Origin: Castellaniella sp.
Lineage (GTDB): Bacteria; Pseudomonadota; Gammaproteobacteria; Burkholderiales; Burkholderiaceae_B
Direction: 5' to 3'
Assembly (NCBI RefSeq): GCF_004321985.1
Contig: NZ_SCQN01000058.1
Coordinates: forward strand, 1 to 64,000
Length of the DNA: 64,000 bases
Shown here piece after piece: positions 1 to 64,000 of the stretch; positions within the stretch are counted from its first letter, which is position 1, and each line of letters starts with the position of its first letter. The translations under genes were made by a program, and so were the position numbers. Under the pieces are notes generated by a model, which was not told the DNA's origin, made no database searches, and saw only the letters and a program-made list of their open reading frames with translations.

Positions 1-665
1 TAGCGGATGGTGGCTGCATCATCGACGGAAACCTCGCCACCACACCCCGCCACGACCATGTAGGTCCACCAGTCATGGGGAATGTCCGGCGCAAACGGCT
101 GCGTCGCCGCCAGCAGCGCTCTGGCCGCCTGGTTGAAGACCATGGTGTTACCCCCCGCGACGTTCTGCGCAAGCGCGTTGGCAAAACTGACCGGACGCGA
201 AATAGGCACCGAAACGCCAATGGGCCGATCGCTCGCATCCACCAGGGTGGAGCGTGAGCAGTACAGCGCGGGCACGTCGGCCGGCACCGTCGTCAGCCAC
301 TTCAGCGCCCGCTCGAGCTTGTTGGGCTCCCAGATGTCATCCTGGTCCGAGTACGCAAAATAGTCAGCATGGATATCGGGATGAGCAGCGAGAGACATGA
401 AATTTGCGGCGTAGCCTTTGCGCGGCCCATGCCACAGTGAGACCTGCCCGGCGGGCCTGTAGGCTCTCCAAGCCTCCAGCAGAGGCAGGGTGTCATCCGT
501 GGACCCGTCATCCGATGCGTGGACCACCCACCGGCGATGCGTCTGCGCCTCGTAGGACGCCAGTTGCTCAGCCAGATAGTCCTGGCCCTGGTAAGTGCAC
601 AGAAGGATCGCAACCGACGGCGGTGTCGCGACCTTCGGGGCCAACTCCACGGTCTCGCCCCCCAT
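1..665 (-). CDS. Glycosyltransferase family 2, rhamnosyltransferase-like (partial, runs off the left edge)
   Basis: This is the N-terminal 221 codons of a GT-A fold glycosyltransferase that would transfer a nucleotide-activated sugar during surface polysaccharide assembly at the cytoplasmic face of the inner membrane. The translation starts MGGETVELAPK and shows the nucleotide-binding start ILLCTYQGQDYLAEQL, the acidic motif DDGSTDDT, and SDQDDIW, which matches the metal-binding DxD region of WfgS/rhamnosyltransferase-type GT2 enzymes. The ATG overlaps the stop of the upstream MarR gene (TGATG), so translation is probably coupled. The 3' end lies outside the window. The acceptor and donor cannot be told from the sequence. 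Confidence 0.85.
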   Translation of the reverse strand, partial: MGGETVELAPKVATPPSVAILLCTYQGQDYLAEQLASYEAQTHRRWVVHASDDGSTDDTLPLLEAWRAYRPAGQVSLWHGPRKGYAANFMSLAAHPDIHADYFAYSDQDDIWEPNKLERALKWLTTVPADVPALYCSRSTLVDASDRPIGVSVPISRPVSFANALAQNVAGGNTMVFNQAARALLAATQPFAPDIPHDWWTYMVVAGCGGEVSVDDAATIR

Positions 666-1006
666 CACGAAGCCTGAACCTCTTTTTGCAGGCGCTCGAT
701 CTCCTGGCGCAGTGTCTCGTATTCCCGCTGCTTCAACGCCAGGAAGCGGCGCGTGAGATCCGCCTTCGCCACGATCCCAGTCGGGGTCAGCAGATACGCA
801 TAGGCCAGCTTGTTGTCGCTATTCCTGAAGTTCTGCATCTTGACCAGCCCCTTGTTCAGCAAGGCACGGATGCAGTAGTTGGTCTTGCCCAAACTCACGC
901 CCAGCGCCCGCGACAGCTCGCGCTGGCTCAGGCCTGGGTCGGATTCCAGCAGGCGCAAAACCTGTAGTTGGCTTTCTTCGTGCAGAGGAGTTCGCAATTC
1001 AAACAC
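665..1006 (-). CDS. MarR-family EPS-associated transcriptional regulator
   Basis: This 113-residue protein has a winged helix (residues about 10-80; core SQRELSRALGVSLGKTNYC) and a C-terminal basic/acidic helix ending RQEIERLQKEVQAS that could form a coiled coil. Small MarR-like proteins of this type are found inside exopolysaccharide and O-antigen clusters. It lies 23 bp after the O-antigen-ligase-like gene and overlaps the glycosyltransferase that follows. The start codon is GTG with no clear Shine-Dalgarno, and it forms the last three bases of an ops element. Its role in cluster regulation is inferred from family and position; no target operator is visible. Confidence 0.8.
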   Translation of the reverse strand: MFELRTPLHEESQLQVLRLLESDPGLSQRELSRALGVSLGKTNYCIRALLNKGLVKMQNFRNSDNKLAYAYLLTPTGIVAKADLTRRFLALKQREYETLRQEIERLQKEVQAS

Positions 1007-1015
1007 GCTACCGCC
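1004..1015 (-). promoter_or_regulatory. ops element (RfaH recruitment site)
   Basis: The minus strand reads GGCGGTAGCGTG, an exact match to the ops consensus where transcribing RNA polymerase pauses and loads RfaH in enterobacteria. It lies in the 23-bp gap between the O-antigen-ligase-like gene and the MarR gene, in the direction of polysaccharide-cluster transcription, and its last three bases are the MarR GTG start. A possible -10 box (TATAAC, 1021-1026) lies just upstream without a convincing -35. An RfaH-like gene is present at 7672-8295. The match is direct; its function in this genus is inferred. Confidence 0.65.
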
Positions 1016-1029
1016 GTGCTGTTATACGG

Positions 1030-2436
1030 TCAGCAAGCGCACGAGGTATGTTCATCAAGTGAACGCAATGTTACTTCAGCGTTATTTATGACGACCGCAC
1101 CATCCGTCACAGGCTGTTTCTGCCAACGGCCAACACCCCCCGATCCGATATACGTTGTTTCACGTTCCCGTATCGCCGCCCACAACACAGCAAGCGACAC
1201 CAGAAAAAACATCACACCATTATTCCGCCCAAGGATGACTTGGGTCAGACCAAAGGTAGCAAACGAGGCCGGTAGGCTTGCGCCGCAGCAGGCCAGGACA
1301 CGTAGCAACAAGTCTGGGGATCGCAAACGGCGGGCGAAACTCCAGAAGCTTGAAATCAGCAGCGCGAGGATGGCCACCAGCCCCAAAGTACCCTGGTGCA
1401 GCCAGATCTCGAGGAAGTTGTTGTGGGTGTTGGACAGCGTATCCACAAACGGATTCACGCGTCCCACTGCGATTAGATCACGCAGATGGGCATCGTACTG
1501 TAGATGCCCCCAGCCCAGAATCGGCCTTTCAGGAATGCTCACGAAGGCAGCCTTCCAGGCCTCGAGGCGGGGACCCACGGTATTGTTGGCAACCTCGCCC
1601 AGTCGGCTATATTCCTGCCATTCTGTAAATGCCCCTGTATAACGGCTATCGGCAATCTTGCCGACCGGCAATACGGAGAAAATGATGACCAGCATGACCA
1701 GTACCGCCGCCCCACCCGCCAGCAACGGCCGCAAATGACGGCGGCGAAACAGCGCAATGCCGCCCAGCACGGCCATGACTGGCAAAGCCAGCAAGCTTCC
1801 CCGGGTGGCCGATGCGATCACCGCATACTCCCCCGCCAACCCCGACAGCAGCAACAGTACCGCCCACACCCTGCGCCCGCGGATGGCCGCCTCGGCTGCT
1901 GCCATCAGGCACCAGAAACCCATGGTGAGCGCAATGTCGCCAAAAGGGATGGCGCTGGTGACAAAACCGCTGGGACGATCCAGCGCCAGATGGCCGACCT
2001 GCCACCAGGCAATGGCCCCGGCGCCGCTTGTTCCAAGCGCCAGTGCCGCCACAATCCAGCTCAGGCGCAGGGACACGCGGCGAAGACCATACACGATGGG
2101 AATGGCGAGCAGATAACGGCTGCCCTGGTCCAGATACTTGCCCTCGTCACCATGCCACACTACCGCGGCGGCATTGACGACGAAGACGGCGAGCAGCAGC
2201 CAGCACAAGGTGCGGTCTTCGCGGGACCAGGGAGCCATCGCCGCGCCGACGCCTGCATCAGCGTGCTTCGGTCCACGGCGATCCGTTAACCAGACTGCCA
2301 GGCCGCCAAACAGCAGCAACGCCGCCCCCAGGGAATAGCCGGAAAACGCGGTCAGCATCAACAGATAGAACAGCGCCGCACTGGCAGACATCCAGGCAGA
2401 CAGCCACGCAGGCGGTGAAACGGAAGCGGAGGGCAT
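1030..2436 (-). CDS. O-antigen ligase / Wzy-like polymerase family membrane protein
   Basis: This 468-residue polytopic inner-membrane protein has about 10-12 hydrophobic segments and a large periplasmic loop in its second half (around SRYTGAFTEWQEYSRLGE to TLSNTHNNFLEIW). That layout and the short HNNFLEIW motif near the loop end fit the Wzy_C/WaaL family, which moves polymer from undecaprenyl carrier to lipid A core or polymerises repeat units. The start MPSASVSPP is chosen because the longer frame runs into manC and gives non-family sequence. It lies in the same direction as manC and the EPS regulator. Ligase and polymerase cannot be separated by sequence alone. Confidence 0.75.
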   Translation of the reverse strand: MPSASVSPPAWLSAWMSASAALFYLLMLTAFSGYSLGAALLLFGGLAVWLTDRRGPKHADAGVGAAMAPWSREDRTLCWLLLAVFVVNAAAVVWHGDEGKYLDQGSRYLLAIPIVYGLRRVSLRLSWIVAALALGTSGAGAIAWWQVGHLALDRPSGFVTSAIPFGDIALTMGFWCLMAAAEAAIRGRRVWAVLLLLSGLAGEYAVIASATRGSLLALPVMAVLGGIALFRRRHLRPLLAGGAAVLVMLVIIFSVLPVGKIADSRYTGAFTEWQEYSRLGEVANNTVGPRLEAWKAAFVSIPERPILGWGHLQYDAHLRDLIAVGRVNPFVDTLSNTHNNFLEIWLHQGTLGLVAILALLISSFWSFARRLRSPDLLLRVLACCGASLPASFATFGLTQVILGRNNGVMFFLVSLAVLWAAIRERETTYIGSGGVGRWQKQPVTDGAVVINNAEVTLRSLDEHTSCAC

Positions 2437-2531
2437 GGGAGAAAAATCGTAGGGGAGTGGTGAATTGTAATCGGTGCGGAGGAACGAGAATATGGCAGCG
2501 TTTGGCGCTGACGATCGCACAACCCGCGCCA

Positions 2532-3971
2532 CTATACCCTGCCGTACAGATCTTCCAGCCGCACGATGTCGTCCTCGCCCAGATAGGTGCCCGATTGCAC
2601 TTCGATCAGCTCCAGCGGGACGGTCCCCGGGTTCTCCAGCGAATGCACTTGGCCGATCGGGATATAGGTGGACTGATTTTCGGTGACCAGATAGGTCCGG
2701 TCGCCATTGGTGACCTTCGCAGTGCCGCTGACGACCACCCAGTGTTCCGCACGGTGATGGTGCTTCTGCAGCGATAGCCGCCCCCCCGGATTGACCGTGA
2801 TTTTCTTCACCTGATAGCGCGGTCCACTGCCGATGGCGTCGAACATCCCCCACGGCCGGTACACCTGGCGGTGCCGCAGATGTTCGGTACGGCCAAGTGT
2901 CTCGAGCTGCGCGACAATGCGCTTGACGCCCTGCACTGCACCCTTGTGGGCGACCAGAACGGCATCGCTGGTTTCTGCAATGATCAGATCCTGTACGCCC
3001 ACCGCCGCGACCAGACGGCTTTCGGCATGCACGACAGTACCGTGCACAGATTCCATCAGCACGTCACCTTGCAGACAATTTCCGTCGGCATCGCAGCCCA
3101 GCTCCGCAGCGAGCGACTCCCAGGTGCCCAGGTCGTTCCACCCCGCATCCAGCAGGACCACTGCGGCATCCTGGGTATGTTCCATGACGGCATAGTCGAT
3201 GGAATCGGACGGAGACAATGCGAAGGCCTGCGCATCGGCGCGGATGAAATCCAGGTCACGCCGCGCACCCGCCCATGCGGCTCGGCAGGCGGCCAGGATC
3301 CCGGGTGCAAACCGTTCCAGTTCCTGCAGGTAGCGGCTGGCACGAAACAGGTATATGCCGCTGTTCCAGCAGTACCGACCTGAGGCCAGGAACTCAGCGG
3401 CGCGGGCGGCATCGGGCTTTTCGACGAAGCGGGACACCACCCAGCCCGTGTCCAGCACGGCGCCGCGTTCGATGTAGCCATAGCCGGTTTCGGCGCGATC
3501 GGGAGCGACGCCGAACGTGACCAGCCGGCCCCGGTCGGCCAGGACAGTCCCCTGTTCCACAGCCTGCCGAAAGGCCGCCGCATTCCGGACGAGATGGTCG
3601 GCCGGCAGCACAAGCAGCAGCGGATCATCGCCCTGATCCGTTGCGTGGAATGCCGCCAGCGCAATGGCCGGCGCCGTGTTGCGGACTGCCGATTCCAGGA
3701 TCAGGCTGGTGCCCCGGACCCCGGACTGCCGAAGCTGTTCGGCGGCCAGGAAGCGATGTGCCTCGTTGCAGATGACAGACGCCGGGCGGCACGGCAGGCC
3801 GTCCAGCCGCATCAGCGTCTGCAGCAGCAGGGATTGCGGGCCCAGCAGATTCAGGAACTGCTTGGGCCTGTGCTGACGCGACAACGGCCAAAGGCGCGTG
3901 CCTGCTCCCCCCGCCAGGATCACCGGTTGCAAAGTTCGCAATTCGGACGGGCCAGCGTCATTCCGTGACAT
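2532..3971 (-). CDS. manC: Mannose-1-phosphate guanylyltransferase / mannose-6-phosphate isomerase
   Basis: This bifunctional cytosolic enzyme makes GDP-mannose, the precursor for mannose, fucose, rhamnose or perosamine units of surface polysaccharide. The 479-residue product has the nucleotidyltransferase signature GGAGTRLWPLSR near residue 20 followed by PKQF, the FVEKPD motif in the middle, and a C-terminal type II isomerase cupin (RPWGMFD, then QKHHHRAEHW). The length matches AlgA/ManC/CpsB proteins. The ATG at 3971 is preferred over an in-frame TTG nine bases upstream; neither has a strong Shine-Dalgarno. It heads the polysaccharide genes in this window. Confidence 0.93.
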   Translation of the reverse strand: MSRNDAGPSELRTLQPVILAGGAGTRLWPLSRQHRPKQFLNLLGPQSLLLQTLMRLDGLPCRPASVICNEAHRFLAAEQLRQSGVRGTSLILESAVRNTAPAIALAAFHATDQGDDPLLLVLPADHLVRNAAAFRQAVEQGTVLADRGRLVTFGVAPDRAETGYGYIERGAVLDTGWVVSRFVEKPDAARAAEFLASGRYCWNSGIYLFRASRYLQELERFAPGILAACRAAWAGARRDLDFIRADAQAFALSPSDSIDYAVMEHTQDAAVVLLDAGWNDLGTWESLAAELGCDADGNCLQGDVLMESVHGTVVHAESRLVAAVGVQDLIIAETSDAVLVAHKGAVQGVKRIVAQLETLGRTEHLRHRQVYRPWGMFDAIGSGPRYQVKKITVNPGGRLSLQKHHHRAEHWVVVSGTAKVTNGDRTYLVTENQSTYIPIGQVHSLENPGTVPLELIEVQSGTYLGEDDIVRLEDLYGRV

Positions 3972-3992
3972 GATCAACAATCAGTGCGATGT

Positions 3993-4157
3993 TCATGGTT
4001 CGGCCGGATCGCGCGGAAACCCGGCTTCTCGCTGCGCTCGCACAGCAAGTACGAAGGCGATGTCGAGTTCCGGGACATAACGAGTATGCCTTGCCAGATG
4101 ATCGATGATTCGATCGAAATCTTCGACGATCTTGGGCGCCAGTTCAATGCGCGCCAC
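3993..4157 (-). pseudogene. ParE/RelE-family toxin remnant with internal deletion
   Basis: The frame starts at a GTG two bases after the antitoxin stop and reads VARIELAPKIVEDFDRI, the typical N-terminus of this ParE subfamily, then passes at about residue 21 directly into the family's C-terminal part (PELDIAFVLAVRAQREAGF). About 40 residues of the core beta-sheet, present in full-length toxins of roughly 95 residues, are missing without loss of frame, leaving 54 residues. The protein is very probably inactive as a ribonuclease or gyrase poison. A novel minitoxin is possible but unlikely. Confidence 0.65.
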
Positions 4158-4159
4158 GA

Positions 4160-4444
4160 CTACTTCGCCAACCGGCGTGGCGTCGGTGGTACAGCAGTCC
4201 GTCCGCCCATACTGCTTTCCAAGTATGCACGCATGTCGGCCCAAGACAGGGCCAGGCCCGATTCGACGATGCGCGCGTAACGCGCTTCAGCCCCTGCTTC
4301 AAAATCAGCCTGACGCTCGGCCGCGCGCGTCTTCTGCTCGATGGCCTCAAGAATGAAATGATGCGCCGTGACACCGGACTTCCTGGCAGCAGTCGCAACC
4401 CGCGTTTTCAGGTCTTCGGATAGGGGGATGGTGGTGGTGCTCAT
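4160..4444 (-). CDS. Ribbon-helix-helix antitoxin (CopG/Arc-like)
   Basis: The 94-residue protein begins MSTTTIPLSEDLKTRV, a beta-strand plus helix pattern of ribbon-helix-helix DNA-binding proteins, and continues with helices and a polar C-terminal tail that would bind the cognate toxin. It sits two bases upstream of the deleted ParE-type toxin frame, in the order antitoxin then toxin. The antitoxin looks intact although its toxin is not, so it may persist as an autorepressor or as an anti-addiction remnant. Family assignment rests on pattern and context. Confidence 0.7.
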   Translation of the reverse strand: MSTTTIPLSEDLKTRVATAARKSGVTAHHFILEAIEQKTRAAERQADFEAGAEARYARIVESGLALSWADMRAYLESSMGGRTAVPPTPRRLAK

Positions 4445-4603
4445 GACAAGCCTCGTTCGCGATCTACAGCGATGAAATCAATGTAGCGCATCAGCGGCGC
4501 GTCTAACGTGAGACAACGATATCCATCAGTAGAAAAGCGACTGGGAGCACGGCGCAATGGTCGTCATGCTGTACCCGCCACATCTACATTGCTAATCTGT
4601 GCT

Positions 4604-4624
4604 AGCAACTAATAGTTAGTTGCT
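4604..4624. promoter_or_regulatory. Inverted repeat upstream of hicAB (probable operator)
   Basis: The arms AGCAACTAA and TTAGTTGCT are perfect 9-bp complements separated by TAG, 29 bp before the hicA start. It is the most AT-rich spot in the 209-bp gap between the two toxin-antitoxin loci. HicB and many antitoxins repress their own promoters through such palindromes, so an operator role is likely. No clean -35/-10 pair could be assigned. Nothing else was recognised between 4445 and 4653. Confidence 0.5.
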
Positions 4625-4653
4625 GTATCCGATCGAATGAGGCAATATCTCCC

Positions 4654-4923
4654 ATGTCGAAACGACAGAAGTTATTGGAACGCTTTCTCAAGACACCGCC
4701 CCCTTTGGACCTCCGGTTCGACGAGCTGGATACCTTGCTCCGTAGTTTTGGGTTTCGGATGCACGAGAACTCTGGAGGTTCTTCTCACAAATTGTTCGTA
4801 CGGACTGAAGCCGACGGACGTGAGCACAGAATCGTTTGCAGCAGGCCGCATCCAGGCGGTGTCCTGAAGGCGTATCAGATCCGGGAAATCAGGGACCGGC
4901 TGATTCAATGGGGATTCTTATGA
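4654..4923 (+). CDS. hicA: HicA-like type II toxin (mRNA interferase)
   Basis: The 89-residue protein has a double-stranded-RNA-binding-like fold pattern. It contains the conserved glycine and histidine stretch ENSGGSSHKLFV that carries the catalytic histidine of HicA RNases, and ends in YQIREIRDRLIQWGF, the family's terminal helix. It would cleave mRNA when its antitoxin is lost. The downstream hicB start overlaps its stop by four bases (ATGA), the usual arrangement for this type. It is divergent from the neighbouring ParE-remnant locus, and an inverted repeat lies just upstream. Confidence 0.8.
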   Translation: MSKRQKLLERFLKTPPPLDLRFDELDTLLRSFGFRMHENSGGSSHKLFVRTEADGREHRIVCSRPHPGGVLKAYQIREIRDRLIQWGFL

Positions 4924-5255
4924 GCAACGTGCTGGAATACCGCGGCTATCTCGGATCAGTGGAATTCAGTGTCGAAGATCAATGTCTATGTGGCAAGGTG
5001 GAATTTATCGATGATCTGATTCTGTTCGATGGAACTTCGGTCACAGAGGTCGAACAGGCCTTTCGGAACGCTGTGGACGCCTACCTGGTGTCATGTGCCG
5101 AGCGTGGCGTGACACCCGATCAGCCCTTCAAAGGCAGTTTCAATGTGCGGATTGGCGGTGACCTGCATCGGCAGGCTGCCTACGAGGCCAAACGCCGTGG
5201 TGTGGCGCTGAACGAATTCGTGCTGCAGGCCATCAAAAGCGAGCTGCACGCGTAA
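4920..5255 (+). CDS. hicB: HicB-like antitoxin
   Basis: The 111-residue protein has two parts. The N-terminal half is a partial RNase H-like domain (GYLGSVEFSVEDQCLCGKV to FRNAVDAYL), which masks HicA. The C-terminal ribbon-helix-helix segment (FNVRIGGDLHRQAAYEAKRR) is for DNA binding and self-repression. The ATG at 4920 overlaps the hicA stop; an in-frame ATG at 4908 is the alternative. The pair looks complete and could be active. Confidence 0.83.
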   Translation: MSNVLEYRGYLGSVEFSVEDQCLCGKVEFIDDLILFDGTSVTEVEQAFRNAVDAYLVSCAERGVTPDQPFKGSFNVRIGGDLHRQAAYEAKRRGVALNEFVLQAIKSELHA

Positions 5256-5300
5256 GGCGGCTCGGCGGCGGCCAGCGCAAACAGGCCACCCCCTCTCCTG

Positions 5301-7454
5301 TCAGATCGCGATACTCACGCCCAGCCACACGCCATGCTGACGCTGTTGAGCACCATACTGGCCCGTATAAGCAAGCTTCAGCCGCGCATGACGCGTGACA
5401 GGTGCATGGACGCCAATGTCCAACCGCAGCGAGTGGCGCGCCAACGGCGGGCTTGCCACGTCGAACCAACGGTCAGGATCGGCGTTGTAGGCCTGACGGC
5501 TGTTCAGGCTCCGATTCCCCCAATGGCTCTGCACCCCCACATCCGCAGCCAAAACAGCAGGGCCGTGCTCCGTTGACCATTGCCGCTGGATCTGCACACC
5601 CAGATGGCTGACCCAACGCTGATCAGTCTGGGGTGACAGCGAGACCGCGGCCAGGCTACCCGATTCCTGCAAACCGGGCCGGTGCAGGCGCAGCCACGCC
5701 AGGCGGGTGTAGGGCGTGACCCCCCAGTCCCGCATGGCCAGTGGCAGGTCCGGACGCAGGTCGATCCATGCCTGTGTCAATTGTGCCTGGGAACGGGTGC
5801 GCAGATCCGCCTCGGCGGGATCAGCCTGCCGGTGCAGCTGCGCATGATGCCAGGCATGGGCAGCGCCAACCGTCAGACGCAGCCCGCGCCAGCCGTGGCT
5901 GGAACCCAGGCCGACGTGGGTAGCGGTATCTCTGGCCCCATGGCGAGCGGCGGTCGAGTCGTATTGGCTGGAAAGGTCCGTGGTCTGGGCACCGGCAAAG
6001 GCGGACAGGAACCAGTCGGCGGAAGAACCCATCCGATGGCTGATCCCGATCTGCAGACCGGCGGTGTCCCGATCATCGCTCGGCCATCCATCCGCCGCCG
6101 GACGCTCGGCATTCGCAGCCCAGGTCTGCGCCCACGCGCGGCCGCTGGCAGCATGCGCCAGCGCCGATTCGCGGACGAACCGGCTGTCCTCGATCAACGC
6201 GCTGCGCCAGGCGCCATCGACGGTATTCAGGCCGCGCGAGTTGAACCGAAGACCCAGCAGGACCCGAGTCGGTTCGTAGGTGAGCACAGGATCGAGATAA
6301 CGGATCGTGCTGGCGGCCGTGGCGAACCGGCTGCCGGCGAGTGCCGACATACCGATCGAATCCGGCACTACCGCGGCCGACGCATCCGGCGCCATCATGG
6401 CGAACGCCGACGCGTCGGCTGGCCCGAAGCCTGCGTCCGCCTGTGCAATCACCCAGCGGGTTTGCGGAGTCCACGCGCCGGGTGTGGGCTCGACCCGCAG
6501 GTCGCCCGCCAACTGCATGGTGTCCCAGGTCTGCAGCGCATCGGCGCCGCCGGTGGCATCGATACGGATACGCGTCTGCGCGGTGGGCGCCAGACGCAGG
6601 CCCTGGTCGAACATCAGGGTGCCCACCGCATCCGGGCTGCCCGGCTGTAAGTGACCGGCGACCTGTGCCTCATGAATATAGCCATTCCCGGACAGCACGG
6701 TGCCCGACTCAGTATGGATAGGACCGCGCAACCACAGGCCGTCCACGCGCAGGCCGCCGCCGAGCACAACCAGCGGATCGCCATTGGCGCTCTGGTTGAA
6801 TTCAGTCAACCGCAGGGTCCCCGCGCCGTCTTTCACGATAGGCGCCGTGGCATCGATGTGCCCGGCCAGCGTCGCCTCGCCCGCCGCGACGCGCCAGGTC
6901 ACAGGTTCCTCGCTGTGCGCCGCCGTGAGCGTCCATCTGCTGTCCAGCAGGTCGACAGGATCGTCACGGCGTACACGCAACGACTGCGCCAGCCGCACGC
7001 CGTCTGCCAGTTCCAGCCGGGTACCCGCAACCAGGGTCAGCGTATTCGTATCGGCACCCAGCGCACCGTCTGCCGCCACCCCCAGGCTGCCGCGCAGCAG
7101 CAGTGTCCCACCCCCGCGGCTGCTGTCCGCATGCAGGGCCAGGTGGCCTTCCCCGAGCTTGAAGAGCGAGCGGGTCGCATCAGGGTCGTGGGGGTTGACC
7201 GGACCGGTGATATCGCTGTCGACGGCGCCCATCAGCGTGAGTGTGCGCCCTGCCGCCACGTCCAGTGCGCTGTGGTCCGCCAGAATGACGCGGCCGACCA
7301 CCTGCCGGTCTTCATCGATCACGACCTGTTCACCGTGCAAAACAAAAGGCGCCGGGGAAGCCTCCCACGGCGCCTGCATTGCCATTGCCATTGCCCCGCT
7401 GGGCGGCGGCAGTCCCACACAAAAACAAGCGAGTGCAGCATGCATCAATTTCAT
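5301..7454 (-). CDS. Autotransporter (type Va secretion) outer-membrane protein
   Basis: The 717-residue protein begins with a signal peptide (MKLMHAALACFCVGL, cleavage near residues 24-25) after a good Shine-Dalgarno (AGGAGA). The passenger, about residues 26-430, has pertactin-type beta-helix features, including the autotransporter-associated strand pattern GAGTLRLTEFNQ and the GTLMFDQGL region. The last roughly 280 residues form a beta-barrel that would translocate the passenger across the outer membrane. No protease triad or RGD motif was seen. The protein ends in IAI instead of the usual terminal aromatic residue, which could affect BAM recognition. It is a single-gene unit; the passenger function is unknown. 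Confidence 0.82.
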   Translation of the reverse strand: MKLMHAALACFCVGLPPPSGAMAMAMQAPWEASPAPFVLHGEQVVIDEDRQVVGRVILADHSALDVAAGRTLTLMGAVDSDITGPVNPHDPDATRSLFKLGEGHLALHADSSRGGGTLLLRGSLGVAADGALGADTNTLTLVAGTRLELADGVRLAQSLRVRRDDPVDLLDSRWTLTAAHSEEPVTWRVAAGEATLAGHIDATAPIVKDGAGTLRLTEFNQSANGDPLVVLGGGLRVDGLWLRGPIHTESGTVLSGNGYIHEAQVAGHLQPGSPDAVGTLMFDQGLRLAPTAQTRIRIDATGGADALQTWDTMQLAGDLRVEPTPGAWTPQTRWVIAQADAGFGPADASAFAMMAPDASAAVVPDSIGMSALAGSRFATAASTIRYLDPVLTYEPTRVLLGLRFNSRGLNTVDGAWRSALIEDSRFVRESALAHAASGRAWAQTWAANAERPAADGWPSDDRDTAGLQIGISHRMGSSADWFLSAFAGAQTTDLSSQYDSTAARHGARDTATHVGLGSSHGWRGLRLTVGAAHAWHHAQLHRQADPAEADLRTRSQAQLTQAWIDLRPDLPLAMRDWGVTPYTRLAWLRLHRPGLQESGSLAAVSLSPQTDQRWVSHLGVQIQRQWSTEHGPAVLAADVGVQSHWGNRSLNSRQAYNADPDRWFDVASPPLARHSLRLDIGVHAPVTRHARLKLAYTGQYGAQQRQHGVWLGVSIAI

Positions 7455-7671
7455 GTTGTCTCCTGTTTGGTATGTCGTCGTCACTGACTGTGACAAAACG
7501 AACCATACGGGAAGACACTGAACGCAATCCGTGTAAAAAACGGCACGATCACGCATTGATCACGCTGTGAATACTTGTGAAGATGCTGTAAATTGTTGCG
7601 TTCTCGAAATCTGCGCGGGCCACCTGCCAAGCCGGCCGAAGGCTAAGCATTCCAATCGTTCAACCCGCGCC

Positions 7672-8295
7672 TCACAGCGGCGCGATCCGCCCGAACTCCA
7701 CCTGCACGGACTGCGGCCGGCCCAGGATCTCCAGCAGCAGCGTGACACGATCCTTGGACACCGATTGCACCAGCGCCTGGAGGCCGGCGAGCGCCGGATC
7801 CAGCAGCCGCACGGCCATGCCAGGCTCGTACGGACTGATGCTGTCCAACGACGCCGTCTCACGCAGGGATTCGGCCTTGCGGATGCTGTGGATGGCCTCG
7901 TCGGCCAGCGTGGCCGGATGCTGACCGAACATGACCAGACGGCTCACTCCCACCGTGGAGCGCACCACCGACAGCGACTGCGTGCTACGCGTGGGGCGCA
8001 AAAACAGGTAGCGGGGAAACATGGGCTCGTGGATGACGGCGGCTCCGGCTGCCGCCAGTGCGGTCGAGCGTTCAACGCCAGCGGCAGAGACTTTGGCCAC
8101 GCCACCTGCCGCCGCCCTTCGTCCCGGTTTCCTGAACACCCGGAACAGGGGCAGATAGACTTCGAAGTCCTGGCGCTGGAGCTGCTGCAGCGCGACGTGT
8201 TCCTGTCGCGGCTTGGTGTGGGCGACATACCAGGCCGCAGCCGCCGTCGTAGACGGCGTGCAGGTCTGATCGCTGGGCGAAGCCGTGGAAGTCAT
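7672..8295 (-). CDS. rfaH: RfaH-like NusG paralog, transcription antiterminator
   Basis: This 207-residue protein starts its NGN domain with AWYVAHTKPRQEHVAL and continues with FEVYLPLF and EPMFPRYLFLRP, the strands that contact the beta-prime clamp helices. A glycine/alanine-rich insertion of about 45 residues separates these strands, longer than in typical RfaH or NusG. The C-terminal segment (GMAVRLLDPALAGLQALV onward) fits the KOW domain. True NusG is expected next to secE and the rplK operon, so this stand-alone copy is a specialised paralog. RfaH loads at ops sites to suppress Rho termination in polysaccharide operons, and an exact ops site lies at 1004-1015. Confidence 0.85.
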   Translation of the reverse strand: MTSTASPSDQTCTPSTTAAAAWYVAHTKPRQEHVALQQLQRQDFEVYLPLFRVFRKPGRRAAAGGVAKVSAAGVERSTALAAAGAAVIHEPMFPRYLFLRPTRSTQSLSVVRSTVGVSRLVMFGQHPATLADEAIHSIRKAESLRETASLDSISPYEPGMAVRLLDPALAGLQALVQSVSKDRVTLLLEILGRPQSVQVEFGRIAPL

Positions 8296-8355
8296 CGAGA
8301 ATGCCTGGACGCTGGGTCCTCATTCGCTGGGCCTCCATTGTAAGGGACGCGCCAC

Positions 8356-9876
8356 TCACGCCCCCACTTGCTTCGCAGCCTCGACCGCGGCGCTGGTATG
8401 AGCCGGGTCACCGCCCTTCGGGGCACCGTTGAAGAACAGGTTCAGCCCAACCGCAGCGATCGAGGTCAACAGGATCCCGGACTCGATGAGCGGGTGAATG
8501 GCGGCGGGCATCCACTGGCGGAAGCTGGGGGCCACCACCGGGATCATGCCCACGCCGATGGAAATGGCGACGATCATGGCGTTGTGGCGGTTTTCCTTGA
8601 AATCCACGCCCCCCAGGATGCGGATGCCGGTGGCGGTCACCATGCCGAACATCACGATGCCGGCACCGCCCAGCACCACGGTAGGCAACGATTCCACCAT
8701 GGCGGCGAGCTTGGGCAGCATGCCCAGGACCAGCATGATGATCCCGCCCGCCACGCAGACATAGCGACTGCGAACGCCGGTGACGGCCACCAGCCCGACG
8801 TTCTGTGAGAAGCTGGAGTACGGGAAGGTATTGAAGATGCCGCCGATGAGCGTCCCCAAGCCATCGGTGCGCAGGCCGCGCGCCAGGTCCTTTTGATCGA
8901 TTTTCTTACCGGTCATGTCGGACAGCGCCAGGAACATCCCGGTGGATTCGATCAGGATCACGATCATGACCAGCACCATGGTCAGGATCATCCAGAAGTC
9001 GAAGCGCGGCATGCCGAAATGGAACGGCACGACGATATCGAACCAGGCCGCCCGGGCGACCTTGTCGTAGGTCATCATGCCCAGCGCGCTGGTGATCACC
9101 GCACCCACGATGATGCCCAGCAGCACCGCGATATTGGCCAGAAAGCCCTTGCAGAACTTGGCGATGACCAGGATGGACACGAGCACCGCCGCCGCAATGC
9201 CGACGCCGGTCAGGTCGGCATAACGCGGGTTGGGCATGGTGGGCAGAATCGCCAGTCCCTGCGGAATCGAGGGCAGCGCCGATCCGGGAGCGCCCGCCAT
9301 GGCCTTGATGTCCCGCAGCCAGGCCACGTAATTCGGGTCCACCACGCTGGGGGCGGTGGGGCCGAACGGGTTGCCGAAGATCCAGTTGATGCCCACCCGC
9401 ATCAGCGTGATGCCGATGATGGCGATGATGGTGCCGGTGACCACGGGCGGAAAGAAGCGCAGCAGCCTGCTGACCCAGGGCGCGATGATGATGGTGATGA
9501 CCCCGGCGGCGATGATGGTGCCGAACAGGAGCTGGGCGCCTTCGTGCCCCTGGGCCGTGTTGGCAATGTGGATCATGGGCCCGACAGGCGCGAAGCTGAC
9601 GCCCATCATCACGGGCAGCTTGATGCCGAACCACTGGGTAGCCCCCAGCGACTGGATGATGGTCGCGATGCCGCAGGCAAACAGATCGGCGGCAATCAGC
9701 ATGGATACTTCCGCATCCGTGAGATGCAGGGCACGGCCAATGATGAGCGGCACGGCCACTGCCCCCGCATACATCACCAGCACGTGCTGCAGACCCAGGG
9801 TGGTCAGCTTACCGAGCGGCAGGATCTCATCGACGGGAGCAACTGTCTTGCTCGCCGAAACAGCGGCTTCGCGCAT
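8356..9876 (-). CDS. NCS2-family nucleobase (xanthine/uric acid/uracil-type) permease
   Basis: The 506-residue inner-membrane protein has about 14 hydrophobic segments and the nucleobase-ascorbate transporter signature QNVGLVAVTGV. The substrate-site glutamate region (VILIESTGMFLALSDMTG) lies upstream of it, and the length matches the family. It would import a purine or related base by proton symport. The form of the signature favours xanthine/uric acid transport over uracil, but specificity cannot be fixed. A good Shine-Dalgarno (GGAGA) precedes the ATG. It is transcribed toward rfaH, with 60 bp between them. Confidence 0.87.
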   Translation of the reverse strand: MREAAVSASKTVAPVDEILPLGKLTTLGLQHVLVMYAGAVAVPLIIGRALHLTDAEVSMLIAADLFACGIATIIQSLGATQWFGIKLPVMMGVSFAPVGPMIHIANTAQGHEGAQLLFGTIIAAGVITIIIAPWVSRLLRFFPPVVTGTIIAIIGITLMRVGINWIFGNPFGPTAPSVVDPNYVAWLRDIKAMAGAPGSALPSIPQGLAILPTMPNPRYADLTGVGIAAAVLVSILVIAKFCKGFLANIAVLLGIIVGAVITSALGMMTYDKVARAAWFDIVVPFHFGMPRFDFWMILTMVLVMIVILIESTGMFLALSDMTGKKIDQKDLARGLRTDGLGTLIGGIFNTFPYSSFSQNVGLVAVTGVRSRYVCVAGGIIMLVLGMLPKLAAMVESLPTVVLGGAGIVMFGMVTATGIRILGGVDFKENRHNAMIVAISIGVGMIPVVAPSFRQWMPAAIHPLIESGILLTSIAAVGLNLFFNGAPKGGDPAHTSAAVEAAKQVGA

Positions 9877-10082
9877 GTTCGTCTCCAGAATTTTCTGATG
9901 TTGGATGCAAACTCTACCGTAGCCGCCCCGGGCTGGCTATACGGGAAGCGTCATAAGCCGCCTGTGGGATTCCCCATAAATCCGGGATAACCCTGATCTG
10001 GCGTCCCGACCGTCGCGCCCCAACCGGATCTGCCCCGATCGTCGCCCCAGACCGCAGCTCCCCCGACCGCAGTTCCCAAACC

Positions 10083-11627
10083 CTAGCGCTTCAGTTCAGT
10101 GATCCAGTGACGGGTGGAGACATCATGAACAGGTTGAGCCGTGTCGCCCTGCAGCTCGCCCACGATGTCGCGTGCGAGCACCTTGCCATATTCCACACCC
10201 CACTGGTCAAAGGGATCGATGCCCCAGATCAGGCCCTGGGTGAAGACACGGTGTTCATAGAGCGCCAGCAGCGCCCCCAAGGAATACGGCGACAGGCGCG
10301 GCAGGACGACGAGATGGTTGGCGCGGCCGCCCGGGTGCACGCGATGGGGTGCCAGCGCATCGGCCTGCGCCGCATCCAGGCCTTCGGCCAGGCATTCGGC
10401 ACGCGCCTGATCCAGCGTCTTGCCGCGCATCAGCGCCTCGCGCTGCGCCAGGCAATTCGCCAGAAGCTGGCGATGGTGTGTCGGCCAGTGGTGATCGGCC
10501 TGCCGACAGACGATGAAATCGACGGGCGCGCCGTCGCTGCCCTGGTGCATCCACTGGAAGAACGTGTGCTGCGCGTCGGTCCCCGGCATGCCCCAGACGG
10601 CCGGGCCGGTCGGCACACCCACGGGGCGCCCCGCCAGATCCACGGATTTCCCCAGGGATTCCATGTCCAGCTGCTGCACATAGGGCACCAGATTCGCCAG
10701 CCGCGAGTCATACGGGGCGATATTCAGGGACCCGTGGCCCAGGATGCTGCGGTTGACGACCCCGGCCAGCGCCATGCGCACGGGCGCATTGACGGACAGC
10801 GGCGCGTGAAGAAAGTGCTCGTCCATGGCCGCGGCCCCCATGCGCAGCCCCGCCAGCACGTCGGCCCCCACCGACAGCGCGGTGGTCAGGCTCACCGCCG
10901 ACCAGACGGAAAACCGCCCACCCACCCAGTCCCAGAGATGGAAAATCTGTTCGTCCGGAATCCCCCAGGCCCGGGCCCGCTCGGGCTTGGCGGTGACGGC
11001 CACCATATGTGCGGCGGGGTCCAGACCCGCTGCCTGGAGCCACTCGCGGGCGCGGGCGCCGTTCTGCAGCGTCTCGGCGGTGGTGAACGATTTGGAAACC
11101 AGCACCACCAGCGTGTGGCGAGGGTCCAGGCCCGCCAGCCCGCCCTCGATCGCGTGGCCGTCGATATTGGCCACGGATCGTACTTCGCGCCAGGTGCCGG
11201 CATAGCCGAAGGCCGAGACGGCCAGCCGCACGCCCCAGTCCGAGCCGCCGATGCCGATGTGGACGATGTGGCGCCAGCGGCGCTCGGCGTCGGCCTTGCG
11301 GACGAAGGCATCCATGCGCTCACGTTCCGACAGCACGCCTTCGGGGCTGCGCAAGGCGCGCAAGGCCGTATGCCAGGCGGCGCGATGTTCAGTGGTGTTG
11401 ACGGGCTCGCCCGCGAAGAGCCGCGCCCTTTGTGTCGAAAACTGCCGCGCGGCCAGCAGGGCCTCGCCGGCGGCCAGCAACTCGGCCGAATGCCGCTGCC
11501 CGCTGGAATCCAGCGTGAGGCCCGGCGCCTCAATCAGGTCCAGGCCATCCTCGCGCGGCGCACAAGCCTGCGCCACCAGCACGAAGCGTTTCCATTCAGG
11601 CAAATCGGTCAGCGCAGGAAAGGTCAC
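10083..11627 (-). CDS. pgi: Glucose-6-phosphate isomerase
   Basis: This cytosolic enzyme interconverts glucose-6-phosphate and fructose-6-phosphate and so supplies fructose-6-phosphate to manC-type sugar pathways as well as gluconeogenesis. The 514-residue frame shows the substrate-phosphate loop GIGGSDWGVRLAVSA, VLVSKSFTTAET, the signature DWVGGRFSVWSAV, and the C-terminal DPFDQWGVEYGK. The start is uncertain: the open frame extends to 11792, but family similarity begins at a GTG (VTFPALTDL) at 11627 that lacks a clear ribosome-binding site. It is probably monocistronic. Confidence 0.92.
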   Translation of the reverse strand: MTFPALTDLPEWKRFVLVAQACAPREDGLDLIEAPGLTLDSSGQRHSAELLAAGEALLAARQFSTQRARLFAGEPVNTTEHRAAWHTALRALRSPEGVLSERERMDAFVRKADAERRWRHIVHIGIGGSDWGVRLAVSAFGYAGTWREVRSVANIDGHAIEGGLAGLDPRHTLVVLVSKSFTTAETLQNGARAREWLQAAGLDPAAHMVAVTAKPERARAWGIPDEQIFHLWDWVGGRFSVWSAVSLTTALSVGADVLAGLRMGAAAMDEHFLHAPLSVNAPVRMALAGVVNRSILGHGSLNIAPYDSRLANLVPYVQQLDMESLGKSVDLAGRPVGVPTGPAVWGMPGTDAQHTFFQWMHQGSDGAPVDFIVCRQADHHWPTHHRQLLANCLAQREALMRGKTLDQARAECLAEGLDAAQADALAPHRVHPGGRANHLVVLPRLSPYSLGALLALYEHRVFTQGLIWGIDPFDQWGVEYGKVLARDIVGELQGDTAQPVHDVSTRHWITELKR

Positions 11628-11743
11628 GGTGAGACACGCAATGAGGAAAGTTGAAGGCAGTATATCGGCAGCGGAAGAGCTCCGCGAAATCTGTCTCGGC
11701 CCGCGCCTCGATTCCGAGGCGGCGACTACACGTTCAGACGCCG

Positions 11744-12940
11744 CTAGCAGCGCTCGAAAATCCCCGCTGCGCCCATGCCCGTTCCCACGCACATGGTGAC
11801 CATCCCGTACTGCAATTGATGCCGCTGCATCGCATGGATGGTGGTGGCCGACCGGATGGCCCCGGTGGCCCCCAGCGGATGGCCCAGGGCGATCGCGCCA
11901 CCCATGGGGTTGACGACGTCCTCATTCAGCCCCAGGTCGCGGATCACCGCCAGCGACTGGGCGGCAAAGGCTTCATTCAGCTCGATCCAGCCCATCTGAT
12001 CCAGCTTCAGACCGGCCTTCTTCAGGACGGCGGGGATGGCTTCCTTGGGCCCGATGCCCATGATGTCGGGCGGCACACCGCGCACGGCAAAGGACACGAA
12101 CCGGGCCAGCGGCGTCAGGCCGTGCGTCTTCAGTGCCCGCTCGGACACCACCAACAGCGCGCCCGCGCCGTCGGAGGTCTGCGAACTGTTGCCGGCCGTG
12201 ACGCTGCCCCGGGCGGCAAACACCGGCCGCAACCGCGCCAGCGCCTCCAGGCTGGTGTCGGGGCGCGGCCCTTCGTCCAGCGTCACGGTACGGTGCGTTT
12301 CGCGGACCTCTCCCGTCGCCAGGTCCGGCGTGCGGTGCACGATGTCCACAGGCAGCATTTCGTCGGTGAATTCACCGGCTTTCTGCGCCGCCAACGCGCG
12401 CTGGTGCGAGCGCAGCGCGAAGGCGTCCTGGTCCTCGCGCGATACCTTCCAGCGCGTGGCCACCTGTTCCGCGGTCGCCCCCATGCCGTAGGCGATGCCG
12501 ATGTTTTCGTCCTTCAGATAGATGTCGGGGCTGAAGGACGTGCTGACGCCCAGGATGGGCACCATGCTCATGGATTCCGTCCCGCAAGCAAGCAGCACGT
12601 CCGCCTCGCCCACGCGGATACGGTCGGCAGCGATCGAAATCGCCGTCAGGCCGGAGGCGCAGAACCGGTTGATAGTGCAGCCCGCCACCGATTGCGGCAG
12701 ACCCGCGAGCAGCACACCCACGCGCCCCACGTTCAGCCCCTGGGGTCCTTCCGGCATGGCGCAGCCCACGATTGCGTCCTCGATGGCGGCCGGGTCCAGG
12801 CCGGGCGCCTGCGCCAGCACGCCGCGAATGGTGTGGGCGAGCAGCTCGTCGGGACGGGTGTGAATGTACATGCCGCGAGGGGCCTTGCCGATGGGGGTGC
12901 GCGTCGCGGCGACGATGTAGGCTTGCTGCAATTCAGTCAT
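11744..12940 (-). CDS. Acetyl-CoA C-acyltransferase (thiolase)
   Basis: This 398-residue thiolase would perform the last step of fatty acid beta-oxidation, splitting 3-ketoacyl-CoA with CoA. The acyl-accepting cysteine is Cys94 in [36 protein letters not shown] and the proton-transfer cysteine in [10 protein letters not shown] complete the active site. AGGAG precedes the ATG. It follows the FadN-like multifunctional enzyme by 59 bp in the same direction, so the two form a fadNA-type operon. Confidence 0.92.
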
Positions 12941-12999
12941 CTTGGATCTCCTGGTTCTCGAAGCGAATTTCCGGGTTCCTGGAAACGCGCATCCGCCCT

Positions 13000-15420
13000 T
13001 CAGTTGCGGACCGGCTTGCCGGTCTTGAGCACGCTGTCGATCCGCTCCTGGGTCTTGGAATTGGCGAGCAGCGACAGGAAGGCCCGGCGCTCCAGCGCAT
13101 GCATCCAGGCCTCGTCCACCAGGCTGCCCGGATCCACGTCGCCGCCGCACAGCACGGTGAAGACCTGTTCCGCCACATGGAAGTCGTAGTCGCTGATGTA
13201 GCCGCCCACCCGCATGTTGACGAGCTGCGCCCTCAGCGTAGCAATGGCATCGCGTCCGGCGACCGGGAACCGGGTCGGTAGCGGCGGATGCCATCCCTGG
13301 TTGGCCAGGTTGGCGGCCTCGCGCACCGCCACATACAGCAGTTCGGACCGGTTCATGACGATGGGATCGGAATCGCGCAGATAGCCCATGGCTAGCGCTT
13401 CGGATGCGGATTTGGACACGCGCGCCGTGGCGATGTTGAGCGCAAAGCGCTTGGCATACGCCAACAGCGGCGCGTCCGGTGCGGACTGCGCCTGGATCTC
13501 GGCCGAGTGCCGCGCGCTCCAGGTCAGCCCGCCAGCCCCCGGCACCAGCCCGATGCCGGCCTCGACCAGCCCGATGTAGGTCTCGAAATGCGCCACGCGG
13601 CGCGCGCAGTGCACGGCCAGCTCGCAGCCACCGCCCAGCGCCAGGCCGGACACCGCTGCCACCACCGGCACCTGGGCATAGCGCAGACGCAGCATCACCG
13701 CCTGCATTTCCTGCTGGATGGCTGCGACCGCCTTGACGCCGCCCGCCTTGAAAGCGGGCAGCATGGCCTTCAAATCCGCCCCCGCCGAGAACGGGTCCTC
13801 GAGCTGCCCCACCACCAGCGCCCGGTATTGCCGCTCGGCCACGGTGACCGCGTGATCCAGGCCATGCACCACATCGGGATCCAGCGTGTGCATCTTGGTC
13901 TTGAAGGACGCGATCAGCACGTCCTGGGGATGCGGCGCCGGCAAGGTCCAGCACAATAGGCCGCCATTTTCGAACACCACCCGGGGCACGATGGAAAGGT
14001 CTTCGCCCACCAGCCGCGGCGCACCGATCTGCCGCTGATAGACTGGCAGCTCGCTGCGCGGCAGATAGCGGTTCTGGGACGGACTGAAAGAGCCCTCAGG
14101 CGTGTGCACAGCCTGTTTGTCCCACACCGGCCCGCTGGTGACCCAGGCCGGAAGCGGAGCATCCGACAACGCCTTGCCTGCCGCGATGTCATCCGCAATC
14201 CAGCCCGCGACCTGCCGCCAGCCGGCCGATTGCCAGATCTCGAACGGGCCCTGCTGGTGGCCAAAGCCCCACTTCATGGCCTGGTCCAGCTCCCGTGCGC
14301 TGTCGGCGATGTGCGCCAGATGCACGGCGCTGTAATGGAAGGTGTCGCGCAGCACGGCCCAGACGAACTGTGCCTGGGGATGCGCGGAATCATGCAGCGC
14401 CCGCAGGCGTTTGGCGGGGTCCGGCTCCTTCAGAATGGCCTTGACCTCGTCGGCGGCCTTCTCAGTAGCAGGAACGTAATCGGCCTTTGCGGGATCCAGA
14501 CGCAGGATGGCCTTGCCGTCCTTGCGGAAGAACCCGGCTCGCGCCTTCTGCCCCAGAGCGCCCTTGGCGATCAGGCCGGCCAGCACCGGCGGCGTCGCGA
14601 AATGCGCGCGAAACGGATCGTCCGGCAGCTGCTCCTGCATGGTGCGGATGACGTGTTCCAGCGTGTCCAGGCCCACCACGTCCGCGGTGCGATAGGTGCC
14701 GGACTTGGCGCGGCCCAGGAGGGTCCCCGTCAGATCGTCCACCAGTTCATAGGGCAGGCCAAAAGCCTGGGTGTGATGAAAGACCGACAGGATGCCGAAA
14801 ACGCCAATCCGGTTGCCGATGAAGTTCGGCGTGTCCTTCGCCCGAACGACCCCTTTGCCCAGCCGCGTGGTAAGGAACGTTTCCAGTTGATTCAGCAGCT
14901 CCGGCTGCGTAGCGGCGGTAGGGATGAGCTCCACCAACGTCATGTAACGCGGCGGATTGAAGAAGTGCACGCCGCAGAACCGGTGCCTCAGGGCTTCGGG
15001 AAGCGCCTCGGACAAGGCCGTGATGGACAGCCCCGAGGTGTTGCTCGCCACGATGGCCTCCGGGTTCAGGGCCGGGGCGATGCGGTGGTATAGATCGCGC
15101 TTCCAGTCCAAGCGCTCTGCGATAGCCTCGATGACCAGGTCGCAATCGGCCAGCAATTCCAGGTCATCGTCGTAATTGGCCGGCACGATGAAATCGGCCA
15201 GTTCGGCGCGGCCCAGCGGCGCCGGATTCAGCTTCTTCAGCTGAGCCAAGGCCCCGTGGACAATGGCGTTGCGGTCGCCGCCGTCCTGCTTCGGCAGGTC
15301 GAACAGCACCACCGGAACCCCGGCATTGACACAATGGGCAGCGATCTGCGCTCCCATGACCCCCGCGCCACACACCGCCACACGGCGAATGAACGGGGAA
15401 GCGGTCTGACTGGTAGGCAT
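13000..15420 (-). CDS. FadN/FadB-like 3-hydroxyacyl-CoA dehydrogenase / enoyl-CoA hydratase
   Basis: The 806-residue protein carries the NAD-binding Rossmann domain first (VAVCGAGVMGAQIAAHC, from residue 15) and two dehydrogenase C-terminal domains in the middle. A crotonase domain is last (oxyanion SAGADLKAML, ALGGGCELAVHC, and catalytic EAGIGLVPGAGG). This order, dehydrogenase before hydratase, is that of Bacillus FadN and many betaproteobacterial homologues and is the reverse of E. coli FadB. It hydrates enoyl-CoA and oxidises the 3-hydroxyacyl-CoA for the downstream thiolase. The start at 15420 follows AAGGA. No acyl-CoA dehydrogenase gene is adjacent in the window. Confidence 0.9.
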   Translation of the reverse strand: MPTSQTASPFIRRVAVCGAGVMGAQIAAHCVNAGVPVVLFDLPKQDGGDRNAIVHGALAQLKKLNPAPLGRAELADFIVPANYDDDLELLADCDLVIEAIAERLDWKRDLYHRIAPALNPEAIVASNTSGLSITALSEALPEALRHRFCGVHFFNPPRYMTLVELIPTAATQPELLNQLETFLTTRLGKGVVRAKDTPNFIGNRIGVFGILSVFHHTQAFGLPYELVDDLTGTLLGRAKSGTYRTADVVGLDTLEHVIRTMQEQLPDDPFRAHFATPPVLAGLIAKGALGQKARAGFFRKDGKAILRLDPAKADYVPATEKAADEVKAILKEPDPAKRLRALHDSAHPQAQFVWAVLRDTFHYSAVHLAHIADSARELDQAMKWGFGHQQGPFEIWQSAGWRQVAGWIADDIAAGKALSDAPLPAWVTSGPVWDKQAVHTPEGSFSPSQNRYLPRSELPVYQRQIGAPRLVGEDLSIVPRVVFENGGLLCWTLPAPHPQDVLIASFKTKMHTLDPDVVHGLDHAVTVAERQYRALVVGQLEDPFSAGADLKAMLPAFKAGGVKAVAAIQQEMQAVMLRLRYAQVPVVAAVSGLALGGGCELAVHCARRVAHFETYIGLVEAGIGLVPGAGGLTWSARHSAEIQAQSAPDAPLLAYAKRFALNIATARVSKSASEALAMGYLRDSDPIVMNRSELLYVAVREAANLANQGWHPPLPTRFPVAGRDAIATLRAQLVNMRVGGYISDYDFHVAEQVFTVLCGGDVDPGSLVDEAWMHALERRAFLSLLANSKTQERIDSVLKTGKPVRN

Positions 15421-15633
15421 GATGAATATCCTTGGTCTGAAATGTCCTGGCCCGGTCCCGGCCCGGGACGCCAGCGGCAATTGCCTCAACCGCCAGCAGC
15501 CGTGCTTTCACTCCCTATAATAGGCTGACGGTCCTGCGCATAGGCTGCGGTCCTTCACGGGCTGATGACTCTGCGTCCCGGCCCGCATTCCTCCGCAGGC
15601 CGATGACCCTGCGTGATCTGATCAAGCTTCATT

Positions 15634-16422
15634 ATGGCCCGTTTACCCCGACTTTACGCCCCGCGCATTCCGCAACTGGTACAGGCGCGCCTCGCACGCC
15701 CGCTGGCGTTGCTCGGCGAACCTGCGCCAGCCGCCGCGCTGGACCGCATCCGGGGCTGGCTGGCCGAGGCCGTGCAGGACACGGCTCCACTCTCGATGCA
15801 CGCCTGGGCCATTTTGCCCGATGCCATCACGCTGCTGGCGACCCCCGGGAATGAACAGGTCCTGTCCAGCGTGATGCAGGCGCTGGGCCGGCGGCTGGGC
15901 TCGGGGATGCTGCGCGCACGCGTCTACAGCGGCCGCTACCACAACGCGCTGCTGGAACCCGGGCGCTGGGTGCTGCCGGCGATGCTCTGGGTGGAGACCC
16001 TGGCGGTGGCCAACGGCCACGTCGGACAGGCCACCCAATGGCCATGGTCGTCGGCGGCGGAACACTCAGGGCTGGCCGGCGGTTCCATGCTGGACGGCCC
16101 GATGCTGACCGACCACCCTGACTATTGGCAGATCGGAGACACGCCGTTCGCCCGCCAGGCGACATGGCGCCAGCGGTTGACCGGTGGCGTCAGCCAGGCA
16201 CAACGCACCCAGATCGAGGCTGCACTCCACGGCCAATGGGCGCTGGGCGAGAAGATCTTCCTGACGCACCTGGGCCGGCTCGCCTCCAGACGCGTGACGC
16301 CCGCCCCCCGAGGGCGCCCCCGGAAGGACAGTCAGTCCACCGATGAATCCCGAACAGGGGGCGAGTCCCGAACACGGCGCACACCCGAATACGGAACGTC
16401 GCGGAGCCGCCCCGACCGGTAA
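15634..16422 (+). CDS. RAYT-like (Y1 transposase family) protein without catalytic residues
   Basis: The 262-residue protein follows the REP-associated tyrosine transposase layout: HAWAILPD, a helix like LMQSLGRR (MQALGRRLGSG), GRYHNALLEPGRWVL, WPWSSAAEH and LTDHPDYW. The metal-binding HUH triplet is replaced by DAIT (residues 63-66). The catalytic tyrosine expected just after GRR is leucine. It therefore cannot nick DNA by the known mechanism. The frame is intact, which suggests a domesticated DNA-binding protein and not a dying transposase. The last about 40 residues are low complexity and overlap the convergent HTH gene by 91 bp. Confidence 0.65.
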   Translation: MARLPRLYAPRIPQLVQARLARPLALLGEPAPAAALDRIRGWLAEAVQDTAPLSMHAWAILPDAITLLATPGNEQVLSSVMQALGRRLGSGMLRARVYSGRYHNALLEPGRWVLPAMLWVETLAVANGHVGQATQWPWSSAAEHSGLAGGSMLDGPMLTDHPDYWQIGDTPFARQATWRQRLTGGVSQAQRTQIEAALHGQWALGEKIFLTHLGRLASRRVTPAPRGRPRKDSQSTDESRTGGESRTRRTPEYGTSRSRPDR

Positions 16423-16842
16423 CGGTAGCGGGACCACTCGTCCTGCGCGCGCCACAGCTCATCCGGCGGCTCGGGAACCAGCTGCGCCAGAATACCCAGC
16501 CGGCCCATCGCCCTCAAGTAGCTGATAGCCGCCACCATGGGGTCTCCCTTCTCGACACGCCGCAACGTCGCCTCCGACATACCCAGCTCGCGGCAGAAGT
16601 CCTTGGCCTTCAGACGCTGGTCGACTCGCTGCGTCCGAATACAGCGTCCCCAGAATTCAAGCCTGATCTTCGGCACATAGTCCGGCTGCAGATCCGCCGG
16701 CAATCTTCCCAACGCCTTCAGATCATCGAGAAGCCCACGATATGCTGAGTCCTGCCACTCGTCGAAGAAAGCATTGATCCGCGAGAAGGCATCCCTCCCC
16801 CGCGAGGATAGCCGGATAGAACGCGGAACTGAACGGATTCAT
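16332..16842 (-). pseudogene. XRE-family HTH regulator, probably frameshifted near its 5' end
   Basis: A 126-codon frame ending at 16332 encodes a helix-turn-helix domain (AKDFCRELGMSEATLRRVEKG) resembling regulators paired with HipA kinases. Upstream of 16712 the same frame stays open and reads protein-like sequence (DAFSRINAFFDEWQDSAYRG) back to about 16840 but contains no ATG or GTG. A second frame starts with ATG at 16842 (MNPFSSAFYPAILAGEG) and would join it after a one-base shift in a G-rich run (complement of 16793-16801). A single frameshift is the simplest reading. Alternatives are a sequencing error or initiation at TTG 16712. Confidence 0.45.
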
Positions 16843-17323
16843 GGCGATTCCAGCACACGCCGAGTGGCGGCAACTCCCGACACTACCGCCAAAAAGATGC
16901 AAATATTTACGCAACATCAGGAAACACCCGATGAGCCGACGAACACCCACGAACTGCCGGTAAATTCATGCAAGCCAACGTAATACATGCGTCCCTATTT
17001 TTATTCAATAAATCCAAACAAATCTATAAATGGGGACGTATCAAATGAAACCCTATTGCCAGCACGGTCCACCCGGCGTAACTTTTGTCTTCCACGGTGC
17101 GCTGCAGCATGCACGATGGTCAGTAGGCGTGATCGCAACGAGCCGCCTCCGGATGCACTCAGAAGAGAGACCGGTGACCCGCATGCAGCCGCACACCGTG
17201 CCCTAATTGGCTGTACACCGCATGGCTGCACCCTGTGTGGTCACGCACCGTGTCCCGTTTTTTGGCTCGGGTCGGTTGCCGGCGTCGGTAACTGGCCTCC
17301 TCCACCTTTCTTTGAGTGTCGTC
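16843..17323. other. Intergenic region upstream of gltB, no gene recognised
   Basis: This 481-bp region is AT-rich between about 16895 and 17065, unlike its surroundings. It holds an imperfect inverted repeat (see 16990-17038) but no convincing coding frame. Short frames in it lack family-like sequence and ribosome-binding sites. It must contain the gltBD promoter, but no confident -35/-10 pair was found. Confidence 0.5.
16990..17038. repeat. Imperfect inverted repeat, possible REP-like element or operator
   Basis: The arms CGTCCCTATTTTTA (16990-17003) and TATAAATGGGGACG (17025-17038) pair at 12 of 14 positions around an AT-rich 21-base loop. It lies between a RAYT-like gene with its neighbour and gltB. 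GGGGACG/CGTCCC ends with an AT-rich interior resemble small palindromic elements mobilised by RAYT enzymes, though that resemblance is from memory and unverified. A gltB regulatory site is the other option. Confidence 0.35.
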
Positions 17324-22006
<4,683 letters not shown>

Positions 22007-22020
22007 AGGAAACACACATC

Positions 22021-23484
22021 ATGGGAAAGATTACCGGTTTCATGGAATACGCGCGGGTCAAGCCGGCCACCGAGCCGCCCGAGGCGCGTCTGCATCACTG
22101 GAAGGAATTCATCAAGCCGCTGACGGAAGAAGAGGCGCGCATCCAGGGGGCGCGCTGCATGGACTGCGGCGTGCCGTACTGCACCCACGGCTGTCCAGTC
22201 AACAACATCATTCCGGACTTCAACGACCTGGTCTACAAGTCCGACTGGAAGCGGGCGCTGGACGTGCTGCTGTCCACCAACAACTTCCCGGAATTCACCG
22301 GCCGCATCTGCCCGGCGCCCTGTGAGGCGGCTTGCACGCTGAACCTGAACGACACGGCCGTGGGCATCAAGTCCATCGAGCACACCATCATCGAGCGCGG
22401 CTGGTCCGAAGGCTGGGTGGTACCGCAGCCGCCGGCGCGCAAGACCGGCAAAAAGGTGGCCGTGATCGGCTCCGGTCCGTCGGGCCTTGCGTGTGCACAG
22501 CAACTGACACGCGTGGGCCACCAGGTCACTGTGTACGAGAAGAGCAACCGGATCGGCGGCCTGCTGCGCTACGGGATCCCGGATTTCAAGCTGGAGAAGG
22601 TCAACATCGACCGGCGTCTGGCGCAGCTTGAAGCCGAAGGCATCGAGTTCCTGCCGTCCACCTACGTGGGCCGCGCCGAAAACGCGCCCGAAGGACTGAC
22701 GGTGGTGGACGCCGACGATCTGCTGGCCCAGTTCGACGCGGTCGTGCTGGCGGGCGGCTGCGAGCATCCGCGCGACCTGCCCATCCCCGGGCGGGACCTG
22801 CGTGGCGTGCACTTCGCCATGGACTTCCTGCGCCAGCAGAACAAGATCAACCATGGCGATCGGATCGCCAAGCCCATCAACGCCAAGGGCAAGCATGTGA
22901 TCGTGATCGGCGGTGGCGACACCGGCTCGGACTGCGTGGGGACCAGCAACCGCCAGGGCGCGGCCTCGGTCACGCAATTCGAACTGATGGTGCGTCCGCC
23001 TGATCAGGAAGACAAGCTGCTGACCTGGCCCTACTGGCCGATCAAGCTGCGCACGTCCACCTCGCACGAGGAAGGCTGCCAGCGCGACTGGGCAGTGGGC
23101 ACGCAGGCCTTCGAGGGCAAGGGCGGCAAGGTCGAAAAACTGGTGGCATCGCGCCTGCAATGGACCAAGGACCGCGCCACCGGCCAGCTGAAGATGAAAG
23201 AAATGAAGGACTCGCGCTTCGAGATGCAGGCGGATCTGGTGCTGCTCGCCATGGGATTCGTGTCCCCGGTGCGCGCTGTGCTGGATGCGTTCGACGTAAG
23301 CGTCAACCCGCGCGGCAACGTGCTGGCCAACACGGACGATTACTGCAGCAGCCGCGAGAAGGTGTTTTCGGCCGGCGACATGCGCCGCGGGCAATCGCTG
23401 GTGGTCTGGGCCATCCGCGAAGGCCGGCAGTGCGCACGCTCGGTGGACGAATACCTGATGGGAAGCTCGCTGCTGCCGAGATAG
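22021..23484 (+). CDS. gltD: Glutamate synthase small subunit
   Basis: The 487-residue FAD/iron-sulfur subunit takes electrons from NADPH and passes them to GltB. Cysteine clusters [14 protein letters not shown] and CPAPCEAAC would bind the 4Fe-4S centres. [13 protein letters not shown] is the FAD-binding site and [11 protein letters not shown] the NADPH site. The Shine-Dalgarno AAGGAA lies 8-9 bp before the ATG. The length and the order gltB-gltD are standard. Transcription probably ends at the hairpin at 23505-23533. Confidence 0.97.
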
Positions 23485-23504
23485 GCGCGGCCGCGGGCCC
23501 CACA

Positions 23505-23533
23505 TACAGCCGCCCGGGAAACGGGCGGCTGTA
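23505..23533. terminator. Stem-loop between convergent gltD and BKACE genes
   Basis: The arms TACAGCCGCCCG and CGGGCGGCTGTA are a perfect 12-bp stem around a 5-base loop (GGAAA). It lies 21 bp after gltD and 5 bp before the end of the opposite-strand gene, so it can serve both directions. There is no strong U-tract, so it may act as a bidirectional terminator or a 3'-end stabiliser. Confidence 0.75.
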
Positions 23534-23537
23534 CTGC

Positions 23538-24470
23538 TCAGAAGTTGACCTTGTCGCGGCCCTTGAGATGCAGGATTTCGCGCGCCTCGTCCGGCGTGGC
23601 GATTTCGATGTTCAGGGCTTCGAGGATCACCCGGATGCGGCTGACCTGCTGCGCGTTCGACGCAGCGAGTTGGCCCGGTCCGATCCACAGTGAATCTTCC
23701 AGGCCCACGCGCACGTTGGAACCCATGGCCGCGCCCATGGTGGCCAGCGGGATCTGATTGCGCCCGGCGCCCAGGATGGACCAGCGGTAGTCATCGCCGA
23801 ACAGACGGTCGGCGGTGCGGTGCATGTGCATCAGATCTTCGGGGTCGGGGCCAATCCCACCCAGAATGCCGAAGACCGACTGGATAAAGAGCGGCCCCTT
23901 GGCGATGCCGCGATCATAGAAGTGCTTCAGGTTGTAGAGGTGGCTGATGTCGTAGCACTCGAACTCGAAGCGCGTGCCGTTCTCCGTCCCCCGCGTCAGG
24001 ATCGTCTCGATATCCTTGTACGTGTTCTTGAAGATCAGGTCGCGGCTGTTTTCGAGGTGAGTGCGCTCCCAGTCGTACTTGAACTCCTTGAAGCGCTGCA
24101 GCATGGGGAAAAGACCGAAATTCATGGACCCCATGTTGAGCGAGGCAACTTCCGGCTTGAACGTCATGGCCGGCCGCATGCGCTCTTCGACGGTCATGTG
24201 CGGGCTGCCGCCCGTGGTGATGTTGATGACCGCGTCGGTAGTGGCCTTGATCTTCGTGAGAAACGGACGGAAGAGTTCGGGGTCCTGGGAAGGATGGCCG
24301 TCCTTCGGATCGCGGGCGTGCAGGTGCAGGATGGCGGCGCCCGCCTTTGCAGCTGCGATGCCGGCCTCGGCGATCTCATCAGCGGTCACCGGAAGATTCG
24401 GCGACATGCTGGGTGTATGAATGGCGCCCGTGACGGCGCAGGTGATGATGGCTTTGTGTGTGTGGGCCAT
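23538..24470 (-). CDS. Beta-keto acid cleavage enzyme (BKACE, DUF849 family)
   Basis: The 310-residue protein is a TIM-barrel enzyme that condenses a beta-keto acid with acetyl-CoA and cleaves it to acetoacetate and a new CoA thioester. Family features are the N-terminal AIITCAVTGA strand, the zinc-binding histidines in ILHLHARDPKDG (His49 and His51), NITTGG, NMGSMNFG, and VGLEDSLWIGPG with the distal zinc glutamate. GAGGAAA precedes the ATG. It is the last gene of a run with two dehydrogenases and an importer, which suggests degradation of an imported hydroxy or keto acid. The substrate cannot be assigned. Confidence 0.88.
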   Translation of the reverse strand: MAHTHKAIITCAVTGAIHTPSMSPNLPVTADEIAEAGIAAAKAGAAILHLHARDPKDGHPSQDPELFRPFLTKIKATTDAVINITTGGSPHMTVEERMRPAMTFKPEVASLNMGSMNFGLFPMLQRFKEFKYDWERTHLENSRDLIFKNTYKDIETILTRGTENGTRFEFECYDISHLYNLKHFYDRGIAKGPLFIQSVFGILGGIGPDPEDLMHMHRTADRLFGDDYRWSILGAGRNQIPLATMGAAMGSNVRVGLEDSLWIGPGQLAASNAQQVSRIRVILEALNIEIATPDEAREILHLKGRDKVNF

Positions 24471-24551
24471 GATGTTTCCTCTGTGTGGCATAAAGGGTGA
24501 AACGGCGCAGGCCGATCGCTGGCCTGCACCGGGTGACAGATCGGATCGCGT

Positions 24552-25496
24552 TCAATCCTTGGGCGGAGTCTCGGCCTCGGCCTGCCGCTTGTGCCGCAGC
24601 AAGGACATGAGCCGTTGATCACGCCACAAGCGGCGCTGCAGCAGCTCGGACTCGGGCAGTTGCTCGCGCCGCTGCCGTTCGACTTCGTGCACGGTATCGT
24701 CGGGCCAGCGCTCGCAGTCTCGCTGCTCCTGGGCAATCGAGGCATACATGCCGCCGTAGCGGGTGCAATAGTCGGCAACACCCCCTGGCGCGTTCAGATC
24801 GATAGTCTCGAATGGCCCCATGAAGACCCAGCGCAAGCCCAGTCCGTCCTTGACCGTGACGTCCAGGTCCTCGACCGTGATGGTGCCATCCTGCACCAGA
24901 CGGAATGCCTCGCGCAACAGTGCGCCCTGGAGGCGGTTGAGCACAAAGCCCTCCAGCTCCCGGTGCACGATGACCGGTTTCTGACCCGCGCCGGACTGGA
25001 TGCGGCGAGCGGCCTCGATGGTCGCGGCGTCCGTCCACGGCGCGCCGCACAGTTCGACCACCGGAATGAGATAAGGCGGATTCACGGGATGCGCGACCAG
25101 ACATCGGCCGCGTCCCGGAAGATCCTCGGTGAATACTGAGGCTGGAATACTGGAAGTCGAACTGGCGAGCACCGTGCCGGCGGCCGCCAGGGCGTCCATC
25201 TGGCGGAAGATCTCGCGCTTGAGTTCGGGCTTTTCAGGCAGATTTTCCTGGACGTAGGCCACGCCTTCCAGGGACTGCGCGAGCGTATCGCACACCCGGA
25301 CGCGCGCGCTCAGCCCATCCGCATCATCCAGCAGACCCTGCTGCACCAGCATCCTGGCCTGTCCGGCGATGAGTTCCACCGCACGCGCACGTGCCTGGGC
25401 ATCCCCATCCCACAGCCTGACGCCATACCCGGCCCGGGCAAAGACAATGGCCCAGGCCTGGCCGATGAGCCCGCTACCGATGACTGCAACATCCAT
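24552..25496 (-). CDS. 3-hydroxyacyl-CoA dehydrogenase family protein (lambda-crystallin / L-gulonate dehydrogenase-like)
   Basis: This 314-residue NAD-dependent dehydrogenase has the Rossmann motif VIGSGLIGQAWAIVFARAG at its N-terminus, SSTSSIPAS and the catalytic-histidine region AHPVNPPYLIPVVEL. The single-domain length and the GSGLIG start match the lambda-crystallin branch, which oxidises free hydroxy acids, better than the fatty-acid CoA-thioester branch. It would produce the beta-keto acid used by the BKACE product. The C-terminal 60 residues are highly charged and Arg-rich. Spacing to the next gene is 81 bp. Confidence 0.83.
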   Translation of the reverse strand: MDVAVIGSGLIGQAWAIVFARAGYGVRLWDGDAQARARAVELIAGQARMLVQQGLLDDADGLSARVRVCDTLAQSLEGVAYVQENLPEKPELKREIFRQMDALAAAGTVLASSTSSIPASVFTEDLPGRGRCLVAHPVNPPYLIPVVELCGAPWTDAATIEAARRIQSGAGQKPVIVHRELEGFVLNRLQGALLREAFRLVQDGTITVEDLDVTVKDGLGLRWVFMGPFETIDLNAPGGVADYCTRYGGMYASIAQEQRDCERWPDDTVHEVERQRREQLPESELLQRRLWRDQRLMSLLRHKRQAEAETPPKD

Positions 25497-25511
25497 GTCG
25501 GTCTCCAGCGA

Positions 25512-26294
25512 TCAGATCAGTGCCTGTGTCAGGCCGTCCACGGCCAGTGCCTGGCCATTGACGCTGGCAGCGGCGTCGCTCGCGGCAAACAGCACCATGT
25601 TGGCAATGTCGCGCGCCGAGACCATGCGTCCCATGGCCGACTGATCCTCGTAGGCGCGTGCGATCTCTTCGACTGGTGCGCCCAGCGTCTTCGCCTTGGC
25701 CGCGATGACCGCACGGATGCGCGGGCCTTCGACCGCACCCGGAAGAATCGCATTGACCCGGATGCCAAACTTGCCCAGTTCGATGGCCAGCGTCTTGGTG
25801 AACCCGACGACGGCCCACTTGGAAGCCGCATAGGCCGAACGGCCGGCAAAACCCAGGTGTCCCGCCGCCGACGACAGATTGATCATGACACCGGCCTTGG
25901 ATTGCTTGAGCAGCGGCACCGCAAGCCGCGCGCACAGGAACTGCCCGGTGATGTTGATGGCCAGCGTCCGATCCCAGTCGCTCTTGCTCAGCGTCTCTAC
26001 ATAGCCGGTGGGGCCGGCTACCCCTGCGTTGTTCACCAGGACGTCCAGCCCACCCAGGCGGTTGCGGACTTCCTCGAACAGGGCGGCGACGCTCGCCTCG
26101 TCGGAGACGTCGGCAACCGTGGTGTGCAGCCCGGCAATCCCGGCGCGTGCCTGATCAAGGGCCTGCTGGTTCACATCGCACACCAATACCTTGGCGCCAG
26201 CCGCCGAAAACACCTTCGCCATTTCCAGACCCAAGCCGCTCGCGCCGGCCGTGATCAGGACCTTGCGGCCCTTCATACCATTTTCTTCAAACAT
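25512..26294 (-). CDS. Short-chain dehydrogenase/reductase
   Basis: This 260-residue SDR of the classical type has the cofactor loop AGASGLGLEMA (the first residue of the usual TGxxxGxG motif is altered), the structural NNAGVAGP, and the catalytic YAASK after NLSSAAGH. The acid in VLVCDV points to NAD(H). The start MFEENG follows GAGGGAAG; an internal ATG at MKGRK is an alternative. Only 15 bp separate it from the lambda-crystallin-type gene, so both probably act on the same substrate series. The specific alcohol or hydroxy acid is unknown. Confidence 0.87.
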   Translation of the reverse strand: MFEENGMKGRKVLITAGASGLGLEMAKVFSAAGAKVLVCDVNQQALDQARAGIAGLHTTVADVSDEASVAALFEEVRNRLGGLDVLVNNAGVAGPTGYVETLSKSDWDRTLAINITGQFLCARLAVPLLKQSKAGVMINLSSAAGHLGFAGRSAYAASKWAVVGFTKTLAIELGKFGIRVNAILPGAVEGPRIRAVIAAKAKTLGAPVEEIARAYEDQSAMGRMVSARDIANMVLFAASDAAASVNGQALAVDGLTQALI

Positions 26295-26331
26295 GCTTCC
26301 CTCGATTTGAACGCACTGCAATCCATCACCA

Positions 26332-28833
26332 TCACACACCCAGGAACTTCACCTGAAGTTCCTTGTTCTGCTGCAAGTCGGCTGCCGTCCCTTCGTACGC
26401 CACGCGGCCATTCACCATGATGTAGGCTCGGTCCACCATCTGTAGAGCCAGATCGATGCGCTGCTCCACCAGCAGGATGCTGGTGCGCTTGCGCAGTTCG
26501 ACCACCGCCTCCAGCACTTCTTTGACGATCGCGGGGGCGAGCCCCTCGAAGGGCTCATCGAGCAGAATGAGTTTCGCGGGTGCCATCAGAGCGCGCGCGA
26601 TCGCCAGCATCTGCTGTTCGCCGCCGCTGAGATTGCCCCCCAACGAGGTCTGCAGCGTCCCGAGTTTCGGGAACAGGTCGAACACGTCCTTCACGTCCCA
26701 GCCCCCCGGACGGCGGGCGACCAGCAGATTGTCGAGAATGGTGAGGTTGGGGAATACCCGTCGCCCCTGCGGGACGATGGCGAGCCCCAGGCGATTGATG
26801 TGATTGGGTGGCATCCCTGTGATGTCGGTTCCGTCGAACTGCAGATTGCCGCCGCTCGCGCTCAGCAGGCCCATGATGGTGTAGAGCGTGGTGGTCTTGC
26901 CCACCCCGTTGCGGCCCAGCAGCGCGATGGCTTCGCCCTCCCGGACCTCGAGCGACAGGCCATCCAGGACGCTGCTCCCCTCGTAGCCCGACACCACGTC
27001 CTTCAACGCCAGAATCGGCTTGCCGGATGGGACTGCAGGCTTGCCTGCCAGCGAGGGCGCGATGGACCCGGACTCGGTCTGATCCTCGCCCAGATAGGCC
27101 TTGACGACCTCGGGATCGCTCACCACGGTCTGTGGGTCCCCGTCAGCAATCATGCGGCCCTGGTGCAGCACCGTGATGCGATCGGAGAGCGCGATCACCC
27201 GGTCGATGTCGTGCTCGATCAGAAAGATCGTGTAATGACCGGCCAATCGGCGGATCAACGCACCGATGCGCTCGCGGTCGGCATCAGCCAACCCCGCCAG
27301 CGGTTCGTCCAGAAGCAGCAGCTCCGCGCTCGTGGCCATCGTGACGGCGATGTCCAGCAGCCGCTGCTCGCCATGGGGGAGATTGGTCGTGATTTCACCG
27401 GCCCTGTCCGCCAGGCCCACGACCTTCAGCAACCCCCAGGCCCGCTCCAGCGGTTCGGACAGACTGTAGGCATCCCGCCAGAGCGAAGCCCTGTGGGGAG
27501 ACCCGGCTTGCGCCGCCACCCGCACGGTCTCCAGCGCCGTCAAATTGGCCGGCAAGCTGACCACCTGGAACGAGCGCGACATCCCCAGCCGGGTCCGCTC
27601 ATGAACCTTCAGCGCGCCGATGTCCTGGCCCTTGAAGGTGATGCTCCCCTGGTCATGGGGAATGAGGCCGGTCAGCATGTTGAAGAGCGTGGTCTTGCCC
27701 GCGCCGTTCGGCCCAATGAGGCTGTGCACGGTACCGGCGGTGATCTTGAGACTGATGTCGTCGGCAGTCACCACGGACCCGAAGCGCTTGCTCAGATGAT
27801 TGACTTCCAGAATGGTCTGGTGCTCGACCGACCGCTGGGTCGCGAACGGGTCAGCCAAGGTGGACGGCATGGCTGGCAGTGGCGTGCGCGTGAGGGTCCA
27901 CCGGTTGTGGCCCCTGAGCCGCGCATAGACGCCGCTCAGCCCCTCCGGCGACAGCAGCACGACGGCGATGATCAGCGCCCCGAAGATGAGCCACCAGTGT
28001 TCGGTGAAGGAGCTCAGCTGGTCACTGAGGTTGATGTAGATGATCGCCCCCCACAGCGGTCCCAGGAAGTGGTGGATGCCACCCAGCAGGATCATCATGA
28101 TGGGATCGCCGGCGTGCTGCCAGTTCAGGTTGTCGGCGTACGCCCCGTGGATGAGCATCGAGAGCATGCTGCCGCCCAGGCCGATGAAGGCCGCGTGCAG
28201 CACCATGGCGCTGAGCTTGTAGCCCCAAGGGTCGTAGCCCAGATACTGCACGCGCTTTTCATTGTCGCGAATAGCCTGCAGCACGCGTCCAAACGGCGAG
28301 TGCACGATGCGATCCAGCAGCCAGGCGCAGAACAGCACAATGACGGCGCAGAACAGGTAATACAGCCAGCCGTTCTCCAGTCCCGGGCGCAGTACGCCCT
28401 GAAGGCCGTTTTCCCCGCCCGTGAGGCTCGTCCAGCGGAAGGAAATTTCATAGAACAATTGCGTGAAGGCCAGCGTCAGCAGGGCGAAATACAGGCCCCT
28501 GCGGCGCAGGGCCAGCCCGCCCACCAACAGCCCGAGCAGCGCAGCAAAGGCCGTGCCGACAATCAGGGAGAGCACCACGTTCTGCGACACATGCAGCGCG
28601 AACAGCGCGCTTGCGTAGCTCGCCATGCCGAAGAAGAGCGAGGAGCCGAACGAGACCATGCCCGTATAACCCAGCAGCAGGTTATAGGCGATCCCGTAAA
28701 GGGTGTAGATCACCACCATGGTTGCGAGGCTCACGGTGGAGCCCGCAGCGGTCATCACCCAGGGCATGAGGATGAAGACGATGGCCAGTATGACGACCGG
28801 ATGGGAGAGTCCCCGTTGCAGCAACTTGTTCAT
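26332..28833 (-). CDS. Branched-chain-type ABC importer: LivM permease-LivG-LivF triple fusion
   Basis: A single 833-residue frame encodes three subunits that are usually separate or fused pairwise. Residues about 1-320 are a LivM-type permease (LLGYTGMVSFG, many hydrophobic helices). Residues about 340-590 are a LivG-type ATPase (Walker A GPNGAGKTT, signature LPHGEQ, Walker B LLLLDEP). Residues about 610-833 are a LivF-type ATPase (GRNGVGKTT, LSGGEQQ, LILLDEP). No stop or frame change separates them. It overlaps livH by four bases (ATGA). The importer probably takes up the substrate of the BKACE pathway. Branched-chain amino acids are not assured. Confidence 0.92.
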   Translation of the reverse strand: MNKLLQRGLSHPVVILAIVFILMPWVMTAAGSTVSLATMVVIYTLYGIAYNLLLGYTGMVSFGSSLFFGMASYASALFALHVSQNVVLSLIVGTAFAALLGLLVGGLALRRRGLYFALLTLAFTQLFYEISFRWTSLTGGENGLQGVLRPGLENGWLYYLFCAVIVLFCAWLLDRIVHSPFGRVLQAIRDNEKRVQYLGYDPWGYKLSAMVLHAAFIGLGGSMLSMLIHGAYADNLNWQHAGDPIMMILLGGIHHFLGPLWGAIIYINLSDQLSSFTEHWWLIFGALIIAVVLLSPEGLSGVYARLRGHNRWTLTRTPLPAMPSTLADPFATQRSVEHQTILEVNHLSKRFGSVVTADDISLKITAGTVHSLIGPNGAGKTTLFNMLTGLIPHDQGSITFKGQDIGALKVHERTRLGMSRSFQVVSLPANLTALETVRVAAQAGSPHRASLWRDAYSLSEPLERAWGLLKVVGLADRAGEITTNLPHGEQRLLDIAVTMATSAELLLLDEPLAGLADADRERIGALIRRLAGHYTIFLIEHDIDRVIALSDRITVLHQGRMIADGDPQTVVSDPEVVKAYLGEDQTESGSIAPSLAGKPAVPSGKPILALKDVVSGYEGSSVLDGLSLEVREGEAIALLGRNGVGKTTTLYTIMGLLSASGGNLQFDGTDITGMPPNHINRLGLAIVPQGRRVFPNLTILDNLLVARRPGGWDVKDVFDLFPKLGTLQTSLGGNLSGGEQQMLAIARALMAPAKLILLDEPFEGLAPAIVKEVLEAVVELRKRTSILLVEQRIDLALQMVDRAYIMVNGRVAYEGTAADLQQNKELQVKFLGV

Positions 28834-29705
28834 TCGAAACGCTCCCAGCGTTCACCAAACAGCCCTCGTGGAAACAGCAAGAGCACGATGATCATCAGCA
28901 CATACATCACGGAGGTGGAGGCGACCGGCCAGAACTGAATGGTGAACGCCACGGCGATGCCGACCATCAGCCCAGCCACCACCGCGCCTCGCAGGCTGCC
29001 CAGGCCACCGATCACGACCACGACGAATGCGGGCATGATGGCCTGCTCGGCCATGGACGGCACCACACTCCACAGGGGGGCGGCCAGTACCCCGGCGGCC
29101 CCTGCCAGCAGACAACCCAGTGCGAAAATGAACATGAAGACCCGTTTCAGATTGATGCCCAGCATGCTCACCATGTCGGGATCACGCGAGCCAGCCCGCA
29201 CGATGCGGCCGTAGGGGGTCTTTTCGAGAAAGAGCCAGGTCGCCACCAGAATCAGGATGGTCGCCACCAGGACCGCAAGCCGGTACTGGGTCACGAATAC
29301 CGGACCGAACTTCAGGAACCCCGACAGAAACGCCGGCGTGTCGAAGGGATGGCCAGCAGCACCCCAGATGGTGCGGATGAGCTCCTCGATGAACAGGGCC
29401 AGGCCGAACGTGAGCAGCAGGCTGAGCAGCGGCTCCTTGTCATAGAGCGGCCGCAATAACGTTCGCTCGACGATCAGACTGATGGCACCGACCAGCAGAG
29501 GGGCCACCACCAGCGCCCCGCCGAAGCCCAGGAAGGGCCGCAGGCTCAAAGCCAGGTAGGCGCCCAACGCAAAAAATGCGCCATGGGCGAAATTGACCAG
29601 CCCCAGCATGCCGAAGATGATGGACATGCCCACCGCGATGAGCACAAACAGGAACCCTAAAACCAGCCCATTCATGAGCTGTGACGCAAGCAGCGTAACG
29701 TTCAT
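28830..29705 (-). CDS. Branched-chain-type ABC transporter permease (LivH-like)
   Basis: The 291-residue inner-membrane permease starts MNVTLLASQLMNGLVLG and has about eight hydrophobic segments, GLVNFAHGAFFALGAYLAL typical of LivH, and the cytoplasmic coupling region AGSRDPDMVSMLGIN. It would form a heterodimer with the LivM-type domain of the adjacent fusion protein. The ATG at 29705 follows AGAGG at 9 bp. Its stop overlaps the fusion start. A stable hairpin separates it from the substrate-binding protein gene. Confidence 0.93.
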   Translation of the reverse strand: MNVTLLASQLMNGLVLGFLFVLIAVGMSIIFGMLGLVNFAHGAFFALGAYLALSLRPFLGFGGALVVAPLLVGAISLIVERTLLRPLYDKEPLLSLLLTFGLALFIEELIRTIWGAAGHPFDTPAFLSGFLKFGPVFVTQYRLAVLVATILILVATWLFLEKTPYGRIVRAGSRDPDMVSMLGINLKRVFMFIFALGCLLAGAAGVLAAPLWSVVPSMAEQAIMPAFVVVVIGGLGSLRGAVVAGLMVGIAVAFTIQFWPVASTSVMYVLMIIVLLLFPRGLFGERWERFE

Positions 29706-29732
29706 CAACAAATACCTCTGTGGCGGGCGGAC

Positions 29733-29755
29733 GCCGGGCCCGTCACGGACCCGGC
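29733..29755 (-). promoter_or_regulatory. Intercistronic stem-loop between binding-protein and permease genes
   Basis: The 10-bp arms at 29733-29742 and 29746-29755 pair fully with one G-U wobble and a 3-base loop. Such hairpins after periplasmic-binding-protein genes often protect the upstream mRNA segment or cause partial termination, giving more binding protein than permease. No U-tract follows, so stabilisation or partial attenuation is the better reading. Confidence 0.55.
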
Positions 29756-29771
29756 GCGCCCAAGGGCCCGA

Positions 29772-31037
29772 TTACAGTGCCGGCATCTTGCACAAGGACT
29801 CTTTTTGGGAGCCGTAAAGCTCGTCCACGGTCTGACCCTTCGTTGGGACTTCTTCCAGGATGTCGAAGTAGTCGTACTTGTCGGTGATCTTGGACTTGAC
29901 CTTCGCAATCAGCGTGGGCTGGATGAGCTGGTGGTCCCAGGACCTGAAGTACATGGCATCCCTCTTGAAGCCATCGAACTTGTGGCCTTCGAGGAACTCG
30001 ACCAGCTTGCGGGAATCAGTGGAACCCGTCTCACGGATGGCCGTGATGATGGCCGTGGTGCCGAACCAGTCCTGCCAGGCCTCGGCTTCCGGGGCCGACT
30101 TGAACTTCGCCTGGTATTCCTTGGCGAACGCATGGCTGCGCTCGGTGTTCTGTGCGCCTGTGTAATTCCAGATTTTCGGGTATAGGCCGGTCGCAGCCTC
30201 GGGGCCCGCCGACCACAGGTCGGTGTCGTTGCAGATCAGCGAAGAGACCGGGATCTTGCCGGTCAATCCCATCTGCTTGAACTGCTTGAGGAAATTGGTC
30301 AGGTCGCTGCCGCCCAAGCCCACGAAGACGGCATCCGGCTTCGCGGCGACGATTTTCAGGATGAACGAGCTGTAGTCCGTGGTCCCCAGCGGCGTCTGGT
30401 CTGCGCCAGCGATCTTGCCGCCGTCTGCCGTCAGCAGGGCGCTCATCTGCTTGTAGCCGTCGATCCCCCAAGCGTAGGAGGCGTAGAGGAAATACCAGTT
30501 CTTGCCGTTCTTGGAGAACGTCGGGTAGATGCTGCGCACGGTCTCATAATTGGGCAGGTCCACACGGAACGTGTAGCGGCCGCACTTTTCACCCGTGATT
30601 TCCGTGGCATTGGGGCCAGTCGCCATGAGCAGCGTCTTTTCCCGTTCCGCGACGGGCATGATGGCCAGGACGTCGCCGCTGGAGATGCCGCCTTGTACCG
30701 CCACGACCTTTTCCTGCTGGACCAGACGGAGCATGTTCTGCTGGGTGGTCTGGGGACCGTTTTCGTCCAGCCAGACCAGCTGGATCGGGCGCCCCAGGAC
30801 TTCGCTCTTGGCATCGGCCACGGCGATCGTCGCGCCGTTGTAACCTTGCTCGCCCTGGACGGCATAGGGTCCGGACTTCGATAGCAGGACGCCGATCTTG
30901 ATGGGCTCTGCGGCCAGCGCATAGCGCGCGAACGGAACCGCGCCCGCCAGTCCGGTCACCAGTCCTGCCGCGCCGGCCTTGAACAAACCGCGCCGGCTGA
31001 TGCCGCTACGGCTGGGTGTCACTTCTGTGTTCGACAT
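29772..31037 (-). CDS. ABC transporter substrate-binding protein (branched-chain amino acid type), Tat-exported
   Basis: The 421-residue periplasmic protein has a twin-arginine signal (SRRGLFKAGAAG, arginines 15-16) and a likely cleavage site after ALA before AEP. It is followed by PIKIGVLLSKSGPYA, the start of the Leu/Ile/Val-binding fold. The Tat signal suggests folding before export, and TatABC is encoded at 46.8-48.5 kb. AGGAGA precedes the ATG. It is the first gene of the import/degradation operon and is divergent from the GntR regulator. The ligand is unknown; acidic hydroxy or keto compounds are plausible from the neighbours. Confidence 0.9.
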   Translation of the reverse strand: MSNTEVTPSRSGISRRGLFKAGAAGLVTGLAGAVPFARYALAAEPIKIGVLLSKSGPYAVQGEQGYNGATIAVADAKSEVLGRPIQLVWLDENGPQTTQQNMLRLVQQEKVVAVQGGISSGDVLAIMPVAEREKTLLMATGPNATEITGEKCGRYTFRVDLPNYETVRSIYPTFSKNGKNWYFLYASYAWGIDGYKQMSALLTADGGKIAGADQTPLGTTDYSSFILKIVAAKPDAVFVGLGGSDLTNFLKQFKQMGLTGKIPVSSLICNDTDLWSAGPEAATGLYPKIWNYTGAQNTERSHAFAKEYQAKFKSAPEAEAWQDWFGTTAIITAIRETGSTDSRKLVEFLEGHKFDGFKRDAMYFRSWDHQLIQPTLIAKVKSKITDKYDYFDILEEVPTKGQTVDELYGSQKESLCKMPAL

Positions 31038-31090
31038 AGTCGTCTCCTGTGGATTTTTGACGTGCCTCACTGAGCTGTTCTATGTTATCT

Positions 31091-31106
31091 ATCTGTGATC
31101 ACAGAT
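31091..31106. promoter_or_regulatory. Perfect 16-bp palindrome, probable GntR-regulator operator
   Basis: ATCTGTGATCACAGAT is fully self-complementary and sits midway in the 106-bp divergent gap between the binding-protein gene and the gntR gene. A partial second copy (AGATCACA) overlaps its right side. FadR/FCD-type regulators bind short palindromes of this kind, so it is the likely shared operator. A possible -10 (TACAAT, 31130-31135) for the regulator gene lies next to it. Confidence 0.6.
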
Positions 31107-31143
31107 CACACTAGGGTTTTCGCTAGACTTACAATTTGATCCC

Positions 31144-31836
31144 ATGAATTCACTGCTCAAGCCAATACCGCAGCGCGAAACACTGGGCGATCACGTCTTT
31201 CAGCAGATCAAGGAGATGCTGCTGACGGGAAAGGTCATGCCTGGCGAACTGCTGTCGCTGCGCTCGACGGCTGAAGTGCTAGGCGTCAGCATGACGCCGG
31301 TGCGCCAGGCGGTCTACCAGCTGGTGGCCGATCACGCGCTGGAAGTGGCGCCCAACCGGTCAGTGCGCGTCCCCACCCTGTCGGCAAGCCAGTTCCGGGA
31401 AATCACGACCATCCGGCTGGAAGTGGAAGGGTTCGCGGTGTCGCAGGCCGTCCCGCGTGCAACGCCTGATCTGATAAAGTCGCTGCGAACCCTGAATCAG
31501 ACGTTGTCCAGACAGATGGACAGCGGGGGCGCGAGCCTGAGTGAAGCGATCCTGCTCAACAAGCAGCTGCACTTCTCGCTGTATGCGGCGTCCGACATGC
31601 CGATGCTGGTGAAGATCATCGAATCGCTATGGTTGCGAATCGGCCCCATCCTCAACTACGACCTGCGGTCGGGCTCAGCACGCACGCGGAACAAAACAGC
31701 CGTGGCGCACCACGAGGCGATGATTGTCGCCGTGGAACGCGGCGATGTGGCGGCGGCACGCCAGGCACTGCATGACGACATCGAGAGCGCCTACCAGTAC
31801 ATCACCGACCAGCGCTACGCCGAACTCCTGTCCTGA
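31144..31836 (+). CDS. GntR-family transcriptional regulator (FadR/FCD subfamily)
   Basis: The 230-residue protein has an N-terminal winged helix (VFQQIKEMLLTGKVMPGE, then STAEVLGVSMTPVRQAVYQL) and a helical C-terminal FCD domain. The domain has the usual acidic/His metal or ligand residues (ATPDLIKSL, LNKQLHFSLYAAS, HHEAMIVAVERGD). It is divergent from the transporter/BKACE operon and most likely represses it until a pathway acid binds. A perfect palindrome lies in the shared promoter region. Confidence 0.88.
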   Translation: MNSLLKPIPQRETLGDHVFQQIKEMLLTGKVMPGELLSLRSTAEVLGVSMTPVRQAVYQLVADHALEVAPNRSVRVPTLSASQFREITTIRLEVEGFAVSQAVPRATPDLIKSLRTLNQTLSRQMDSGGASLSEAILLNKQLHFSLYAASDMPMLVKIIESLWLRIGPILNYDLRSGSARTRNKTAVAHHEAMIVAVERGDVAAARQALHDDIESAYQYITDQRYAELLS

Positions 31837-31923
31837 GCCGGCCCCCCCAAGAATGTCACACTTGCGCGAGCAGGCCGACACGCCCGCCGGTACAATCCAG
31901 GATGACGGCTTCAACGAATTCCC

Positions 31924-32751
31924 ATGACACCTCACCCCACCCCCATCGTACAGTTCGACGGCGTTTCACTGGGCTACGGCGACTTCACCGTCCTGAGCGG
32001 CATTGATCTGCAGGTCCTGCCGGGCCAGGTCGTGGCCATGATGGGCGGATCCGGATCGGGCAAGACCACGCTGCTGCGGGCCGCCACGGGGCAGCTGCAC
32101 GCGCGTGCCGGCACGGTGCAGGTCTTTGGCCAGGACATGGCGGCGCTGCACGGCGAACCCCTGCTGAAGGTCCGCCAGCGCATGGGGGTGTTGTTCCAGG
32201 GCGGCGCGCTGTTCACGGACCTCGACGTCTTCGAAAACGTGGCCTTCCCGCTGCGCGAGCACACCTGCATTTCCGAATCGCAGATCCTGGAACGGGTGCT
32301 GGCCACGCTGCAGTCGGTCGGCTTGCGTCATGCCGCACACCTTCGCATTGCGGAAATCTCCAGTGGCATGGCGCGGCGTGTGGCGCTGGCCCGCGCGGTG
32401 GTGCTGGAACCTGAACTCGTTCTGTATGACGAACCCTTCGCCGGGCTGGACCCGATCTCGCTGGGTATCACCGCACAGCTCATTCGCACGATGACAGACC
32501 AGTTGCACTGCGCGTCCATCGTGATCACCCACGACGTGGGCAAATCGCTCCCCATCGCGAACCAGATCTACCTGATCGGCCAGGGCCGGCTGATCGCGCA
32601 CGGCACACCGGCCGAACTGTCGGCCTCGCAAGACGAATATCTGCAGCAGTTCCTGCAGGGCCGCCCGGACGGGCCTATCGGTTTCCACTATCCGCTCACG
32701 CCCGCTTTCGAGCGCTGGCTGGCGCACCGCCGGGAGGCGATCGGCGCATGA
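31924..32751 (+). CDS. mlaF: Phospholipid ABC transporter ATPase MlaF
   Basis: The 275-residue ATPase powers the MlaFED inner-membrane complex that moves phospholipids between the inner membrane and periplasmic MlaC. Walker A is MGGSGSGKTTLL, Walker B VLYDEPFAGLDP, with the MlaF-type QGGALFTDL segment. The signature reads ISSGMARR where MlaF proteins have LSGGMARR, so leucine is isoleucine and one glycine is serine. It overlaps mlaE by four bases. No strong Shine-Dalgarno precedes the ATG. Confidence 0.93.
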   Translation: MTPHPTPIVQFDGVSLGYGDFTVLSGIDLQVLPGQVVAMMGGSGSGKTTLLRAATGQLHARAGTVQVFGQDMAALHGEPLLKVRQRMGVLFQGGALFTDLDVFENVAFPLREHTCISESQILERVLATLQSVGLRHAAHLRIAEISSGMARRVALARAVVLEPELVLYDEPFAGLDPISLGITAQLIRTMTDQLHCASIVITHDVGKSLPIANQIYLIGQGRLIAHGTPAELSASQDEYLQQFLQGRPDGPIGFHYPLTPAFERWLAHRREAIGA

Positions 32752-33533
32752 ACCTCACCCATTCCATCGCGGCGCTGGGGCGCGGCCTCATCACGATGAT
32801 CACGGGCCTGGGGGCCTTCGTCCGGCTGTTCGGCGCCATCATCGCGCGCAGCACCATCCTTTGGCGCCGCCCGCGTCTGACGAGCCAGCAGGTGCACTTC
32901 ATCGGCAACCATTCGCTGCTCATCATCGGCGTGTCGGGCCTGTTCGTGGGCTTCGTGCTGGGGCTGCAGGGTTACTACACGCTGAACCGCTACGGGTCTG
33001 AAGAAGCCCTGGGGCTGCTGGTGGCGCTGTCGCTCACCCGCGAGCTGGGCCCGGTGGTGACGGCGCTGCTCTTTGCCGGTCGGGCGGGGACGTCGCTCAC
33101 AGCGGAAATCGGCCTGATGAAGGCGGGTGAACAACTCTCGGCCATGGAGGTCATGGCCGTGGACCCCATCCGCCGGGTGCTGGTGCCGCGCTTCTGGGGC
33201 GGGGTGATTGCCATGCCCGTCCTGGCCGCCGTGTTCTCCATGGTCGGCATCATCGGCGGTTGGTTCGTCGGCGTGGTGCTGATCGGCATCGATCCGGGTG
33301 CTTTCTGGTCGCAGATGCAGGGCGGCGTGGACGTGGTCAAAGACGTGCTGAACGGCGTCATCAAGAGCATCGTCTTCGGCGTCGTGGTGACCCTGATCGC
33401 CCTCTACCAGGGCTGGACCACCAAACCGACACCAGAAGGCGTCTCCCGCGCAACTACGCGCACGGTGGTCAACGGGGCGCTGGCCGTGCTGGGGCTGGAT
33501 TTTCTGCTCACGGCGCTGATGTTCTCCAACTGA
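32748..33533 (+). CDS. mlaE: Phospholipid ABC transporter permease MlaE
   Basis: The 261-residue permease has five to six hydrophobic segments and the family's conserved stretches GYYTLNRYGSEEALG, LTRELGPVVTALLFAGR and GTSLTAEIGLMKAGEQ. It forms the membrane core of MlaFED and couples to MlaF at EQLSAMEVMAVDP. The ATG overlaps the mlaF stop (ATGA), so stoichiometric translation is expected. Confidence 0.95.
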   Translation: MNLTHSIAALGRGLITMITGLGAFVRLFGAIIARSTILWRRPRLTSQQVHFIGNHSLLIIGVSGLFVGFVLGLQGYYTLNRYGSEEALGLLVALSLTRELGPVVTALLFAGRAGTSLTAEIGLMKAGEQLSAMEVMAVDPIRRVLVPRFWGGVIAMPVLAAVFSMVGIIGGWFVGVVLIGIDPGAFWSQMQGGVDVVKDVLNGVIKSIVFGVVVTLIALYQGWTTKPTPEGVSRATTRTVVNGALAVLGLDFLLTALMFSN

Positions 33534-33596
33534 ACCCTGACAGCCGGCGATGGGCGATACTTGTCTGAAAACGATAGCGATTGACGGAACGATTCC

Positions 33597-34157
33597 ATGA
33601 CACGCGAAAGAACCGATTTCTGGGTGGGCCTGTTTATTCTGCTGGGCCTGATTGCGCTGGTGTTCCTGGCCCTGCGGGCCGGCAACATGAGCTCGTTCTC
33701 TTTTGCACCGACCTACAGCATCCAGGCTCACTTCGACAATGTGGGCGGGCTGAAGGTGCGCGCGCCCATCAAGAGCAGCGGGGTCGTGGTCGGGCGGGTC
33801 GCAGCGATCGGCTTCGACAACAAACGCTTCCAGGCGACAGTGACCATGAACCTGGAACAGCAGTACCAGTTTCCGGACGACACCTCGGCCTCCATCCTGA
33901 CCTCCGGCCTGCTGGGCGAACAATACATCGGCCTGACGCCGGGCGGCGACGACAAACCCCTGAAGGACGGCAGCCAGATCCAGTTCACCCAGTCGGCGGT
34001 CGTGCTCGAGGACCTGATCAGCAAATTCCTGTACAACTCGGCGGAAAAACAGGGTTCGGCGACTTCTGGCAGCCAAGGCGCCACAGCAACGCCGGCAGCA
34101 TCTGCACCACCTGCGGCGGCAAAGCGCCCCGCGCCGACCGCCCCATCGGCACAGTGA
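33597..34157 (+). CDS. mlaD: MCE-domain lipid-binding protein MlaD
   Basis: The 186-residue protein has one N-terminal membrane anchor (residues about 9-27, WVGLFILLGLIALVFLAL) and a single MCE domain (FDNVGGLKVRAPIKSSGVVV to GLLGEQYIGL). An Ala/Pro/Ser-rich C-terminal tail follows. It would form the periplasmic hexameric ring on MlaE that accepts lipids from MlaC. It starts 63 bp after mlaE and is followed by mlaA. Confidence 0.95.
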   Translation: MTRERTDFWVGLFILLGLIALVFLALRAGNMSSFSFAPTYSIQAHFDNVGGLKVRAPIKSSGVVVGRVAAIGFDNKRFQATVTMNLEQQYQFPDDTSASILTSGLLGEQYIGLTPGGDDKPLKDGSQIQFTQSAVVLEDLISKFLYNSAEKQGSATSGSQGATATPAASAPPAAAKRPAPTAPSAQ

Positions 34158-34246
34158 CGGCCCGCCCCGAATGGTCCGGCAGGGCAGCGCGGGGCAGGAC
34201 GCATGCAGACGTTACAACACGCGACAAACGCATTTAAACTGAACTC

Positions 34247-35113
34247 ATGATGAGTCCTTTCTCGCTTACCTTCCCTGATTCTTCCGGCGACACCACCCGC
34301 GCCAACCGCCCGCGAGGCCCGCTCACGCGGCTGTGCCTCGGCCTGGCAACCGCCGCTCTGTTGGCCGGCTGCGCCCATGTGCAGCACCCGTCGCCCAATG
34401 ACCCCTGGGAGTCCTACAACCGCGGCATGTACGCCTTCAACGACACGGTGGATCGCGCGTTCCTCAAACCCATCGCCACCGGCTACGAAAAGGTCACGCC
34501 CCGCCCAGTACGCACCTGTATTCACAATATCTTCGGCAACCTGGGCGACGTCTGGTCGGGCATCAACAGTCTGCTGCAAGGACGCGGACGCGACTTCGTG
34601 GACACGCTGGGCCGCGTGCTGTTCAACAGCACGATGGGGCTGGGTGGCTGCATCGACGTGGCTTCCATGAACGGCGCACGCAAGATCCCCAACGACTTCG
34701 GCATGACCCTGGGGGTCTGGGGCTTTGGCGCTGGTCCCTACTTCGTGCTGCCATTCCTGGGACCCAGCACGGTACGTGACGCGACCGGCACGGCCGTGAG
34801 CTTCGCCTCGCCGATCTCGCCCACGGCGGCGATCTTTGCCATCGACGACGTGCCGGTGCGCAATTCCGTCGTCGGGCTGTACATCGTGGACACACGGGCC
34901 GGTCTGCTGGAGGCCGACCGCCTGGTGGATCAGGTCGCGCTGGACAAATACAGTTTCATTCGCGATGCCTACCTGCAGCGCCGCAAGGCCATGCTGGACA
35001 GTCGCCGCGCCGGCGAACACGCCTCTACCCAGGACAACCTGAAGCAACAGCCGGTTTCACAGAACCAGGACCTTCCGGTCTATGATGACCCAGACAGTCA
35101 ACCGCTGCGGTAA
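34247..35113 (+). CDS. mlaA: Outer-membrane lipoprotein MlaA (VacJ)
   Basis: The 288-residue lipoprotein has a lipobox LLAGC with Cys42, preceded by an unusually long polar N-terminus of about 25 residues. The conserved NDPWESYNRGMYAFND, the GIGNLGD-like segment FGNLGDVWSGINSLLQG and PNDFGMTLGVWGFGAGPY identify the family. It extracts phospholipids from the outer leaflet of the outer membrane and hands them to MlaC. In E. coli mlaA is unlinked; being inside the mla operon is typical for betaproteobacteria. Confidence 0.95.
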   Translation: MMSPFSLTFPDSSGDTTRANRPRGPLTRLCLGLATAALLAGCAHVQHPSPNDPWESYNRGMYAFNDTVDRAFLKPIATGYEKVTPRPVRTCIHNIFGNLGDVWSGINSLLQGRGRDFVDTLGRVLFNSTMGLGGCIDVASMNGARKIPNDFGMTLGVWGFGAGPYFVLPFLGPSTVRDATGTAVSFASPISPTAAIFAIDDVPVRNSVVGLYIVDTRAGLLEADRLVDQVALDKYSFIRDAYLQRRKAMLDSRRAGEHASTQDNLKQQPVSQNQDLPVYDDPDSQPLR

Positions 35114-35159
35114 CGCAGCATGATGAACCCCGCCTCGCGGCGGGACGCTGGAGCCTTCA

Positions 35160-35816
35160 ATGATTTTCTTTCGCCACTTGCCGAATCCATATCGCCTGGC
35201 CCGCGTGGGCTTGCTGGGTGTCGTGCTGGGCGCAAGCGCCGTCTGCGCCGCGCAGGCGGCAGAACGCACTGTGGATCCGAAGGCAACACCGGACGTCTTC
35301 CTGACGGCCGTCGCCAACAGCATGCTGGACGCGGTAAAGGCCGACCCCCAGGCCTTGCAAGGCGACACGGGCCACATCACCACCATCGTGCGCAAGTACG
35401 CATTGCCCTATGTGGACATGAACAAAACGACGCGGCTGGCCGCCGGGCGCTATTGGCGCCAGGCTTCAGCCGGCCAGCAGGCCGAACTGGTGAAGGCGTT
35501 CACCGGCACCCTCATCAGAACGTACAGCGGCGCCTTCACGCGGGTGACGGAAAACACCAAGATCACCCTGCTGCCATTCCGCAGCGATGACGCCGCCAAC
35601 GATGCCGTGGTGCGGACCACCGTGTCGCAGCCCAACGGTGCCCCCATCGGGGTGGACTACCGCCTGGAAAAAACGGCCGACGGCTGGAAGGTCTACGACC
35701 TGAACGTCGAGGGGATCTGGCTGATCCAGAACTACCGCAACCAGTTCTCCGAAGAAATCGGCCGCAGCGGCATCGACGGGCTGATCAAGGCATTGAACCA
35801 GCAGGTGAATCACTGA
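35160..35816 (+). CDS. mlaC: Periplasmic phospholipid carrier MlaC
   Basis: The 218-residue protein has a signal peptide (hydrophobic core GLLGVVLGASAVCAA, cleavage after AQA) and the MlaC/Ttg2D fold pattern (TTRLAAGRYWRQASAGQQ, YSGAFTRVTENTK, VDYRLEKTADGWKVYD). It shuttles phospholipid between MlaA and MlaFED. A GGAGCC element lies 7 bp before the ATG. The next operon gene would normally be mlaB, but a minus-strand toxin-antitoxin module follows after 17 bp. Confidence 0.94.
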   Translation: MIFFRHLPNPYRLARVGLLGVVLGASAVCAAQAAERTVDPKATPDVFLTAVANSMLDAVKADPQALQGDTGHITTIVRKYALPYVDMNKTTRLAAGRYWRQASAGQQAELVKAFTGTLIRTYSGAFTRVTENTKITLLPFRSDDAANDAVVRTTVSQPNGAPIGVDYRLEKTADGWKVYDLNVEGIWLIQNYRNQFSEEIGRSGIDGLIKALNQQVNH

Positions 35817-35833
35817 TCCAAAGGATCAACGCC

Positions 35834-36169
35834 TCATCGGGAAAGCGCGTCAGGATCGCAAAACATGGGGGGAATATCGCGCACAGCGTGCAGAACCCGC
35901 CATACGTCGACGTAATCGGCGCGCGTGACATAGAACACAAGATACGGGTATTTTCCTAGCGACCAGCACCGCAGATCAGGAAGGTCAAGCTCGTAGGCAT
36001 ACCGCGTTGAACCCATGGCCGGGTGTCTCGAGAGATGGGCATAGGCTCTCTCCAATTCATCGATGAAGCCAAGCGCTGCTGACACGGCGCTTTCCTGAAG
36101 ATAGTACTGAATGGCTTCGTCGACATCCCGATTGGCCATTGCCCTGGGGACGACGGGCAGTTCCTTCAT
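35834..36169 (-). CDS. parE: ParE/RelE-family toxin
   Basis: The 111-residue protein shows ParE-fold features: DVDEAIQYYLQESAVSAAL, FIDELERAYAHLSRHPAMG, a strand LRCWSLGKYPYLVFY and a C-terminal strand DVWRVLHAVRDIP. ParE-type toxins poison gyrase or cut ribosome-bound mRNA. The ATG overlaps the antitoxin stop (ATGA). The locus lies convergent to mlaC with only 17 bp between stops, at the site where mlaB is expected. Confidence 0.83.
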   Translation of the reverse strand: MKELPVVPRAMANRDVDEAIQYYLQESAVSAALGFIDELERAYAHLSRHPAMGSTRYAYELDLPDLRCWSLGKYPYLVFYVTRADYVDVWRVLHAVRDIPPMFCDPDALSR

Positions 36170-36399
36170 TTCGCACGGCGCACCCGCAGCCGCAGATCTT
36201 CGAAATAGGGTTGACTGACGGGCTCACCTGGCGAAGACGCCGCCCCCGCAAGCAGCAGGCCGCGCAGATGTTGACGGCTTTGGTCCCTGCGGATCAGTTC
36301 GCGCACATATTCGCTGCTCGTGCTGTAACCGCGCCGATCAACCTGCTCGTCAACATAGGCTCTCAGCGTGTCAGGAAGTGAGATATTCATGGTGTTCAT
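36166..36399 (-). CDS. parD: ParD-family antitoxin
   Basis: The 77-residue protein (MNTMNISLPDTLRAYVDEQV) is a ribbon-helix-helix antitoxin. The strand MNISLPDTL and helices continue into GYSTSSEYVRELIRRDQ, and a flexible C-terminus wraps the toxin. ATGs at 36408, 36399 and 36390 are in frame; 36399 fits family starts best and none has a strong Shine-Dalgarno. An almost adjacent 12-bp inverted repeat suggests self-repression. Confidence 0.85.
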   Translation of the reverse strand: MNTMNISLPDTLRAYVDEQVDRRGYSTSSEYVRELIRRDQSRQHLRGLLLAGAASSPGEPVSQPYFEDLRLRVRRAK

Positions 36400-36413
36400 G
36401 AAACTCATGGTAG

Positions 36414-36440
36414 CAATCTTGCCAATAATTGGCAAGATTG
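36414..36440. promoter_or_regulatory. Perfect inverted repeat upstream of parD (probable operator)
   Basis: The 12-bp arms CAATCTTGCCAA and TTGGCAAGATTG are exact complements with a 3-base spacer (TAA). The element ends 5 bp from the first possible parD start, so bound ParD or ParDE would block the promoter or translation start. It is among the strongest palindromes in the window. Confidence 0.7.
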
Positions 36441-36549
36441 GCCGGCATTGACAAATACCAACCAGCGGCCGTCGCAATGACTGCGGTGAACATGACGAAC
36501 CGCTTATAATGCTCAATTGGGCCCACTTTTGGGGGCCCTCTCTTTGCCC

Positions 36550-37376
<827 letters not shown>

Positions 37377-37380
<4 letters not shown>

Positions 37381-38168
37381 TCCGCCCCACCACACAGGTC
37401 CGCCCGGCAATGGGCTCGGGTTTCCCCACGCTGCTGCACAAAGAGCTCATGCGGTTCTGGAAGGTCGCCACGCAGACGATCGCCGCCCCCGTGGTCACCG
37501 CCCTGCTCTATTTGCTCATCTTCTCGCACGTGCTCGAAGACCGTGTCCAGGTCTACGGCGCGATCTCGTACACGGCCTTCCTGGTCCCAGGCCTGATGAT
37601 GATGAGCATGCTGCAAAACAGCTTTGCCAATCCGTCGTCGTCGCTGATCCAGAGCCGCATTACGGGCAATCTGATCTTCGTGCTGCTGCCGCCGTTCTCC
37701 CACCGCCAGATCTTTACGGCATACCTGGTGGCTTCGGTCGCGCGTGGCCTCATGGTGGGCGCCTGCATCTGGGCGGTGGCGCTGTTCTTCGTCCGGCTGC
37801 CCGTGCACGAACCCTTGTGGTTGCTGGTCTTCGCCGTACTGTCGTGCTGGATCCTGGGAACGCTGGGGCTGGTGGCCGGCCTGTGGTCGGAAAAATTCGA
37901 CCAGCTGGCCGCGTTCCAGAACTTCCTGATCGTTCCTGCCACATTCCTGTCCGGGGTGTTCTACTCCATCTACAGCCTGCCGCCGTTCTGGCAGGCAGTC
38001 TCGCGCTGGAACCCGGTGTTTTACATGATCGACGGCTTCCGCTATGGGTTCTTCGCCCTGTCGGACGTCTCCCCCTGGCGCGGCGCGGCGATCGTACTGG
38101 CCGTCGCCGTCGTCCTGAGCCTGTTCGCCCTACGCCTGCTGACCAGCGGCTACAAACTACGGAGCTGA
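37377..38168 (+). CDS. ABC-2-type exporter permease (YadH-like)
   Basis: The 263-residue permease has six hydrophobic segments in ABC-2 order. It shows the N-terminal elbow helix region LLHKELMRFWKVATQT, VPGLMMMSMLQNSFAN, a central region with IQSRITGNLIFVLLPPFS, and the C-terminal motif FLSGVFYSIYSLPPFWQ. It pairs with the upstream ATPase, which its start overlaps (ATGA). The substrate is not known. Confidence 0.9.
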
Positions 38169-38172
38169 GTCC

Positions 38173-38424
38173 ATGCCGACCACACCCGAACACGTCCGCC
38201 AATACATCGCCGATCACCTGAATTGCGAGCACCTGGAAGTCCGCGGCGACGGCTCCCACTTCGAAGCCCTGATCGTCAGCCAGGAGTTCGAGGGCAAGCG
38301 CACGCTGGCCCGCCACCAGGTGGTCTATCAGGCCCTGGGTGAACGCATGCGCGAGGAAATCCACGCATTGTCCATGCGTACCCTGACCCCCGCCGAATAC
38401 GCTGCCGACCAGCAGAATGGATAA
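38173..38424 (+). CDS. ibaG: BolA-family protein IbaG
   Basis: The 83-residue protein has the BolA fold with the signature [17 protein letters not shown] and the conserved histidines of Fe-S/glutaredoxin partners ([21 protein letters not shown]). Position immediately before murA matches E. coli ibaG in the mla-ibaG-murA string, which supports IbaG over BolA itself. IbaG is linked to acid stress and, with monothiol glutaredoxin, to Fe-S trafficking. It overlaps murA by eight bases. Confidence 0.9.
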
Positions 38425-39670
38425 GCTGCTCATCCGGGGCGGCCGGCCACTGAAGGGCGAAGTCCGAATCTCGGGGGCAAAGAACGCCGCCCTGCCCATT
38501 CTGTGCGCCGCCTTGCTCACCGACGAGCCGCTGCAGCTGACCAATGTCCCGGTGCTGCGCGACATCGCCACCACGCTGTCGCTGCTCGCGCGCATGGGCA
38601 TGCGCACCGAGCGCCACGACGAGGAAAGCGTGACGCTGCAAGCCAACCAGATCCACAGCCAGGAGGCGCCCTACGAACTGGTCAAGACCATGCGCGCCTC
38701 CATTCTGGTGCTGGGGCCGCTGCTGGCCCGCTTCGGACACGCCCGCGTGAGCCTTCCGGGCGGCTGCGCCATCGGCCAGCGGCCCGTGGACCAGCACATC
38801 AAGGGCCTGGCGGCCATGGGCGCGGACATCCGCATCGAGCACGGCTTCGTGGTCGCCCAGGCCACCCGGCTGAAAGGCGCAAACATCCTCACCGACATGG
38901 TCACCGTGACGGGCACGGAAAACCTGCTCATGGCGGCAACGCTGGCCGAAGGCCGCACGGTGCTGGAAAACGCGGCCTGCGAACCAGAAGTCGTGGATCT
39001 GGCCAACGTCCTGAGCACCATGGGAGCGCGGATCGAAGGCCAGGGCACGGACCGCATCGTGATCGAAGGCGTGTCCCGGCTGCACGGTGCGCACCACCGT
39101 GTGGTGCCCGACCGCATCGAGGCTGGCACCTTCCTGTGCGCCGTGGCGGCTGCGGGCGGCGACATCACGCTGCGCCAGGCCAAGCCCGATACCCTGGGCG
39201 CGGTGCTCGACAAGCTGCGCGACACGGGGCTGGAAATCACCACGGGCGAGGACTGGATCCGCGCGCGAATGGCCAGTCGGCCGCACGCCACGGGCTTTCG
39301 CACCAGCGAATACCCGGGCTTTCCGACCGACATGCAGGCGCAGCTGATGGCCTTGAACACCCTGTCCGAGGGAACCGCCGTCATCACCGAAAACATCTTT
39401 GAAAACCGCTACATGCACGTCCAGGAGCTGTGCCGGATGGGCGCCGACATCGAGATCGATGGCCATACGGCCGTGGTCAAAGGCATCCCGCAACTGCTGG
39501 GCGCAACTGTCATGGCCACCGACCTGAGAGCCTCGGCCAGCTTGGTGATCGCCGGGCTGGCTGCGCATGGCCAGACCACAGTGGAACGAATCTACCATCT
39601 GGACCGCGGCTACGAGCGCATGGAACGGAAGCTGCAGGCTCTAGGCGCCGACATCCAGCGGATCCAATGA
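38417..39670 (+). CDS. murA: UDP-N-acetylglucosamine 1-carboxyvinyltransferase
   Basis: The 417-residue enzyme adds enolpyruvate to UDP-GlcNAc, the first committed step of peptidoglycan synthesis. It begins [20 protein letters not shown] with the substrate lysine and asparagine in GAKNAALP. The catalytic, fosfomycin-reactive Cys117 lies in [11 protein letters not shown]. The EPT inverse alpha-beta repeats extend to [10 protein letters not shown]. The presence of cysteine predicts fosfomycin sensitivity at the target. It is coupled to ibaG and followed by hisG after 31 bp. Confidence 0.97.
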
Positions 39671-39701
39671 TCCGGATCTCTCTACTAGCAGGTGAAACTC
39701 C

Positions 39702-40367
39702 ATGGCGATTGCACCCCTCACCCTTGCGCTATCCAAGGGCCGCATCTTCGACGAGACCCTGCCGTTGCTGGCGGCGGCCGGCATCGGCGTGCCCGAAAAC
39801 CCGGAATCTTCGCGCAAGCTGATCCTGCCGACCGACTCGGGTGACCTGCGGATCATCATCGTGCGCGCCTCCGACGTGCCCACCTATGTGCAATACGGTG
39901 CGGCGGACTTTGGCATCGCCGGCAAGGACGTGCTCTACGAGCATGAAGCACAGCACCCGGGCGGCCTGTACCAGCCCATCGACCTGAACATCGCACGTTG
40001 CCGGCTGTGCGTGGCGGCACCCGAGGGCTTCGACTACCAGGGTGCGGTGCACCAGGGTTCCCGCCTGCGCATCGCCACCAAATACACCCGGGCGGCCCGC
40101 GAGCACTTTGCCGCCAAGGGCGTGCACGTGGACCTGATCAAGCTGTACGGCTCCATGGAGCTGGCGCCGCTCGTGGGCCTGGCCGATGCCATCGTGGATC
40201 TGATCTCGTCGGGCGGCACCATCCGCGCCAATCATCTGGTGGAAGTCGAGGAAATTCGCCAGATTTCCTCGCGCCTGATCGTGAACCAGGCGGCCCTGAA
40301 GATGCAGGGCGCACGCCTGCAGCCCATCCTGGACGCGTTCGAACGGGCCTCCGCACAGATGGCGTAG
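39702..40367 (+). CDS. hisG: ATP phosphoribosyltransferase, short form
   Basis: The 221-residue protein catalyses the first step of histidine synthesis, joining ATP and PRPP. It has [16 protein letters not shown] and the PRPP loop in [18 protein letters not shown]. The length is that of the HisG-S form, which lacks the C-terminal regulatory domain and needs the HisZ subunit for activity and feedback control. hisZ is not in the window. AGGTGA precedes the ATG. A hicBA module on the other strand separates it from hisD. Confidence 0.95.
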
Positions 40368-40384
40368 GCCTCAGGTACCCGGCA

Positions 40385-40798
40385 TCAGGCCAGAGCAACC
40401 TCCAGGTGCCGCCCAAGCGCGGACAAAGCCGCTTCGACTGATTCGATCCTGGACGAGTGCCCGAGGTCGAGCAAGCGATCGACCTGGGGCGGATGGACCC
40501 CCAACAAGCGAGCCAGATCCGCCTTGCGGACCCCCTGGCGGACCATCTCGTCTGCGAGCAGCAACTTTGCAGTCACGGCCGTACTCAGGGCCACAGCCGG
40601 TCCGGTTAAGCACGAAGCGACAGGCAGAGGCCGCCGGGCGTCAACGTACATTTGCAGTGCAGCCTCCAGTCCGTCGACGGCCTGCACCGGCACCTCAGCT
40701 TCCGTCTCAGCAACTGCGGCAGCCTCCGGTACCTCGGGGAACCGGATCAGCAGGGTGCCATTGTCGTCCGGCACCAGGGTGTAATGGTAGATCAACAT
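40385..40798 (-). CDS. hicB: HicB-like antitoxin with C-terminal HTH
   Basis: The 137-residue protein has an N-terminal HicB domain (MLIYHYTLVPDDNGTLLIRF, then VDGLEAALQMYVDARR). A C-terminal HTH follows (MVRQGVRKADLARLLGVHP, DRLLDLGHSSRIESVEAAL), so it represses via a lambda-repressor-like domain and not a ribbon-helix-helix. Its stop is 17 bp from the hisG stop on the opposite strand. It pairs with the hicA gene 64 bp upstream. Confidence 0.85.
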   Translation of the reverse strand: MLIYHYTLVPDDNGTLLIRFPEVPEAAAVAETEAEVPVQAVDGLEAALQMYVDARRPLPVASCLTGPAVALSTAVTAKLLLADEMVRQGVRKADLARLLGVHPPQVDRLLDLGHSSRIESVEAALSALGRHLEVALA

Positions 40799-40862
40799 GC
40801 GAAGCTCCTTTTTTCCGGAAGGCTCAAGCGGGCAGATCGCGAGCCCCCAAGTCTATCCTTTT

Positions 40863-41048
40863 TCATTTCAGGCCCAAGTCCTTCTTGATCTTGTCGACCA
40901 GCCCGGAGCCCATTTCTTTGCTGCCATGATCCGGAAAAATCGTCATCCGATCACCGAGTGTCGCTTTGTAGTGGCTGCTGCCAGACTTGTGTGGAACCAG
41001 CTTTACTCCCCTTCTCAGCAACCACCGTTTAAATTCGCTGTATTTCAT
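40863..41048 (-). CDS. hicA: HicA-like toxin (mRNA interferase)
   Basis: The 61-residue protein, MKYSEFKRWLLRRGVKL, carries the HicA catalytic-histidine motif SGSSHYKATLGD and the conserved PDHGSKEMG. It ends in an alpha helix and is the usual length for HicA. AGAGGGG lies about 5 bp before the ATG; the longer in-frame extension to 41120 is not family-like. With the hicB that follows it forms a complete module inserted between hisG and hisD. Confidence 0.87.
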   Translation of the reverse strand: MKYSEFKRWLLRRGVKLVPHKSGSSHYKATLGDRMTIFPDHGSKEMGSGLVDKIKKDLGLK

Positions 41049-41075
41049 CGCCCCCTCTGTGCGGCTCTGATGAGA

Positions 41076-41108
41076 TACCTGTAATCTTACCTGTTGTTTT
41101 TGACAACA
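41076..41108. promoter_or_regulatory. Direct repeats and short inverted repeat upstream of hicA
   Basis: Two copies of TACCTGT (41076-41082 and 41088-41094) are spaced 12 bp apart, about one helical turn. They are followed by an inverted repeat with arms TGTTGT (41092-41097) and ACAACA (41103-41108). These lie 28-60 bp upstream of hicA and probably form the HicB operator. They overlap a candidate hisD promoter reading the other way. Confidence 0.45.
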
Positions 41109-41127
41109 CATGGGATACATTTATCAC
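41100..41127 (+). promoter_or_regulatory. Candidate sigma-70 promoter for hisD and the downstream his genes
   Basis: TTGACA (41100-41105) is a perfect -35, followed after 16 bp by TATCAC (41122-41127), a 4/6 match to -10. It points toward hisD, which starts 157 bp downstream. Because hicAB on the opposite strand separates hisG from hisD, a local promoter would be useful. The weak -10 keeps confidence low. Confidence 0.35.
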
Positions 41128-41283
41128 ATTCACCATGAAAGTGGCAAGGCCGTCCGCGTCGAAGGCGGCCAGGCGGCTGCCAAGGGGACTATCGATCTGC
41201 CACGGGCCGGCGCCTCTGCGCCAAGCGCCATACGCTAGAATGTCCATACGGTCACAATTTCAATTCGATTTCCCAAGCTAGCC

Positions 41284-42585
41284 ATGCCTCTCATCAATCG
41301 CCTGGACGCCCGCGCCGCGGACTTCGACGCGGCCCTGGCCCGCCTGCTGGCCTACGACGCATCCCAGGACGAAGCCATCGAAACCACGGTGCGCGACATC
41401 CTCGAAGACGTGCGCACGCGCGGCGATGCAGCCGTGCTGGACTACACGCGGCGCTTCGATCACGTCGCAGCCGACTCCGTCGCCGCACTCGAAATCCCGC
41501 GCACTGAACTTCAGGCGGCGCTGGGCGGCCTGCCCGCCGACCAGCGCCACGCGCTGGAAGCCGCCGCTGACCGTGTGCGCCGCTACCACGAACACCAGAT
41601 CGCGCAAACCTGGACCTATACCGAACCCGACGGCACGATGCTGGGCCAACAGATCACGCCGCTGGACCGGGCAGGCCTGTACGTCCCGGGCGGCAAGGCC
41701 GCCTACCCGTCGTCCGTTCTGATGAACGCCATCCCGGCCAAGGTCGCGGGGGTGCGGGAACTCATCATGGTCACGCCCACGCCTGGCGGCACGCGCAACC
41801 CGCTGGTACTGGCGGCAGCGATGCTGGGCGGCGTGGACCGGGTCTTCGCCCTGGGCGGCGCACAGGCAGTCGGCGCGCTGGCTTACGGCACGCAGACGCT
41901 GCCCGCCGTGGACAAGATCACCGGCCCGGGCAACGCCTACGTGGCGGCTGCAAAGCGGCGCGTCTTCGGTACGGTCGGCATCGACATGATCGCGGGCCCG
42001 TCCGAAATCCTGGTGCTCGCCGATGGCAGCACGCCCGCCGAATGGCTGGCGATCGACCTGTTTTCCCAGGCAGAGCACGACGAGCTTGCCCAGGCCATCC
42101 TGCTGTGTCCGGATGCCGCTTATCTGGACGCCGTGGAGGCGGCCATGGCGGACGCGTTACCGCGCCAGCCGCGCGTGGACATCCTGCGTACCAGCCTCTC
42201 CCGGCGCGGCGCGCTGATCCACGTACGGGATCTGGACCATGCCTGCGAGATCGTCAACCGGATCGCCCCGGAACACCTGGAGCTGTCCGTGCGCGACCCG
42301 CAGGCGCTGCTCCCCAACATTCGCCATGCTGGCGCGATTTTTCTGGGTGCCTACAGCTCTGAACCGCTGGGGGACTACTGCGCGGGGCCCAATCACGTGC
42401 TGCCCACGGCGCGCACGGCGCGCTTTTCATCGCCGCTGGGGGTGTACGATTTCCAGAAACGCAGCAGCCTGATCCAGGTCTCGCAAACCGGCTCGCAGAC
42501 CCTGGGCCGAATCGCCGATACCCTGGCCCGGGGCGAAGGCCTGTATGCTCATGCCCAGAGCGCCCGCCTGCGGCTGGCCGACTGA
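41284..42585 (+). CDS. hisD: Histidinol dehydrogenase
   Basis: The 433-residue enzyme carries out the final two oxidations from L-histidinol to L-histidine with NAD and zinc. The family signature is [15 protein letters not shown] followed by the zinc-ligand region [12 protein letters not shown]. The C-terminal histidine is in [10 protein letters not shown]. It begins [14 protein letters not shown]. Its stop lies inside the first unit of a 9-bp tandem repeat. In relatives hisC follows, but here hisB starts 42 bp later. Confidence 0.97.
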
Positions 42586-42616
42586 TGGAACTGATGGAAC
42601 CGACAGAACTGACGGA
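42581..42616 (+). repeat. Four tandem copies of a 9-bp unit at the hisD-hisB junction
   Basis: The units ACTGATGGA, ACTGATGGA, ACCGACAGA and ACTGACGGA run head to tail, starting 5 bases before the end of hisD and ending 11 bp before hisB. The first two are identical. The repeat fills almost the whole intergenic space where hisC would be expected. It could be a deletion scar or slippage product; no secondary structure of note was seen. Confidence 0.7.
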
Positions 42617-42627
42617 CGAAACCTTTC

Positions 42628-43215
42628 ATGCGCACCGCCACGATTGAACGCAATACCCAGGAAACTCGCATCCGCGTATCCATCGATCTGGATGGGACAG
42701 GACAACGCACGCTGGACACCGGCGTGCCGTTCCTGGACCACATGCTGGACCAGATCGCACGCCACGGCCTGTTCGATCTGGACATCCGCTGCCAGGGCGA
42801 TACCCACATCGACGACCACCACAGCGTCGAGGACGTGGGCATCACGCTGGGCCAGGCCTTCGCCCAGGCCGCCGGCAACAAGGCGGGACTGCGCCGCTAC
42901 GGCCATGCCTATGTGCCGCTGGACGAAGCGCTCTCGCGCGTGGTCGTGGACCTGTCCGGGCGCCCGGGCCTGTTCTACCATGTGGATTACACCCGCGCGC
43001 GTATCGGCAGCTTCGACGTGGACCTGGCGCGGGAATTCTTCCAGGGATTCGTGAACCACGCCCAAGCCACGGTGCACATCGACAACCTGCGCGGCGAAAA
43101 CGCCCACCACCAGTGCGAGACGATCTTCAAGGCCTTCGGCCGCGCGCTGCGCATGGCCACCGAAGTCGACCCGCGCGCCGGCGGCGCCATCCCTTCGACC
43201 AAAGGCGCGCTATAA
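42628..43215 (+). CDS. hisB: Imidazoleglycerol-phosphate dehydratase
   Basis: The 195-residue monofunctional dehydratase converts imidazole glycerol phosphate to imidazole acetol phosphate. Metal ligands are in [27 protein letters not shown] and [17 protein letters not shown]. There is no fused histidinol phosphatase domain, as usual for betaproteobacteria. The product is the substrate of HisC, whose gene is missing from this operon. Confidence 0.96.
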
Positions 43216-43242
43216 GCCCCCTACCGACCCAGGACCCGCATC

Positions 43243-43887
43243 GTGACACGCATCGCCATCGTTGACTACGGCATGGGCAACTTCCACTCCGTGGCACGGG
43301 CGTTGCAGGCCGCTGCCCCGGACCAGGACATCATCCTGGCTCGCCACGCGTCCGAAATCACCTCGGCCGACCGCATCGTCTTCCCCGGCCAGGGCGCCAT
43401 GCCGGACTGCATGCGCACGCTCCAGTCGTCTGGCCTGCACGATGCTGTGCTCAATGCGGCGCGCAACAAGCCGCTGCTGGGCGTCTGCGTGGGCGAACAG
43501 ATGCTGTTCGAAGGCAGCGACGAGGGCGATACGCCCGGCCTGGGGCTGTTTGCCGGCCGGGTGCAACGATTCGCCGGTCCGGCCTTCCAGGCCACTCCCG
43601 GCGGCGCCATGGCGCTGAAGGTGCCGCACATGGGCTGGAACGCCGTGCGGCAGACGCGCAGCCATCCGCTGTGGGGGGGCGTGGCGCAGGATACGCCGTT
43701 TTACTTCGTGCACAGCTATTACGCGGTTCCCCTGAACGAAGCCACCATCGCCGGAACCGCGCTCTATGGACAGGATTTCTGCTGCGCGATTGCCGCCAAC
43801 AATATTTTTGCCGTACAGTTTCACCCAGAAAAGAGCGCTGCACCCGGCCTGCAGATGTACCGTAACTTCGTGCACTGGCAGCCTTAG
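43243..43887 (+). CDS. hisH: Imidazole glycerol phosphate synthase glutaminase subunit
   Basis: The 214-residue class I amidotransferase releases ammonia from glutamine for HisF. The nucleophile cysteine is in [15 protein letters not shown]. The catalytic His and Glu are in AVQFHPEKS near the C-terminus. The N-terminus [14 protein letters not shown] is typical. The start codon is GTG, 27 bp after hisB. Confidence 0.95.
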
Positions 43888-43956
43888 TGCCCGGCCCGCG
43901 GCCAGGCATCGACCCCGAGTCTGAACCCCCATTTTCCTGCACCGAATCCGACGATC

Positions 43957-44778
43957 ATGCTTCTGATCCCCGCCATCGACCTCAAAGACGGGCACTGTGT
44001 CCGCCTGCGCCAGGGCGACCTGAACGACGCCACCCTCTTTTCCGAAGACCCGGCCTCCATGGCCACCCAATGGGTGACCCAGGGAGCCAGACGCCTGCAC
44101 CTGGTGGACCTGAACGGTGCCGTCGCAGGCAAGCCACGCAACCGCGCCGCCATCGAGGCCATCATCGCCGCTACGGACGAGGACTTCCCCATTCAGATCG
44201 GCGGCGGCATCCGCGACCTGGACACGGTGGAATACTACCTGGACAACGGGGTGTCCTACGTCATCATCGGTACGGCCGCGGTCAAGGACCCAGGGTTCCT
44301 GAGCGACGCCTGCTCGGCATTTCCCGGCCACATCATCGTGGGGCTGGACGCGCGTGACGGCAAGATCGCCACGGATGGCTGGTCCAAGCTGACCCGCCAC
44401 GACGTTCTGGATCTGGCGCGCAAGTTCGAAGACTACGGCTGCGAGTCCATCATCTACACCGACATCGGGCGTGACGGCATGCTCTCGGGCGTCAATATCG
44501 AAGCCACGGTACGGCTCGCGCAGCACGTCCGTGTCCCGGTGATCGCCTCCGGGGGCGTGGCTTCCCTAGACGACATCCGCGCACTGTGCGCCGTACAGGG
44601 CGAAGGCATCGACGGCGCGATTCTGGGCCGCAGCCTGTACGAGGGCACACTGGACTTCGCCAGCGCCCAGGCACTGGCCGACGAACTGGACGAATCCAGG
44701 GCGGAATCCGATGATGAGCCGGAAGGCGAGACCGGAAACGGATCGGTGGACGACGCCCCAAAAGGCCCTGCCGCATGA
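43957..44778 (+). CDS. hisA: Phosphoribosylformimino-5-aminoimidazole carboxamide ribotide isomerase
   Basis: The 273-residue TIM-barrel enzyme isomerises ProFAR to PRFAR. The catalytic aspartates are in [15 protein letters not shown] and [10 protein letters not shown], with phosphate loops GGGIRD and [10 protein letters not shown]. The core ends near residue 245, as in relatives. An extra C-terminal tail of about 28 residues ([15 protein letters not shown] and onward) is acidic, probably disordered. The stop overlaps the hisF start (ATGA). Confidence 0.95.
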
Positions 44779-45602
44779 CCGTTGCAGCACCTTCCGCGGG
44801 TCCCCGTTCGGGCTTGTGCTGCCGCATCATCCCCTGTCTGGACGTGAACGCCGGCCGGGTAGTGAAGGGCGTGAATTTCGTCAACCTGACCGATGCCGGC
44901 GACCCGGTCGAGATCGCCCGCCGCTACGACGAGCAGGGCGCCGACGAACTGACCTTCCTGGACATCACCGCAACATCGGACGACCGCGGACTGATCCTGC
45001 CCATCATCGAGGCCGTTGCGCGCCAGGTCTTCATTCCGCTAACGGTGGGCGGCGGCGTGCGCCAAGTGTCCGACATCCAGCGGTTGCTGGACGCGGGTGC
45101 TGACAAGGTCTCCATCAACAGTGCCGCAGTGGCCCGCCCCGAGCTGGTGGTGGAAGCCGCGCGTCACCACGGCTCGCAGTGCATCGTGGTGGCGCTGGAC
45201 GCACGGCGGGTCTCCGCCAGCGGCGAGCCGCCGCGCTGGGAGATCTTCACCCATGGCGGGCGCAAGCCCACCGGCCTGGATGCGGTGCAATGGGCGCGGC
45301 GCATGACGGACGCCGGCGCAGGCGAGCTGCTGCTCACAAGCATGGACCGGGACGGAACCAAGTCCGGTTTCGACCTCGAGCTGACGCGCGCGGTATCGGA
45401 TGCCGTCCCCATTCCTGTCATCGCCTCGGGCGGCGTAGGCACGCTCCAGCATTTGGCCGACGGCGTGACCCAGGGCCACGCCAGCGCCGTGCTCGCCGCC
45501 AGCATTTTCCACTTCGGGCAGTACACACTGGCACAGGCCAAGGCCCACCTGGCCGCCCAAGGCATCCCCGTGCGGAACGTACCGGAACCCGCTGCACCAT
45601 GA
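44775..45602 (+). CDS. hisF: Imidazole glycerol phosphate synthase cyclase subunit
   Basis: The 275-residue cyclase uses HisH-derived ammonia to turn PRFAR into imidazole glycerol phosphate and AICAR. Catalytic aspartates are in [14 protein letters not shown] and [13 protein letters not shown]. The phosphate sites are TVGGGVRQ and [10 protein letters not shown]. It has a slightly long N-terminus ([15 protein letters not shown]). Both ends overlap neighbours by four bases, so translation is coupled. Confidence 0.96.
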
Positions 45603-46021
45603 ATCCTTCCTCCCTCTCATTGCCACCGGACTGGCTGGTAGAGCTCCACTTCGACACGCAGGGTCTCATTCCCGCCATCGCCCAGGACGCCCACACGGAC
45701 AAGATCCTGATGATGGCCTGGATGAATGCCGAATCCGTACAGGAAACCGTGCGCACGGGTCAGGCCGTGTATTTCTCGCGTTCACGCGGGCGCCTGTGGC
45801 GCAAGGGCGAGGAATCCGGCCACACCCAGACCGTTCAGGAAATCCGTCTGGACTGCGACGGCGACGTGCTGCTGCTGAAAGTCACCCAGGCGGGGGGCAT
45901 CGCGTGCCACACTGGACGCGAGAGCTGCTTCTTCCGCCGGCTGGACGGTGTGCCGTCGACTCCCGTCTGGACAGTGACGGACCCGGTGCTGAAAGACCCA
46001 CACGATATCTACACCTCATGA
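45599..46021 (+). CDS. hisI: Phosphoribosyl-AMP cyclohydrolase
   Basis: The 140-residue zinc enzyme opens the adenine ring of PR-AMP, the third step of the pathway. It contains [32 protein letters not shown] and the metal cysteines in [12 protein letters not shown] and [12 protein letters not shown]. It is monofunctional; HisE is a separate downstream gene. The ATG overlaps the hisF stop and its own stop overlaps hisE. Confidence 0.96.
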
Positions 46022-46365
46022 CCGTTCCCGATACCTCTACCGATCTGCTCGCCCGCCTGGCGGACACCCTGGCCACGCGCCGCCCCGATCGCGGGGGCGA
46101 CCCAAAGACATCCTATACGGCTCAGCTCCTGTCTCGCGGGCCGGACGCCTTTCTGAAAAAGATCGGCGAGGAAGCCACCGAGCTGGTCATGGCCGCCAAG
46201 GACGGCAAGCCTGACCGCATCGTGGCCGAAACTGCCGACCTCTGGTTCCACTGCCTGGTGGCGCTCACGCACTTCAACCTGCGGCCCGAAGACGTGCTGG
46301 CCGAACTGGCGCGCCGGGAAGGTTTGTCTGGCCTGGAAGAAAAGGCCTCACGCAAGCAGCCCTGA
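46018..46365 (+). CDS. hisE: Phosphoribosyl-ATP pyrophosphatase
   Basis: The 115-residue all-helical NTP pyrophosphatase removes pyrophosphate from PR-ATP (second step). It has [21 protein letters not shown] and [12 protein letters not shown], with the magnesium-binding EExxE pattern, then [14 protein letters not shown]. It is the last his gene in the operon. Confidence 0.96.
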
Positions 46366-46447
46366 GAACGGATCCACCCAGCAGCCACGCAAAATGTGGC
46401 AAGATACGAGTTTGACGGGTCGATGTCCGGCCCACCTTCCGAACCTC

Positions 46448-46816
46448 ATGAGCCACGATTGCCTGTTCTGTAAGATCGCCCGGCACGAGATCCCGGCCAA
46501 GGTCGTGCACGAGGACGACGAGTTCATCGCCTTTCACGACATCAACCCGGCCGCCCCCGTGCATCTGCTGCTGATCCCGAAGCGCCACATCGCTTCGCTG
46601 GCCGATATCGCGCCGCAAGACGGTGAATGGCTCGCGCGCATGCTGCGGCTCGTCCCCAGACTGGCGTTCGAAAACGGCGCCAACCCGCTACCAGAAGGCG
46701 GCTTTCGCCTCGTGGCCAACGCCGGCATCGAAGGCGGACAGGAAGTCGATCACTTGCATTTTCATATTCTGGGCGGCGCGCGCCCCTGGAACAAACGTGC
46801 GGCCCCGGCTGCCTAG
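46448..46816 (+). CDS. HIT-family (HinT-like) nucleotide-binding protein
   Basis: The 122-residue protein begins [19 protein letters not shown] and ends with the histidine triad HLHFHILGG, which hydrolyses AMP-NH2/AMP-lysine-type conjugates. The ATG at 46448 gives the family's normal length; upstream in-frame sequence is unrelated. Position between hisE and tatA is conserved in Bordetella and relatives. Its physiological role here is not known. Confidence 0.93.
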
Positions 46817-46824
46817 GAGATCCC

Positions 46825-47070
46825 ATGGGAAGTTTCAGCATTTGGCACTGGCTGATCGTACTGGTCATCGTTGCACTGATTTTTGGCACCAAGAAACTGC
46901 GCAACATCGGCGAAGATCTGGGTGGTGCCGTAAAGGGCTTCAAGAAAGGCATGAAGGATGCCCAGACCGAAGGCCAGAACGAAGCCACGCCTGCCGCACC
47001 CACCGTGACACAAAAGGTCCAGGACAACAACACCGTTGACGTCCAGGCACGCGAAAAAACTGACGCCTGA
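46825..47070 (+). CDS. tatA: Twin-arginine translocase subunit TatA
   Basis: The 81-residue protein has a short N-terminal membrane helix ([15 protein letters not shown]), the hinge and amphipathic helix ([21 protein letters not shown]) and a polar tail. It oligomerises to form the transport path for folded proteins such as the Tat-type binding protein at 29.8-31.0 kb. AGGAGA precedes the ATG. The order tatA-tatB-tatC follows. Confidence 0.96.
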
Positions 47071-47090
47071 ACGGCTGGACCGGAAGCTCC

Positions 47091-47642
47091 ATGTTCAACA
47101 TGAGTTTCAGCGAGCTGATGGTGATCGGCGTCATCGCGCTCATCGTCATCGGCCCCGAACGCCTGCCCAAGGTCGCCCGTACAGTCGGACACCTGCTGGG
47201 CCGCGCTCAACGCTATGTGAATGACGTCAAGTCCGACATCCAGAAGGAAATGGACCTGAAGGACATCGGTGACATCAAGAACCAGATGGAAGACGCCGCG
47301 CGCTCGGTACAGACGTCACTGACCGCATCAGCCGAGGAATTCAAATCGGCCGTGGAAGCCCCGGCGCAAGCGCTTAAGGGCGATCTGGAAGAAGCGCGCC
47401 AGGCACTGGACGTCAAGTCGCTGACCGAGCCGGTGACGAATCCGGCGAGCACGCCGGCACTGGCCGCCACAGCACCGGCTCCGACACCGGCAGCTGCGAC
47501 TGCGGGAGCACCAACGGTCGCAGCGACGACAGAACTGACGGCTGAGACAAAACCGACAGTCGCAGTGGCACCTGCGCCCGCTGCACCTGATGCGCCGGCA
47601 CCCGCCGCTGCCGCCCCGACATCCACCGAATCCAGCCACTGA
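47091..47642 (+). CDS. tatB: Twin-arginine translocase subunit TatB
   Basis: The 183-residue protein has an N-terminal helix with the TatB-specific glutamate (MSFSELMVIGVIALIVIGPE), then RLPKVARTVGHLLGRAQRYV and a long amphipathic helix. The last about 70 residues are Ala/Pro/Thr-rich low complexity (for example ATAPAPTPAAATAGAPTVAA). It binds the twin-arginine signal together with TatC. The tail is of a type that varies between species. Confidence 0.95.
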   Translation: MFNMSFSELMVIGVIALIVIGPERLPKVARTVGHLLGRAQRYVNDVKSDIQKEMDLKDIGDIKNQMEDAARSVQTSLTASAEEFKSAVEAPAQALKGDLEEARQALDVKSLTEPVTNPASTPALAATAPAPTPAAATAGAPTVAATTELTAETKPTVAVAPAPAAPDAPAPAAAAPTSTESSH

Positions 47643-47650
47643 ATGCCGGC

Positions 47651-48454
47651 ATGACAGACGCATCTGAAGATACCCAGGATTCCTTCCTCTCGCACCTGAT
47701 CGAGCTGCGTTCGCGTCTGATGAAAGCCGTGATCTCCGTGCTGGTGATCACGATCATCCTGTTCATCTTTCCTGGGTCCGACCGGATCTATGACCTGCTG
47801 GCCCGCCCCATGCTGGCGGCGCTGCCGCAGGGCTCGCACATGGTGGCGATCGGCATCACCACCACCTTCATCGTGCCGCTGAAGGTCACGCTGCTGGTGG
47901 CCTTCGTGATCTCGCTGCCCTTCGTGCTCTACCAGGTGTGGGCGTTCGTCGCGCCCGGCCTGTACCGCAACGAGCAGCGCCTGGCGCTGCCGCTCATCAT
48001 CTCCAGCACCATCCTGTTCCTGCTGGGGATGGCGTTCTGCTACTTCGTCGTGTTCCGCACGGTGTTCCGGTTCTTCGCCAGCATCGCGCCGTCTTCCATC
48101 GAGATGATGCCGGACATCGAGCACTACGTGAACTTCGTCATGACGCTGTTCCTGGCATTTGGCGTGGCTTTCGAAGTCCCGATTGCCGTGGTCCTGCTGG
48201 TCAAGACGGGCATGGTCACCGTCAAGAAATTGCGCGAGGTGCGCGGCTACGTGATCGTGGGCGCATTCGTGCTGGCGGCCGTCATCACGCCGCCCGACGT
48301 GCTCAGCCAGACCATGCTGGCCGGGCCGCTGTGCCTGCTCTATGAGATCGGCATCCTGGCCGGCGCCATAATCGAAAAGCGCAAGGCCGCAGAGGAACAG
48401 GACGAGGCCGACACGGCCCGTGAGGTCACGAAGACCGACGATACGGAAGACTGA
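47651..48454 (+). CDS. tatC: Twin-arginine translocase subunit TatC
   Basis: The 267-residue protein has six hydrophobic segments and the conserved FLSHLIELRSRLMKAV at the N-terminus, the main signal-peptide contact. FVAPGLYRNEQR and the segment with the buried glutamate (FGVAFEVPIAVVLLV) follow. The charged C-terminal tail is cytoplasmic. It is 8 bp after tatB. Confidence 0.96.
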   Translation: MTDASEDTQDSFLSHLIELRSRLMKAVISVLVITIILFIFPGSDRIYDLLARPMLAALPQGSHMVAIGITTTFIVPLKVTLLVAFVISLPFVLYQVWAFVAPGLYRNEQRLALPLIISSTILFLLGMAFCYFVVFRTVFRFFASIAPSSIEMMPDIEHYVNFVMTLFLAFGVAFEVPIAVVLLVKTGMVTVKKLREVRGYVIVGAFVLAAVITPPDVLSQTMLAGPLCLLYEIGILAGAIIEKRKAAEEQDEADTAREVTKTDDTED

Positions 48455-48538
48455 GCGGGCATCGTCCCCAGGCCCGCAGAAGCGGCATCCGGCCCCGTGG
48501 ACTTGTGTGACCGTTCGAATTGGGAAGATAATTGAACT

Positions 48539-48562
48539 TACCCCTATATCTACCCATATATC
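48539..48562 (+). promoter_or_regulatory. Tandem 12-bp direct repeat directly upstream of the HipA-like gene
   Basis: TACCCCTATATC (48539-48550) and TACCCATATATC (48551-48562) are adjacent and differ at one base. The second ends one base before the ATG at 48564. The spacing is close to one helical turn. With the kinase carrying its own winged helix, an autoregulatory binding site is plausible. No Shine-Dalgarno is present between the repeat and the start. Confidence 0.5.
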
Positions 48563-48563
48563 C

Positions 48564-49907
48564 ATGCAAAACCGGACTGCCGATGAACGCAGACTGCTGG
48601 AGTTTCTGACGCGCCAGGGGCTGGCGTCGTCCAATCAGATTCAATCTTTCCTTGGAAAAAGCCAGTCGGCGGTTTCCCGGCTACTGGCTGTGCTGGATCA
48701 GGAAGTCACCCGGATCGGTCGAGCGAGATCTACCCGCTATTCGATTCCCCGGAAAATTCACGGCCTGAACCACGAGCAGTCACTGTACTGGACGGATTCC
48801 CGGGGTACCGCCCGACAGATCGGCACGCTGATGTTTCTGACCGGCGACCTGATCCACGTTCAGGCGGGCGCGTTCGAGACGACCACCCAGGGGCTGCCCT
48901 GGTATCTGTCGTCCTGGAAGCTGGAAGGATTCCTCGGGCGACTCCAGGCACAGCGTCTCGCGACCCAGGGTCTGGACGGCAATCCCGATCACTGGAACAC
49001 GGAAGACGTGCTGTATTCCGCACTCCAGATCGGCAATCACACCGGCGCCCTGGAGATCGGCGAGCTGTCCGCAACGGAACCGCCACCAGTCCTGCCGCCA
49101 GACGCCGCCATGATGGATCAGACGCTGGACGAAATCGCGGAGGATGTGTCGCGAACCCTGCCGGCGGGTTCCTCGGCGGGCGGTGAACAGCCGAAATTCC
49201 TGGCGCTGCTGACGGCCGAACCGGCGCCCAGCGACCCCAGCCAGGCCAGACCAGCGCTGATCAAGTTCTCACCCCCGCTGGGGACACCTTTCGGCGACCG
49301 CTGGCACGACTTGCTCCAGGCGGAGTCGCTGGCCGGCCAAGTGCTGAGCGACCATGGCATCGCAAGCGCTCGCAGTCGCTTCCAGTCTACTGGGCATCGC
49401 GCTTACCTGATCAGCGAGCGCTTCGATCGGGTCGGCGCGAGGGGCCGGCGTCACGTCATCGCCATTGGTTCCGTCCATCGAGGGTTGCTGGAAGAACGCT
49501 ACACCCACTGGGGCGACACCGCCCGGGCGCTGGCCCGCATCGGCCGTCTGCGGTACGAAGACATGCAACGAACACAATCGGTGTTCCATTTTGGACGGCT
49601 GATCGGCAACGCCGACATGCACGGCGGCAACCTGTCTTTCTTTGTGGAGCCCGACGAAATCACGAGCGGGCCGCTGGAGCCGGCTCCGATCTATGACATG
49701 CTGCCGATGATCTGGAAACCCAACCCGGCGCTTGGGCTCGAAACCCGCTATTCACCCTTCGCGCCCGATGAACGCGCCCTGGGCAGCACCGCCCGGCCCA
49801 TGGCGCTGGACTTCTGGGACAGACTCGGACAGAGCCAGGCAGTCAGCCAGCCCATGCGTGAAACCGCGCGGTCCATGGCGGACCGCTGCCGCCCGTCCGC
49901 CACTTGA
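48564..49907 (+). CDS. HipA-like kinase with N-terminal winged helix (YjjJ type)
   Basis: The 447-residue protein combines a winged-helix segment (residues about 5-60, SSNQIQSFLGKSQSAVSRLL) with a HipA kinase domain. Kinase features are SSAGGEQPKF (about 203-212), the ATP lysine in LIKF (234), YLISERFDR, catalytic GNADMHGGN (348-356, with Asp351 and Asn356) and metal-binding Asp378 in IYDML. All key residues are present. Unlike hipBA there is no adjacent antitoxin gene, which fits the E. coli YjjJ (HipH) layout. The target is unknown. It follows tatC by 109 bp. Confidence 0.82.
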   Translation: MQNRTADERRLLEFLTRQGLASSNQIQSFLGKSQSAVSRLLAVLDQEVTRIGRARSTRYSIPRKIHGLNHEQSLYWTDSRGTARQIGTLMFLTGDLIHVQAGAFETTTQGLPWYLSSWKLEGFLGRLQAQRLATQGLDGNPDHWNTEDVLYSALQIGNHTGALEIGELSATEPPPVLPPDAAMMDQTLDEIAEDVSRTLPAGSSAGGEQPKFLALLTAEPAPSDPSQARPALIKFSPPLGTPFGDRWHDLLQAESLAGQVLSDHGIASARSRFQSTGHRAYLISERFDRVGARGRRHVIAIGSVHRGLLEERYTHWGDTARALARIGRLRYEDMQRTQSVFHFGRLIGNADMHGGNLSFFVEPDEITSGPLEPAPIYDMLPMIWKPNPALGLETRYSPFAPDERALGSTARPMALDFWDRLGQSQAVSQPMRETARSMADRCRPSAT

Positions 49908-49961
49908 ACAGCCCTTCGCCCCGCTGCGCGACCACCAGACCAAACTGCGGGGGCACATCGA

Positions 49962-52166
49962 TCAACCCGATGTGCGCGCCAGCACACGGTCCTGGATGCG
50001 CCCGAAGGCATCGGCCTTCAGGAACCCCACCACGCGCGCTACAGAGGCCACTTGACCGTGGGCATCGAAGAACAGGATGCCGGGGGGCCCAAACAGGTTG
50101 AACTGCTTGAGCAATGCCCGATCTTCAGGCGTCATGCGGGTGACATCGGCCTGCAGCAGCAGCATGCGACCCATGCGGGCCGCTACCTGGGGGTCGCTGA
50201 AGGTGAATCTCTCCATCTCGATGCAGGACACACACCAGTCCGCGTAAAAATCCAGCATCACAGGCCGGTCAGCGGCGGCGATCCGCGCGCGCAGATCGCC
50301 CAGGGAAGTCACCCGTGTGAAGCGGGCCCGGATGGTCGTCGGGTCAGCAGAGGCGCCCGCCACCGGCAGGCCGGCCGGCCCGCCAGCGCCACGGGCAGCG
50401 AAAGGCGCCAGAGGCCTGAACATATCACGTCCGCCAGCCAGCAGCCCGGCGCCCTGCGCCAGCCCCCAGGCCAACAGAGTCAGTGCCAAGGCACGCAATA
50501 GCAGCCGCAGCGGTGCGGCCGTCTCCATCGCAGTGCCTGCGGAAGACGAGGCAGAGAGGCCCCCCGCGGCCGCCCCGGCCGCGCTCCACAGCAATAGCGC
50601 CGTCCAGAATGCCAGCAGCACCCAGCCAGCCGCGTACCAAGCCTCGCCCAACAAGGGACGTGCCATCCACCAGGCCGTCGCCAGCAACAGCAGTCCGAAG
50701 CCCGTCTTCAGCGTCTCCATCCAGGCTCCGGCACGCGGCAGCAGAGCACCCGAGCCAGCACCGACCGCCAGCAGGATCAAACCTTCGCCCCAAGCCATGG
50801 CGAAGAGCGCGCTGCCCCCCACCACGACGTCGCCAGTCTGCGAAATGAACAGCAGCACGCCCGCCAGCGGCGCCACGACGCAAGGCCCCACGATGAGCGC
50901 CGACAGCATGCCCATGACGAATACCCCGCCCGCCCGGCCGCCCGGCAGACGCTGCAAGCGCATCTGTATCGCGGACTGCAGCCCCACCGGGACCTGCAGG
51001 TTGAACACCCCCAGCATGGCCAGCGCAAAGAGCGCGAGCAGCACGGCAAACGCGCCAATCACCCAAGGCGACTGCAGCCAGGCGGCCAGGCCCGCACCCA
51101 GCAATCCCGCCGCCACGCCCAGGGCGGTGTAGACCAGCGACAGGCCCAGTACATACGCCGCCGCCAAGCCCAGCCCGCGCGCACGGCTCGTCGGGCCGGA
51201 CCGGCCTCCCGAGACGACAGCCAGCAGGATGGGAATCATGGGCAACACACAGGGCGTGAGGGACAGCAACATCCCGAACACCAGGCTGAGTCCCAGAATC
51301 TGCCACAACGGCGCCTGATGCAGCCAGGCTGCCATACCGGTGTCACCCAGATCCAGCCAGCTGGTGCCTGAACCAGCCGGGCCGGTGGAGGAAACTGCTT
51401 TCGGGGCGAGGGCTGCACCCGCTGATGCGGAGGTCGCCTGCCCGGACCCGGCAGCGGAGGCAACCCCGCCAATCAGATTCAGGCGCCCGGAGCCTGCCCC
51501 CGCTGATCTGGGAGCCGATTCTGCCGCCTCGTCCACGGGTCCGGGCACGCTGGCACGGACCTGCGGCCCCTGCGCTCGATATCCCCCCGCAGCGGCCACG
51601 AGCTGCAAGGTCTGCGTCATGGGCGGATAGCACAACCCCTGATCGGCACAGCCTTGGCCCGTCACGGTCACCCGCAACGGAGCTGCCGCCCCCGCGCGCA
51701 GCGGGATGCGCAGCGTGACTCCCCCGTGGTAGACCTCCATGTCTTTTTGAAACGTGGGGTCGTATTTCACCCTACCGTGCGGGAACATGACCGGCATACC
51801 CCACTGCGCGCCCGCGGGGCGCAGATCGGGTGGCGTCAGCGTCGACGGGCGGTACAGCAGCAGGTGATTCTGGGCATCCTCTACCCGTATCTCGAATCGT
51901 TCCTGGTACATGTAATAGCCAGGCGCCACGGCGTAGTGGACGTCCAGCGTCTGCGGATCAGGCATGGCAGCCGTGGTAACGAACGCCACCGCCGGATCCA
52001 GAAACTGATCATCTGCGGCCACGGCCCCCGACCACCCACCCAGCAGCATGAGCAGTGACGCAGCCAGAACCGCCAGCCAGCGACCTGAAGTGCAGAGCAC
52101 GGCCGTCAGGGCCATCCGGCCGGAGTCAGATCGGCGCAACGTCACGGAATCATTCTTCAGCATCAT
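49962..52166 (-). CDS. dsbD: Thiol:disulfide interchange protein DsbD
   Basis: The 734-residue inner-membrane protein passes electrons from cytoplasmic thioredoxin to periplasmic DsbC/CcmG-type partners. It has a signal segment (residues about 30-50), the alpha domain with Cys173 and Cys179 (GCADQGLCYPP), a membrane domain with Cys306 (SLTPCVLPM) and a second cysteine in VGPCVVAPLAG. The C-terminal thioredoxin domain has WCVSC (Cys645 and Cys648). A Gly/Ala/Ser-rich linker of about 85 residues (200-285) makes it longer than E. coli DsbD (about 565). The 5' end overlaps cutA by 17 bp. Confidence 0.92.
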   Translation of the reverse strand: MMLKNDSVTLRRSDSGRMALTAVLCTSGRWLAVLAASLLMLLGGWSGAVAADDQFLDPAVAFVTTAAMPDPQTLDVHYAVAPGYYMYQERFEIRVEDAQNHLLLYRPSTLTPPDLRPAGAQWGMPVMFPHGRVKYDPTFQKDMEVYHGGVTLRIPLRAGAAAPLRVTVTGQGCADQGLCYPPMTQTLQLVAAAGGYRAQGPQVRASVPGPVDEAAESAPRSAGAGSGRLNLIGGVASAAGSGQATSASAGAALAPKAVSSTGPAGSGTSWLDLGDTGMAAWLHQAPLWQILGLSLVFGMLLSLTPCVLPMIPILLAVVSGGRSGPTSRARGLGLAAAYVLGLSLVYTALGVAAGLLGAGLAAWLQSPWVIGAFAVLLALFALAMLGVFNLQVPVGLQSAIQMRLQRLPGGRAGGVFVMGMLSALIVGPCVVAPLAGVLLFISQTGDVVVGGSALFAMAWGEGLILLAVGAGSGALLPRAGAWMETLKTGFGLLLLATAWWMARPLLGEAWYAAGWVLLAFWTALLLWSAAGAAAGGLSASSSAGTAMETAAPLRLLLRALALTLLAWGLAQGAGLLAGGRDMFRPLAPFAARGAGGPAGLPVAGASADPTTIRARFTRVTSLGDLRARIAAADRPVMLDFYADWCVSCIEMERFTFSDPQVAARMGRMLLLQADVTRMTPEDRALLKQFNLFGPPGILFFDAHGQVASVARVVGFLKADAFGRIQDRVLARTSG

Positions 52167-52605
52167 GCTTCGGGGAACACACAGAATCCGGCAACTGTCC
52201 GCCGGATGAGCCCCCGGCACCGCGCACGGCTGCGCGCGTCGCCTGGGCCGTCCAGTCCAGATAATCGCAGCTTCCCGCAGCGACCGGCAGAACCAGAAAT
52301 TCAGGGACCTGATAGGGATGCAGTTGGCGCAGGCGGGCATGGAGCGCCGGTAAGGCATCCGTCGTGGTCTTCAACGTCATGGGGAATTCATCTCCGCCTT
52401 CCAGCCTGCCTTCCCACAGATACATGGCGGTGACGGCCGCCCCCACCTGGGCGCACGCGACCAGGGACTCTTCCACCAGGCAGTGGACGATGTGCTTGGC
52501 AAGCAGCGCATCAGGAGCCGTGGTGAGCACCAGCACGGCATCGGTGGGTGCGCCATTCTGGCTGCGCACGGCCACCGGGGCGACGCCAGGAGTCTGAGCT
52601 TGCAT
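52150..52605 (-). CDS. cutA: CutA divalent-cation tolerance protein
   Basis: The 151-residue trimeric ferredoxin-like protein has VLVLTTAPDALLAKHIVHCL, VEESLVACAQV, YLWEGRLEGGDEFPMTLKTT and the C-terminal HPYQVPEFLVLPV. The N-terminal 20 residues and the C-terminal Gly-rich tail are extra to the core. It is linked to copper tolerance in E. coli. The position between rplQ and dsbD is typical for this bacterial group, and dsbD translation may be coupled to it. Confidence 0.93.
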   Translation of the reverse strand: MQAQTPGVAPVAVRSQNGAPTDAVLVLTTAPDALLAKHIVHCLVEESLVACAQVGAAVTAMYLWEGRLEGGDEFPMTLKTTTDALPALHARLRQLHPYQVPEFLVLPVAAGSCDYLDWTAQATRAAVRGAGGSSGGQLPDSVCSPKHDAEE

Positions 52606-52667
52606 GATTTTCCAACTAAAGACAGCCCGGTCATTGTACTTGTGGCACGCCCGACGCGTGGGGCCTC

Positions 52668-52693
52668 AAAAAAAAGGGGCCTCACGGCCCCTT
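52668..52693 (-). terminator. Rho-independent terminator after rplQ
   Basis: On the minus strand the stem AAGGGGCC, loop GTGA and GGCCCCTT is followed by a run of eight T residues. It lies 29 bp after the rplQ stop and clearly ends the spc/alpha operon, isolating cutA-dsbD. It is the best intrinsic terminator in the window. Confidence 0.93.
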
Positions 52694-52721
52694 GTTGGTG
52701 ATCCAGACGGCCTGCGCGGGA

Positions 52722-53105
52722 TCATTCCTCGGCGGCTACCTCGACCTCGGGGCGATCCACCAGTTCCATGAACGCCATGGGTGCGTTGTCGCCCTGGCGG
52801 AAGCCCATCTTCAGGATGCGGGTATAGCCGCCATTGCGGGCTTGGTAGCGGGGAGCGACCTCGGTGAACAGCCGGGCCACCGCGTCGCGGTCACGCAGCC
52901 GGGCAAATGCCAGGCGGCGATTGGCCAACGTCGGGTTCTTGCCCAACGTGATCAGGGGTTCCACCACGCGGCGCAATTCCTTGGCCTTGGGGAGCGTGGT
53001 CTTGATGGCGTCGTGCGTGAGCAGCGAGACAGCCATGTTGCGGAACATGGCGAGCCGGTGGCTGCTGGTGCGGTTGAGTTTGCGAAGGCCGGAACGATGG
53101 CGCAT
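52722..53105 (-). CDS. rplQ: 50S ribosomal protein L17
   Basis: The 127-residue protein begins [20 protein letters not shown] and contains [19 protein letters not shown], both diagnostic of L17. It sits near the polypeptide exit tunnel. It is the last gene of the alpha operon and is followed by a strong terminator; a 74-bp gap separates it from rpoA. Confidence 0.97.
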
Positions 53106-53179
53106 TTGGATTTCCTTTGAATCTATGACCCGGATCTTCTATCGCACAAGGCGCGGCCCAGGTGGGGGTTAAAAATTGA

Positions 53180-54175
53180 TTATGGGCGCTCAAGGCCGAC
53201 GGGCGGCCAGTTTTCGAGCTTCATGCCCAGCGTCAGGCCGCGTGCGGCCAGGACTTCCTTGATCTCGTTGAGCGACTTGCGGCCCAGGTTCGGGGTCTTG
53301 AGCAGCTCGTTTTCCGTGCGCTGGATCAGGTCGCCGATGTAGTAGATGTTCTCGGCCTTCAGGCAGTTGGCCGAACGCACGGTCAGTTCCAGGTCGTCCA
53401 CCGGGCGCAGCAGCACCGGATCGATGGCGGCATCCTGACCCAGCGGCGTGCTGGTGGTGAGCTGGCCTGTGTCCTTGTCCGCCAGCGAGGCAAACACCGA
53501 GATCTGGTCCATCAGGATGCGGGCCGACTGCCGGACCGCTTCTTCGGGGCTGATCACGCCATTGGTCTGGACATCCAGCACCAGCTTGTCCAGATCGGTG
53601 CGCTGCTCGACGCGGGCGTTTTCCACCGCATAGCTGACGCGATGCACCGGGCTGAAGGAGGCATCCAGCACGATCTGGCCGATCGTGGCGGAATGGTCGT
53701 CGACCAGCGCGCGGACGTTGCCGGGAACGTAACCGCGTCCCTGCTCGACCTTGATCTGCATCTCGATGCGGCCGTTGTCGGTCAGGGTGGCAATCAGGTG
53801 GTCGGGATTGAGGATTTCCACATCATGCGGCAGCTCGATGTCACCGGCGCGGAACGCGCCCGGACCCTGCTTGTTCACCTGCAGGGTGACTTCGTCGCGG
53901 TTATGCAGCTTGAAGACCACGCCCTTCAGATTGAGCAGGATGTCGACCACGTCTTCCCGGACGCCCGGGATGGTGGAGTATTCATGCACGACACCGCTGA
54001 TCTGGACTTCAGTCGGTGCATAGCCCGTCATGGACGACAGCAGGATGCGACGCAGTGCGTTGCCCAGCGTATGGCCATAACCGCGCTCGAATGGCTCCAT
54101 GACGACCTTGGCGTGGTTGGCGCCAACGGCCTCGACAGAGATGGTGCGGGGTTTGAGAAAACCTTGTGCAGACAT
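53180..54175 (-). CDS. rpoA: RNA polymerase alpha subunit
   Basis: The 331-residue subunit has the assembly domain first ([32 protein letters not shown]). The C-terminal DNA- and activator-binding domain has the helix-hairpin-helix segment [19 protein letters not shown] and [25 protein letters not shown] lies 9 bp before the ATG. Its place between rpsD and rplQ is the standard alpha-operon order. Confidence 0.98.
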
Positions 54176-54310
54176 GGAGGAAATTCCTTTTCAATACCCT
54201 CGGCTCGTTACACCGATAAGGCTGACGGAAACACGAACCGGCGCAAAGACCGGAACAAGATCACAGCCCACCGGAACCGGTGGGCTGCCAATCGGACAAA
54301 AAATGCAAAA

Positions 54311-54934
54311 TCAGCGCGAGTACAGTTCGACGACCATGGACTCGTTGACGTCGTGGGCCACGTCCTGGCGATCAGGGGCCTGCTTGTAGACGCCCGAGAG
54401 CTTGGTCGCATCGACTTCGACCCACTGCGGCAGACCGTTGCCGGTCGCCAGTTCGACGGATTCCTTGATGCGGATCTGGCTCTTGGCCCTTTCGCGCACC
54501 GCCACCACGTCGCCGGCCTGAACCAGCATCGAGGCGATGTCGGCAGTATGACCGTTCAGTTCGATAGCGCGGTGATTCACGAGCTGGCGCGCCTCGGCAC
54601 GCGTGGAGCCGAAGCCCATGCGATAGACGACGTTGTCCAGGCGGGACTCCAGCAACTGGATGAGCGTTTCGCCGGTGTTGCCGCGACGGCGCTCGGCTTC
54701 CTGGAAGTACCGGCGGAACTGACGTTCCAGCACGCCATACATGCGCTTGAGCTTCTGCTTTTCGCGCAGTTGCAGACCGAAGTCGGAAGTGCGCGAACCC
54801 GAAGTGCGGCCATGCTGGCCGGGCTTCGATTCGAGCTTGCATTTGGAGTCCAGCGAGCGCCGGGCGCTCTTCAGGAACAGGTCGGTGCCTTCACGACGCG
54901 AAAGCTTGCAGTTGGGTCCGATGTAACGAGCCAA
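54311..54934 (-). CDS. rpsD: 30S ribosomal protein S4
   Basis: The 207-residue primary 16S-binding protein reads [19 protein letters not shown] from residue 2, with the S4 RNA-binding domain around [14 protein letters not shown] and [12 protein letters not shown]. The start codon is TTG (54932-54934), preceded by AAGGGGATC. No ATG is possible because family homology begins at this codon. In E. coli S4 represses the alpha operon translationally, so a weak start codon may matter for balance. Confidence 0.96.
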
Positions 54935-54944
54935 GATGATCCCC

Positions 54945-55346
54945 TTAGATGCGACGACGCTTGGGCGGGCGGCAGCCGTTATGCGGCACCGGCGTGATGT
55001 CCGAAATGCTGGAGATACGGATCCCCAGGGCATTCAGGGCACGAACGGAGGATTCGCGGCCAGGGCCCGGGCCCTTGATGCGGACTTCCAGTGTCTTGAT
55101 GCCATATTCCTGAGCCACGCGGCCTGCGGATTCGGCAGCCACCTGGGCTGCGAACGGCGTGGACTTGCGCGAACCCTTGAAGCCTGCGCCGCCCGAAGTC
55201 GCCCACGACAGAGCGTTGCCCTGACGGTCGGTGATGGTGATGATGGTGTTGTTGAAGGAAGCGTGAACGTGTGCGATACCGTCGGACACGTTCTTCTTGA
55301 CCTTCTTGCGGACGCGTGCGGCGCCGCTAGCTTGAGCTTTCGCCAT
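54945..55346 (-). CDS. rpsK: 30S ribosomal protein S11
   Basis: The 133-residue platform protein contains [35 protein letters not shown] and the C-terminal [15 protein letters not shown], all typical. It lies between rpsM (13-bp gap) and rpsD (10-bp gap) in the alpha operon. Confidence 0.98.
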
Positions 55347-55359
55347 GTTCTATCCTTGG

Positions 55360-55725
55360 TTATTTCTTCAGAGACGCTGCTGCGCGGCGCGGGCCCTTTC
55401 GGGTACGCGCATTGGTGCGGGTGCGTTGGCCCCGCACGGGCAAGCCACGCTTGTGGCGCATGCCGCGATAGGTGCCCAGGTCGATCAGGCGCTTGATGGA
55501 GAGCTGCACTTCGCGGCGCAGATCACCCTCGACCGAGTAATGATGGACCTCGGCGCGAATCTTCTCGAGTTCGTCGTCGCTCAGGTCCTTGACCTTTTTC
55601 GAGTATTCGATGCCGCTCGCATCGCAGATCTTGCGTGCACGCGCACGCCCGATCCCGAAGATGGCGGTCAAGCCAATCTCGGCGTGTTGATGCGGCGGAA
55701 TATTGATGCCAGCAATACGGGCCAT
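55360..55725 (-). CDS. rpsM: 30S ribosomal protein S13
   Basis: The 121-residue head protein begins [19 protein letters not shown] and ends with the basic tail [17 protein letters not shown] that contacts P-site tRNA. It is the first gene of the alpha group after rpmJ. Confidence 0.98.
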
Positions 55726-55758
55726 GACTGTTCCTCGTGAAATCCGTGATGCCCGGCC

Positions 55759-55872
55759 TTAGCCTTGGCGTTGCTTGTGACGCGGGTCGGTGCAGATGAC
55801 GCGCACCACCCCGTGACGTTTGATGATCTTGCAGTTGCGGCAGATCCGCTTTACCGATGCCATTACCTTCAT
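55759..55872 (-). CDS. rpmJ: 50S ribosomal protein L36
   Basis: This 37-codon gene starts ATG at 55872 and reads [19 protein letters not shown], ending DPRHKQRQG. The residues CRNC, a second cysteine in VICTD and the histidine form the zinc-binding ribbon of the C+ form of L36. It lies between infA and rpsM, as in other betaproteobacteria. Confidence 0.95.
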
Positions 55873-55900
55873 GGTGATCTCCTGGTTTTCGACCGGCCGC

Positions 55901-56119
55901 CTATTTGGAGCGGAAAACTATCCTGGCGCGCGACAGATCATAGGGCGTGAGCTCCACTGTGACCTTGTCACCCGGCAGAATCCGGATGTAATGCATACGC
56001 ATCTTGCCCGAAATGTGGCCCAGCACCATGTGGCCATTTTCAAGTTTGACACGGAACGTTGCGTTGGGAAGGTTCTCGATCACCTCCCCTTGCATCTGAA
56101 TGACGTCGTCCTTGGACAT
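55901..56119 (-). CDS. infA: Translation initiation factor IF-1
   Basis: The 72-residue OB-fold protein contains [40 protein letters not shown] and the C-terminal [13 protein letters not shown]. It binds the 30S A-site during initiation. It follows secY directly (5-bp gap). A genome may carry a second infA copy elsewhere, which cannot be judged here. Confidence 0.97.
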
Positions 56120-56124
56120 GATCC

Positions 56125-57447
<1,323 letters not shown>

Positions 57448-57459
57448 TGCTGTTGCCCC

Positions 57460-57900
57460 TTAAGCCAGCGAACCGCCAGCGGCTTCGATCGCGGCGCGCG
57501 CGCCGGCCGTCGCACTGATGCCCTTCAGGGCGACCTTGCGGCTCAGTTCGCCGGTCTTGATGACCTTGACGTAGCGCACCATGTCGCCGACCACGCCGGC
57601 CGCCTTCAGGACCTGGACGTCGATCTCTTCGACTGGCAGGGCCTGCAGATCCGACAGGCGGACCTGAGCGTACAGGTGACGGCCCAGCGGCGTGAAGCCG
57701 CGCTTGGGCAGGCGGCGCTGCAGCGGCATCTGGCCGCCTTCGAAACCGACCTTGTGGAAGCCACCCGCACGGGACTTCTGGCCCTTGTGGCCACGGCCCG
57801 CAGTCTTGCCCAGCCCGGAACCGATGCCACGGCCCACGCGACGGCGCGGACGCTTGGAGCCCTCGGCCGGTGCGAGCGTATTGAGTTGAGTGATAGCCAT
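57460..57900 (-). CDS. rplO: 50S ribosomal protein L15
   Basis: The 146-residue protein has the Gly/Arg-rich N-terminus [20 protein letters not shown] and the [18 protein letters not shown] motif. It is placed between rpmD and secY. Confidence 0.98.
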
Positions 57901-57914
57901 CTGGATTCCTTTGT

Positions 57915-58103
57915 TCAGGCTTCCGAAACCGTGACGAGGTAATCCACCTTGCGGATCATCCCACGGACTTCGGGAGTGTCGGTCAGGACACGGCTGCTGT
58001 TGACCTTGCCCAGGCCCAAGCCGCGCACGGTGTCGCGGTGCGATTTGAGCGTGCCAATGGTGGAGCGCACGAGCGTGACTTTGATTTGTTTCTGTTCAGC
58101 CAT
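57915..58103 (-). CDS. rpmD: 50S ribosomal protein L30
   Basis: The 62-residue protein reads [20 protein letters not shown] and [19 protein letters not shown], the standard L30 pattern. It is the bacterial short form and is 3 bp from the end of rpsE. Confidence 0.97.
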
Positions 58104-58106
58104 GTC

Positions 58107-58625
58107 TTACCCCAGGATTTCTTCGACGGTCTTGCCGCGCTTGGCCGCAATTTCCGCCGGGGTGGAGCAGGCGCGCAGACCGTTGAGCGTCGCGCGAACC
58201 ATATTGTAAGGGTTGCTGGAGCCCAGGCTCTTGGCCACCACGTTGCGCACGCCCATGACGTCGAAGATCGCGCGCATCGGGCCGCCGGCGATCACACCGG
58301 TACCTTCGGCAGCAGGCGAGATCAGCACGGTGGAGGCGCCATGCTTGCCCACCACGGTGTGATGCAGCGTGCCGTTCTTCAAGGCGACCTTGATCAGGCC
58401 ACGACGGGCCTGTTCCATGGCCTTTTGCACGGCAACGGGGACTTCGCGAGCCTTGCCCTTGCCCATGCCGATGCGCCCATCGCCATCGCCCACCACGGTC
58501 AGCGCGGCAAAGCTCATGGTGCGACCACCCTTGACGACCTTGCTGACGCGGTTGACCGCGATCATCTTTTCGCGCATGCCGTCATCGCGTTCCTGATCGG
58601 CGTGCTTGCGTTGTTCTTTAGCCAT
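58107..58625 (-). CDS. rpsE: 30S ribosomal protein S5
   Basis: The 172-residue protein has the dsRBD-like N-terminal domain ([18 protein letters not shown], then [20 protein letters not shown]) and the C-terminal domain with [16 protein letters not shown]. It contributes to decoding accuracy and mRNA entry. It lies between rplR and rpmD. Confidence 0.98.
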
Positions 58626-58634
58626 TTGATTTCC

Positions 58635-59000
58635 TCAGAACTTCAAGCCGGCTTCACGCGCGGCTTCGGCCAGCGCCTTGACGCGGCCATGATAACGGAA
58701 GCCCGAACGGTCGAAGGCGACGAGTTCAATGCCGGCCGCCTTGGCCTTTTCGGCCACGCGCTTGCCGACCAGCGTGGCAGCCGCCGTGTTGCCGCCGTTG
58801 GCCTTCTGGCTGGCGAGTTCCTTGCGGACTTCGGGCTCCAGCGTGGAAGCGCTGACGAGCACGCGGTCGCCTTCCGGCGAAATGATGTTGGCGTAAATGT
58901 GCAGATTCGTACGATGCACCGACAGGCGATGCACGCGCAGTTCGTGAATCTTGCGGCGGGTCGCCGTAGCACGACGCAAACGGGAAAGTTTTTTATCCAT
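58635..59000 (-). CDS. rplR: 50S ribosomal protein L18
   Basis: The 121-residue 5S rRNA-binding protein begins [20 protein letters not shown] and ends [20 protein letters not shown]. Its N-terminal basic tail and length are standard. Confidence 0.98.
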
Positions 59001-59021
59001 GATTCGTCCTTGCCTGCGCGC

Positions 59022-59555
59022 TTATTTCTTCTTGGTTTCTTTCAGGATCACGCGCTCGTCCGCATAGCGCACGCCCTTGCCCTTGTAGGGTTCGGGTTCG
59101 CGGTAAGCGCGGATCTCGGCGGCCGTCTGACCGACGGCCTGCTTGTCGGAGCCCTTGACCACGATTTCGGTCTGCGACGGGCATTCGATCTTGATCCCTT
59201 CGGGAATGTCGTGCAGCACGTCGTGCGAGAAGCCGAGCTGCATTTTCAGTGTCTTGCCCTGGACCTGGGCGCGAAAACCCACGCCCACCAGGTTCAGACG
59301 CCGTTCGAAACCGGCGCTGACGCCTGTGACCATGTTATGCACCAGCGCACGCACGGTGCCGGACATGGCGTTGGCCTCGCGGGATTCGTCGGCCGCGACG
59401 AAGGTCAGGTGGCCGTCTTCCTGAGAGATGCGCACACGGCCGTCCAGCGCCTGGGTCAACGAACCCAGCGGGCCCTTGACGGCGATCTGTCCGGCGCTGA
59501 TTGTGGCTTCCACGCCCTTGGGCAGCGCGACCGGGTATTTGGCGATACGTGACAT
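59022..59555 (-). CDS. rplF: 50S ribosomal protein L6
   Basis: The 177-residue protein has the duplicated L6 fold, [19 protein letters not shown] at the start and the C-terminal signature [20 protein letters not shown]. It lies near the factor-binding site of the 50S subunit. Confidence 0.98.
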
Positions 59556-59567
59556 GTGATGACCTCC

Positions 59568-59963
59568 TTATGCCACGAAGCAGAGCACTTCGCCGCCCAC
59601 GCCATTGGCGCGGGCCTTGCGGTCCGTCATCACGCCGCGCGGCGTGGAGACGATAGCCACGCCCAGACCGTTCATGACCTGGGGAATCGTGGCGCTGCTC
59701 TTGTAGATGCGCAAGCCGGGGCGCGAGACGCGGTCGATGCGCTCGATCACCGGGCGGCCGGCGTAGTATTTCAAGGTGATTTCCAGCTGCGGCTTGGTCT
59801 GTTCGCCAGCCACGCGGAAATCTTCGATGTAGCCCTCGTCCTTCAGCACGGCAGCAATGGCTGCCTTCAGCTTGGAGGAGGGCATGGAAACCGACGTCTT
59901 GTTGACCATCTGTGCGTTACGCACACGGGTCAGCATATCGGCGATGGGATCGCTCATGCTCAT
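59568..59963 (-). CDS. rpsH: 30S ribosomal protein S8
   Basis: The 131-residue primary 16S-binding protein begins [20 protein letters not shown] and contains the signature [20 protein letters not shown]. In E. coli S8 represses the spc operon at the rplE start; a matching hairpin was not identified here. Confidence 0.98.
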
Positions 59964-59974
59964 GAATGGTTCTC

Positions 59975-60280
59975 CTACCAGCTTGCCTTGGTCATGCCGG
60001 GGACTTCCCCGCGCATGGCCATCTCACGCAGTTTGTGGCGCGTGAGACCGAATTTGCTGTACACGCCCCGCGAGCGGCCCGTGACCACGCAGCGGTTGCG
60101 CTGGCGAGTGGGGTTCGAGTTGCGCGGGAGCTGTTGCAGCGCCAGGCGAGCCTGGTAGCGCTCTTCGTCGGTTTTCGACTGGTCGTCGACGATCGCTTTC
60201 AGCGCGGTGCGCTTGGCGGAGAACTTGGCCGCCAGCTTGGAACGCTTGATGTCGCGATTGATGAGGGAAAGTTTTGCCAC
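59975..60280 (-). CDS. rpsN: 30S ribosomal protein S14, long zinc-independent form
   Basis: The 101-residue protein reads [19 protein letters not shown] and contains [20 protein letters not shown]. It lacks the four zinc cysteines of the short form, so it is the C-minus type usual for proteobacteria. The start codon is GTG. Confidence 0.97.
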
Positions 60281-60289
60281 GTCAGCCCC

Positions 60290-60829
60290 TTAGTTGCGGA
60301 AGGGGAAGCTGAATGCGCTCAAGAGCGCCTTGGCTTCCTCGTCGGTCTTTGCGGTGGTGGTGATGCTGATGTTCATCCCGCGAATGGCATCGATCTTGTC
60401 GTACTCGATTTCCGGGAAGATGATCTGTTCTTTCACACCGATGTTGTAGTTGCCGCGGCCGTCGAATGCCCGGCCGGACACACCGCGGAAGTCACGCACG
60501 CGCGGCAGCGCCACGGAGACCAGGCGGTCCAGGAATTCATACATGCGCGAGCCGCGCAGGGTGACCATGCAGCCGATCGGGTAGTTCTCGCGGATCTTGA
60601 ATCCGGCGATAGCCTTGCGGGTGTGCGTGACCACGGGCTTCTGGCCGGCGATCTTGGTCATGTCGCCGACGGCGTTCTCGATGACTTTCTTGTCAGCGAC
60701 CGCTTCGGAGACGCCCATGTTCAGCGTGATCTTGGTGATGCGGGGCACCTCCATGACCGAATGGTACTGAAACTTCGCCTGCAGGTCAGGAACGACCTTG
60801 GAGCGGTAGAGATCTTGTAAACGAGCCAT
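60290..60829 (-). CDS. rplE: 50S ribosomal protein L5
   Basis: The 179-residue 5S-binding protein has [40 protein letters not shown] and [19 protein letters not shown]. It lies between rplX and rpsN, as in the spc operon of most bacteria. Confidence 0.98.
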
Positions 60830-60841
60830 TTATTGCGCCCC

Positions 60842-61162
60842 TTATGCCTTCGCGCCAACGACGGAGCCGTTGGAGCGGAAAATGCGGACCTTGGCCCCGT
60901 CCACGACCTTGACGCCCACGCGGTCGCCCTTGCCGGTCTCGGGGTTGTAGAGCGCTACATTGGAGATGTGGATGGGCAGCGTCTTGTCGACGATCCCGCC
61001 CTGGGTACCCGCCATCGGGTTGCCCCGGGCGTGCTTCTTCACGACGTTGATGCCTTCGACCAGGACACGGTCCGTGCCCACCAGGTCCAGCACCGTGCCG
61101 CGACGAGTGCGATCGCGGCCTGCGAGAACGACGACTTCGTCGCCTTTGCGGATGTTCTGCAT
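60842..61162 (-). CDS. rplX: 50S ribosomal protein L24
   Basis: The 106-residue protein has the KOW motif near the start (IRKGDEVVVLAGRDRTRRG) and continues GINVVKKHARGNPMAGTQGG. It starts 50S assembly by binding 23S rRNA domain I. It is 10 bp after rplN. Confidence 0.98.
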   Translation of the reverse strand: MQNIRKGDEVVVLAGRDRTRRGTVLDLVGTDRVLVEGINVVKKHARGNPMAGTQGGIVDKTLPIHISNVALYNPETGKGDRVGVKVVDGAKVRIFRSNGSVVGAKA

Positions 61163-61172
61163 GATCGGTTCC

Positions 61173-61541
61173 TTACAGGACTTCGGGCGCCAAGGACACG
61201 ATCTTCATGAACTTTTCGGTGCGCAGTTCGCGCGTGACCGGTCCGAAGATGCGCGTGCCGATGGGCTCGAGCTTGGCGTTGAGCAACACGGCCGCATTCC
61301 CGCCAAAGCGGATCAGCGAGCCGTCCTTGCGGCGCACGCCCTTGGCGGTACGCACCACCACGGCGTTGTAGATTTCGCCTTTTTTGACGCGCCCGCGAGG
61401 GGCCGCTTCCTTGACGGACACCTTGATGACGTCGCCAATCGCGGCATAACGGCGCTTGGAGCCGCCCAGCACCTTGATGCACATGACGGAACGTGCACCG
61501 GTGTTGTCGGCCACGTCCAGCGTGGTCTGCATTTGGATCAT
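61173..61541 (-). CDS. rplN: 50S ribosomal protein L14
   Basis: The 122-residue protein begins [20 protein letters not shown] and contains [19 protein letters not shown] and [20 protein letters not shown]. It is the first gene of the spc group here. rpsQ and the S10 operon are not directly upstream; instead there is a 294-bp gap with a promoter and an unrelated M20 hydrolase gene. Confidence 0.98.
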
Positions 61542-61761
61542 GATTTTTCCTGTTCCAACTTAACAACGAAGCCGAGAACACCCATCGGGTTTTCAGCAGC
61601 CACGCAGCCAGTTTTGGTCCCGTCAAGCCAGCACAAAATCGCACAGGGCTCTGGGTTGAAATTCCTGCCCGGCAAACCGTAAACGGCCGCGCAAGGCAAT
61701 GTCGCTATCCAATCGCCGCGTTCAGGCCCGAAATGCCGGACGCAACGAGGCGAAGACGCAC

Positions 61762-61790
61762 ACTATACGGCATCGCGCTGGATTTGGCAA
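61762..61790 (-). promoter_or_regulatory. Sigma-70 promoter of the spc/alpha ribosomal operon
   Basis: On the minus strand TTGCCA (61785-61790; 5/6 to -35) and TATAGT (61762-61767; 5/6 to -10) are separated by exactly 17 bp. Transcription would start near 61755 and give a leader of about 210 bases before rplN. The remaining gap between 61542 and 61755 shows no coding frame. The same interval holds the 3' end of the neighbouring hydrolase transcript, which reads the same way. Confidence 0.75.
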
Positions 61791-61835
61791 ACGAAGGCGA
61801 GGTCCAATGTGAAAGACTCACAACGATGGCTTCGC

Positions 61836-63110
61836 TCACAGGGCAAGGGACGCCACAGCATGCGCCAGCGCCCGGACCCCCAATGTCAGAGGCTCGGGAG
61901 CTGTGGCTTCCGCCGCGTTGTGACTGATACCGGCGATGCTCGGCACGAAGATCATCGCGGACGGGCAATGCTGCGCCATGTACATGGCATCGTGGAACGC
62001 GCCCGAACTCAGGCGAACGGCCGCATCAAACCCGGCTTGCTTGCTCACCTCGTCGCAAGCCTGTGCGACGACCTCGAGTACCGACGCGTGGAAGATGGTG
62101 GGCGCCTTGCAGAAAAAGCGATCGAGCGTCGCTTCTCCGCGCCAGTCCCAGGCGGTGACGGTCCGATTCAATATTTCCTCGAACCGATCGAGCGCTGCGT
62201 CATCCGGGCAGCGCGCGTCGACCGTAAAGACGACTTTCCCGGCGATCGTGTTGATGGAATTCGGCTCGACGACCCAGCTGCCCATGGTGACGCGCAAGGC
62301 GGGATGCACCTGGGCGGCGGCCTCATTCAAGCGTTGCACCATGCCAGTCGCCGCCACGATGGCGTCGGCCCGCCGCTCCATGGGTGTGGTGCCGGCGTGG
62401 CTGGCCTGCCCGAGGCACGTGGCGCGGTACCAGCGCACGCCCTGGATGCCCGTCACCACGCCCAACGGCAGCCCCGCTTGCTCGAGTACCGGCCCCTGCT
62501 CGATGTGCAGTTCCACGTAGGCGGAAAGCGGCGTCCCCATGGGGCAACGCCGCACGTCGGCCATCTCGGCCAGGGCCTCGTCGAGCGCCTCGCCAAATGT
62601 AACCCCATGGCCGTCGGTCGACTTGCGGTACTCCGTCAGGTCTGCGGCGCCCACGAACGCACTCGAGCCCATGGCGCCAGGACCGAAGCGGCAGCCTTCT
62701 TCGTTGGTCCAGGCAACGACCTCGACCGGCCGCCGTGTACGGATCCCGGCATCGTTCAGGGCCGCAATGACCTCCAGGCCCGCGATCACGCCATAAGCGC
62801 CATCGAGCTTCCCGCCGACCGGCTGTGTGTCGGCATGGCTCCCCGTCAGCACCGGGGGCAACGCCTCCGTGCCCGGTCGCCGGAAAAACAGATTGCCGCA
62901 GTCATCGACCGCCACATCACAGCCCAAGGCACGGGCCTGTTCGACCAGGAAGCGGCGCGCCGCACGATCGACGGATGAGAGGGTTTCGCGCGCTACCCCG
63001 CCATCAGATCGTCCGCCGAAGCGGGCCAGCTCCGCAATGCGTGACTGGACGCGGTCGTGATCGACCGCACTGGTGGCTTGCCAAGCAATGGCAGCAATTT
63101 CCTCGTTCAT
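61836..63110 (-). CDS. M20-family Zn-dependent amidohydrolase (N-carbamoyl-L-amino acid hydrolase / allantoate amidohydrolase type)
   Basis: The 424-residue enzyme has metal-binding motifs PPVLTGSHADTQPVGGKLDG and VVAWTNEEGCRFGPG. ELHIEQGPVLEQAG, the substrate-gate SHAGTTPMERRADA and the distal histidine in SIAGISHNAAEAT complete the set. These fit the HyuC/AllC/beta-ureidopropionase group that hydrolyses N-carbamoyl or ureido compounds. The ATG at 63110 follows AAGGGA; an upstream ATG at 63128 would begin three bases after the amidase stop. It probably forms an operon with the amidase for nitrogen scavenging. The exact substrate is unknown. Confidence 0.87.
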   Translation of the reverse strand: MNEEIAAIAWQATSAVDHDRVQSRIAELARFGGRSDGGVARETLSSVDRAARRFLVEQARALGCDVAVDDCGNLFFRRPGTEALPPVLTGSHADTQPVGGKLDGAYGVIAGLEVIAALNDAGIRTRRPVEVVAWTNEEGCRFGPGAMGSSAFVGAADLTEYRKSTDGHGVTFGEALDEALAEMADVRRCPMGTPLSAYVELHIEQGPVLEQAGLPLGVVTGIQGVRWYRATCLGQASHAGTTPMERRADAIVAATGMVQRLNEAAAQVHPALRVTMGSWVVEPNSINTIAGKVVFTVDARCPDDAALDRFEEILNRTVTAWDWRGEATLDRFFCKAPTIFHASVLEVVAQACDEVSKQAGFDAAVRLSSGAFHDAMYMAQHCPSAMIFVPSIAGISHNAAEATAPEPLTLGVRALAHAVASLAL

Positions 63111-63131
63111 CTCGTCTTCCCTTGTCATCCC

Positions 63132-64000
63132 TCAGTGCGACGACAAAAGGTGCTGTTCGAGCGCGTGGGCGGCCGACAACGCCAAGGCGTCACCATACAA
63201 AGAACCGACTATCGTCACACCGATCGGCATGCCGGTAGCGCCAACGCCCGTAGGCACATGCACACAGGGGCTTCCCAGCACCGTCCACATGCGGCAGAAG
63301 AGCGGGTCGCCCGTCGAATCCAGGCCGACTGGAGCCTCACCCACCGTGCTGGGAGCGAGCACGACGTCAAACGGAGCGAGCACCTCACGCAAGGCAGCGC
63401 GCGCCTCGGCTGCAAGGCGGCGCGCCGCGATAGCCGCTTCGCCTGGTGTCCTTGCACCGCCCTCGAGCATCTGAGCGAATGGCGCACTGAATCGGGCGCG
63501 ATCAGGCACGGGCACCGCCTTGAAGGAAGCCGCCGCCTCGTACGCCATGAGAACCGCCTGTGCCTCGTTGAGCCCCTCAAACAGGGGCGGCAGCACGACA
63601 TCGGACACCTTGGCGCCCATGCGGGAGAAAGCGTCAGCGCCCGCTGCCATCGCGCGCTCAGTGTCGACGCCTGCCTGCGACCAGTACGGTGTGCGGCATA
63701 GTCCCACCCGCAGTCCGTCGATCTCGCGCGGAACCAGCATCCATCCCGTGAGTGCACTGACGAAGCAGGCGGCGTCGTCGACCGTACGCGCCAGCACACC
63801 CACCGTATCCAGGCTTTGGGCAAGCGGCCTGACCCCGGCAGTGGAGACCGTGCCAAAGCTCGGCTTGTAGCCGACCACCCCGCAAAAAGCGGCTGGCCGA
63901 ACGATGGACCCCGCCGTCTGCGTCCCGAATGCCAGCGGCACCATGCCGGCCGCCACGGCGGCCGCCGACCCGCTGGAAGAGCCCCCGGGCGTGTGAACCA
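63132..64000 (-). CDS. Amidase, amidase-signature family (partial, runs off the right edge)
   Basis: About 289 C-terminal codons are present. The amidase signature GGSSSGSAAAVAAG (cis-serine loop) and GTQTAGSIVRPAAFCG (with the nucleophilic serine) lie at the right edge, followed by GVVGYKPSFGTVS and a C-terminal LGSPCVHVPTGVG. The N-terminal catalytic lysine lies outside the window. It is AtzF/GatA-like in fold but not GatA by context. It directly precedes the M20 hydrolase. Confidence 0.9.
   Translation of the reverse strand, partial: VHTPGGSSSGSAAAVAAGMVPLAFGTQTAGSIVRPAAFCGVVGYKPSFGTVSTAGVRPLAQSLDTVGVLARTVDDAACFVSALTGWMLVPREIDGLRVGLCRTPYWSQAGVDTERAMAAGADAFSRMGAKVSDVVLPPLFEGLNEAQAVLMAYEAAASFKAVPVPDRARFSAPFAQMLEGGARTPGEAAIAARRLAAEARAALREVLAPFDVVLAPSTVGEAPVGLDSTGDPLFCRMWTVLGSPCVHVPTGVGATGMPIGVTIVGSLYGDALALSAAHALEQHLLSSH

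Follow-up and report, generated by a model that had tools for sequence, protein, structure and literature searches.

Does the exact ops element at the start of a MarR-type regulator gene in a Castellaniella polysaccharide cluster serve as a loading site for an RfaH-type factor, or do its twelve letters merely resemble one? The window, which is the whole 64,000-nucleotide stretch of DNA analysed here, had been described in a sequence-only reading as carrying all 12 bases of the ops consensus on the minus strand, in the correct direction and within a polysaccharide cluster. This was confirmed. GGCGGTAGCGTG is the sole exact match in the window and lies on the non-template strand, sense to the MarR_EPS and glycosyltransferase genes that follow it. 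The explanation that best accounts for the locus, and in which we place considerable confidence, is a two-step leader at the head of an exopolysaccharide (EPS) operon, where repression would be followed by RfaH-type loading.

Organization of the locus

The features of the locus are collected in Table 1. Along the transcribed strand, a -10-like box is followed by a palindrome, a hairpin, one base, ops, the MarR_EPS gene, the glycosyltransferase gene and the contig end. Since the contig ends inside the second gene, further operon content can be inferred only from relatives. The earlier description of the ops element as placed in mid-cluster is misleading: a -10-like box and a palindrome of its own accompany the site, which probably opens a transcription unit. 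The preceding wzy reading frame stops inside the hairpin, so that read-through from upstream would cross the candidate operator.

Table 1. Coordinates of the leader parts and neighboring genes in the window
Feature	Position	Strand	Remarks
ops element GGCGGTAGCGTG	1004-1015	-	exact 12-base match; G1 at 1015, G12 at 1004
-10-like box TAACAT	1068-1073	-	just 5' of the palindrome; weak, 4 of 6 bases matching TATAAT
Palindrome GTTCACTTGATGAAC	1050-1064	-	GTTCA-N5-TGAAC; candidate MarR_EPS operator
Hairpin	1017-1035	-	TGCTG (1035-1031), 9-nt loop (1030-1022), CAGCA (1021-1017); 5 bp; one base (1016), then ops
MarR_EPS gene	665-1006	-	TIGR04176 155.3 bits, above the cut-off of 88; start codon uncertain
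Family 2 glycosyltransferase	3-665	-	overlap with the MarR stop; truncated by the contig end at window position 1
O-antigen ligase/polymerase (Wzy_C)	1030-2436	-	ORF crosses the palindrome and ends in the hairpin
Mannose-1-phosphate guanylyltransferase/mannose-6-phosphate isomerase (manC)	2532-3974	-	TIGR01479 675 bits
Small gene pair between manC and the autotransporter-like ORF	3993-4444	-	RelB-type antitoxin match, weak at 17.2 bits (cut-off 50), plus a small partner ORF
Small gene pair between manC and the autotransporter-like ORF	4654-5255	+	HicAB-like by eye
Autotransporter-like ORF	5301-7556	-	adjoins the rfaH-like gene; start codon uncertain
RfaH-like NusG paralogue	7672-8295	-	presumed trans-acting partner; TIGR01955 105.1 bits, cut-off 144.5

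The NusG-like gene lies 6.7 kb upstream of ops, followed further out by a permease-like ORF. The autotransporter-like ORF resembles, in sequence and in place, a gene of a related locus (L151) that is an autotransporter by Pfam. Much of this arrangement is retained in sister species, where Pfam was run on chosen ORFs and the remaining names were given by sequence likeness. Sister G009 retains the permease-like ORF, the rfaH-like gene, the autotransporter, wzy, the leader and EPS genes; G002 retains the rfaH-like gene, autotransporter, wzy and leader; and G004 the rfaH-like gene, autotransporter and leader. The arrangement in G006 is more divergent, and EPS gene content varies among the sisters.

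Rarity and conservation of the ops element

The sequence-only reading had expected an exact 12-mer less than once in 100 windows of this size, which overstates its rarity. A scan of the whole 3.41 Mb genome found three exact matches, or approximately 0.06 per 64-kb window, and a reversed control pattern was also found three times. With up to two mismatches allowed, the window contains 14 ops-like sites against 16.2 expected and thus no excess. The other two exact copies in the genome are antisense within ORFs that look like amidohydrolase and error-prone DNA polymerase genes. As a result, the proposed check by a genome-wide search for the 12-mer, once run, mimics a refutation with two unrelated matches out of three; the specific signal is the whole leader. 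Because the genomic copies equal those of the control, the bare 12-mer is too common to support the claim. It is weak evidence, and the surrounding leader carries the case, the stronger evidence coming from the palindrome and hairpin, which the sequence-only reading had left unmentioned.

The second proposed check, conservation in relatives, spoke for the ops element: the site is kept together with the hairpin and palindrome. Across 61 genomes, TIGR04176 scored above its cut-off in 17 (19 genes), and 11 of these 19 MarR_EPS genes have an ops core 32–74 nt before the HMM match. A contig profile scan for MarR_EPS then supplied the best 80 of 558 loci as a named set. Within these best 80, ops cores (GCGGTAGNNTG) were found in 28 leaders (22.4 kb) compared to 18 per 2.49 Mb of flanking strands, the palindrome was found upstream at 62 loci compared to 21 per 1.24 Mb of flank, and the two occurred together at 22. 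When 94 distinct loci were analysed, with five duplicates dropped, 39 had an ops core (one as a T6C variant) and 75 had the palindrome. The core pattern fixes most of the ops bases, hence the conservation of those bases is not independent evidence. An exact 35-nt leader pattern was too strict, being found in only 4 of 399 genomes of the order with the window's own included.

A chance match would be consistent with the equal counts of exact copies and reversed controls, but the flank rate predicts only about 0.16 ops cores where 28 were observed in the best 80 of 558 leaders, and the site is conserved along with its hairpin and palindrome. Conservation in relatives refutes chance, which we regard as extremely improbable.

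At the 75 palindrome loci, a loose -10-like box is located two bases before the palindrome (loci sharing the base: -11 T, 45; -10 G, 36; -8 T, 43; -7 A, 35; -3 T, 43), tending in relatives to TGnTATAnT. From this spacing, the palindrome is likely to sit over the transcription start, as the site of an autorepressor would.

The hairpin and its likeness to JUMPstart

A 5-bp stem located one base before ops is supported by covariation. Among 42 distinct leaders, changes on both sides of the stem were counted in 29 cells, compared to 11.1 ± 2.8 in shuffled controls. The stem cells were paired in 74.9% of cases versus 24–47% with the partner slid, a comparison that favors the stem in that it was proposed from the same sequences, and in which related leaders are not independent. 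When the leaders were scored singly, a strong adjacent stem was present in 20 of 39 compared to 13% of shuffles, and the exact arrangement of 5 bp, 9-nt loop and 1-nt gap was present in 18 of 39. RNAalifold did not predict the stem from a MAFFT alignment of the leaders, returning two pairs only, both inside ops, and the window leader folded alone was no better than shuffles (z = -1.1).

The closest known element is the E. coli JUMPstart (RF01707) between galF and rfbB, which, as at the window site, is the leader of a polysaccharide operon. There, a 5-bp stem with a 9-nt loop is followed by one base and GGCGGUAGCGUG, a geometry identical to that of the window leader, while the sequences of stem and loop differ. 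The Rfam model scored the E. coli control at 61.1 bits and the window leader at 17.6 bits, below the gathering score of 35; none of 20 related loci reached this threshold. Since the RF01707 alignment to the window leader skips 20 middle positions, stem included, and the E. coli structure line shows the same 5/9/1 spacing, the two share a geometry with another sequence. The taxa listed for RF01707 in PMC2864571 are gammaproteobacteria. Judged by its geometry, the window leader is a putative JUMPstart variant below the Rfam threshold. The predicted pause base is 12 nt downstream of the end of the hairpin, which may therefore be of the stabilizing pause type, constant in geometry but drifting in sequence.

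Overlap with the MarR start codon

The sequence-only reading had also observed that the GTG start of the MarR gene is part of ops. The last three ops bases are indeed the GTG of the 665-1006 ORF, and an in-frame TTG three codons later is the other start candidate. No particular coupling of ops to the start codon of MarR was supported, since the placement is not conserved over the 39 leaders, among the 94 loci, that have an ops core upstream of MarR. The NTG of ops is in the MarR frame in 18 of these 39, where 13 would be expected (binomial p = 0.066); the frame is also open in 15, and 11 have a usable ATG, GTG or TTG. In 25, an in-frame ATG lies after ops and ahead of the conserved MarR region. 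Start-codon coupling as a general feature was rejected from these frame counts, and the overlap looks incidental, as one of many placements.

If ops acted mainly in translation, with RfaH loading bringing the ribosome to the MarR start codon, the slight excess of in-frame leaders would fit, as would the absence of a good Shine-Dalgarno sequence by eye in the window and the in-frame GTG in both the window and L028, which is among its nearest relatives on the MarR tree. The small number of usable starts, the frequent downstream ATG and the occurrence of the leader before genes other than marR make this very improbable.

Co-occurrence of ops with an RfaH-like paralogue

Among 92 genomes with MarR_EPS, 47 encode an RfaH-like NusG paralogue, and 35 of these have an ops core within 700 nt upstream of MarR, compared to 1 of the 45 without a paralogue (both present in 35, the paralogue alone in 12, ops alone in 1 and neither in 44; Fisher p = 5e-14). 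Each genome entered once, including two that carry a pair of MarR genes, and a few loci had less than 700 nt of upstream sequence. The first paralogue search covered 49 of 75 non-duplicate named loci, picked with the ops positions already known, and the first 66 genomes gave counts of 31, 5, 1 and 29 in the same order; adding the remaining 26 loci moved the agreement among paralogue-positive genomes from 31 of 36 to 35 of 47. Paralogues scored at least 66.8 bits and the remaining matches, assumed to be housekeeping NusG, at most 63.7 bits, a narrow gap in which the lowest paralogue scores are matches split by an insert. NusG itself was not found in 10 of the 45 paralogue-negative genomes, making their negative state less sure; with these dropped, Fisher p is 8e-12. 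A one-sided stratified exact test over the five families having both states, hand-assigned from record names and group codes, gave p = 1.8e-7 (36 of the 66 genomes) and 9e-8 (41 of the 92). A tree-based test on independent pairs yielded only one to two pairs on supported branches, the tree being too poorly resolved.

Five of the 12 paralogue-only genomes have an ops core elsewhere: in two sister species, palindrome plus ops precede an acetyltransferase-like gene 2.7 kb upstream of MarR, and three have ops 58–83 nt after rfaH. One further miss carries only the GGCGGCAGCGTG variant, and 6 of the 47 paralogue-positive genomes have no ops core in the available stretch. The GGCGGCAGCGTG variant at L087:9960 (G462) is altered at T6, the base that reportedly flips into RfaH, and the paralogue there retains R73. 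The single ops-positive genome in which no paralogue was found is a MAG (G446). At 23 named loci, the paralogue lies in the flank, with ops 53–365 nt away in 15; in three of these 15, the gene is on the opposite strand. In short, the counts suggest that the palindrome follows MarR (75 of 94 loci) and the ops part follows the RfaH-like gene.

Leaders elsewhere in the genomes

A covariance model (R1) was built from the 42 leaders and run on 32 genomes, with 150 first-look candidates scored per genome. The window leader, part of the training set, scored 44.9 bits. R1 identified 23 places with at least 30 bits, nine of them outside the training set; the next best scored 25.7. No such place was found in the 14 genomes without a found paralogue, while at least one was present in 14 of 17 with a paralogue. 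The three exceptions are G011, G022 and G461, the last with a known leader at 22.9 bits. A strong place was found in G008, a 78% complete MAG in which neither NusG nor the paralogue was found.

Of the nine places outside the training set, those in G004 and G418 head EPS operons with MarR, and three are parts of leader tandems or doublets preceding a MarR unit (one in G006:C9, two in G007:C103). In G007, three palindrome-hairpin-ops leaders are spaced approximately 2.05–2.08 kb apart (L201:5294-9489); two precede the same three ORFs and the last precedes MarR_EPS. Other places occur where no MarR was seen. Those at G005:C20 and G008:C67 precede polyketide synthase genes, and that at G003:C24 lies ahead of a cluster encoding a Wzx-type flippase and a CDP-glycerol phosphotransferase domain. 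At the polyketide synthase genes of the two sister species, the hairpin-ops leader lacks the palindrome (L198:1-6113 and L197:1-1444, both on the minus strand). The window's own genome has a second leader, at G000:C47 (L196:2031-2077, plus strand), where palindrome and hairpin are intact and ops is damaged (TATGGTAGCGTG). It precedes glycosyltransferase, sugar transferase and acyltransferase genes, and by eye the first codons after it resemble a MarR start. A weak R1 match in G022 (C17:7165-7216, plus strand; 20.1 bits) starts 142 nt after an RfaH-like gene (6538-7023); this genome has no MarR_EPS match, and comparable weak scores occur in paralogue-less genomes too.

From the paralogue co-occurrence and the recovery of the leader at MarR-less clusters, the window site very probably functions in RfaH-type loading at the head of an EPS operon. 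One could instead suppose that the conserved block serves another factor, such as MarR or an RNA-binding protein, and that the likeness to ops is secondary. The frequent adjacency of palindrome and ops in the best 80 of 558 loci and the scores below the RF01707 threshold would agree with this. It is nevertheless very improbable, as ops is absent from 44 of the 45 MarR_EPS genomes without a paralogue and so follows the paralogue rather than MarR, as the leader stands before polyketide synthase genes without palindrome or visible MarR, and as its geometry is that of JUMPstart.

The presumed RfaH-like partner protein

The trans-acting partner had been named RfaH. What stands is that an RfaH-like paralogue is encoded here and that ops tracks such paralogues; the name itself does not, as the protein falls below the TIGR01955 equivalog cut-off and lacks R73. 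Mapped onto E. coli RfaH with MAFFT, the window protein retains K10, R23, Q24, E48, F56 and R138, is substituted at R16 (V), H20 (Q), R73 (V) and F130 (V), and carries an insert of approximately 26 residues. In E. coli RfaH, E48, F130 and R138 are interdomain residues of autoinhibition, and K10, H20, R23, Q24 and R73 are counted as ops-contacting. In 37 aligned paralogues, the window's included, K10, F56, T72, G74, V75 and R138 are present in all, Q24 in 36, E48 in 33, R73 in only nine (K in six) and H20 in three. K10, H20, R23 and R73 of E. coli RfaH are reported to contact ops directly, and R16, H20 and R73 to be important for ops binding (PMC5995543). One AlphaFold2 prediction (pLDDT = 83, pTM = 0.62) presented an NGN domain and a β-barrel KOW domain rather than the autoinhibited helical hairpin, and a Foldseek search with this model matched NusG and RfaH (8phk, E = 5.9e-10). 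Given the residue changes, the insert and the modeled β-barrel KOW, the protein is best labeled RfaH-like, not RfaH.

These changes raise the possibility that the leader is real and the diverged partner uses other contacts or no longer reads ops, leaving only a pause. R73V, H20Q and the insert point this way, as does the damaged ops of the second leader in the same genome. Against this, the 12-mer in the window is intact, and R73 is an arginine in only nine of 37 paralogues, yet most of these genomes have ops. We consider this unlikely; it overlaps with the two-step explanation, and the likelihoods assigned to the readings do not sum to one. With the use of ops persisting where R73 and H20 are mostly replaced, its read-out would allow more flexibility than is apparent from the E. 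coli structure.

Proposed mechanism and scope

The two-step reading draws on the observed architecture, hairpin covariation, JUMPstart geometry, paralogue co-occurrence and presence of the leader at other long clusters; from these we infer repression by MarR, pausing and recruitment of the RfaH-like protein. The operon would comprise marR, the glycosyltransferase and further genes beyond the contig end. At initiation, MarR_EPS would bind the palindrome over the likely start and repress its own operon. At elongation, RNA polymerase would make a leader of approximately 50 nt, with the hairpin forming just upstream of ops. The polymerase would then pause at ops and the RfaH-like protein would load on the non-template ops strand, staying on the polymerase so that a long operon is not cut short.

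Leaders of this kind, with a predicted repressor site, small hairpin and RfaH-type loading site, head surface-sugar operons in many beta- and gammaproteobacteria. A broader proposal is made tentatively, at slightly less than an even chance: that a portable cassette with two checkpoints, a MarR_EPS operator and then a pause hairpin with ops, runs surface-polysaccharide operons across the beta- and gammaproteobacteria, that its second half also serves polyketide operons, and that ops is read by a locally encoded RfaH-type factor.

A 2020 survey describes E. coli RfaH, in one of its passages, as the only member with a recruitment mode known in detail (PMC7593976). With this leader, a candidate recruitment site for RfaH-like proteins can be named at the level of sequence in other orders, and it is tied to a regulator family, MarR_EPS. 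A literature search by family name, covering few subscription papers, returned isolated mentions of MarR_EPS and no dedicated paper; a search of the same coverage found no title or opening abstract combining ops with MarR_EPS, and a text search of PMC7593976 and PMC13015549 did not find the word "MarR". The natural variants of the hairpin and of the ops-reading residues provide material for testing ops read-out, and the leader makes testable predictions of targets, polyketide synthase genes among them.

Comparison with known systems

As a leader, the window site differs from JUMPstart in adjoining a MarR_EPS palindrome. As a protein, the best named relative of the window partner is E. coli RfaH, with which it has the NGN and KOW domains in common; the gene for the window protein, unlike that of E. 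coli RfaH, borders the cluster it presumably targets. Among the RfaH clusters of Wang et al. 2020, the passages on CL2–CL8 describe neighbors that are envelope and EPS genes, as here, and for CL4 an association with an HTH regulator is given, at the COG level only (PMC7593976). The passages on CL4 give no operator, hairpin or ops (PMC7593976). UpxY and TaA are NusG paralogues encoded inside their own operons, much as the window partner lies together with the cluster on which it presumably acts; that account describes the way they are recruited as unknown (PMC7593976), whereas at the window locus the recruitment site would be an ops-type element.
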